A stretch of DNA of 38,739 nucleotides from Bacteroidota bacterium (GTDB lineage Bacteria; Bacteroidota; Ignavibacteria; UBA10030; UBA8401). The notes under the pieces were generated by a model, which was not told the DNA's origin, searched no databases, and saw nothing but the letters and a program-made list of their open reading frames with translations. The first letter of the stretch is position 1; every line of letters begins with the position of its first letter. Made by a program: the position numbers and the translations under genes. Positions 1 to 38,739 of the stretch are shown here, piece by piece. The DNA lies in NCBI GenBank assembly GCA_008933835.1, contig WBUG01000030.1, positions 1 to 38,739 on the forward strand, in the 5' to 3' direction.

Positions 1-2
1 GA

Positions 3-119
3 AGAGAAATCAAATACGTACAAAAACTGTTGAACGAGCGACCACGAGAAGCACTCAACTGGCGAACCCCGAAAAATGCGTTTAACCAACTTGTTGGATC
101 TGTTGCGTTAAAAACTTGA
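3..119 (+). CDS. IS30-family transposase, C-terminal fragment (runs off left edge)
   Basis: The open frame from base 3 encodes the last 38 residues of a protein and ends at TGA 117-119. It contains LNERPREALNWRTPKNAF, which matches the end of the DDE domain in IS30-type transposases (typically LNxRPRxxLxWxTPxExF). In the full-length enzyme this domain cuts and joins IS ends. Only the extreme C-terminus is visible, so whether the element is intact cannot be judged. Base composition is clearly more AT-rich than the chromosomal genes that follow, which fits a mobile element. The stop codon lies inside the presumed terminal repeat, as is common in IS30 elements. Family assignment is fairly sure; the exact IS is unknown. 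Confidence 0.75.
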   Translation, partial: REIKYVQKLLNERPREALNWRTPKNAFNQLVGSVALKT

Positions 120-126
120 ATCTACC
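103..126. mobile_element. Right terminal inverted repeat / end of the IS30-type element
   Basis: The segment TTGCGTTAAAAACTTGAATC followed by TACC resembles the right end of IS30-family elements, whose outer end reads GTAGATTCAA on the other strand. The transposase stop codon is embedded in it. The element therefore seems to end near base 125, about 24 bases beyond the stop codon of the M64 peptidase gene. The left end is outside the window, so the pairing of the two repeats and any target duplication could not be checked. Confidence 0.55.
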
Positions 127-149
127 AATTGTAAAAATCGATAGGTTAT

Positions 150-1562
150 CTACTTGCAAAACGTATCGATGACCTTATTGATGGCGGCGCTGCAGACCGG
201 ATCGAATCCCACCAGACTGAGCGTGAACATCCGGCAATCCACCGCCGGACGATAGACCCCCTTCGAGACGTAGCCTCCCCCTTCGAACAGCCCCACCGTA
301 TTCTTGTACTGCGCTCCGGTGATGATCGCCTGTCCCGCGTCATAGAGCGGCTTCCGTTTCTGATAGTAGTCCGGTGCGAGACGGTCCAGTTTCGCGCGCA
401 TCGTCTCGAGCGAATCGTACTCCTCTTTCCGCCACGGTGTCGGCACGGGGGTGGAGGCGGCGACGAAGGAGCGCCATTTCAGCTTCGTGCGGTCGGTCTG
501 CGTGGTGAGGTTCGGTTCCCACGGTTCGACCCCGGCCTGGTAGAAGTCGGTGTAGGCGACGGACGAGGTGTAGTATTCGTCGCCGAGGCCGCCGAAGGAG
601 TGACCCAGTTCGTGCACGAACACGTAGTCCATCTGCCACTCCATCCCTTTCTTGTCCGTCTTCGTGAAGCAGGTGGTGTAGAGGTTATAGATGCCTCCGC
701 CCCCATAGCGGTCGTCGTTCACGAGGATGGCGAGCGCGTCGTACGGCACCTGCCCGCAGATGTCGCGCAGCGTGCGGTTCTCCTCCGTCAGGATGTACCG
801 GGCGGAGCCGAACGTGTCGTACATCGTGCCGAGCGCGTTCTCGACCCACTCGTTGGACATCGGACGGTCCACGCCGCTCTCCTTCGATTCCACCTCGATC
901 ATCCACACGTTGAACTCCTTCCGACGCTCCTTGAAGGGGGAGGTGCCGAAGAGCGCGTCGGTGTAGTGCTTCACGTCCTCGCGGAACTTCTCCATGTCCG
1001 CTTTCGCGTACCCGTCGCCGACGATGAGCAGGTCCACCTTCTTCTCCGGCGGACCGTTGTCGATGAACTTGCGGGAGGGGAAGAGGGGTGTGCGGTTCTG
1101 CCGGTTGACGGCGGCGGCGTTCGCCGGATCGATGACCGCGGAGAAGAGCTCGCGGAAGTTCATCTGTTTGTCCCGCCGGGAGATGGTGAGCTGCACCCGT
1201 TCCTTCGGCATGGGAATGCGCACCGTCTCATGGAACGTTTTCATCGTACCGGCGAGCGCCTCGTCCGTGGAGTGCCATTCGTTGAACATCGAGGAGAATC
1301 CGCGCGAGTAGATGAGCCGGCCGGAGGCCGCATCGAAGACCCGCAGCATGTACTCGCCGAAGTTCAGCCCGTCCAGCAGCTGCGTCCGGCTTCCGGGCCA
1401 CGGGCCTTCGTCGTACAGCTTGTCCAGCGCGAACAGTTCCGTCCCCTTGGTGCCGGTGTGGTGGTAGTCCACCCGCAGCGTCCGGTCCGTAAAGAAGTCG
1501 GCGTAGGATTGCCCCGGGGCGGAGACGGGCAGCAGCAGGAGGAGCAGGAGCGAGATTTTCAT
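150..1562 (-). CDS. Secreted zinc metallopeptidase, family M64 (IgA-peptidase-like)
   Basis: The 470-residue product is a predicted exported peptidase. It opens with a short signal peptide (MKISLLLLLLLPVSAPGQS). An N-terminal beta-rich region (about 20-140) matches the M64 N-terminal domain seen in Bacteroidota. The catalytic domain (about 170-470) carries VDLLIVGDGYA near 177 and the zinc motif HELGHSFGGLGDE, with H317, E318 and H321 and a following D328/E329. This HExxH-GxxDE pattern is typical of family M64, named after a Clostridium IgA peptidase; the substrate here is unknown. The open frame continues upstream, but the chosen ATG starts the signal peptide and has GGAG six bases ahead. 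The gene is divergent from the phosphatase gene. Its 3' end is only about 24 bases from an IS30 end, so its natural terminator may have been lost. Confidence 0.88.
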   Translation of the reverse strand: MKISLLLLLLLPVSAPGQSYADFFTDRTLRVDYHHTGTKGTELFALDKLYDEGPWPGSRTQLLDGLNFGEYMLRVFDAASGRLIYSRGFSSMFNEWHSTDEALAGTMKTFHETVRIPMPKERVQLTISRRDKQMNFRELFSAVIDPANAAAVNRQNRTPLFPSRKFIDNGPPEKKVDLLIVGDGYAKADMEKFREDVKHYTDALFGTSPFKERRKEFNVWMIEVESKESGVDRPMSNEWVENALGTMYDTFGSARYILTEENRTLRDICGQVPYDALAILVNDDRYGGGGIYNLYTTCFTKTDKKGMEWQMDYVFVHELGHSFGGLGDEYYTSSVAYTDFYQAGVEPWEPNLTTQTDRTKLKWRSFVAASTPVPTPWRKEEYDSLETMRAKLDRLAPDYYQKRKPLYDAGQAIITGAQYKNTVGLFEGGGYVSKGVYRPAVDCRMFTLSLVGFDPVCSAAINKVIDTFCK

Positions 1563-1691
1563 TGAATTCTCCGATAAATAAGCGTTCATTCGTGACATTA
1601 ATATAGAGAATGCCGCGGACAGATGGTAGGCGCAACACCGCCTCCTCGATCGCCGTAGCAGGAGGGAGACGTTCCGACGACGGAGGAGAAC
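1563..1691. other. Divergent intergenic region
   Basis: These 129 bases separate the divergent M64 peptidase and phosphatase genes and must hold both promoters. The stretch around 1596-1612 is AT-rich (TTAATATAGAG) and could serve as a -10 region, but I see no convincing pair of boxes on either strand. A GGAGG ribosome-binding site at about 1682-1687 serves the phosphatase gene. Confidence 0.4.
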
Positions 1692-2882
1692 ATGGCATCG
1701 AAGCACAACATCCTGAGAACGATGAGCGACGCAGACATCCGCCGGCTTGCGGTGGCGGTGGCGTTCCTCTTCGCCATGATCGGTCCCCTCACGCTGCTCA
1801 TGGACGACACCATCATCGCCGCCTCCTGGCTCCGGCTGCTCGTCATGACGGTCGTCAGCGGAGCCTTCTCCGCCTCCATCATCCTCGCTAAGGGGAATCC
1901 CTTCAAACTGCTGGGGTCCGTTCTCATCTACATCTGCATCACTCTGCTTCTCGCTTTCGTCCGCTTCGAGGCTCTGGAGCCGGATGTCCCGGCGGTGGAG
2001 GTGAAACCCGGAGTCCCCTTCGCTCTCAGCCGCGAACAGCTGGCCGACCTCAACGTGAAGCGGACCATGTTCGGGATGACGGCCATCCTCTGTCTCACCG
2101 TCGGATACGCGCTGTTCGTCCGGGTCATCTCCCGCGAGAACAAGCGGCGGGCCGCGGTCGAGGCGGAGATGAAGCTCGCGCAGCGCATCCATGCATCGCT
2201 CCTGCCGAAGGGGACGTACACCGGCGGAGGATGCGAGGCCGGAGGCATCAGCGTACCCGCGACGGAAGTGGGGGGCGATTTCTTCGACGTGGTGAGACTC
2301 GGACCGGCGTCGGTGCTGGTGGTGGCCGCTGATGCGTCAGGGCACGGTACCGGAGCGGGAGTGCTCTCCGCGATGACCAAGAGCGCGCTCCTGCAGGAGG
2401 CTCGGCACACGCACACGCCGGCCGCGCTCCTCACGAACGTGAACCGGACGCTGTTCGCCGTGACGGAGCGGAACATGTTCATCACCTGTGCGGCGGTGCT
2501 CGTCGATACGGCCGCGAAGAGAGCGGAGGTCGTGACAGCGGGACATCCGCCGGTGCTCGTCCGGCGACAGGGCGGACGGATCGAGGAGGTGCGCATTCCC
2601 GGCGTAGCGCTCGGCATCGCGCCGGAGACGGAATACCGTTCGGCGTTCGTTTCGCTGGAGGACGCCGATGCGATCTTTCTTTTCACGGACGGAGCGGTGG
2701 AATGCCGGAACAGCAGCGGCGAAGAGTTCGGTCCCGAACGACTTCGCGTCATGCTCGCGACCCTTCCATTGGCGGAGGCCGGTGCCATGAGCGTTTCGGC
2801 CGTCGAGCAGGTGCGGACGTTCGCCGGAAAGAGCGAGATACAAGATGATATCACCATCGTTTGTGTGAAAGTGAATGTGTAA
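1692..2882 (+). CDS. Membrane-anchored PP2C/SpoIIE-type serine phosphatase (RsbU-like)
   Basis: A 396-residue signalling phosphatase. Four hydrophobic segments (about 18-36, 44-65, 72-90, 125-145) anchor it in the inner membrane. A short linker with the MKLAQRIHASLLP motif, usual in RsbU proteins, leads to the PP2C domain (about 170-396). Metal-ligand positions are visible: D196 in EVGGDFFDV, D214 in ADASGHG, LFTDG, and the QDD near 384-386. Such enzymes dephosphorylate anti-anti-sigma factors of the SpoIIAA/RsbV type and so switch partner-controlled sigma factors. No STAS or RsbW-like partner is in the window, so its target is unknown. The start is supported by GGAGG just upstream. No sensory domain (PAS, GAF, HAMP) is apparent, so any input probably comes through the membrane part. 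Confidence 0.88.
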   Translation: MASKHNILRTMSDADIRRLAVAVAFLFAMIGPLTLLMDDTIIAASWLRLLVMTVVSGAFSASIILAKGNPFKLLGSVLIYICITLLLAFVRFEALEPDVPAVEVKPGVPFALSREQLADLNVKRTMFGMTAILCLTVGYALFVRVISRENKRRAAVEAEMKLAQRIHASLLPKGTYTGGGCEAGGISVPATEVGGDFFDVVRLGPASVLVVAADASGHGTGAGVLSAMTKSALLQEARHTHTPAALLTNVNRTLFAVTERNMFITCAAVLVDTAAKRAEVVTAGHPPVLVRRQGGRIEEVRIPGVALGIAPETEYRSAFVSLEDADAIFLFTDGAVECRNSSGEEFGPERLRVMLATLPLAEAGAMSVSAVEQVRTFAGKSEIQDDITIVCVKVNV

Positions 2883-2980
2883 CCTATGACAAGCGACAAA
2901 ACAGATATTTTTCTTGACTTTGCCTCCCGACTTCCCGTTCTTTGTTCGTCAACGAAAACACTTGTCAGGGGAGGAGTGTA

Positions 2981-3700
2981 ATGAAAGTAGGTTTGCTTCG
3001 ATTCGCCGTCGTTGCCGCGTTTCTGGCCGGCTGTTCCGACGGTTCCATGGAGAAGATCGTCACACCGTCGGCGGATGAGTCCGTCGCAGAGCTGCAGCGG
3101 CCGGGCTTGCGGTCGAACGCCATTCTGCCTCCGCCGTCGACTCCCACCGCGTCCGCGACCGCGTCGGTCGATTCCATCTTCTCTTCGGACGGCGCGACCG
3201 ATTCCGTCACCTTCGTCGGCGTGGCCGGCAATTTCGATACGGCGTACTATTCGCTGACCGACGAGTACGGCGTCATCAGTGCGTCGGGGGGATTCACCGT
3301 CGGTTCCGTCACGCTGGAGATGGTGCTGCCGACCAACGCCAACGCGAACGATGCCGACGGCCGGCTCTTCACGTTCACCGTGACATCGGTCGGCGGGACC
3401 GTGACGGCGGTCGCTTCGACCACCGTGGTCGCGCCGTACATCGCGCCGTCGAACGACGATGACGATGACGACGACGGATGCGGCAGCGGTCATCACGGCC
3501 GGGGGCACAACAAGAAGCACTGGAAGTGCGAAAAGTGCGGCAAGCACAACCATGTGAACAAGTGGCACGATTATAAATGCTCGCACTGCTCCTGGAAGCA
3601 CAACGACAACTGGAAATGTGCGAAGTGCGGCAAGCATCACGCCCAGTCGTCCAAGAAGAACTACTGCAATAAGAAGAAGGGTCCCGGCGGCCGCGGCTGA
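2981..3700 (+). CDS. Lipoprotein with polyaspartate linker and Cys/His-rich putative metal-binding tail
   Basis: A 239-residue predicted lipoprotein of unknown function. The signal sequence ends in the lipobox LAGC (C18). Residues about 60-155 look like one beta-sandwich (fibronectin/Ig-like) domain rich in T, V and S. Seven aspartates (159-165) form a linker. The tail (166-239) holds cysteines at 167, 183, 186, 200, 203, 213, 216 and 229 plus many histidines and lysines. The motif WKCxKCGKH occurs twice, 30 residues apart (C183/C186 and C213/C216), with KCSHC between. Paired CxxC motifs suggest zinc-ribbon-like metal binding, unusual for a protein anchored outside the cytoplasm. The start was chosen for its strong GGGGAGGAG site and signal peptide; an in-frame ATG at 2942 lacks both. 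A terminator follows directly. Confidence 0.75.
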   Translation: MKVGLLRFAVVAAFLAGCSDGSMEKIVTPSADESVAELQRPGLRSNAILPPPSTPTASATASVDSIFSSDGATDSVTFVGVAGNFDTAYYSLTDEYGVISASGGFTVGSVTLEMVLPTNANANDADGRLFTFTVTSVGGTVTAVASTTVVAPYIAPSNDDDDDDDGCGSGHHGRGHNKKHWKCEKCGKHNHVNKWHDYKCSHCSWKHNDNWKCAKCGKHHAQSSKKNYCNKKKGPGGRG

Positions 3701-3720
3701 CCCTCGCGGTACGCCGAACG

Positions 3721-3759
3721 GAGGCGAAGGACCGGTACGGTCCTTCGCCTCTTGCTTTG
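3721..3759 (+). terminator. Strong intrinsic terminator after the lipoprotein gene
   Basis: A perfect 14-bp stem is formed by 3721-3734 and 3738-3751 with a GTA loop, followed by TTGCTTTG. It begins 20 bases after the lipoprotein stop codon and separates that gene from the methyltransferase block. The long stem with a U-containing tail is typical of rho-independent terminators. Confidence 0.85.
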
Positions 3760-3841
3760 TACACCCTCCCGGCGCTTCCCCCTTCCATCTCCGCGAATCT
3801 TTTTCTACATTGCCCCATCGTTCACATCGCAGGACCGGACC

Positions 3842-4975
3842 ATGACGCCCCGCGAACGGGTCCTCGCCGCCATGCGGCGGGAACCGGTCGATACCGTTCC
3901 CCTGATGTGCCAGATGAGCATCGGCCACATGCTGCAGCAGTACCGGTGCTCACCGGCCGATTTCTGGCATGACGTCGATACGTTCGCGGACGGGCTCGTC
4001 CGGCTGCGCGAACTGTACGGCTTCGACGGCATCCTCGTCAGCCTCCACGGCCACGATCCCTCCTGGCGCGGCGGCATCGCATCGCGCCGCATGACGGAGG
4101 AGTACGAAGAGATCGTCTGGAAGAACGGCGACGCCACGCACTACCTGTTCGACGACCTGCCGGAGCACATCGCCGCGCGCCCGCGCGAACTCCCTCCCGT
4201 GGGCGAGGTCTCGCGCAACGACCTTCCCGCGGCGCTCGACGTCATCCCCGTCTCCCAGGGACTCAAGTTCTTCATCCACCCCGCGCACCGGTTCGACATC
4301 TTCCGCACGCTGCACGACCGCACGGGGGGGATGTACTCGCTGCACGGGGAGATCACGTCGCCGTTCGATTACTACCTCGACTTCGTCGGGTACCAGGAGG
4401 GGCTCATCGGCATGATCGACGCGCCGGAGACGGTGGCGATGATCATGGGGCATTACGCGGAGCTCATCGAAGAGCTCGCCGTGGCGATGTGCGGCGAGGG
4501 GATCGACGCCATCAAGGTCTCCTCCCCGTACGCCGGCTCCTCCTTCATCTCCCCGGAATTCTACGCGGCGTTCGTCCTGCCGCACGAGGGGCGCATCGCC
4601 CGCGCGGTGCGGGCGCAGGGGACCGAGATCTACACGCACACCTGCGGCGCGGTGAACGACCGGCTCGAACTGATGTTCGACGCCGGCGTGAGCGGCATCG
4701 AATGTCTGGACCCGGAACCGCTCGGCGACGTGGACCTGGCGGACGCCTTCCGCCGCATCGGACACCGGGGCTTCATCAAGGGGAATATCGATTCGGTGAC
4801 GGTGCTGCTGCAGGGGACGGAGACGGAGATCGAGGCCGACGTCCGCCGGCGCATCGAGACCGGACGCGCGCACCCCGGCTTCATCCTCAGTACCGCCTGC
4901 TCCATCGCTCCGCGCGTGAAGCGGGAGCATGTGCGGCTGCTCCGAACGCTCGTGGACCGGTACGGAGGGACATGA
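3842..4975 (+). CDS. Uroporphyrinogen-decarboxylase-family corrinoid methyltransferase (MtaA/CmuA-like)
   Basis: The 377-residue TIM-barrel protein belongs to the UroD superfamily. It shows the MtaA/MtbA-type zinc signature: H266-x-C268 in THTCG and C353 in STACS. Methyltransferases of the superfamily use it to bind zinc and activate a thiol or methyl donor; true haem-pathway decarboxylases lack it. It is cytoplasmic. The next gene, overlapping by ATGA, encodes a corrinoid protein, so the likely job is moving a methyl group onto or off that cobalamin carrier. The methyl donor cannot be read from sequence. The start MTPRERVLAAM is the family's usual N-terminus with AGGA seven bases upstream; an upstream ATG at 3752 would add a non-conserved extension overlapping the region after the terminator. 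A UroD role in haem synthesis is less likely. Confidence 0.85.
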   Translation: MTPRERVLAAMRREPVDTVPLMCQMSIGHMLQQYRCSPADFWHDVDTFADGLVRLRELYGFDGILVSLHGHDPSWRGGIASRRMTEEYEEIVWKNGDATHYLFDDLPEHIAARPRELPPVGEVSRNDLPAALDVIPVSQGLKFFIHPAHRFDIFRTLHDRTGGMYSLHGEITSPFDYYLDFVGYQEGLIGMIDAPETVAMIMGHYAELIEELAVAMCGEGIDAIKVSSPYAGSSFISPEFYAAFVLPHEGRIARAVRAQGTEIYTHTCGAVNDRLELMFDAGVSGIECLDPEPLGDVDLADAFRRIGHRGFIKGNIDSVTVLLQGTETEIEADVRRRIETGRAHPGFILSTACSIAPRVKREHVRLLRTLVDRYGGT

Positions 4976-5613
4976 CACACCACTCGCTGCTGCTCATCCT
5001 CTCCCAGTGCGTCATCGACGGACGGCACGTCGAATCCGAACAGACCGTCCGCACGCTGCTCGGCGAGGGGGCGTCCCCGATGTCCGTCCTCGACGACGGA
5101 CTCCTTCCCGGCATGGCGGTGGTGGGGCAGCGGTTCCGCGACGGCGAGATGTTCCTCCCGCAGGTGCTCGTCTCCGCACGCGCGATGAAGACGGCGATGG
5201 CGGTGCTCGAACCGCTGCTCGCCGCGAGCAACGTCGAACCGAAAGGGACGGTGCTCATCGGCACGGTGAAAGGGGACGTGCACGACATCGGAAAGAACCT
5301 CGTCTCCGTGATGCTGCAGGGGAACGGGTACCGCGTGGTGGACATCGGCACGCAGAACCCGGTGGAGAAGTACCTCGCGGCGTACGAACAGCACCGCCCG
5401 GACGTCGTCGGACTCTCCGCCCTGCTCACCACCACGATGATGTACATGCCGACGGTCATCGCCGGCTTCCGCTCCCGCGGCATTCCCGTTCCCGTCATCG
5501 TCGGCGGCGCGCCGGTCACCCAGCGGTTCGCCGGCGAGATCGGCGCGGACGGTTACGCGAAGAACGCGGTGGACGCGGTGGACCTGGTGAACCGGCTGCT
5601 CAAACGGACATGA
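4972..5613 (+). CDS. Corrinoid (cobalamin-binding) protein, MtaC/MttC/MetH-B12 type
   Basis: A 213-residue methyl carrier with the two parts usual for this family. The helical cap covers about 1-88 ([20 protein letters not shown]). The Rossmann-type B12 domain follows from about 90, with DVHDIGKN giving D102, H104 and G107, where H104 should be the lower cobalt ligand. SALLTTTM and IVGGAPV complete the B12 signature. It carries a methyl group on cobalt between two methyltransferases. Its ATG overlaps the stop of the UroD-like gene (ATGA), and its own stop overlaps the ATG of the homocysteine methyltransferase gene, so the three are translationally coupled. No reductive-activation partner (RamA or MetH activation domain) is seen in the window. 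Confidence 0.93.
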
Positions 5614-6488
5614 CCATGGACTTCGCATCGCTCCTGCGCAACGCTCCCGTCCTCTTCGACGGCGCCACCGGAACCGAATATCAGCGGCGGGGACTCCCCG
5701 TCGGGGCCGCGCCGGAACAGTGGGTGATGGAACGGCCGGACGATGTCACGGCGGTGCACCGCGCGTACATCGACGCCGGCGCCCGCATCATCGAAACGTG
5801 CACCTTCGGCGCCACGCGGCGGCGGCTCGACTCGTCCGGACTGTCGTACGGCGTGGAAGAGGTGACCGCGCGCGCCGTGGCGCTGGCACGGCAGGCGGCC
5901 GGCGGGCGCGCGCTGGTCGCCGGCTCGGTCGGTCCCTTCGGCGCGGTGATGGAACCGTACGGCGACGTCCCGGCGGCGGACGTGGAGGCGCTCTTTTCGG
6001 AGCAGGCCGCCGCCCTCGTCGCAGCGGGGGCGGACATCGTGCTCATCGAAACGATGATCTCGCTCGACGAGGCGGTGACGGCGCTGCGCGCGGCGAAACG
6101 CGCCGGAGCGGCGGTCGCCGGCGTCACCATGACCTTCGAGCTCATCGGCGGCGTTCCGCGGACGTCGTTCGGCGAAACGGTGCGCGAGGCGGCCGAGCGG
6201 CTCGCACAGGAGGGAGCCTCCTTCGTCGGAGCGAACTGCGGCGCCGGTTTCGAGCTGATGCGGCTGGTGGCGTCCGAGTTCCGCATCCACGCCTCGGTGC
6301 CGGTGCTCATCCAGACCAACGCCGGCATTCCGGTCATCGAGAACGGCGCCATCCGGTATCCGGAGAACGCCGAATCGTTCGGCGCGTTCGCGTCCGAACT
6401 CGCCGCGCTGGGGGTGCCGATGATCGGCGGATGCTGCGGCACCTCTCCCGAGCACATCGCCGAAGCGCGGAGACGCCTCGGCGGCTGA
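5610..6488 (+). CDS. Homocysteine S-methyltransferase-domain protein (MetH N-terminal module, stand-alone)
   Basis: A 292-residue zinc TIM barrel matching the homocysteine-binding module of cobalamin-dependent methionine synthase. The three zinc cysteines are present: C210 in GANCG and C275/C276 in [11 protein letters not shown]. The opening [14 protein letters not shown] is the family hallmark. It should transfer the methyl group from the upstream corrinoid protein to homocysteine, giving methionine. It has no folate, B12 or activation domain of its own. The start at 5610 gives an ATGA overlap with the corrinoid gene, as at the previous junction; an in-frame ATG at 5616 is a near-equal alternative. 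Another thiol or selenol acceptor is possible but less likely. Confidence 0.87.
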
Positions 6489-6532
6489 AACATACCATCG
6501 GTCATCCCATCGTACCACGAATCCCAACCACT

Positions 6533-8188
6533 ATGCCACGCCGAACCATCCGTTCCCCCCGCGGCTCCGTTCTCAGCGCCAAAGGCTGGGTGCAGGAGGC
6601 CGCCCTCCGCATGCTCATGAACAATCTCGATCCCGACGTCGCCGAGCGTCCGCAGGACCTCGTCGTGTACGGCGGCACCGGGAAAGCGGCGCGGGACTGG
6701 AGGTCCTTCGACGCCATCGTCCGCTCGCTGCGGAGGCTGGAGAGCGACGAGACGCTGCTGGTGCAGTCCGGGAAGCCGGTCGGGCTCTTCCGCACGCACG
6801 CCAACGCGCCGCGCGTGCTCATCGCCAATTCGCTGCTCGTGCCGAAGTGGGCCACGTGGGACGAGTTCCGGCGGCTGGAGGCGCTCGGCCTCACGATGTA
6901 CGGACAGATGACCGCCGGCAGCTGGATCTACATCGGCTCGCAGGGGATCCTGCAGGGAACGTACGAGACCTTCGCCGAAGCGGCGCGGAAGCATTTCCGC
7001 GGTTCGCTCGCCGGCAAGTTCCTCCTCACCGCCGGACTCGGCGGCATGGGAGGGGCGCAGCCGCTCGCCGCCACAATGAACGGCGCCGCCTGTCTCGCCG
7101 TGGAGGTGGACCGCACCCGAATCGAAAAGCGGCTCGCCACGCGGTACCTGGACGTGATGAGCGACGACCTCGATGAAGCGCTCCGCCTCATCGCCGACGC
7201 GAAGCGGACGAAGCGTCCCCTCTCCGTCGGACTGCTCGGCAACGCGGCGGAGATCGTTCCGCGCATCGCGCGCGGGCGGTTCCTGCCGGACATCGTAACG
7301 GACCAGACGTCGGCGCACGACCCGCTCAACGGGTACGTCCCCGCCGGGATGCCGTACGAGAAAGCGCTCCTCCTCCGCCGCTCGGACCCGAAGCGGTACG
7401 TCGCGCTCGCCCGCGCCTCCATCGCCGCCCACATGCGGGGACTGCTCCTGCTGCGGAAGAAAGGGAAGGTGGTGTTCGACTACGGCAACAACCTCCGCGG
7501 CGAAGCGCAGTCCGCCGGCGTACAAGAGGCGTTCGACGTTCCCGGGTTCGTTCCCGAATACATTCGTCCCCTCTTCTGCGACGGAAAAGGTCCGTTCCGC
7601 TGGGCGGCTCTCTCCGGCGACCCGGAGGACATCTACCGGACGGACCGGGCGGTGCTCGAAGCGTTCCCTGCGAACTCCCGGCTTCGAACCTGGATCGAGA
7701 AGGCGCAGAGGATGGTGTCGTTCCAGGGACTTCCCGCGCGCATCTGCTGGCTCGGGTACGGCGAACGGGCAGCGATGGGACGCATCTTCAACGACCTCGT
7801 CCGCCGCGGCGAAGTCTCGGCCCCCATCGTCATCGGCCGGGACCATCTGGACTGCGGCAGTGTCGCCTCCCCCAACCGCGAGACGGAGCGGATGCGGGAC
7901 GGGAGCGATGCCATCGCGGACTGGCCGGTGCTCGGGGCGATGCTGAACGCCGCGGGCGGGGCCAGCTGGGTGAGCGTGCATCACGGCGGCGGGGTCGGCA
8001 TCGGCAATTCCATCCACAACGGCATGGTGGTGGTGTGCGACGGCACGACCGAGGCGGACGAGCGGCTGGCGCGGGTGCTCACGTACGACCCCGGCATGGG
8101 GATCATCCGCCACGCGGATGCGGGCTATCCGCGGGCGTTGCGGAACGCCGCCCGGTGGAACGTCCGTCTTCCCATGCGGGAACGGTGA
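6533..8188 (+). CDS. hutU: Urocanate hydratase (urocanase)
   Basis: A 551-residue protein, about the usual 550-560, matching urocanase throughout. The enzyme adds water to urocanate with tightly bound NAD+, giving imidazolonepropionate, the second step of histidine breakdown in the cytoplasm. Visible hallmarks are [14 protein letters not shown], the NAD-binding stretch [30 protein letters not shown], and [11 protein letters not shown] followed by [19 protein letters not shown], which contains the active-site cysteine. It starts 44 bases after the homocysteine methyltransferase gene and has no clear Shine-Dalgarno site. Imidazolonepropionase lies 4 kb downstream on the same strand, separated by a kinase and a small protein. 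Histidase (hutH) is not in the window. Confidence 0.96.
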
Positions 8189-8204
8189 AAGCGGCGCCGC
8201 TCCG

Positions 8205-8236
8205 TTTCAATTGAGCGGGCAAATCCGTATTTTCGT
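8205..8236 (+). promoter_or_regulatory. Possible Bacteroidota-type promoter ahead of the hybrid kinase
   Basis: TTTC at 8205-8208, 20 bases, then TATTTTCG at 8229-8236 resembles the Bacteroidota sigma pattern TTTG / TAnnTTTG. It lies 26 bases before the GTG start of the kinase gene and just after hutU. It would give the kinase its own transcription inside the hut block. The match is partial. Confidence 0.3.
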
Positions 8237-8262
8237 TCCATCCTTAACAGACCGGTGCCCGA

Positions 8263-11200
8263 GTGTTCCGTTCGCTCCGTACGCTGAAGTTCCTCACGGT
8301 GTTCTCCGCGGCCGTCGTCGCGCTGAGCGCCATCGGACTGATGTCCCTTCGCACCGTCCTCCGTCAGGCGGAGGACGCCACGGCCATCGCCCGCGCGTAC
8401 GACACGAACCGCCGGCTCGACGCCGTCAAAGGCGCCGTCTCGTACGGTCAGACCGAACTCCGCGCCTTCTTCGTCACCCGCGACCCGCAGTACCTCGCCT
8501 ACTACCGCGCCTCCGTCGACACGCTCCGCCAGCTCGTCACGCTCGCCGAGGGGTACGTCTCCGCGGACGAAGACCGTCTTGCCTTCGCCGCGCTGCGCAC
8601 GATGCTCCGGCTCCGCGAAGAACGGAACGACGAGAAGATCGCGCTCACCGAACGGTTCGGTCCGGCAGAGGCCGAGCGGCTGCTCCCGCTCCGCGACGCG
8701 CAGCGGTCGCTCCGCTCCATCGACAGCCTCATCCACGCCGTGCAGCTGCGCGTGGACCGTCAGCGCACCGAGCACGCCGAGGATTCCCGCGGCATCCTGC
8801 GGCAGACCCTCGCGTTCGTGACCATCGGCGGCATGGTGAGCGTCGCCATCATCATCATCATCATCTTCCTCTTCCTCAACCGCGAGATCCGGCAGCGCAC
8901 GCAGGCGGAGCAGGGCGTACGGGACAGCGAGCGGCGCTTCCTCAGTTTCCTCGGCGCCGTGCCCGCCGGCATCACCATCGTCACTCCCGACGGGAAGCCG
9001 TACTTCGCCAACGAAGAGGCGAAGCGTCTTCTGGGGCGCGGGGTGGACCCCGCCGCTGTGCCGGAGGAGGCGGACGAGGTCTTCGACTCGTACGTGCAGG
9101 GGACGAACCAACCGTATCCGCCGGACCGTCATCCCATCGCCCGCGCGCTCACGGGGGAACGGAGCACCGTCGCCGACATTGAAGTGTGGCGTCCCGACCG
9201 CGTGGTCCCCCTCTTCGTGACCGGCGCCCCCATCATCGGCGCCGACGGCCGGATGGAGTATGCCATGGCGGCGTTCGTGGACATCTCGGACCAGAAGAAG
9301 GTGGAGATGAGCCTCGCCGAAAGCGAGGAGCGGTACCGGCAGTTCATCGAGAACGCCACGGACGTCATCTACCGCACCGACAACCGCGGGATGTTCACGT
9401 ACGTCAATCCGGTGGGGGTCGCCCTCTTCGGATACTCCGCCGAGGAGCTCGCCGGGAAACGGTACACCGACATGCTGCTTCCCGCCGAGCAGGAGGCGGT
9501 GCGGCGGTTCTACGTGCGGCAGACCCTCTCCCGGACCCGCAACACGTACCGCGAAGTGACCGCGGTGACCCGCTCCGGCGAACGCATCGTGCTCGGACAG
9601 AACGTACAGCTGCTCTTCAAGGACGGGGCGGTGATCGGGTTCCAGGCGCTGGCGCGCGACATCACCGCGCCGAAACGGACCGAGGAACTGCTCGCCCGCC
9701 AGAAGCGGCAGTTCGAGACGGTCATCGACACCGTCGGCGAAGGCATCACGCTCAGCGACGAGCGGGGACGCTTCGAGATCTACAACCGCAAGATGGAGGA
9801 GCTCACCGGATATTCGATGGAGGAGGCGAACGACGGCGACTTCTCCGCCAAGCTCTATCCCGACCCGGCGGACCGGCAGCGGGCGCTGGACCGCATCGAA
9901 ACGGTGGTCTTCGACGGGATGACCGAGAACGTCGAGACCGAGATCCGCACCCGGTCCGGCGAGACGAAGACGCTCCTCGTCTCCACGCGGCTCCTCCGGC
10001 TGAAGAACCGCACCATGTTCCTCAGTGCCTACCGCGACATCACCCTGCGCAAGCGCGACGAGGCGGAGCTCCGTCAGGCGAAGGAATCGGCCGAGTCGGC
10101 GACCGTCGCCAAATCGCTCTTCCTCGCCACCATGAGCCACGAGATCCGTACGCCGATGAACGGTGTCATCGGCATGACCGACCTGCTGCTGCAGACGGAG
10201 CTCACGGACGAACAGCGCGACTTCACGGACATCATCCGCACCAGCGGCGAGACGCTGCTCACGCTCATCAACGACATCCTCGACTTCTCGAAGATCGAAT
10301 CCGGCAAATTGGAGCTCGAACAGCGTCCGGTGGAGGTGCAGTCCCTCATCGAGGAATCGTTCGACCTGGTGGCCCACCGCGCGGTGGACAAGCGGCTCGA
10401 CCTCGTCTACCTCATCGAGCCCGCGGTGCCGCCGTTCGTCATCGGCGATCCGACGCGTCTCCGCCAGGTGCTGCTCAACCTCACCAACAACGCCATCAAG
10501 TTCACCGACCGGGGGGAGGTCTTCGTCACCGTGGCCGAGGTCTCGCGCGGCGAACGCCGGACCGAGCTCCGCTTCTCCGTCCGCGACACCGGCATCGGCA
10601 TCTCGAAGGAGAAGGTGCATCATCTGTTCGACGCGTTCACGCAGGTCGACGCCTCCACCACACGGAAGTACGGCGGCACGGGACTCGGCCTGGCCATCAC
10701 CAAACGGCTGGTGGAACTGATGGGGGGACGGCTCTGGGCGGAGAGCGAACTGGGGAAGGGCTCGGTCTTCCACTTCACCATCAGCGTGCCGACGGTGGAG
10801 GACCTGGACGCGATGCCGAAGAAGTACGTCCGCGGCGCCACACCGGAACTGAACGGGAAGCGCGTGCTGCTGGTGGACGACAATCCCACGAACCTAAACA
10901 TCCTCTCCATCCAGTGCTCCAACTGGGGGATGCGACCCCGCGCCACCGCCTCCACGGCCGAAGCGCTGCGGTGGCTCGACGCGGGGGATCCGTTCGACGT
11001 GGCGGTGGTGGACTATCACATGCCGGGGATGGACGGCGTCCGTTTCGCGGAAGAGGTGCGACGGCGCCGCGACCGCGCCGCCCTGCCGATGGTCCTCTTC
11101 ACGAGCTCGTCGAAGAGCGACGCCCCCATTCCGAACCAGGAGCTCTTCGCGGACATCATCCTCAAGCCGATGAAGGCGATGCAGCTCTACGCGGCGCTCA

Positions 11201-12039
11201 CCGGCGCGATGTCGTCCGAACCGGGACGCGCCCGCAGCGCGGCGGCGCCGAAGCCTGCCGCCGTCGAGAAGCTCGCGGACCAGTGTCCGCTCTCCATCCT
11301 CGTGGCCGAGGACAACCTCATCAACCAGAAGCTCGCGCTCCGGTTCCTGCAGCAGCTCGGCTACACGGCCGACGTGGCCGAGAACGGCGCCGTCGCCATC
11401 CGCAAGCTGGAACGGCAGCCGTACGACGTCATCTTCATGGACCTGCACATGCCGGAACTGGACGGTCTCGAGGCGACGCGGCGCATCGTGGCGCAGACCG
11501 ATCCCGCCGTACGGCCGGTCATCATCGCCATGACCGCGGACGCGATGACCGGTGACCGCGAACGGTGCCTCGACGCCGGCATGGACGACTACATCAGCAA
11601 GCCGGTGCGGCTCGAGGCGCTCCGCGCCATGCTCGAATCGTACGGCAAGAGGATCGCGGCGAAGCGCAACGGCGTCTCGGACTCCATGCTCTTCTCGATG
11701 ATGTTCAAGCGCCTGAGCGACCTGCAGGCCGAGACCGATGCCGAGTTCATCCGCGAGTTCATCGCCGGCATCCCGGAACAGCTCGAATCCGGCTGGTCCG
11801 ACCTCCGCGCGAGCGTGGAGAAGAACGACCTGAAGGAGAGCGTCTTCCACGCCCACAAACTGCGCGGCCTGCTGCTCACGCTCGGCGCCGTCCCGGCCGC
11901 GGAGTTCTGCCGCCAGATCGAGTCGTCCAAGTCGGAAGAGGCCCTCGCCGGACTCGCCGACCGCATGCCGCTCCTGCGCCGTGAACTGGACCGCACCACT
12001 GCCGCGCTGGGAGAGCTCGGAACTCGCCTGACGGCATGA
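8263..12039 (+). CDS. Membrane hybrid sensor histidine kinase (CHASE3-3xPAS-HisKA-HATPase-REC-REC-Hpt)
   Basis: A 1258-residue phosphorelay protein starting with GTG. Two membrane segments (about 9-28 and 188-206) flank a CHASE3-like periplasmic domain. Three PAS domains follow (about 222-345, 354-470, 482-597). The histidine kinase core has H626 in TMSHEIRTP, the N box near 740, DTGIGI near 775 and GGTGLGLA near 804. Two receiver domains carry D917 and D1060, with K968 and K1113. A C-terminal Hpt domain has H1198 in AHKLRG, where the usual lysine before glycine is arginine. Phosphate would pass H to D to H to an external regulator not found here. Its stop overlaps the next start as ATGA, tying it to a small Cys protein and hutI. 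A link to histidine use is inferred only from position. Confidence 0.93.
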   Translation: MFRSLRTLKFLTVFSAAVVALSAIGLMSLRTVLRQAEDATAIARAYDTNRRLDAVKGAVSYGQTELRAFFVTRDPQYLAYYRASVDTLRQLVTLAEGYVSADEDRLAFAALRTMLRLREERNDEKIALTERFGPAEAERLLPLRDAQRSLRSIDSLIHAVQLRVDRQRTEHAEDSRGILRQTLAFVTIGGMVSVAIIIIIIFLFLNREIRQRTQAEQGVRDSERRFLSFLGAVPAGITIVTPDGKPYFANEEAKRLLGRGVDPAAVPEEADEVFDSYVQGTNQPYPPDRHPIARALTGERSTVADIEVWRPDRVVPLFVTGAPIIGADGRMEYAMAAFVDISDQKKVEMSLAESEERYRQFIENATDVIYRTDNRGMFTYVNPVGVALFGYSAEELAGKRYTDMLLPAEQEAVRRFYVRQTLSRTRNTYREVTAVTRSGERIVLGQNVQLLFKDGAVIGFQALARDITAPKRTEELLARQKRQFETVIDTVGEGITLSDERGRFEIYNRKMEELTGYSMEEANDGDFSAKLYPDPADRQRALDRIETVVFDGMTENVETEIRTRSGETKTLLVSTRLLRLKNRTMFLSAYRDITLRKRDEAELRQAKESAESATVAKSLFLATMSHEIRTPMNGVIGMTDLLLQTELTDEQRDFTDIIRTSGETLLTLINDILDFSKIESGKLELEQRPVEVQSLIEESFDLVAHRAVDKRLDLVYLIEPAVPPFVIGDPTRLRQVLLNLTNNAIKFTDRGEVFVTVAEVSRGERRTELRFSVRDTGIGISKEKVHHLFDAFTQVDASTTRKYGGTGLGLAITKRLVELMGGRLWAESELGKGSVFHFTISVPTVEDLDAMPKKYVRGATPELNGKRVLLVDDNPTNLNILSIQCSNWGMRPRATASTAEALRWLDAGDPFDVAVVDYHMPGMDGVRFAEEVRRRRDRAALPMVLFTSSSKSDAPIPNQELFADIILKPMKAMQLYAALTGAMSSEPGRARSAAAPKPAAVEKLADQCPLSILVAEDNLINQKLALRFLQQLGYTADVAENGAVAIRKLERQPYDVIFMDLHMPELDGLEATRRIVAQTDPAVRPVIIAMTADAMTGDRERCLDAGMDDYISKPVRLEALRAMLESYGKRIAAKRNGVSDSMLFSMMFKRLSDLQAETDAEFIREFIAGIPEQLESGWSDLRASVEKNDLKESVFHAHKLRGLLLTLGAVPAAEFCRQIESSKSEEALAGLADRMPLLRRELDRTTAALGELGTRLTA

Positions 12040-12236
12040 GCGGCGCCGGACTCTGCGACGACTGCCGGTTCCGCACGGAGGTCATCTCCGCCCGCGGCTC
12101 GCGCTTCGTCCTCTGCGGACGTGCGGCCGATGTCAAGACCTATCCCAAGTATCCCCGGCTCCCCGTCACCGTCTGCGCCGGACACGAACCGGCGGCGGAG
12201 GACCCGGCCGGACCTGAAACGGAACGAACGGCATGA
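12036..12236 (+). CDS. Small four-cysteine protein (putative metal- or redox-binding)
   Basis: A 66-residue protein with cysteines at 7, 10, 27 and 47 (CDDC, FVLCGRA, VTVCAGH) and the stretch YPKYPRLPV. From memory, short proteins with this CxxC-RGSxFxLC-KYPxLPVxxC layout recur as uncharacterised genes in diverse bacteria; the four cysteines suggest a zinc knuckle or small iron-sulfur site. The last 15 residues look disordered. Both ends overlap neighbours by ATGA: the kinase stop at the start and the hutI start at the end. Such double coupling argues that it is a real gene. Function is unknown; a partner of the kinase or of a hut enzyme is possible from context only. Confidence 0.75.
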   Translation: MSGAGLCDDCRFRTEVISARGSRFVLCGRAADVKTYPKYPRLPVTVCAGHEPAAEDPAGPETERTA

Positions 12237-13471
12237 ACCTTCTCATCGACAACATCGGCCAGCTGGTGACGGTCGCCGCCGGCGGACGCCGCGTGAAGAC
12301 CGGCGCCGACATGCGCGACCTCGGCATCGTGACGGACGCCGCCCTCCTCATCGAGAACGGACTCATCGTCCGCTCCGGCCCCGCCGGATCCATCGCGGTG
12401 CCGGAGGAGATGGAGGTGATGGACGCCGAGGGGCGCGTCGTGCTCCCCGGCTTCGTCGATTCGCACACGCACACCGTCTTCGCCGGGAGCCGCGAGCACG
12501 AGTTCGCCCTGCGCGCCGAAGGGAAGAGCTACCAGGAGATCGCCGACGCGGGGGGAGGCATCCTCTCCACCATGCGCGCCACGCGCGAGGCGACGAAGAA
12601 GGAGCTCTACCGTTCCGCCGAACGCCGGCTCACCGCCATGCTCCGCCACGGCACCACCACCGTCGAGATCAAGAGCGGCTACGGTCTCTCGCCCGAGGCG
12701 GAGATCAGGATGCTGGAGGTCATCGCGGACCTGAAGCGGGACCACTTCGCCTCCGTCGTCGCCACCTTCCTCGGCGCGCACGCCGTGCCGCCGGAGTACG
12801 CGGGGGACCGGCAGGGGTACGTGGACCGGATCTGCGACTACATGATGCCGTACGTCGCCACCAAACGGCTCGCCACGTTCGTGGACGTCTTCTGCGAACA
12901 GGGATACTTCGACCTGCGCGCGACGGAGCAGATCATCCTCGAAGCCAAACGCCACGGTCTGGTGCCGAAGCTGCACGCGGACCAGCTGACGGCCATGGGA
13001 GCGTCGGAGCTCGGCGCGCGGCACAACGCCGTATCGGTGGACCATCTGGAGAAGACCACGCCGGAAGGGATCGCCGCGCTCGCGGCGTCGCAGACCATCG
13101 CCACCGTGCTGCCCGGCTGCTCGCTCTTCCTGAACCATCCGTACGCCCCCGCCCGCGCGATGATCGACGCCGGCATCCCGGTGGCCATCGCCACCGACTT
13201 CAACCCCGGCTCTCAGATGTGCTTCTCCATGCCGATGATGCTCACGCTCGCCTGCACGCAGATGCGCCTCACCCCCGAGGAGGCGGTCACCGCCGCCACG
13301 CTGAACGGCGCCGCGGCGCTCGGAATCTCCGCCGAGACCGGCAGCATCGAACCGGGGAAGAACGCCGATGTTGTCGTCTATGATGTACATGATTTCCGCA
13401 CCATCGCCTACCATTACGGCGTCAACCACGTCTGGAAGGTGATCAAGAGCGGCGTCGTGCTCGACTTCTGA
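12233..13471 (+). CDS. hutI: Imidazolonepropionase
   Basis: A 412-residue amidohydrolase of the usual length. It hydrolyses imidazolonepropionate to N-formimino-glutamate, the third step of histidine degradation. The metal motif HTH (H78, H80) in FVDSHTHTVFAGSREHEF, the GGGILSTMRATR loop, EIKSGYGL, the HADQL metal ligand and ATDFNPGS near the C-terminus are all present. Together with hutU it forms part of a hut pathway. Downstream steps could feed formimino groups into folate, which fits the methionine-forming genes further upstream. The ATG overlaps the stop of the four-cysteine protein. No terminator with a T-run follows; a weak stem (13472-13477 with 13491-13496) is the only candidate. Confidence 0.96.
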   Translation: MNLLIDNIGQLVTVAAGGRRVKTGADMRDLGIVTDAALLIENGLIVRSGPAGSIAVPEEMEVMDAEGRVVLPGFVDSHTHTVFAGSREHEFALRAEGKSYQEIADAGGGILSTMRATREATKKELYRSAERRLTAMLRHGTTTVEIKSGYGLSPEAEIRMLEVIADLKRDHFASVVATFLGAHAVPPEYAGDRQGYVDRICDYMMPYVATKRLATFVDVFCEQGYFDLRATEQIILEAKRHGLVPKLHADQLTAMGASELGARHNAVSVDHLEKTTPEGIAALAASQTIATVLPGCSLFLNHPYAPARAMIDAGIPVAIATDFNPGSQMCFSMPMMLTLACTQMRLTPEEAVTAATLNGAAALGISAETGSIEPGKNADVVVYDVHDFRTIAYHYGVNHVWKVIKSGVVLDF

Positions 13472-13480
13472 CCGGCGGAC

Positions 13481-13511
13481 TTTGATTCTTCGCCGGAGCT
13501 TCGTATCTTAC
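13481..13511 (+). promoter_or_regulatory. Probable promoter of the thiamin operon
   Basis: TTTG at 13481-13484, a 19-base spacer and TATCTTAC at 13504-13511 approximate the Bacteroidota promoter TTTG / TAnnTTTG. Transcription would begin about 25-35 bases ahead of the TPP riboswitch, which is a sensible leader layout. Confidence 0.4.
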
Positions 13512-13543
13512 CACCGCAGCACCGTTCTTTCATATCGCTTTCA

Positions 13544-13652
13544 TCGTTAGGGGTGTTATTCCGCGTCCGCGCGGAAAACTGAGAACATACCCTTGATGAC
13601 GCTCGCAGCGTCAGAACCACCTGATCTGGATAATACCAGCGTAGGGAAACGA
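13544..13652 (+). promoter_or_regulatory. TPP riboswitch (THI element)
   Basis: The core of the thiamin pyrophosphate riboswitch is visible. Closing stem P1 pairs TCGTT (13544-13548) with AACGA (13648-13652). The GGGGTG segment follows, then a side stem CCGCG/CGCGG (13561-13565 with 13570-13574) and the invariant CTGAGA at 13579-13584. Next come ATACCC, a variable hairpin (GACGCT/AGCGTC), and the pyrophosphate-sensing CACCTGATCTGGATAATACC with GCGTAGGGAA. It senses cytoplasmic TPP and should switch off the receptor, kinase and transporter genes downstream when TPP is high. The downstream product (thiamin pyrophosphokinase) agrees with the ligand. Confidence 0.96.
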
Positions 13653-13656
13653 CAAA

Positions 13657-13724
13657 GGACCGTTCCGGTCCGTACTTGTTGCCGTTGCTGATGCCGTACC
13701 GTCAGTGACGGCATTTGCATTTTA
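13657..13724 (+). terminator. Likely riboswitch expression platform with terminator hairpin
   Basis: Between the aptamer and the receptor gene there are two hairpins. GGACCG/CGGTCC pairs 13657-13662 with 13666-13671. ATGCCGT/ACGGCAT pairs 13691-13697 with 13708-13714 and is followed by TTTGCATTTT. Inside the second, CCGTCA and TGACGG (13699-13704 and 13706-13711) form an alternative pairing that cannot coexist with it. This layout suggests transcription attenuation, but the switching partner within the aptamer is not obvious. Confidence 0.5.
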
Positions 13725-13769
13725 AACACCATCCGTTCTCTCAGTGGCGGAGCGATCGAGGAGCCCATC

Positions 13770-16070
13770 ATGTCACGTCGTCCGTTCCCAATCCCACCGT
13801 TGTCGTCGCGCCCCCTCCGGGCGGCGCTGTGTCTCGTCCTGTTCGCGGCCTCCGTGCCGGCGCAGACGCCGGAGGCGGACAGCGTACGCTACCGTCTCGC
13901 CCCGGTGCTCGTCACCGGCACCACGGCCACCGAGCGCGAAACGCCGGTCACCTTCACCGACGTCGGCCGGGGTTTCCTGACGCAGCGCTACTCGATGCAG
14001 GACGTGCCGGTGCTGCTGGCCGAGCAGCCCTCCATGATCTCGTTCTCCGACGGCGGCAACGGCGTCGGCTACAACTTCATCTTCCTCCGCGGGTTCGACC
14101 AGCGGCGGCTCTCCATCATGGTGAACGGCGTACCGCAGAACGATCCGGAGGACCACAACGTGTACTGGATCGACTTCCCGGACCTGCTCGCCAGCGCCTC
14201 CAGCGTGCAGATCCAGCGCGGCGCGGGGAGCGCGTTCTACGGTCCGCCGGCCATCGGCGGCTCTATCAACATCATCACCAATCCCTTCACCCCGAAGCCG
14301 TACACGCGGCTCGAGGCGATGGCGGGGTTCCAGGAGTTCGGCGACAGTTCGCGTCCGCTCGCCATGACGATGCGGAAGCTCTCCGCCTCGTTCAGTTCCG
14401 GACTGGTGAACGGGAACACGATGCTCTACGGCCGGGTGGCGAAGGTGGAGTCCGACGGGTACCGCATCCACTCCGGCATCACCATGGGCTCGTACTTCTT
14501 TGGCGCGCTCCGGATCGACGGCGCGATGACGACGCGGCTCCACCTCTTCGGCGGACCCATCGAGGACCAGCTGGTGTACACCGGACTGCCGAAGTTCGTG
14601 AACGGGGACCGGAAGCTGCGGCGGATGAACCTCTCGTACTGGGAGTTCGATTCCGCGCGGACCGGGTACGGGTACGCCGCGCCGCGGCGTCCGCAGGAGA
14701 CCGAGCGGTTCAACCAGCCGCACTACGAGCTCATCAACGACTGGGCGGTGTCGGAGCACGTCCGGCTCCACAACACGCTCTTCTTCTATGACAGTCACGG
14801 CTGGTTCGACTACGACGCGTCGCGGGCCGACGCGGCGACGCTCCGGGTCGACAGTACGTACGGGTTCGCGCCGAGCGCCGGCTTCGCCAACGCCATCGTG
14901 CGGGGCGGGGTGGACCTGGTGCAGTGGGGATGGCTTTCGAGGACCGAATGGGACCACGAGTCCGGGCAGCTCACCGTCGGCGGCGAGTACCGCTACCATC
15001 ACGGTTCGCACTGGGGGCAGATCCGCCATGCGGAGGGACTGCCGGCGAACTTCGATCCCGACTACCGGTTCTACCAGTACGACGGCATCAAGCACATGGC
15101 GTCGCTGTACGTGACCGAGACGTACCGCGCCGACGAACGGACGACCGTGATGCTGAACGTGCAGTACGCGTTCAACGAGTACTCCATCGCCAACGAACGG
15201 TTCCTCGGCCATTCGTTCAGCGTGCCGTACCACTTCATCAATCCGCGCGTCGGCGTGAATGTGAACCTCGACGAACGGTGGAGCGCGTACGCCTCGTTCG
15301 GCTACACCTCGCGCGAGCCGCGTCTGCGCAATCTCTACGCGGCGGAGGACGCCTACTTCGGGGCGACGCCGGCGTTCGAGGCGGACACCGCGGGGGGCTC
15401 CGTGCGGTACGACTTCACGAGGCCGCTCGCCAAACCGGAGCGGCTGCTCAACCTCGAGGCGGGCGCGCGGTTCCGTTCCGGAAGCGCCATGCTCAACGCG
15501 AACCTGTACTGGATGGAGTTCTCCGACGAGCTCGTGAAGAGCGGCGAGGTGGACGTGTTCGGCAATCCGGTGTACGGCAACGCTCCGCGCACGCGGCACA
15601 TCGGGGCGGAGGTGGAGTGGGGGGTGCGGCTGCTGCCGTGGCTCACGGCGCAGGGCAACGCGGCGCTGTCGTCCAACACCATCGTGGACTTCGCGGCGGT
15701 GGACAGTCTCTCCGGCGGAACGGTGTACCGCACCAGCCTTAACGGCAATCCCATCGCCGGATTCCCGGACCTCCTCGGCAACCTGCGGATCACCGCCGAA
15801 CGGCAGGGGGCGAGCCTCTCCGCCCTGGTGAAGTACGTCGGTCCGTTCCCCACCGACAACTTTGCGAATGCATCCAACCGGAATGATGCGTATACTGTGG
15901 TGAACCTCGAAGCGCTGTACACGCTCCCGTTCGGGGTCGGCGCGGACCTTACCGTCCGCGGCGAGGTGCGGAACCTCTTCGACCGGCTCTACCTGCAGAA
16001 CGGCGAAGGGGAGGCGTTCTTCCCCGCCGCCGAACGGAACTACCTCATCGGACTGACGCTGACGCTCTGA
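13770..16070 (+). CDS. TonB-dependent outer-membrane receptor, probably for thiamin
   Basis: A 766-residue outer-membrane gated channel. A signal peptide (to about residue 32, ending PAQ) precedes VRYRLAPVLVTGTTATERETPVTFTDV, where a TonB box would lie. The plug domain follows (VPVLLAEQPSM, FLRGFDQRRLSIMVNGVPQND, IQRGAGSAFYG, IGGSINIITN). The remainder reads as a 22-strand barrel and ends in NYLIGLTLTL, a typical C-terminal strand. The TPP riboswitch upstream and thiamin genes downstream point to thiamin or a phosphorylated thiamin as cargo, as known for riboswitch-controlled receptors in Bacteroidota. GAGGAG six bases upstream supports the start. Substrate assignment rests on context, not on the barrel sequence. 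Confidence 0.9.
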   Translation: MSRRPFPIPPLSSRPLRAALCLVLFAASVPAQTPEADSVRYRLAPVLVTGTTATERETPVTFTDVGRGFLTQRYSMQDVPVLLAEQPSMISFSDGGNGVGYNFIFLRGFDQRRLSIMVNGVPQNDPEDHNVYWIDFPDLLASASSVQIQRGAGSAFYGPPAIGGSINIITNPFTPKPYTRLEAMAGFQEFGDSSRPLAMTMRKLSASFSSGLVNGNTMLYGRVAKVESDGYRIHSGITMGSYFFGALRIDGAMTTRLHLFGGPIEDQLVYTGLPKFVNGDRKLRRMNLSYWEFDSARTGYGYAAPRRPQETERFNQPHYELINDWAVSEHVRLHNTLFFYDSHGWFDYDASRADAATLRVDSTYGFAPSAGFANAIVRGGVDLVQWGWLSRTEWDHESGQLTVGGEYRYHHGSHWGQIRHAEGLPANFDPDYRFYQYDGIKHMASLYVTETYRADERTTVMLNVQYAFNEYSIANERFLGHSFSVPYHFINPRVGVNVNLDERWSAYASFGYTSREPRLRNLYAAEDAYFGATPAFEADTAGGSVRYDFTRPLAKPERLLNLEAGARFRSGSAMLNANLYWMEFSDELVKSGEVDVFGNPVYGNAPRTRHIGAEVEWGVRLLPWLTAQGNAALSSNTIVDFAAVDSLSGGTVYRTSLNGNPIAGFPDLLGNLRITAERQGASLSALVKYVGPFPTDNFANASNRNDAYTVVNLEALYTLPFGVGADLTVRGEVRNLFDRLYLQNGEGEAFFPAAERNYLIGLTLTL

Positions 16071-16072
16071 TC

Positions 16073-16714
16073 ATGACACGTCCATCGCACGCCCTCGTCG
16101 TCTGCAACGGAGAGATGCCCTCGCGCGCGCTCATCGCGCCGCTCCTCAAACGCCGTCCGTACATCCTGTGTGCGGACGGCGGCGCGAACCGCATCCGCTC
16201 GTTCGGCATCACGCCGCACGCCATCATCGGCGACCTGGACTCCATCACCGACCGCACGCGCCACCACTTCTCCGAGGTGCCGGTCATCCATGAACCGGAC
16301 CAGAACAGCACCGACCTCGAGAAGGCGCTGGACCATCTGCTCGGGCTCCGCGTCCGTTCCGCCGTCGTCATCGGCGCGACGGGGGAGCGGGCGGACCATA
16401 CGGTGAGCAACCTGAGCATCCTGGCGAAGTACCACACCCGGCTTGCGCTGCAGTTCCTGGACGAACACTGCACCATCGAAGCGGTCCGGAGGCGCGTCCG
16501 GTTCCGGGCGTCGCTGGGACAGCAGATCTCCCTCGTGCCGATGGGGACCTGCGAGGGGGTGACCACCGCGGGACTGAAGTACCCTCTCCGGAGCGAACGG
16601 CTCGCGTTCGGCGTGCGCGAAGGGACGAGCAACGAGGCGGTCGCAACGACGGTGACCGTTTCGGTTCGTTCGGGGCACCTGCTCCTCTTCCGCATCCATC
16701 CGGCGGCGCGATGA
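16073..16714 (+). CDS. Thiamin pyrophosphokinase
   Basis: A 213-residue enzyme that transfers pyrophosphate from ATP to thiamin, giving TPP in one step, so it serves salvage rather than synthesis. Family motifs are complete: CADGGAN (33-39), GDLDS (53-57), DQNSTD (76-81), GATGERADH (101-109), and the thiamin-binding C-terminal part with GTSNE. It starts two bases after the receptor stop, and its stop overlaps the permease start (ATGA), so the three are one operon under the riboswitch. Its product is the riboswitch ligand, closing a feedback loop. Confidence 0.95.
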   Translation: MTRPSHALVVCNGEMPSRALIAPLLKRRPYILCADGGANRIRSFGITPHAIIGDLDSITDRTRHHFSEVPVIHEPDQNSTDLEKALDHLLGLRVRSAVVIGATGERADHTVSNLSILAKYHTRLALQFLDEHCTIEAVRRRVRFRASLGQQISLVPMGTCEGVTTAGLKYPLRSERLAFGVREGTSNEAVATTVTVSVRSGHLLLFRIHPAAR

Positions 16715-17277
16715 CCTCCGCCGTCGAAGCGGCGGCGGTGCTGCTCGGCATCGCCGCGGTCTACCTCTCCACGCGGCAGAACGTCTGGACCTACCCCCTC
16801 GGCATCGTCTCCGTCTTCCTCTACATCGACATCTTCTATCAGGTCCGGCTCTATGCGGACATGGGGCTGCAGGTCTTCTTCATCGTGCTGCAGGCGTACG
16901 GATGGTACGAATGGCTGTACGGCGGCGAGAACCGCACCGCGCTCCGCGTGTCGCGTCTTCCGCGCCGATTCGCCGCCGCGGCCGCTGCTGCGGTCGCCGC
17001 CGGCACCGCGCTGCTGGGGATGACGCTCCACCGGTACACCGACGCGTCGCTTCCGTACGTCGATTCGTTCCTGGCGGTGCTGAGCATGGCGGGGCAGTGG
17101 TTGATGGCGCGGAAGTACCTGGAGTCGTGGCACGTCTGGATCGCGGTGAACGTCGGCTCCATCGGCATGTACGGCGTAAAGGAGCTCTACTTCACCATGG
17201 TGCTGTACGCGGTCTATCTCGTTCTGGCGGAGGTCGGGAGGCGGGAATGGGCGAAGGAGCTCAGTGCCGGCCGGTGA
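16711..17277 (+). CDS. pnuT: PnuC-family inner-membrane transporter, probably thiamin (PnuT)
   Basis: A 188-residue permease with about seven hydrophobic segments, the size and layout of PnuC proteins. Conserved features include the early TYPLGIVSVFLY helix, QVFFIVLQAYGWYEWL, and the paired motif MAGQWLMARKYLESWHVWIAVNVGSI near the C-terminus. PnuC relatives take up nicotinamide riboside, riboflavin or thiamin by facilitated diffusion with trapping by a kinase. Here the riboswitch and the pyrophosphokinase next to it favour thiamin. The ATG overlaps the kinase stop. Its 3' end overlaps the convergent sensor-kinase locus by 17 bases, so there is no room for a separate terminator. Confidence 0.87.
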   Translation: MTSAVEAAAVLLGIAAVYLSTRQNVWTYPLGIVSVFLYIDIFYQVRLYADMGLQVFFIVLQAYGWYEWLYGGENRTALRVSRLPRRFAAAAAAAVAAGTALLGMTLHRYTDASLPYVDSFLAVLSMAGQWLMARKYLESWHVWIAVNVGSIGMYGVKELYFTMVLYAVYLVLAEVGRREWAKELSAGR

Positions 17278-17680
17278 GCCGGTGGACGATGTCGAGCGCC
17301 TCTTCGAGGCGGAACGGTTTCAGCAGCACGGCGTCGGCACCGTCCGCCGAGAGCGCGGCGCGCGCCTCCGGCGAACCGTAACCGGTCATCACCACCACCG
17401 GCAGACCGGGCGACGCACCCTTCACGGTGGAGAGCACCTCCTGTCCGTCGGCGTTCGGCATCCCGAAATCGGAGATGACGAGCGCCAGTTCCTCCCGCCG
17501 TTCCTTCACGATGGCGGCCGCTTCGCGGCCGTCCGCCGCCGTCAGCACCGAATACCCGTCCGATTCCAGCAGGTCCCGTATCATCTCCAGGAGCGCCGGT
17601 TCGTCGTCCGCCACCAGGATGGTGCGGCCGTTCGGGCGCGGCGGATGGAGGGGCGTGACCTCCGCGGCGGGACGGGGGCC
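17261..17680 (-). pseudogene. Receiver (REC) domain in a shifted frame, detached C-terminus of the adjacent kinase
   Basis: This frame encodes a complete CheY-like receiver domain (GRTILVADDEP, LALVISDFGMPNADG with the phosphoacceptor aspartate, VVVMTGYG, VLLKPFR), ending at TGA 17261-17263. It has no ATG near its beginning; the only nearby start is a GTG at 17614, which would remove the first beta strand. A proline-rich linker (AAEVTPLHPPRPNGR) precedes it in the same frame and joins naturally to the kinase after LPAP if one base is added in the G5 run 17674-17678 (C5 on the coding strand). It is therefore best read as the C-terminal receiver of a hybrid kinase split by a one-base frameshift, either real or a sequence error. 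A separate response regulator using GTG is the alternative. Confidence 0.7.
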
Positions 17681-20265
17681 GGAAGGTCCACGACGTACGT
17701 GGCGGGGAAGTAGAGGCGGAAGACGGTGCCGTTCCTCGGCGATGAATCGACGTCGATGACGCCGTTGTGGTGTTTCATGATGCCGTGTACGATGGAGAGC
17801 CCCAGTCCGGTCCCTTTCCCCCGTTCCTTCGTCGAATAGAACGGTTCGAAGATGCGTTTCAGGGTATCGTCGTTCATGCCGATGCCGTTGTCGCGCACCG
17901 ACAACGCGACGTACGGGCCCGGCACGACGCCGGGGAAGGATTTTGAGAGGGCGGTGTGCGGCACCGATTCCACGCGGAAGGAGAGCGTGCCGGAGGAGGT
18001 GCCGGAGGCGAGGATGGCGTCGCGCGCGTTCACCGCGAGGTTCACGAGGATCTGATGGAGCTGGTCCTCGTTCCCCTGGATGACGTCGTTCTCGGTGCCG
18101 GCCTGCAGGGTGATGGCGATGGATTTGGGGATGGAATGCTCGAGCAGCTTCACCACGTCGCGCACCGCCGCGGTGAGCGAGACGGGCCGGAGGACGCCCT
18201 TCTCCGCCCGGGCGAACAGGAGCAGCTGTTTTGCGATGCCGGAACCCCGCTCCGCCGCGTTCCCGATCATCTGCGCGAACTTCATCACCTCCGGATGGTC
18301 CTTCGCCTTGTGCTTCACCAGCTCCGCGGAGCCGAGGATCATCGCCAGCACGTTGTTGAAGTCGTGCGCGATGCCGCCGGCGAGGACGCCGATGGAGTCC
18401 ATCTTCTGCGCGTGGAGCAGCTGCTCCTCCAGCCGCTTCCGCTCCGTCACGTCGCGCACCACGCTCAGCAGCATCCGTTCGTTGATGCCGTACGTGATGA
18501 ACGACATCGTCACGTCGAGCGACATCCGTTCGCCGCCGCGCAGCACCGCCTCGGTCTCCGTCCGCTGTTCGAACTCGCCGGCGATGAACGCCCGCCGGTA
18601 CGCCTCCGGTCCCTCCGGCAGCTCCGACCCCCCGCCGGCGTACGCCGCCCACAGCGGCGCGCCGACCAGTTCCTCCTTCGGCCGGCGCACCATCGCGCCG
18701 TACGCCTCGTTCACCATCACGATGACGCCGTCCTTGTCCGTCACCCGCATGCCGTCGGAGGAATGCTCCCACACGGAGCGGAAGAGCTCCGCATCGGACC
18801 GCTGACGGATGGCGGCGGAGATGTGGTCCGACACGAACACGAGGATCTCCTTCTCCTGTTCCGAGAAGGTGACCTTCGGGTCGTAGCTCTGGATGGCCAT
18901 CACGCCGAAGGTCCGGCCGGCGTGCTTCAGCGGGATGCCGAGCCAGTCCACCGCCGGTGCGCCGATGAGCTCCACGTCCCCCTCGCTCGTCATCGCTTCG
19001 AAGACGGACTGGGGGGCGTGGAGGATGGTGCCGGTGGCCAGGATGAATTCGGTGGAACCGTGCGAGAAGGCGCGCGGCGGGGGCGGCGGGTCCACTTCGT
19101 CCACGAAGTAGGGGAACGAGATGGTCTCGGTCACCGGATCGTGCAGCGCGATGTAGAAGTTCTTCGCGTACATCAGTTCGCCGATCACCGCATGCATCTC
19201 GGCGAACATGGATGGGAGGTCCGACGCGGAACGCGCGACGGTGTTGATGCGGTAGAGGGCGGACTGGAGCCGCTCGTTCCAGCGCTGCTGGGTGATGTCC
19301 GTGACGATGCCGACGGTGCCGGTCACGTTCCCCGCGGTGTCGCGGTACGGCGAGCCGTACACCTCGGCCCAGAACGCCGTGCCGTCCCGCCGCAGCAGTT
19401 CCGTCTCGTACCGCTCCGCCACGCCGTCGCGGCGGCGTTCGTTCCGCTCGCGGTGGGCGGCGCGCTGGTCCGCGCGGATGAAGACGTCGGCCGCGGGCCG
19501 TCCGCGCAGCTCCCCCAGGGTCCACCCGCACAGTTCGGTCATCCGCCGGTTCACGTAGATGACCGCGTCGTCGAGGTCCGTCAGGATGAGCCCCTCGTTG
19601 AGGCTCTCCACCACCGTCTGGAAGCGCGCTTCGGAGGCGGCGAGCGCTTCGGACATCACCTGCGTGTTGGTGATGTTCCGGATGAGGACGAACACCTCGT
19701 CCGCGCCGCTGGCGAAGATGCGCGCCTCGAACCGCTTCACCACGCCGCGGATGGGGAGCGAGTACTCGAAGGACTGCACGGTGTTCGAGACGATGGCGCG
19801 CTCGATGTGCGCCATGTACTGCTTCGCGAGCACCTGCGGCATCCGCTGCTTCACGGTGGAGCCGACGAGACCGTCGGTGGTGGTGTAGAGGTCCTCGGGA
19901 TTGCCGGTACGGAAGTCGAGGTACGTCCCGTCGCGCCGGATGCGGAAGGTGAGGTTCGGAATGGTGGTGAGCACCGCCGTGCTGCGCTGCTCGGTCTCCT
20001 GCCGCGCCTTCTCGGACTCGTCGTGCTCCGACGCCTCCTGCACCAGTTCGCGCCACCGCCGGTACGAGAAGAGGGCGAAGAACATCGACAGCGCGACGAG
20101 GACGAGGACGATCTCCTGCAGGTAGTACCCGCGGTACCGCACCGTCCATTCGATGAAGACGTCGAACAGGTCGAACTGCACCGCCAGCCCGAGCATCGCC
20201 ACCGCGATGAGCGCGATGGTGAGGGCGTCGCTGGCGGCGGCGGATGTGCGGCGGCGGGCGGTCAT
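17581..20265 (-). CDS. Sensor histidine kinase with PAS and GAF domains (receiver lost to frameshift)
   Basis: An 894-residue kinase. Two membrane helices (about 13-30 and 47-66) are followed by a PAS-like region (95-200), a PAS/PAC (210-330), a GAF domain (335-490), another PAS (495-610), HisKA with H634 in GGIAHDFNN, and an HATPase domain with NLAVNARDA, DNGIGM and GKGTGLGLSI. This H-box type is common in hybrid kinases ending in a receiver. After about residue 860 the frame reads an arginine/proline-rich stretch to TGA at 17581-17583 that does not look like protein. The receiver continues in the -1 frame, so the native product was probably about 1000 residues. AAGG precedes the ATG. It lies 36 bases downstream of the band-7 gene. 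Confidence 0.88.
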   Translation of the reverse strand: MTARRRTSAAASDALTIALIAVAMLGLAVQFDLFDVFIEWTVRYRGYYLQEIVLVLVALSMFFALFSYRRWRELVQEASEHDESEKARQETEQRSTAVLTTIPNLTFRIRRDGTYLDFRTGNPEDLYTTTDGLVGSTVKQRMPQVLAKQYMAHIERAIVSNTVQSFEYSLPIRGVVKRFEARIFASGADEVFVLIRNITNTQVMSEALAASEARFQTVVESLNEGLILTDLDDAVIYVNRRMTELCGWTLGELRGRPAADVFIRADQRAAHRERNERRRDGVAERYETELLRRDGTAFWAEVYGSPYRDTAGNVTGTVGIVTDITQQRWNERLQSALYRINTVARSASDLPSMFAEMHAVIGELMYAKNFYIALHDPVTETISFPYFVDEVDPPPPPRAFSHGSTEFILATGTILHAPQSVFEAMTSEGDVELIGAPAVDWLGIPLKHAGRTFGVMAIQSYDPKVTFSEQEKEILVFVSDHISAAIRQRSDAELFRSVWEHSSDGMRVTDKDGVIVMVNEAYGAMVRRPKEELVGAPLWAAYAGGGSELPEGPEAYRRAFIAGEFEQRTETEAVLRGGERMSLDVTMSFITYGINERMLLSVVRDVTERKRLEEQLLHAQKMDSIGVLAGGIAHDFNNVLAMILGSAELVKHKAKDHPEVMKFAQMIGNAAERGSGIAKQLLLFARAEKGVLRPVSLTAAVRDVVKLLEHSIPKSIAITLQAGTENDVIQGNEDQLHQILVNLAVNARDAILASGTSSGTLSFRVESVPHTALSKSFPGVVPGPYVALSVRDNGIGMNDDTLKRIFEPFYSTKERGKGTGLGLSIVHGIMKHHNGVIDVDSSPRNGTVFRLYFPATYVVDLPAPVPPRRSRPSIRRARTAAPSWWRTTNRRSWR

Positions 20266-20301
20266 GGGGCCTTGACGCGGTACCGGTGCGCGGTCAGCGC
20301 G

Positions 20302-21171
20302 TCACTTCGTGTCCAGGATGAGCGGAAGGCCGTCCCTGCCCCCGACGATGACCACCTTCGTGTTCGGCGAGTTCGCCAGCTTCTCCGTCGCCTCGATCCC
20401 CTTCCACCGCAGCAGCTGTTCGTTCAGCCCCTGGTTCACGATCTTCTGGAAGTCCGAGATGCCCTGCGCCTCGATGCGCTTGCGGTCCGCTTCCTGCTTC
20501 TCCTTCGTCAGCACGAACTGCATCCGCTGGCTCTCCTGTTCGGACTGCAGCTTCTGTTCGATGGAGGCCGACAGGCCCGGTGGCAGCGTCACGCGGCGCA
20601 GCGGGGCGGACTCCACCGTGATGCCGCGCGCTTCGGTCGCCACTTTGATCTCGTCCAGGATCATCCGCGAGAGATGCTCACGCTCGGAAGTGTACAGCGC
20701 CTTCGCCTCGAAACTGGCGGTGACGCCGCGGGTCACCGAACGGAACTGCGGTTCGAGGATGACGCTCTCGTACTCCTCGCCCACCGTCTTGTACACGTCC
20801 GCCGCCTTCTCCGGATTGAGATGGTACAGCACGCTCACCTCCAGCTGCACCGTGAGGCCTTCCTTGGACGGCACTTCCATCACTTCCTTCAGCTCCTGCG
20901 TCTTGATGGACATCTTGACGACGCGGGCGAGGGGGTTCACGAAGTTGATGCCGGACTTCAGCGTGTTGTCCGAAACGGTGCCGAAGAAGTCCACCACTCC
21001 CACGGTGCCGGCGGGGACCACCGTGAAGCAGTTGGAGAGGGCGATGAGCGCCGCGCCGAGACTCACCAGCAGCGAGATGTTCGCGGAGCCGCGGGTGTTC
21101 GGATTGGTGCCGAGGGTCCGCCAGGTGAAGAATGCGGCGACAGCGACGATGACGAAGATGAGGAAGAACAT
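20302..21171 (-). CDS. SPFH/band-7 (prohibitin-like) membrane protein
   Basis: A 289-residue protein with two N-terminal hydrophobic stretches (about 2-16 and 31-50) followed by the SPFH domain: VPAGTVGVVDFFGTVSDNTLKSGINFVNP is split across about 54-82. A coiled-coil rich in E, Q and K (about 205-255) includes EQESQRMQFVLTKEKQEADR, and the end is hydrophobic. Prohibitin-like proteins form large membrane rings and act with membrane proteases or organise lipid domains. No NfeD or protease partner is adjacent. GGAGG five bases ahead of the ATG fixes the start; the longer open frame upstream overlaps the preceding gene. It sits 17 bases after the glucosidase gene. Confidence 0.87.
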   Translation of the reverse strand: MFFLIFVIVAVAAFFTWRTLGTNPNTRGSANISLLVSLGAALIALSNCFTVVPAGTVGVVDFFGTVSDNTLKSGINFVNPLARVVKMSIKTQELKEVMEVPSKEGLTVQLEVSVLYHLNPEKAADVYKTVGEEYESVILEPQFRSVTRGVTASFEAKALYTSEREHLSRMILDEIKVATEARGITVESAPLRRVTLPPGLSASIEQKLQSEQESQRMQFVLTKEKQEADRKRIEAQGISDFQKIVNQGLNEQLLRWKGIEATEKLANSPNTKVVIVGGRDGLPLILDTK

Positions 21172-21188
21172 GGTGCCTCCGGTGATGG

Positions 21189-24089
21189 TTAGTTGATGTC
21201 GAGGATATCGTAGACGTTCGTTGTGTCGCCGGGACGTTTTCCGCCGCCGTGCCATTCGCCGGTCTCGGCTTCGACCGCTCGGAACTCGCCCACTCCCGCC
21301 CCGCCGTGGTCGTCCTGTCCGCCGATGAGCAGTGTGAACCGCCAGTGCGGACCGGGTGTACCAAGATACTCAAGGGGGAGGGCAAACTCAATCGAACGAT
21401 CCTTCACGCTGCCGATGGGGTCTTTTGCATCCTCAGGACGGGGAAGGTATTCGCACAGTACCGCGCCCCCGCTGTCCAGCACGCGCAGCCCGCCCCCCGC
21501 GACGATGAGCCGGTGGAATCCTCTGCCGACGGGAAGAAGATGACCGGAGTTCACTCCCACCGCGCGCTGCGCCGCTCCGCCGGTGTCGATGGCGACGGCC
21601 GCGAGGGTGAGCTGGAATCCGTACTCGGGATGCCAGCCGGGATCGGAAAGGGAGGAGAACGTCAGCGTACAATAGAGGTTCCGTGCATCCGCGGAGAAGG
21701 AAGCGCGCGTAATGTCCAGAATGCCGGGACGGAAATGGGCTCCGGAGGGATATCGGTATGTGCCGGCGGGGCCGGCGTCGTCCCCCGCCGGATCGTCCGC
21801 CGCGGCGATGAGCCGCGCGCCGGTGTTCCGCGCGCGCACCTGCGCGTGCGTCAGCAGCGGGTGAGCAGGACCGCGCAGGACGGGGAAGTCCCGCGAGAGT
21901 TCCGGCGCCGCGAGCGACAGTCCGGCAAAATACTTTTTGTCGGAGAAATCCTTCAGGAACACGCCCGGTGTTCCGCTCCTGGTGAGGAGCGTGTCGGTGC
22001 CGGTGAGAACGACGAGGCGGTCCCGGACATGGAGCACGGTCAGCGGCCGGCCGGCGGGAAGGTCGAGCGGCGCGCTGACGGCGTCGCCGTTCGGATAGAC
22101 ATACAGGTAGTTCAGCCCCCAGACGCCGGAGATGCGGGACGGTTCGATCCGCAGCACGACGCTGTCGCCGGCGCTCCGGAACGAGATGCCGAACGCACCG
22201 TTTCCGGCGCGCTGCACGGTGGAGAAGGAGCTGATGTGCCGCGGGAGTTTCGGATTTACCCGCAGCACCTTCGACGGAACATCGACGCTGATGCCGAGGT
22301 AGTCCTGCCGCACCGCCCGCACGAACTCGGAGAGGCTCCACGCCTGCGAGTACGTGCCGGAGAGCCGCGGCTCGGCGCCGGGTCCGGACGGGTGCGCGTC
22401 CAGCAGTTCGGAGAGCGCGCCGACGGTGCCGCGGTCGAGCATCTGGTGCACCGAATTCTCCGTGACGGGATAGACGAGGTCCTGCAGGTCGTACCGCGTG
22501 GCGGCGTAGATCATCGGACCGTTCAGCCATGTCCACACCGTACCGTTGTGGTACGCCGCATCCTTCACGTAGTACGGCGCGAACTCATGGCGCGGATGGA
22601 AGTTCGGGTCCGCCTGGTCCAGCGTCGCGGTGCCGTACGGGAAGGTCAGCCGGCCGAGCACGGTGCGCACCATGGACTGACGCACCGACTCCGGTATCGC
22701 CATGTCCATCGCGTACAGCTGGTTCGGCCGCACCTCCGTCGACGGCGAGCCGTCGGCGTTGAGATGGTCGTGGATGACGGCGCGAGCGGTGTCGATGAAG
22801 TGACGGCGGAAGTTCCTCTCCAGCCGGTCCGCACGTTCCTTCCAGGCGGAGGCGCGCGCGTAATCGAAGAGATGCTCGGCGCAGAAGACGCCGATCATGA
22901 GCTGCTGATGCCAGAGCGCCTGCACGTCCACCGCGCGGTCGCCGCGGGGGGACCAGGGACCGTCCGGACCGACCGCGTCCATCCACGTCTCCGCGTCGCC
23001 GTGCCTCAGGAATCCGAGCGAATCGACATGCCGGCGCAGCGCACCCTCCATGGCGCGGACGAGCACCGGGTAGAGCTCGCGCACGAGCGCGGTGTCGCCG
23101 GAGTACTTCACGTACTCGTACATCGACCGCACGAACCACGGCGTCCCGTCCGCGGTGTTGTAGATGACCGACTGGGGCGTGGCGAGGTTCGGGATTCGTC
23201 CATAATGGACCGATGCGGTGTCGGACTCCTGGAAGGCCGCGTACGAGAGCAGGACGTCGCGCGCATCATCGAAGTTCCCCGAGACGTACGTCGCTCCCGG
23301 CAGGGCGATGAACGAATCGCGCCCCCAGTAGTTGTTGAACCACGGCAGTCCGGCGAAGATCCCTTTCGTCCGCCGTCCGCCGGTGGACTGGTTCATGATG
23401 AGCGCATCGATCTGCACCGAGGCCCAGCCGTACGCTGCGGTCAATCGTGCGTCGCTGAAGGACGCCGCGGTCCGTTCCAGCACCGCCGCGATGCGGTTCC
23501 GTCGTGCGGCGGCGAGCCGCTCTGCGCCGGCAAGGGCGTTCCGGCCGTTCCGCAGCATCTCCGCGGTGTCGCGTCCGGCCGCGATGACGAACAGGGTGGC
23601 GTTCGGGAGAAGGCTTCGGAAGAGTCCGAGCGAGACGGCGGAGAACTCTGCCGTGCGGCCGTTCCGTGTCCACCGCTCTCCGCCCGCCGGTGTGAACGCG
23701 TCGGACGGTGTGAGCGACAGGAGGGCGCCGCGGCGGTTCACACGCACCAGCACGGCATCGATGCTGTCCAGCAGCGTCACCGTTTCGGTCGTGCCGCCGG
23801 CGTACGTACGGACGAGCCTGTCCGGGTACACGACGGACCGGGCGCGGCTCCGGTCCAGCGTCCGGCCGTTCACGGTCACGGCGTGATCGTGGAGCACCTT
23901 TTCAGCGTTGATGAACCATCCCTGCCATCCGCCGGTGTTGACGCCGTTCACCTCGCCGTGCAGCGTTCCCGCCTCCTTGTTGGTGAACACGTACTGGCGC
24001 CCGGCTCCCGTCACCGTGACGCCGAGCTGTTCGGGCGTCCGGGCGGTGAGCGTGTGGTACAACAGGATGATGCACGTCAGGAGTCTCAT
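21189..24089 (-). CDS. Exported amylo-alpha-1,6-glucosidase-like enzyme with glucodextranase C-domain
   Basis: A 966-residue protein with a probable short signal peptide (MRLLTCIILLYHTLTA). The N-terminal beta domain (about 25-190) and the alpha/alpha barrel (about 200-620) match the glucosidase part of glycogen-debranching enzymes: GRDSFIALPG (255-264), NTADGTPWF (311-319), ETWMDA (367-372) and DVQALWHQQL (388-397). From about 735 to the end it resembles the C-terminal module of glucodextranase, ending WHGGGKRPGDTTNVYDILD. It probably removes alpha-1,6 branches or terminal glucose from extracytoplasmic alpha-glucans; the exact bond is not certain. GAGGA upstream supports the start, which overlaps the AlkD-like gene by 4 bases. 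The C-domain suggests attachment to a surface or glucan. Confidence 0.83.
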   Translation of the reverse strand: MRLLTCIILLYHTLTARTPEQLGVTVTGAGRQYVFTNKEAGTLHGEVNGVNTGGWQGWFINAEKVLHDHAVTVNGRTLDRSRARSVVYPDRLVRTYAGGTTETVTLLDSIDAVLVRVNRRGALLSLTPSDAFTPAGGERWTRNGRTAEFSAVSLGLFRSLLPNATLFVIAAGRDTAEMLRNGRNALAGAERLAAARRNRIAAVLERTAASFSDARLTAAYGWASVQIDALIMNQSTGGRRTKGIFAGLPWFNNYWGRDSFIALPGATYVSGNFDDARDVLLSYAAFQESDTASVHYGRIPNLATPQSVIYNTADGTPWFVRSMYEYVKYSGDTALVRELYPVLVRAMEGALRRHVDSLGFLRHGDAETWMDAVGPDGPWSPRGDRAVDVQALWHQQLMIGVFCAEHLFDYARASAWKERADRLERNFRRHFIDTARAVIHDHLNADGSPSTEVRPNQLYAMDMAIPESVRQSMVRTVLGRLTFPYGTATLDQADPNFHPRHEFAPYYVKDAAYHNGTVWTWLNGPMIYAATRYDLQDLVYPVTENSVHQMLDRGTVGALSELLDAHPSGPGAEPRLSGTYSQAWSLSEFVRAVRQDYLGISVDVPSKVLRVNPKLPRHISSFSTVQRAGNGAFGISFRSAGDSVVLRIEPSRISGVWGLNYLYVYPNGDAVSAPLDLPAGRPLTVLHVRDRLVVLTGTDTLLTRSGTPGVFLKDFSDKKYFAGLSLAAPELSRDFPVLRGPAHPLLTHAQVRARNTGARLIAAADDPAGDDAGPAGTYRYPSGAHFRPGILDITRASFSADARNLYCTLTFSSLSDPGWHPEYGFQLTLAAVAIDTGGAAQRAVGVNSGHLLPVGRGFHRLIVAGGGLRVLDSGGAVLCEYLPRPEDAKDPIGSVKDRSIEFALPLEYLGTPGPHWRFTLLIGGQDDHGGAGVGEFRAVEAETGEWHGGGKRPGDTTNVYDILDIN

Positions 24090-24784
24090 CGGTCGTTCCT
24101 CGTTCTCATTCGTTCGAACCGCCGTCGTGTGGAGGGACTCTGCATGTCCCGCAGCGCATCATGGCCGATCCAGCGCGCTGTTCGGTCCGCCGAGGCGCGT
24201 AGGGCGCGTGCCGTCACCGCCGCGGCCCGGTGGAGCGCGGGATTCTTCTTTCCGATCTGCCGCAGCGCCCAGTTCACTCCTTTGCGGACGAAGTTCCGTT
24301 CGTCCTCCGCGTGGCGCGCGATGACCGGCAGGAAGGAGCGGAAGAGCGCGTCCGGCAGTTCCTTGCGGTGGACGGCGAGCGCCGCCATCATCACGAAGCC
24401 GGCCCGCTTCACGAACTCGCGTTCGTCCGCCGTCCATCGCGCGATGAGCGGCAGCGGTTCCGGCAGACGGCAGAAGACCTCGGCGCACCAGACGTCGCAC
24501 ACCGCCCAGGAGTCGAACTGCGCGGCGAGACGCGTGGCCCCGGCGCGGGTGACCGTCGACGGGTCGGCCACGAGCGCCGCCAGGATGCGGGCATCGTACC
24601 AGCCGCTCTTCCACAGCGCTGCCGACAACCGGTGGTCCGTGCCGATGCGGCGCGCCAGCTCCCGCATCGCGGGAGCCGGCACGCCGAACGCTTTCGCCGC
24701 GGTGATGCCGAAGCGCGCCATACCGCGCACATTGGCGGCGGAGCCGCGGCGCTTCAAGTGATCGAGCGTTTCGGTGAGCGTCAT
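24086..24784 (-). CDS. AlkD-like DNA alkylation repair protein
   Basis: A 232-residue all-helical HEAT-repeat protein. AlkD-type glycosylases remove N3- and N7-alkylated purines without flipping the base. Family signs are LARRIGTDHRLSAALWKSGWYDARILAALV, the central SWAVCDVWC (usually WDxCD), EREFVKRAGFVMMAALAVH and RNFVRKGVNWALRQIGKKN. Length matches the family (about 220-240). It begins 2 bases after the glycerate kinase stop and ends inside the start of the glucosidase gene, so it is co-transcribed with unrelated metabolic genes. Many relatives lack proven glycosylase activity, so the biochemical role is less sure than the family. Confidence 0.87.
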   Translation of the reverse strand: MTLTETLDHLKRRGSAANVRGMARFGITAAKAFGVPAPAMRELARRIGTDHRLSAALWKSGWYDARILAALVADPSTVTRAGATRLAAQFDSWAVCDVWCAEVFCRLPEPLPLIARWTADEREFVKRAGFVMMAALAVHRKELPDALFRSFLPVIARHAEDERNFVRKGVNWALRQIGKKNPALHRAAAVTARALRASADRTARWIGHDALRDMQSPSTRRRFERMRTRNDR

Positions 24785-24786
24785 GG

Positions 24787-25911
24787 TCAGAATCGGTGAT
24801 GGTAGATGGCGTCCGCCAGCAGCCAGCTCGCATCGCGCATCGCCTGCAGCGGCGGCAGGTCGTCCGGAGAGATCGCGGTGAGCGAGGCGAGCCCGAGCGC
24901 GATGCGGAGTTCCTCGGCGTCACCGCGCACGCGGCCCACGAACGCGTGCACCGGCACGCCGAACCGCTGCGCGCGCCGGCAGATGCCGGCGATCCCTTTG
25001 CCGAACAGCGTCTGCCCGTCCAGCATCCCCTCGGCGGTCACGATGGCATCGCATGCGGTGGCCATCTCGTCGAACCGGACGGCGTCCAGGATGTGGTCGA
25101 TGCCGGAGACGATCTCGGCGCCGCAGAAGAGCGACAGCCCGAATCCCAGTCCCCCCGCCGCACCGGCGCCGGGGAGGTCGCGGTGCGGCCGTCCGGCGGC
25201 CGCCTCGGCGGCGTCGGCGAAGGTCCGCACGGCGCTCTCGAGGTACGGCAGCTGCTCGTCGGAGGCGCCCTTCTGCCGTGCGTACGTGTACGTCGCCCCC
25301 TCGCCGCCGAGCAACGGATTCCGTGCGTCGGCCAAGGCCGTCACCGGGATGGCGGACAATGGAAGCACCGGTGCGGACACGCGCGCGGTGCGGAGGAGCG
25401 CGATGGCACCGTCGGGAACCTCGTCGCCGTTCTCGTCGGTCACGTTCGCTCCCAGCGCGCGCGCCATCCCCGCGCCGGCGTCGTTCGTCGCCGTTCCGCC
25501 GAGTCCCACCCACAGACGGCGCGCTCCTCGTTCGGAGGCTGCGCGCATCAGTTCCCCCACGCCGCGCGTGGTGGAGTGCGCCACGGTCTCCGGTGCAGGG
25601 TTGATATGCTGCAGTCCGGCCGCCAGCGCGCTCTCGATGATGCCGGTCCCGTCCGGCGTCACGCCGTACCGGGCGGTGACGCGCTCTCCGGCGACCGGTC
25701 CGGCCGTGTCCATGACCGTCACCGTGCCGCCGAGGGCCGACATCAGACAGTCGAGCGTCCCGTTCCCGCCGTCCGCCGCCGGGAGCGAGACCACCTCATG
25801 CCCCGCGCGGGCGCGGAGCAGCGAGCGCCTCATCACCGCGGCGATCTGCGGAGCGGTGAGGGCCCCTTTCATGGCGTTGGGGACCAGCAGGATGCGTTTC
25901 GATGGGGACAT
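24787..25911 (-). CDS. Glycerate kinase (GK-I family)
   Basis: A 374-residue kinase that phosphorylates D-glycerate, usually to 2-phosphoglycerate in this family, which enolase (encoded 3 kb away) can use. Motifs are VPNAMKGALTA at the N-terminus, GLGGTATNDAGAGMARALGA, GAAGGLGFGLSLFCGA, and TAEGMLDGQTLFGKG near the C-terminus. The nucleotide-site motif normally written ADGGEGT is ADGGNGT here (N50), a mild departure. It is cytoplasmic. The start ATG is 78 bases after the antiporter stop, and the gene is followed at 2 bases by the AlkD-like gene. Function is well supported by full-length agreement; the product isomer is inferred from the family. Confidence 0.93.
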   Translation of the reverse strand: MSPSKRILLVPNAMKGALTAPQIAAVMRRSLLRARAGHEVVSLPAADGGNGTLDCLMSALGGTVTVMDTAGPVAGERVTARYGVTPDGTGIIESALAAGLQHINPAPETVAHSTTRGVGELMRAASERGARRLWVGLGGTATNDAGAGMARALGANVTDENGDEVPDGAIALLRTARVSAPVLPLSAIPVTALADARNPLLGGEGATYTYARQKGASDEQLPYLESAVRTFADAAEAAAGRPHRDLPGAGAAGGLGFGLSLFCGAEIVSGIDHILDAVRFDEMATACDAIVTAEGMLDGQTLFGKGIAGICRRAQRFGVPVHAFVGRVRGDAEELRIALGLASLTAISPDDLPPLQAMRDASWLLADAIYHHRF

Positions 25912-25989
25912 GGCCGTTCGGGTCGTTGTCCGGTGGGACGGAAGTTCGGAGGAAGTATACGAAGAATTCGTGCCGGAAGCGACGGCGGG

Positions 25990-27459
25990 TCAGGCGTCCG
26001 GCCGCTGCTCCGAAAAGATGCGGCGTACGGCGGGGAGGTTCTCCTTGTTCACGAGCACCAGCAGCGTGTCCCCCTCTTCGATGTGTGTACCGCCGCTGGG
26101 GACGACGAACGTGTCGTTGCGGGTGATGAGCACCACGAGGCTGTCCGGCGGAAGTCCGAGGTCCACGATGGGGCGGCCGATGACCCCGCTGTGGTAGGGG
26201 ATGACGATGTCGACGAGCTGCGTCTCGCTCGTCTCGTTCGCAGCGAACTCGATGGGATACTGCGGCGTCTTCCGCGACGGCGCGTCCACACCGAAGACCA
26301 TCGCGGCGGCGGGGATGGTCCAACCCTGCACGAGCGCGGAGGTGAGGACGATGAAGAAGACGATGTTGAAGAGGACATCCGAGTCGGGCGTCTTCGCCAG
26401 CAGCGGGAAGGTCGCCAGGATGATGGGGACCGCGCCGCGCAGTCCCACCCAGGAGATGAAGCTCTTCTCCTTCACCGTGTACCGGCTGAACGATAGGGAG
26501 AGGAAGACCCCCAGCGGTCGCGCCACCACGATGAGGAAGAAGGAGATGAGCAGTCCGCTTCCGGCGATGTGGACGAGCTGGTGCGGGAAGACGAGCAGTC
26601 CCATGGTGAGGAACATCGCGATCTGGCCGAGCCATCCCAGGCCGTCGAAGAAGCGCAGCAGGCTCTTCTTCTGGATGATGTCGCTGTTGCCGATGACGAG
26701 CCCCGCGATGTACACCGCCAGGAAGCCGCTGCCGTTCACCAGCGCCGTCGCCGCATACACCATCCCGGCGTACGCGATGGTGAACACGGGATAGATCCCC
26801 TCGTACGGGAACCGGAGCCGGTTGAGGATCACCGTCATCAGGCGCCCGAACCCGTATCCGGTCGCCGCGCCGATCCCCATCTGATAGACGAAGAGCATGA
26901 CGATGTCGGCGACGGAATCCGACGGCGAAAGGATGAGCTGCAGCGTGCCGATGGTGAGGAAGACCGCCATCGGATCGTTGCTGCCGGATTCCAGTTCCAG
27001 CAGCGGTTTGAGCGTCCCGCGGAGCGACACGTTGCGCGACCGGAGCACCGAGAAGACGGCCGCCGCATCGGTGGAGGAGACGATGGCGCCCAGCAGCAGG
27101 CCGTTGAGCCAGGTCAGTCCGTACACGGTCACCATGAACGCCGCCACCGACACGGCCGTCACCAGCACTCCCGCCGTCGCGAGGATGCCCGCCTCGCGCA
27201 CCACCGGCCGCACGTCGGACCATTTCGTGTCGAGTCCCCCCGCGAAGAGGATGAAGATGAGCGCGATGATGCCGATGGACTGCGCCAGTCTGGCGTCGTC
27301 GAAGTAGAGACCGCCGGGACCGTCCGACCCCGCCAGCATGCCGATGCCGAGGAAGAGGAGCAGCGTCGGAACGCCGAGATTGTCCGAGACCTTCGCGATG
27401 GCGACGCTCAGCAGGATGAGCGACGAGGCGATGAGGATGAGGTGGTCGAACGTCAGCAT
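25990..27459 (-). CDS. Cation/proton antiporter, NhaP2/CvrA type, with TrkA-C domain
   Basis: A 489-residue inner-membrane protein with about 12 hydrophobic helices of the CPA1 family followed by a cytoplasmic TrkA-C (RCK_C) domain (about 405-489: GVIGRPIVDLGLPPDSLVVLITRND, THIEEGDTLLVLV). Conserved transport motifs are FAGGLDTKW, SSTDAAAVFSVLR, ELESGSNDPMAVFLT and WVGLRGAVPIILA. Relatives exchange K+ (or Na+) for H+ and are gated by the RCK_C part. MLTFDH was taken as the start because it opens the first helix; no good Shine-Dalgarno site is visible, and longer in-frame extensions overlap the hairpin upstream. Ion specificity cannot be read from the sequence. Confidence 0.92.
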   Translation of the reverse strand: MLTFDHLILIASSLILLSVAIAKVSDNLGVPTLLLFLGIGMLAGSDGPGGLYFDDARLAQSIGIIALIFILFAGGLDTKWSDVRPVVREAGILATAGVLVTAVSVAAFMVTVYGLTWLNGLLLGAIVSSTDAAAVFSVLRSRNVSLRGTLKPLLELESGSNDPMAVFLTIGTLQLILSPSDSVADIVMLFVYQMGIGAATGYGFGRLMTVILNRLRFPYEGIYPVFTIAYAGMVYAATALVNGSGFLAVYIAGLVIGNSDIIQKKSLLRFFDGLGWLGQIAMFLTMGLLVFPHQLVHIAGSGLLISFFLIVVARPLGVFLSLSFSRYTVKEKSFISWVGLRGAVPIILATFPLLAKTPDSDVLFNIVFFIVLTSALVQGWTIPAAAMVFGVDAPSRKTPQYPIEFAANETSETQLVDIVIPYHSGVIGRPIVDLGLPPDSLVVLITRNDTFVVPSGGTHIEEGDTLLVLVNKENLPAVRRIFSEQRPDA

Positions 27460-27508
27460 GAAGATAAGGTAGGAAAAAACGGCAGAGGTGCAAGAGGGAG
27501 GAACGGAA

Positions 27509-27534
27509 ACGGGTCCGGCACGGGCCGGACCCGT
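27509..27534 (-). terminator. Hairpin between the DUF1761 and antiporter genes
   Basis: An 11-bp perfect stem pairs 27509-27519 with 27524-27534 around an ACGG loop, just past the DUF1761 stop codon on the minus strand. The downstream T content is poor (GTTTCC), so it may be a weak or attenuating terminator, with the antiporter transcribed partly by read-through. Confidence 0.55.
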
Positions 27535-27542
27535 ACGGTCGG

Positions 27543-27971
27543 TCAGGCGCTCTCTTTCTTCGGCATCTTCGCGAGAATGACCGCGCCGAGCACCATGCCG
27601 ATGAGCCAGTACCCTCCGTCGATGAGCACCAGTCCGAACGGCTTGCCCTGGTAGGTGTACGAGACGAAGAGCGCCGTCGCGGTGAACCCGAGCCACGACC
27701 AGAACCCCGCCTGCACCGCGCCGGAGACCGTCACCGCTTTGAACGCATGCATCACGTGCGCCATGCAGTAGAAGAGGACGATGTAGGCGGCGAACGAGCC
27801 CCCGTACGCCAGCGCCATGTCCATGCCGCTCATCTGTTTCGCCATCTCCTCCGTCACGCCGGTGTACGCCATCCACGGCGCGCTCAACGCCATGTACCAT
27901 GCCATGCCGGCGAACCACATCGCCGCGGCCGCGATGATCACGGCGGTGAAATTAATCCTGGGCTGCTCCAT
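27543..27971 (-). CDS. DUF1761 four-helix membrane protein
   Basis: A 142-residue integral membrane protein with four hydrophobic segments (about 8-26, 52-73, 82-103, 115-135), the size and pattern of DUF1761 proteins. Visible family traits are the early AAAAMWFAGMAWYMALSAPWMAYTG segment and the late GYWLIGMVLGAVIL helix. No function is established. AAGGGA seven bases ahead supports the start. It is the first gene of the minus-strand group and is divergent from enolase, sharing a 200-base intergenic region. Confidence 0.85.
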   Translation of the reverse strand: MEQPRINFTAVIIAAAAMWFAGMAWYMALSAPWMAYTGVTEEMAKQMSGMDMALAYGGSFAAYIVLFYCMAHVMHAFKAVTVSGAVQAGFWSWLGFTATALFVSYTYQGKPFGLVLIDGGYWLIGMVLGAVILAKMPKKESA

Positions 27972-28148
27972 ACGCTGTCCCTTCCTGCTGGTGAGTGGAA
28001 TGTGGAACGTGGGTTCATCGTCAAACTACCGAATCGAACGGCGTCGCGCAAGCCCTCTCTTTGCTTTTCAGGCAATTTTTCGGCACATTCTTGCCGGCTG
28101 AGCGGTTTCCGCAGACGTCAATCCGAACGACCAACCTGAAATTCAATC

Positions 28149-28154
28149 TATAAT
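28149..28154 (+). promoter_or_regulatory. Probable -10 element of the enolase promoter
   Basis: A perfect TATAAT lies 17 bases before the enolase ATG, leaving a very short leader that contains the GGAG ribosome-binding site. No good -35 or -33 box is seen at the usual distance. The rest of the 27972-28171 intergenic region (shared with divergent DUF1761) has only a small stem (28081-28085 with 28092-28096). Confidence 0.4.
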
Positions 28155-28156
28155 AG

Positions 28157-29461
<1,305 letters not shown>

Positions 29462-29489
29462 CGTTCTCCCGGTGTCGCCGCAGTACCGG

Positions 29490-29515
29490 ACGGGGCCCTC
29501 GCGGCCCCGTCACCG
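29490..29515 (+). terminator. Terminator after enolase
   Basis: An 8-bp GC-rich stem pairs 29490-29497 with 29503-29510, followed by CACCGTTTTC. It sits 28 bases after the enolase stop. Its right arm touches the last base of the convergent gene's stop codon (29510-29512), so the two genes meet in a very compact 3' junction. Confidence 0.65.
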
Positions 29516-30631
29516 TTTTCCAAACCCCAGTCCCGCCGGCAGCGCCGAGACCGTGACGCCGAGGATGAACTTGTCCCACTCTCCGTACGCGACGTACACC
29601 CCCGGCGAGAAGCCCCACAGGTCCGCCACGCCGGGATACAGGTTCACCTGCACGTTGTAGAGCCCCGGGCCCGTCCCCAGCACCGACAGCAGGAGCGAAT
29701 TGTTCCGGTCCCAGAAGAAGCCCGCCGCGCCGTCCAGCTGCGGATCGATCTTCCGGAAACCGCGCAGCCGTCCGTCCTTCAGTTTGTTCACCACCCGTCC
29801 GACCCCCACCGTCAGCGTGTTCTCTCCGTCCAGGTCGTAGCTCACGCCGGGCAACACGTACACCCCCCAGTAGAAGATCGGGGACCACCGGCCCAGCGCG
29901 TCGAACCGCCGCCGCACGAAGTACTGCTGCCCCGCGTTCTGCAGGAAGCCGGTCGCCGGTTCGATGACGGGCTGTCCCGGCCAGTTGTAGACCGGCACCG
30001 TTTCGGAGAAGAACCGTTTCCCCCATTCGGTGCTGAAGAGGACGATGCCGGCGGTGTTGAAGAGGTAGATGTCCGCGATCAGGTCCACGTTCACTCCGCG
30101 GTACCCGTCCGCTTCGATGATCTCGTTCACCACCTGGTAGGAGGTGGTCGTGAGACCGGACCAGAGGTACGGGAGCGGCACGCCGTGGTGGTCGAAGTAC
30201 TCCGCCAGTTTGGCGTACTCCATGCCGTTGCCGATGGCGTGGTCCGCGATGTTGGGAAGGAACTCGGCGTGCCGGCGGCCGATGGTGAAGTTGAAGATCT
30301 CCTGGTCGAAGAACTCCCGCACGCCGAACGCACGGATGTTCGCGATGGGGGCGCGGAGGTTCCGCCAGACGTGCGCGCCGTCCCCCGAGTAGTTCCAGGC
30401 GAGGAACTTCTTGTGGTGCCCCCCGTTCCGCAACATGTCGTACGCGCCGTTGAGGAAGAGCGAGACGGGACCGAACTGGGCGTCGGATCCGAAGGTGTTC
30501 TCCGGTCGGAAGAAGTAGTACCGCGGCCGCTCCTGCGCCGGTACGGCAGACGCCGCCAGCGCCAGCACCATGAGGGCGCGCCGCAGCACGGAACGGGCGG
30601 CAGAGAGGCCGGTTTTCACGCTTTTATCCAC
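29510..30631 (-). CDS. Exported protein of unknown function, possible outer-membrane barrel
   Basis: A 373-residue protein I do not recognise. It has a signal peptide with an arginine-rich start and a hydrophobic core ending SAVPAQ (about residue 32). The mature part alternates aromatic and glycine-rich stretches (YFFRPENTFGSDAQFG, GVYVLPGVSYDL, NSLLLSVLGTGPGLYNVQVNLYPG split over two strands) and ends in a strand-like FILGVTVSALPAGLGFGKR, which suggests beta structure at the membrane. A middle block (about 100-210) with FDQEIFNFTIGRRHAEFLPN, GNGMEYAKLAEYFDHHGVP and NEIIEADGYRG may be a functional core. The start is GTG; a second GTG four codons on is possible, and neither has a clear Shine-Dalgarno site. 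The gene is divergent from phosphoglucomutase. Confidence 0.7.
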   Translation of the reverse strand: MDKSVKTGLSAARSVLRRALMVLALAASAVPAQERPRYYFFRPENTFGSDAQFGPVSLFLNGAYDMLRNGGHHKKFLAWNYSGDGAHVWRNLRAPIANIRAFGVREFFDQEIFNFTIGRRHAEFLPNIADHAIGNGMEYAKLAEYFDHHGVPLPYLWSGLTTTSYQVVNEIIEADGYRGVNVDLIADIYLFNTAGIVLFSTEWGKRFFSETVPVYNWPGQPVIEPATGFLQNAGQQYFVRRRFDALGRWSPIFYWGVYVLPGVSYDLDGENTLTVGVGRVVNKLKDGRLRGFRKIDPQLDGAAGFFWDRNNSLLLSVLGTGPGLYNVQVNLYPGVADLWGFSPGVYVAYGEWDKFILGVTVSALPAGLGFGKR

Positions 30632-30694
30632 CGCTGAATTTTAGTATATTTTGCCTCATAAACAAAGGGTTTCGTCCCGCTTCGGAGTGAATCC

Positions 30695-32098
30695 ATGGCT
30701 CATATCAAGTTCGGTACGGACGGCTGGCGCGGCGTCATCGCTGAAGAGTTCACCTTCGCCAACGTCCAGAAGGTGGCCCTCGCCACCGCACGCTATTTCG
30801 CCCGGCATAAGAACGCGAAGAACGGCGTCGTCATCGGATACGATGCGCGCTTCCTCTCCAAAGAGTTCGCCCACGAATCGGCCCGCGTCATCGCCTCGGC
30901 CGGCGTGAAGGTGCTCCTGGCGGACAAGATCTCCGCCACACAGATGGTCTCGCTCGGCGTCGTCAAGAAGAAGGCGGCGGGCGGCGTCGTCATCACCGCC
31001 AGCCACAACCCGGCGAAGTACAACGGGTTCAAGATCAAGGGGGACTTCGGCGGACCGGCCCATCCGGAGATGATCGCCGAAGTGGAGAAGGAGCTCGAAC
31101 CGCTGCAGGAGGTGACGTCGCTTCCGGTGGAACTGAAGAGCTTCGACGAGCTCGTCGCCGCGAAGGCGGTCCAGTTCGTCGACCTCACCCGCATCTACGT
31201 GGCGGACCTCCAGACGAAGATCGGGTTCGACCTCATCAAGGCCACCCGCATCAGGATCCTGCACGACGCCATGCACGGCGCCGGCATGGGCATTCCGGAA
31301 CTCCTCCTGCCGAAGATGGGCTCCATCCGCAGCGACTACAACCCGTCGTTCGGCACCACCAATCCCGAACCGCTCCCGCAGAACACCGAAGAGCTCAGCG
31401 TCGAGGTCCGTGCCGGCAAGTACCACATGGGCTTCGCCACGGACGGCGACGCGGACCGCATCGGCGCGGTGGACGAGAAGGGGAACTTCGTCGACTCGCA
31501 CCGCATCTTCGCCATCCTGCTGAAGTACCTCGTGGAGCGCAAACACCTCCGCGGCGCCGTCGCCAAATCGCTCTCGGTCTCCGAGATCGTCCCGAAGATG
31601 TGCGACGAGTTCAACATCCGTCTGCACGAGACCCCCGTCGGCTTCAAACACCTCTGCCGTCTCATGACGGAGCGCGACATCATCATCGCGGGGGAGGAGA
31701 GCGGCGGCATCGCGGTGAAGGGGCACATCCCGGAACGGGACGGCATCTTCATCGGCTTCCTCCTCGCCGAAGTGATGGCGGTCCGCCGCAAGAAGCTCAG
31801 CGAACTCGTGAAGGAACTGTTCGACCAGTTCGGCGAACACCACTTCGGCCGCGTCGACAAGCACCTCACCGTCGCGCAGAAGGAGAAGGTGATGAAGTTC
31901 TTCGGCGGCCGGCCGAAGAAGGTCGGACCGTTCGAGATCGTCAAAACGGACACCACCGACGGCGTGAAGCTCTTCACCAAGAACGGCTGGATGCTCGTTC
32001 GGGCCTCCGGCACCGAACCGCTCATCCGCTTCTACGCGGAGGCGGACTCTCCCAAGAAGGTCCAGCAGATGCTCAAAGCGGCGACATCCGTCGGATGA
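30695..32098 (+). CDS. Phosphoglucomutase/phosphomannomutase (alpha-D-phosphohexomutase)
   Basis: A 467-residue member of the alpha-D-phosphohexomutase family, four domains in the usual length. It moves phosphate between C1 and C6 of hexose phosphates. S103 in TASHNP is the phosphoserine; DGDADR is the metal loop, GEESGG the sugar-binding loop and RASGTEP the phosphate-binding loop. FGTDGWRG at the N-terminus is typical. Whether glucose, mannose or glucosamine phosphate is preferred cannot be decided; GEESGG fits glucose or mannose better than GlmM. GGAG precedes the ATG. A hairpin follows the stop codon, so downstream transcription may be reduced. Confidence 0.93.
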   Translation: MAHIKFGTDGWRGVIAEEFTFANVQKVALATARYFARHKNAKNGVVIGYDARFLSKEFAHESARVIASAGVKVLLADKISATQMVSLGVVKKKAAGGVVITASHNPAKYNGFKIKGDFGGPAHPEMIAEVEKELEPLQEVTSLPVELKSFDELVAAKAVQFVDLTRIYVADLQTKIGFDLIKATRIRILHDAMHGAGMGIPELLLPKMGSIRSDYNPSFGTTNPEPLPQNTEELSVEVRAGKYHMGFATDGDADRIGAVDEKGNFVDSHRIFAILLKYLVERKHLRGAVAKSLSVSEIVPKMCDEFNIRLHETPVGFKHLCRLMTERDIIIAGEESGGIAVKGHIPERDGIFIGFLLAEVMAVRRKKLSELVKELFDQFGEHHFGRVDKHLTVAQKEKVMKFFGGRPKKVGPFEIVKTDTTDGVKLFTKNGWMLVRASGTEPLIRFYAEADSPKKVQQMLKAATSVG

Positions 32099-32106
32099 AC
32101 CATACG

Positions 32107-32134
32107 GAACGGCAGGCGGCGACGCCTGCCGTTC
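32107..32134 (+). terminator. Hairpin between the mutase and racemase-family genes
   Basis: A 12-bp perfect stem pairs 32107-32118 with 32123-32134 around a GCGA loop, nine bases after the mutase stop. No T-run follows, so termination efficiency is uncertain; it may instead stabilise the 3' end of the upstream message. Confidence 0.55.
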
Positions 32135-32174
32135 GCGTTCCGCCGCCTTCCGTCCACCAACCGCACCGCCGCCT

Positions 32175-33287
32175 ATGCGCATCGAACGCGTCGAACTCCG
32201 CCACATCACGATGGAACTCGTCTCCCCCTTCGAGACCTCGATGGGCGTCGAGACCCACGAAGAGCACATCATCGTCCGGGTGGACGGCGAAGGGCTCACC
32301 GGCTGGGGCGAGTCGGTCGCGGAAGGTACACCGTTCTACTCCTACGAAACGGTCCAGACCGCCTGGCACATCCTGAAGGACTTCCTCATCCCCTCCGTGC
32401 TCGGGAAGGACCTCGCTTCGGTGCAGGAGGCCATCGACATCAACGACCACGTGCGGGGTCACAACATGGCCAAGGCGGGGCTCGAAGCGGCGCTGTGGGA
32501 CCTCTTCGCCAAGGCGCAGGGGGTCCCCCTCGCGCGGATGTTCGGCGGCACACGGTCCCGCATCGACGTCGGCGTCAGCATCGGCCTCCAGGCCTCGCCC
32601 GCCGCCCTCGTGAAGAAGGTCGAGGCGCACCTCGCGGAGGGATACCGCCGCATCAAGATCAAGATCGCTCCGGGACGCGACATCGACCTCGTGCGCGCGG
32701 TGCGCGAACGGTACCCGGACCTGATGCTGCAGGTCGACGCCAACTCGGCCTACCGGCTGGCGGACGCGCCGCTCTTCCATGAGATGGACGCGCACCGCCT
32801 CCTCCTCATCGAGCAGCCGCTCGGCTACAACGACATCTACGAGCACTCCAAACTGCAGAAGGAGCTCCGCACGCCCCTCTGCCTGGACGAGAGCATCCAT
32901 TCGCTGGCGGACACGCAGGCCGCCATCGAACTGAAGAGCTGCGGCATCATCAACATCAAACCGGGCCGCGTCGGCGGCTTCACCGAATCGAAACGCATCC
33001 ATGACTACTGCGCGTCGGCCGGCGTCCCGGTCTGGCACGGCGGCATGCTCGAATCGGGCATCGGCCGTGCCGGCAACGTCGCGCTCGCGTCGCTCCCGAA
33101 CTTCACGCTGCCCGGGGACATCTCCGCCAGCAGCCGGTACTACACGCAGGACATCGTCGATCCGCCGTTCACCGTCAACGCGGACGGTACGATGGACGTT
33201 CCGGTCCGTCCCGGCATCGGCGTGGACGTGGTGATGCCCGCGCTGGACGCGGTCACCGTCCACACCGAGACGATGCGCACCGCCTGA
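32175..33287 (+). CDS. menC: Enolase-superfamily enzyme: o-succinylbenzoate synthase / N-acylamino acid racemase
   Basis: A 370-residue enolase-superfamily barrel. Catalytic lysines K161 and K163 (KIKI), metal ligands D188 (QVDAN), E213 (IEQP) and D238 (LDES), and K262 (INIKPGRVGG) are all present. GMLESGIGRAGN near the C-terminus is the mark of the o-succinylbenzoate synthase / N-succinylamino acid racemase subgroup. The first activity makes o-succinylbenzoate for menaquinone; many members also racemise N-acylamino acids. No other men gene is nearby, so the in vivo role is open and the symbol is a best guess. It follows the mutase by 76 bases and precedes the DUF4921 gene by 27, so those two probably share a transcript. 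Confidence 0.87.
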   Translation: MRIERVELRHITMELVSPFETSMGVETHEEHIIVRVDGEGLTGWGESVAEGTPFYSYETVQTAWHILKDFLIPSVLGKDLASVQEAIDINDHVRGHNMAKAGLEAALWDLFAKAQGVPLARMFGGTRSRIDVGVSIGLQASPAALVKKVEAHLAEGYRRIKIKIAPGRDIDLVRAVRERYPDLMLQVDANSAYRLADAPLFHEMDAHRLLLIEQPLGYNDIYEHSKLQKELRTPLCLDESIHSLADTQAAIELKSCGIINIKPGRVGGFTESKRIHDYCASAGVPVWHGGMLESGIGRAGNVALASLPNFTLPGDISASSRYYTQDIVDPPFTVNADGTMDVPVRPGIGVDVVMPALDAVTVHTETMRTA

Positions 33288-33314
33288 CCGTCAGTACAAC
33301 GAAGGGGGAACAGC

Positions 33315-34640
33315 ATGTTTTCCCGCAACTACAGCTCCTACTACAACATCATGCCGGACGGCACGGTGAAGCAGATCAATCCCTTCACCGGCACCGAGGT
33401 GTGGGCCGTTCCCGGCCGCGGCACCAAACCCATCACCAACGAACCTCCCGCCTCCGCCGGCCCGGTCCGGCACGCGGACCCCGAGGACCACTGCAGCTTC
33501 TGCGCCGCGCGGTACTTCGAGACGCCCCCCGAGAAGGCGCGGCTGGTCCGCGTGGACGGACGGTACGAAACGCTGCGGCGCCTCGAACCGGGCCGCTACT
33601 TCGACACCGCGGCGGAGTTCCGCCGCACCGGCAACCTCTTCGAGATCGTCACCATCGACTACTGGAAGAAGAACTACGGCTACCGCCTCAGCGCCTCGCA
33701 GACCGCGTGGCGCGACGCGTACTTCGCGGACCCGAAAGGGGCGCAGCACATCAACGACATCATCCGGTACAAACTGGAGGTCTCGGGCAAGACGCCGGAG
33801 CAGATCCGCAAGAAGTCCGCGTACGAGAAGGTGAACATGATGGACGCCTTCTTCGGCGGCTGCCACGAGCTCATCATCGCGAAGAGCCATTACCATCCGA
33901 AGGCGGAGGCCGACACACAGTTCCGTTCGTCCGGCGACCTCTCGCCGGAGGAGCACTATCAGTACCTCCGGTTCACCATCGAGGCGATGCGCGACATGCT
34001 CGATGCGAACCGGTACATCCGGTACATCAGCGTCTTCCAGAACTGGCTCCGTCTCTCCGGCGCGTCGTTCGACCATCTCCACAAGCAGCTCTGCGGACTG
34101 GACGAATGGGGCGCCTCCATCACGGACCAGGTGGCGATGCTGCGGACCGACGCCAACGTGTTCAACGAGCTCGGCGCCAACCTCGCGGCGCAGTACAACC
34201 TCGTCTTCGCCGAGAACGACCACGCCATCGCGTTCGTCGGCATCGGCCACCGGTATCCCACCATCGAGATCTACTCCAAGTCGCGCTCGTCCCGACCGTA
34301 CGAACACGACCCGCTGGAACTGCGGGGTGTCAGCGATATGGTGCACGCCTGCCACGCCGCCATGGGCTCGCAGCTCTCGTGCAACGAGGAATGGTATTAC
34401 ACCCCCGTCGACGCCGTCCATTCCATGCCCTGGCACATCTTCCTCAAATGGCGCGTCAACGTTCCCGCCGGATTCGAAGGGGGGACCTCCATTTATATCA
34501 ATCCCATCACGCCGGTCGATCTGCGTGATAAGCTCGTTCCGAGACTTTACGAACTGCGGGATCACGGGCTCATCGCGCCGCTCCATCTGGCGGAGGAATG
34601 CCGTCTTCCTCCCAATCCTCTTCAGTACTATAAGAGATAA
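33315..34640 (+). CDS. GalT-like HIT-superfamily protein (DUF4921)
   Basis: A 441-residue protein related to galactose-1-phosphate uridylyltransferase. Landmarks are a CSFC pair (C60, C63) like the GalT zinc pair, HELIIAKSHYHP from H184, and SVFQNWLRLSGASFDHLHKQL, where H254-L-H256-x-Q258 replaces the HPHxQ active site. By analogy H256 would form the nucleotidyl intermediate and H254 bind zinc. It differs from GalT in length and in much of the surface, matching the uncharacterised DUF4921 group. A sugar-1-phosphate nucleotidyl or adenylyl transfer is plausible but not shown. The sugar-phosphate mutase two genes upstream is suggestive. GGGGG upstream supports the start. No terminator is seen before the TetR gene. 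Confidence 0.78.
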   Translation: MFSRNYSSYYNIMPDGTVKQINPFTGTEVWAVPGRGTKPITNEPPASAGPVRHADPEDHCSFCAARYFETPPEKARLVRVDGRYETLRRLEPGRYFDTAAEFRRTGNLFEIVTIDYWKKNYGYRLSASQTAWRDAYFADPKGAQHINDIIRYKLEVSGKTPEQIRKKSAYEKVNMMDAFFGGCHELIIAKSHYHPKAEADTQFRSSGDLSPEEHYQYLRFTIEAMRDMLDANRYIRYISVFQNWLRLSGASFDHLHKQLCGLDEWGASITDQVAMLRTDANVFNELGANLAAQYNLVFAENDHAIAFVGIGHRYPTIEIYSKSRSSRPYEHDPLELRGVSDMVHACHAAMGSQLSCNEEWYYTPVDAVHSMPWHIFLKWRVNVPAGFEGGTSIYINPITPVDLRDKLVPRLYELRDHGLIAPLHLAEECRLPPNPLQYYKR

Positions 34641-34649
34641 ATATTCTTC

Positions 34650-34678
34650 TTGACTTCGAATTTATTATTTGCTAAACT
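34650..34678 (+). promoter_or_regulatory. Promoter of the TetR gene
   Basis: TTGACT at 34650-34655, an exact 17-base spacer and TAAACT at 34673-34678 make a good sigma70-like promoter 28 bases before the TetR start codon. The -10 box lies inside the operator-like palindrome described separately, as expected for autorepression. Confidence 0.6.
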
Positions 34679-34691
34679 ATGTTCAGTAAAT
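34667..34691. promoter_or_regulatory. Operator-like palindrome 1 (TetR autoregulation site)
   Basis: Eleven-base arms 34667-34677 and 34681-34691 around TAT match at 9 of 11 positions. The core CTAAAC-TAT-GTTCAG is of the TGAAC-N3-GTTCA type bound by many TetR/AcrR repressors. It covers the promoter -10 box. A sister site lies downstream of the gene. Confidence 0.6.
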
Positions 34692-34705
34692 AATCATAGT
34701 TAATT

Positions 34706-35314
34706 ATGGGTTTATCGGAAAGAAAAGAGCGCGAAAAGCTGGAAATGCGGGAGATGATCCTCTCTGCAGCGAAGAGACTGTTCATTCGTGAAGGCTTTGA
34801 TTCGGTCACCATCCGCCGCATTGCCGATGAGATCGAATACAGTCCCGCGACGGTCTATTTGTATTACAAGGACAAAGACTCCATTCTTTGTGCTCTTCAG
34901 GAGACCGGTTTCCGTGAGCTCTCCCGGAGGATGGAGGTGCTGTCGTCCATTGCGCACCCGGTGGACCGGCTGAAAGCATCCGGGAAGATATACTGTGATT
35001 TTGCTCTGGAAAACCGCGAAATGTACGACCTCATGTTCATCATGCGCGCCCCGATGAACGCTCTTCCGTCGCCGGAAGAATGGACCGTTGGCCGTCATTC
35101 CTACGAGCTGCTGCAGTCCACCGTGCAGGATTGCGTCGACGGCGGGCACATCAGCACTCCGGACGCCAAGATCGCGACGTTCGCCCTTTGGGCACTGATG
35201 CACGGCGTCGTCTCCATCTTCATCCGCGAACGCGCCCCCATGATCCCGGCCGACCAGCATAGCCGCATCATCTCGAAGATCATGGAGTTCTCCCTCGCGA
35301 ATGTCGTGAAATGA
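34706..35314 (+). CDS. TetR/AcrR-family transcriptional regulator
   Basis: A 202-residue repressor. The N-terminal helix-turn-helix (about 13-60) reads REMILSAAKRLFIREGFDSV and IADEIEYSPATVYLYYKDKD. The all-helical C-terminal part (about 75-200) contains FALWALMHGVVSIF, typical of the TetR C-terminal WHG-type domain that binds ligands and forms the dimer. The ligand is unknown. Matching palindromes in its own promoter and ahead of the next gene suggest it represses itself and the SDR/TonB-receptor pair. The coding sequence is visibly less GC-rich than its neighbours, hinting at recent acquisition. The start codon lacks a clear Shine-Dalgarno site, which is common in Bacteroidota. Confidence 0.92.
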   Translation: MGLSERKEREKLEMREMILSAAKRLFIREGFDSVTIRRIADEIEYSPATVYLYYKDKDSILCALQETGFRELSRRMEVLSSIAHPVDRLKASGKIYCDFALENREMYDLMFIMRAPMNALPSPEEWTVGRHSYELLQSTVQDCVDGGHISTPDAKIATFALWALMHGVVSIFIRERAPMIPADQHSRIISKIMEFSLANVVK

Positions 35315-35320
35315 TTTTTT

Positions 35321-35349
35321 TTGCACTATCACTAAACATTGTTCATTAT
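35321..35349 (+). promoter_or_regulatory. Promoter with operator-like palindrome 2 ahead of the SDR gene
   Basis: TTGCAC at 35321-35326, 17 bases, then CATTAT at 35344-35349 is a fair promoter. Between and overlapping the boxes lies CTAAAC-ATT-GTTCAT (35332-35346), nearly identical to the site in the TetR promoter (CTAAAC, three bases, GTTCA). It begins 17 bases after the TetR stop codon. Confidence 0.5.
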
Positions 35350-35370
35350 CTGCTCATCGTTTGCACCCGG

Positions 35371-35408
35371 AATTCTTAATTCCTAATTCCTAATTCCTAA
35401 TTCCTAAT
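35371..35408. repeat. Heptamer tandem repeat AATTCCT touching the start codon
   Basis: From 35371 the sequence runs AATTCTT, then four perfect AATTCCT units (35378-35405), then AATT directly followed by the ATG at 35410-35412 (the last unit becomes AATTATG). The repeat occupies the whole leader where a ribosome-binding site would be and contrasts with the GC-rich surroundings. Such short tandem arrays gain and lose units by slippage. Confidence 0.9.
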
Positions 35409-35409
35409 T

Positions 35410-36354
35410 ATGTCATTGCATGTAATATTCGGCTCCGGACCGATGGGGCTTTCGGTCATGGAAGAGCTGCACAAACGCGGCATTCGAGCGCGAATCGTGA
35501 ATCGCCGTGGCGCTGCCGGATTGCCAGCCGGCGTTGAATCATTCCGCGCCGATGTCTTCACCGGAGAGGGGATCGCCGAAGCGGTGAAAGGAGCGTCGGT
35601 CGTATACCAATGCGTCAATCCTCCGTATCACGAGTGGACAACGTTCTTCCCCGTGATGCAGCGGAACATCATCGATGCGGCGGCGAAGGAACGGGCGAAG
35701 GTCGTCATCGGCGAGAACGTGTACATGTACGGTGATGCCGGCGGCCGCGTCATCGACGAAACGCTGCCCGATGCCGCAGGGACGAAGAAGGGGATGCTCC
35801 GAGCTCGGATGGCGGACGAAGCGATGCGGCGTCATCACACGGGCGAAGTGCGCGTCACGTTCGGACGGGCGTCGGACTTCTACGGTCCGCGTGTCACCGC
35901 TTCCGCGATGGGGGAACGGCAGTTCGGTGCGGCGGTGTCCGGCGGAAAGTTCTCGATGACCGGAGATCCCGATCTTCCGCACACCTTCACCTACATCCGC
36001 GACGTGGGCCGGGCGCTGGCGGACCTGGGTACCGACGACCGTGCGAACGGTCGGGTCTGGCACGTGCCGAACGCGCCGGCGGTGACGCAGAGAGCCTTCA
36101 TGGAACTGACGTTCCGCGAGCTCGGAACGCCCCCGCGGTGGTCGGTGATGGGAAGGACGATGATGCGCATCGGAGGATTGTTCATCCCCGCCGCGCATGA
36201 GTCGGTGGAGATGATGTACCAGTACGAACGGCCGTTCATCGTCTCGTCGGACAAGTTCGAACGCTCGTTCGGATGGACGGCGGCGCCGGTGGACGAAGGA
36301 ATACGGGAGACGGTGCGGTGGTATCTCGGTTCACGGACAACGATGAAAGGATGA
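35410..36354 (+). CDS. Atypical SDR / NAD(P)-dependent epimerase-dehydratase family protein
   Basis: A 314-residue Rossmann-fold protein of the extended/atypical SDR group. The cofactor loop is HVIFGSGPMGLSVMEEL (about 4-20), followed by the second strand ARIVNRRG and an acidic turn with ADVF. VYQCVNPPYHEW and VVIGENVYMYGD sit at the usual positions for NAD contact. The expected YxxxK active-site pair is not seen where it should be (GTKKGMLRARMADEAMRRH), so catalysis of the classical type is doubtful. The C-terminal half (VWHVPNAPAVTQRAFMEL, FERSFGWTAAPVDEGIRET) is typical of sugar-epimerase relatives. The product is unknown. The ATG directly follows the heptamer repeat. The TonB receptor gene begins 7 bases after its stop. 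Confidence 0.83.
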   Translation: MSLHVIFGSGPMGLSVMEELHKRGIRARIVNRRGAAGLPAGVESFRADVFTGEGIAEAVKGASVVYQCVNPPYHEWTTFFPVMQRNIIDAAAKERAKVVIGENVYMYGDAGGRVIDETLPDAAGTKKGMLRARMADEAMRRHHTGEVRVTFGRASDFYGPRVTASAMGERQFGAAVSGGKFSMTGDPDLPHTFTYIRDVGRALADLGTDDRANGRVWHVPNAPAVTQRAFMELTFRELGTPPRWSVMGRTMMRIGGLFIPAAHESVEMMYQYERPFIVSSDKFERSFGWTAAPVDEGIRETVRWYLGSRTTMKG

Positions 36355-36361
36355 CGGAACG

Positions 36362-38739
36362 ATGTGCACGACAGAGATCGGTCGGATGACCGTGATACGG
36401 ATGATGCTCATGCTCATGACCGCGCTGCCGCTGACGGCGGCGGAGCGTCCCGCGGCGGAATCGGCGCCGCTGGCGGGCTCCATCGCCGGGCAGGTGATGG
36501 ACGGAACGACGCGCCAGCCGCTGGTCGGCGTCAACGTCGTGGTGGTGGAACGCCCCGCATCGGGCAGCGTCACCGATGCGGAGGGCAACTTCCTGCTCAA
36601 AGGGATCCCGGTCGGGGAGTACAGTCTTCGCCTCTCCCTCATCGGCTACCAGACCGCCGTCCTCACCAACGTGGTGGTCTCGACCGGCCGGAGCAGCAAG
36701 GTGATGGTGCGGATGACGGAGGAGGCGGTGACGGTGGGAGAGGTGACGGTGCGCGCGAACTACTTCAGCAGCGAAGGGAGCATCAGTCCCGTCTCCACCA
36801 TCGGCCTCAACGCGGCGGAGGTGAAGCGCTCGCCCGGCTCCGCGCTGGACATGCAGCGCATCGTGCAGAACCTTCCGAGCGTCGCCAACAGCAACGACCA
36901 GAGCAACGAACTGCTGGTGCGGGGCGGCGCACCGGACGAGAACCTCACCGTGATGGACCACATCGAGGTCCCCACCACCAACCACTATCCCAACCAGTTC
37001 AACTCCGGCGGTCCCATCAACATGGTGAACGTGGACCTCATCGACGACATCCGCTTCTCCACCGGCGGCTTCCCGGCGCAGTACGGCGACAAGCTCTCGT
37101 CCGTGATGGACATCTCGCTGCGCGAGGGGGACCGTGACCGTCGCCTGGCGGGGAGCGTGCTCGCCCATTTCGCCGGCGCCGGTGCGGTGTTCGAGGGAGG
37201 GTTCGCGGCGGGGAAGGGGACCTGGATCGTGTCGGCCCGCCAGAGCTTCCTCGAGACGCTGGACCAGATCGTCGGCATCACCGCGCTCGGCATCACCGCC
37301 GTTCCGAAGTACTACGACATCCAGGCGAAAGGGACGTACGAACTGTCGCCGACACAGAAGCTCATCGTCAACGGACTCTACGGCGACGACCGCATCCTGC
37401 TCAGCGGCGAACCGGACGAGACCAACGACCGGAAGCGGAACGTGCACGACTCCACCGGCGTCGAGACGGTGGACGTCGTCTCGCGCCAGTTCGCCGCCGG
37501 CGTCACGCTGCGCACCCTCTTCGGCGCGGAGGGGTACTCGCTGCTCTCGCTCTACGCGGTCGGAAACCGGTACGACGTGACGGTGACGGAGGAGTTCATG
37601 GACCGCGTCTATGACGGCGCGGGGCGCGTCGTCTCATACCGTCCGCTCCGCACCTCTCCCACGTTCCGCAACGACGCGGTGGAGCGGATGATCGGTCTGA
37701 AGTACGACCTCCTCTTCCATCCCGGCGGCGGCCACGAGCTCTCCGTCGGGGCGCGCGTGCTCACCTCGCTCACGTTCGACAACGACGTCCGGTTCAATTC
37801 GGACACCCTCCGCTTCGACCTGAACGGCGACGGCGTCTTCGAGATTCCGCAGTCCACCTTCCGCGACGGCCGCATCCGGACGGAGCTCGGCTTCGGCGAC
37901 GAGTTCAAGACGGGGGTGTACGTCAGCGACCGCTTCGCGCTGTCGGACCGACTCACCGCGTCGGTCGGACTCCGCTACGACCACTTCACCTATTCCGGCA
38001 CGGGCAACGTCTCGCCCCGCGCGAGCCTCACGTACGCGCTGACGCCGATGATCTCCACCGTCACGCTGGCGTACGGCGAGTACTACCAGACGCAGTCGTT
38101 CCCCCTCTACGGCGACAACGCCGGCGGGACCACGAACCGGAACCTGGACGATTCGCACGCGCGTCACATCGTGCTCGGCACCGAGCATCTGCTGGGAGAG
38201 GGGCTGAAACTGACGCTGGAGGCGTACTACAAGGAGTATTCGGACCTGCCGGTGGACGAAGAGTTCGTCCGCTCCGCCGACCCGACGTTCCGCTCCGACC
38301 GCCGGCTCAGCATCGGCGCGCGCACCTCGCGCGGCGTGGAGCTCTTCGTCCAGCAGAAGCAGGTGGAGGACTACTACGGCACCCTCTCCGTCTCGTACTC
38401 CTCCACGGTGGCGGTCGATCCGCGCACGGACGAGCCTGGCTTCGCACCGGTGAACCAGGGAAGCTTCCCGTACGACTACGATTTCCCGCTGCTCGTCACC
38501 CTGGTGGCGGGCAGGGTGGTGCACGACGTCCGCGCCTCGCTCGATGCGATGCCCTTCTTCATCAAATATCCCACGTACCTGCTTCCGCTGTCGGACGACA
38601 TGGAGTTCAGCCTCCGCTTCCGCTACTCGTCCGGCCGGCCGTACACGCCGCGGGTGTACACCACCGCCATCCAGCGCCGCGAGGGGGGCATCACCTGGTC
38701 CCGCGGCACCTGGCTCGCGTCGGACGACATCAACGGCGG
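36362..38739 (+). CDS. TonB-dependent receptor with carboxypeptidase-like N-terminal domain (partial, 3' end outside window)
   Basis: An open frame of 792 codons continues past the window end. After a probable signal peptide (MTVIRMMLMLMTALPLTAA, beginning at an internal ATG 36386; the upstream ATG 36362 has a GGA close by) comes a CarboxypepD_reg-like beta domain (GSIAGQVMDGTTRQPLVGV, VTDAEGNFLLKGIPVGEYSL). The plug domain follows (MQRIVQNLPSVA, NELLVRGGAPDENLTVMDHI, STGGFPAQYGDKLSSVMDI), then many barrel strands (SVGLRYDHFTYSG, TLEAYYKEYSDLPV, FSLRFRYSSGRPYTPRVY). This architecture is typical of Bacteroidota receptors. No SusD-like partner is visible. The cargo is unknown. It is probably co-transcribed with the SDR gene and so under the TetR operator. 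Confidence 0.9.
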   Translation, partial: MCTTEIGRMTVIRMMLMLMTALPLTAAERPAAESAPLAGSIAGQVMDGTTRQPLVGVNVVVVERPASGSVTDAEGNFLLKGIPVGEYSLRLSLIGYQTAVLTNVVVSTGRSSKVMVRMTEEAVTVGEVTVRANYFSSEGSISPVSTIGLNAAEVKRSPGSALDMQRIVQNLPSVANSNDQSNELLVRGGAPDENLTVMDHIEVPTTNHYPNQFNSGGPINMVNVDLIDDIRFSTGGFPAQYGDKLSSVMDISLREGDRDRRLAGSVLAHFAGAGAVFEGGFAAGKGTWIVSARQSFLETLDQIVGITALGITAVPKYYDIQAKGTYELSPTQKLIVNGLYGDDRILLSGEPDETNDRKRNVHDSTGVETVDVVSRQFAAGVTLRTLFGAEGYSLLSLYAVGNRYDVTVTEEFMDRVYDGAGRVVSYRPLRTSPTFRNDAVERMIGLKYDLLFHPGGGHELSVGARVLTSLTFDNDVRFNSDTLRFDLNGDGVFEIPQSTFRDGRIRTELGFGDEFKTGVYVSDRFALSDRLTASVGLRYDHFTYSGTGNVSPRASLTYALTPMISTVTLAYGEYYQTQSFPLYGDNAGGTTNRNLDDSHARHIVLGTEHLLGEGLKLTLEAYYKEYSDLPVDEEFVRSADPTFRSDRRLSIGARTSRGVELFVQQKQVEDYYGTLSVSYSSTVAVDPRTDEPGFAPVNQGSFPYDYDFPLLVTLVAGRVVHDVRASLDAMPFFIKYPTYLLPLSDDMEFSLRFRYSSGRPYTPRVYTTAIQRREGGITWSRGTWLASDDING

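Follow-up and report, generated by a model that had tools for sequence, protein, structure and literature searches.

The tetR gene of the contig analyzed here (38,739 nucleotides, referred to below as the window) is bordered on both sides by matching palindromic sites which recur at the same places around orthologous tetR genes. We consider it very probable (roughly nine chances in ten) that the regulator forms a local, self-limiting repressor switch acting on its own gene and on the adjoining unit, which encodes an atypical SDR and a TonB-dependent receptor.

The regulator, its predicted operators and the adjoining genes

Both domains characteristic of the TetR family were found in the window protein: the N-terminal TetR_N helix-turn-helix (PF00440; 52.1 bits, cutoff 24) and a C-terminal ligand-binding/dimerisation domain (PF13305; 50.2 bits, cutoff 26.8). 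The AlphaFold2 model has a pLDDT of 91, and its best Foldseek matches are TetR-type regulators (13-24% identity); searches of plasmid and PHROG collections returned distant TetR matches only. The putative DNA-contacting helix, SPATVYLYF, is nearly invariant among orthologues. Among the residues conserved in the ligand domain, none changes in a clade-specific way, the stretches selected by our own search being left aside: LMFI and RRIADxIEY were not used as evidence of a ligand site because the locus search itself had selected for them.

The earlier note had proposed two palindromes flanking tetR, CTAAAC-TAT-GTTCAG and CTAAAC-ATT-GTTCAT. Both are present at the positions it gave (Table 1) and, as it stated, they share 12 of 15 positions. 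The first overlaps the −10 hexamer of the tetR promoter; the second lies just past the tetR stop codon, flanked by the T8 tract and TTGCAC on one side and by the probable −10 hexamer of the following unit on the other. The extent assigned to the operators had to be revised: 18 bp from each palindrome lies a weaker copy with which it forms a doublet, so that the predicted operators reach to about 34706 and about 35366. The tetR promoter was called from its consensus match only, 0.9 such matches being expected in shuffled sequence; equivalent promoters were found upstream of orthologous tetR genes. The window regulator has a predicted palindromic operator at its own promoter, as expected of a TetR-family member, by both sequence and footprint.

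A tract of seven or eight T residues between the tetR stop codon and the downstream operator occurs at equivalent positions in 24 distant loci, across phyla, and may serve as a −35/UP element. In the window, the 7-bp unit AATTCCT, repeated 5.6 times in tandem (35371-35409), occupies the leader from O2 to the SDR start codon. This leader sequence occurs once in the genome, and changes in the copy number of the repeat could alter expression.

Table 1. Coordinates of the regulator, its predicted control sites and the adjoining genes in the window
Feature	Position	Strand	Description
tetR promoter	34650..34678	+	TTGACT - 17 bp - TAAACT, TG before −10
O1, strong half of predicted operator	34670..34688	+	TGCTAAACTATGTTCAGTA, core 34672-34686, over −10; conserved at orthologous positions
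O1', weaker second site	34688..34706	+	18 bp downstream of O1, 7/8 core positions, reaches tetR start
tetR	34706..35314	+	TetR/AcrR-family regulator, 202 aa, TetR_N and TetR_C_33
T-tract	35315..35322	+	between tetR stop and O2, in downstream promoter region
O2, strong half of predicted operator	35330..35348	+	CACTAAACATTGTTCATTA, core 35332-35346
O2', weaker second site	35348..35366	+	18 bp downstream of O2, 5/8 core positions
SDR	35410..36354	+	atypical extended SDR (Epimerase-like), 314 aa; GxGPMG nucleotide loop, KGxxR at place of YxxxK
TonB-dependent receptor	36362..38737	+	N-terminal carboxypeptidase-regulatory-like domain; gene cut by contig end

The product of the first downstream gene matches PF01370 (26.5 bits, cutoff 20.9) and carries a glycine-rich Rossmann loop, GSGPMG, near its N-terminus. 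The YxxxK motif of classical extended SDRs is absent, and an alignment of ten relatives shows an invariant KGxxR in its place, which bears out the earlier description of the enzyme as atypical. Plug and beta-barrel domains (PF07715 and PF00593, both above cutoff) were recognized in the receptor. Since its gene starts 7 bp past the SDR stop codon, the two are probably cotranscribed. The gene preceding tetR (33315-34640) encodes a DUF4921 protein; the same order is found in relative G011, whose protein is 76% identical.

Conservation and specificity of the paired sites

Orthologous TetRs of the same family and order are 36-63% identical to the window protein. The palindrome is present on both sides of tetR in seven of these loci (G020, G001, G017, G018, G011, G009 and G025), and every close orthologue with sufficient flanks has both sites at the same places, irrespective of the next gene; in G021, whose contig starts inside tetR, the downstream site is present. 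The operator matrix built from these relatives has the consensus TACTRAACAATGTTYAGTA. Two genomes of the same family (G003 and G016) have the SDR gene, with no tetR found and no operator in the sequence preceding the SDR. The local regulon predicted by the earlier note (tetR plus the SDR/TonB-receptor unit) is therefore well supported, by the paired sites in close orthologues and by their absence from these two genomes.

A scan of genome contigs yielded 80 loci from Bacteroidota, KSB1, Nitrospirota and contigs labelled Methanoperedens. The matrix, trained on close relatives only, was applied to 38 non-redundant loci outside the training set (TetRs less than 70% identical to one another), with a score of 16 or more defining a strong site and 160 bp upstream or downstream of tetR defining the search zone. 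Of the 38 distant loci, 33 had a strong site upstream of tetR, against 0.04 expected from dinucleotide shuffles; downstream of tetR, 23 of 37 loci had one, against 0.08 expected. When the 80 loci were scanned in full (1.13 Mb), every one of the 139 strong sites lay at one of the two edges of tetR, within about 200 bp, and there were none elsewhere. Phylogenetic footprinting excludes a chance origin of the paired sites.

A strong downstream site is absent from many Nitrospirota and Methanoperedens loci and from a few loci with RND genes, so the next gene may there sometimes be controlled by read-through from the tetR promoter. Four contigs labelled Methanoperedens or archaeon (L095, L097, L101 and L152) contain this TetR together with its upstream operator, and three of the four also have neighbouring MacB-type permease genes; this suggests inter-domain transfer, unless it reflects a binning error.

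The aligned sites are accompanied, 18 bp away, by a second, weaker copy of the core. A copy retaining five or more of the eight core bases was present at this distance in 33 of 34 upstream operators, counting either side, and in 22 of 24 downstream ones; at other offsets such a match occurs at 4% of positions. In loci L108 and L123 the second copy is nearly perfect. In Bacteroidota the +18 block partly overlaps a TAnnTTTG promoter element, which may explain part of its conservation; the conserved GTT and A positions beyond this element are not accounted for by the promoter. The operator unit is thus probably a double site, and its natural reading is that two TetR dimers probably occupy each operator.

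Within the source genome (3.57 Mb) we searched for exact core matches and one-mismatch variants. The exact pattern CTRAACNNNGTTCAK has two matches, both flanking tetR, and the symmetric core TRAACNNNGTTYA has ten, including the two in the window. The window sites score 23.3 and 25.3 with the operator matrix, and the best other match to TRAACNNNGTTYA scores 14.9 and is located in a reading frame. The top one-mismatch variants (TGATCATTGTTCATTG, 18.1-18.7), at three sites on contigs C78 and C82, were rejected as additional operators, as they sit in or beside tandem arrays of TGTTCAT-type heptamers. These heptamer/14-mer arrays, which resemble the operator half-site, lie at 197-479 and 2222-2307 of L049 (G000:C82) and at about 2862 of L048 (G000:C78); the likeness is probably coincidental, although the arrays could possibly act as decoy sites. 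The earlier note had named frequent occurrence at random genome positions as an observation that would count against its prediction, and the two exact sites, together with the confinement of strong sites to tetR, show the opposite. Judged by these searches, the regulon appears to be purely local in the source genome, consisting of tetR, the SDR gene and the TonB receptor gene. In other genomes of the family, extra exact-core sites were about as frequent as matches to a reversed control pattern, and for this reason no wider regulon is claimed.

Exchange of the genes downstream of tetR

The genes that follow tetR differ between lineages. In most Bacteroidota loci, including those of Dyadobacter, Pedobacter and Chitinophaga, tetR is followed by OEP-HlyD-RND genes, encoding a TolC-HlyD-RND efflux pump; most of the Bacteroidota orthologues share the operator and recognition helix of the window regulator, and yet the downstream genes encode a pump. 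In Ignavibacteria related to the window, tetR is followed by TonB receptor genes, with or without the SDR gene, and at least one TonB receptor is kept in the unit in the complete window-like loci. Several arrangements were found: (i) tetR-TonB_A-SDR-TonB_B (G018, and G017 up to the contig end), (ii) tetR-TonB_A (G001), (iii) tetR-TonB_A-TonB_B (G011), (iv) tetR-SDR-DUF2269-TonB_B (G009), and (v) the window-like order site-SDR-TonB_B (G021). TonB_A, a protein of about 806 aa, is about 26% identical to the window receptor (L073 10298-12706; L074 2208-4634; L075 8764-11190; L072, reverse, 2114-4534). Its gene sits between tetR and the SDR/receptor genes in several relatives and is missing from that place in the window and in G021.

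TonB receptors occupy the same slot in loci of KSB1 and of other Ignavibacteria/Chlorobiota (L104, L120 and L163). Two Ignavibacteria, G045 and G033, have RND-type operons, identified by Pfam in the former and by gene order and size in the latter. Loci labelled Nitrospirota or Methanoperedens contain MacB/FtsX permeases, FMN reductases, an amine-oxidase-like flavoprotein or classical SDRs.

The window TetR falls within a supported Ignavibacteria clade in a quick tree (SH-aLRT support only), and the tree as a whole requires no fewer than 12 changes of downstream class, with class labels partly assigned by hand. The SDR family of the window was also found in pump loci: in L109 and L143 the gene is part of the operon, and in three Chitinophaga it is divergent from tetR. 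Among 937 ORFs there were eight matches to this family, all adjoining tetR or in its operon, and this confinement to the neighbourhood of tetR indicates that the SDR is a real, recurring partner. On the strength of these comparisons, the regulator-operator module is read as old and conserved, with the controlled genes exchanged between lineages.

Proposed mechanism, inducer and relation to known systems

In the proposed switch, a TetR dimer (probably two dimers, 18 bp apart) would bind O1, which covers the −10 of the tetR promoter, and repress tetR, and binding at O2, again probably by two dimers, would repress the SDR-TonB receptor unit. A small inducer, accommodated in the C-terminal domain, would release TetR from both promoters together; derepression would then yield more SDR and receptor, and also more repressor, which would reset the switch. 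The position of the operators suggests repression, activation being possible at the second promoter.

As for the inducer, the earlier note had guessed that the regulator responds to the cargo of the receptor. The comparisons do not support this idea: where the operator is shared, the orthologue usually controls an RND pump, a MacB-type exporter or an oxidoreductase. The pumps, exporters and redox enzymes of these sister regulators, taken together with the lack of clade-specific change in the ligand domain, make an exported or detoxified compound likelier than a nutrient cargo. We infer that a small hydrophobic or toxic compound is a more likely inducer than a nutrient carried by the receptor, bearing in mind that pockets can change by few residues. 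A broader view, which we put forward tentatively and at somewhat less than even odds, is that TetR and the 18-bp-spaced double operators on either side of its gene constitute a cassette preserved whole in Bacteroidota, KSB1, Nitrospirota and Methanoperedens-labelled contigs, with its outputs swapped among outer-membrane receptors, efflux pumps, ABC exporters and redox enzymes and one chemical signal shared. If this were true, the TonB receptor of the window lineage would belong to a response to a toxic or exported compound.

It is conceivable, if on the unlikely side, that the ligand domain senses a reactive or toxic compound as a stress/electrophile sensor, perhaps through Cys143, and that the SDR and oxidoreductases detoxify it. 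The effectors found across the family (pumps, exporters, FMN reductases, an amine-oxidase-like flavoprotein and SDRs) are consistent with such a role, and Cys143 is kept in 38 of 42 subfamily members and is not found in the three solved relatives that were aligned. However, the residue is absent from the other four, some of whose loci have both operators, and the nearest solved structures include fatty-acid/acyl-CoA-type regulators (PvrA, FadR and PfmR), which makes an acyl ligand equally possible. Cys143 is at most a hint of electrophile sensing.

Sensing of cargo, whereby the receptor imports a nutrient which, itself or as a product of the SDR, induces the unit, would account for the presence of the receptor gene inside the regulated unit and for the retention of at least one such gene in complete window-like loci of Ignavibacteria. 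We judge it distinctly unlikely: besides the efflux pumps, exporters and oxidoreductases controlled by orthologues that share the operator and show no clade-specific change among conserved ligand-domain residues, the receptors themselves have been swapped, as the low identity of TonB_A illustrates, and the units showed no gene for an inner-membrane importer or for a catabolic pathway.

Binding of TetR to these sites is a prediction, and they could in principle belong to another regulator, their placement around tetR being incidental. This is very improbable, since the sites follow tetR across phyla whatever its neighbours, occur nowhere else in the loci scanned, and are missing where no tetR was found and the SDR stays, as in G003 and G016. 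We give almost no credence to the palindromes being RNA hairpins or terminators, as their closeness to gene ends and the T-tract near O2 might suggest, because the T-tract comes before the repeat and not after it, and other loci likewise have the repeat overlapping the promoter of tetR. Moreover, 18 of the 60 sites, those of the window among them, have A/C at position 4/14, which does not pair in RNA; the purine/pyrimidine choice fits contact with a protein.

With regard to the repressor switch favoured here, the best-described counterpart is the bmeR5-bmeC5A5B5 system of Bacteroides fragilis, an RND operon whose TetR-type repressor, BmeR5, acts at the bmeR5-bmeC5 region (PMC4790292). Both systems, likened by description, have a TetR gene adjoining its target operon and a presumed site of action in the intergenic region between regulator and target, and the order tetR-OEP-HlyD-RND is typical of the relatives of the window TetR. 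The window differs in having an SDR and a TonB receptor, pumps being found in its relatives only. The local exporter repressors TetR (tetO), AcrR, MexZ and CmeR share with the predicted system self-repression, palindromic operators over promoters and presumed release by ligand; the window is set apart by a strong operator on either side of the gene, by doublets with centres 18 bp apart, and by a target that is not an exporter.

Of the solved relatives, PvrA of Pseudomonas aeruginosa (PDB 7w2o, 7y0z) scores best in a sequence-profile comparison (E 1e-19), and it is also among the Foldseek matches, but it is only 21-24% identical to the window TetR, has GKGTIYKHF in place of SPATVYLYF as its recognition helix, and controls other targets. 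The TetR regulator PA3973 of the same species has two nearby pseudopalindromes over its own −10, and its ChIP peaks include some close to phuR and fvbA, two TonB receptor genes whose expression was little changed in the tabulated data (PMC9736018). It differs from the window system in its motif, SAAGRNMTGAACG, and in having about 300 genomic sites. PheR (PMC13273656) was dropped from the comparison, as it is an IclR protein.

We found no description of the operator, of the 18-bp doublet or of the tetR-SDR-TonB arrangement in the open-access literature, which is not proof of absence. A local, self-repressing TetR is of an ordinary kind; what is new is the deeply conserved double operator with swapped effector genes. 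A guess about two sites has become a regulatory code, open to testing, for a subfamily of TetR proteins present in Bacteroidota, Nitrospirota and Methanoperedens-labelled contigs. Cultured genera such as Dyadobacter, Pedobacter and Chitinophaga are included, and in these the regulator is predicted to control RND pumps. The predictions for dozens of genomes could be tested with a single purified protein and a single 37-bp duplex, and the replacement of a pump by an outer-membrane receptor behind an unchanged operator would offer a handle on the role of these poorly understood receptors.
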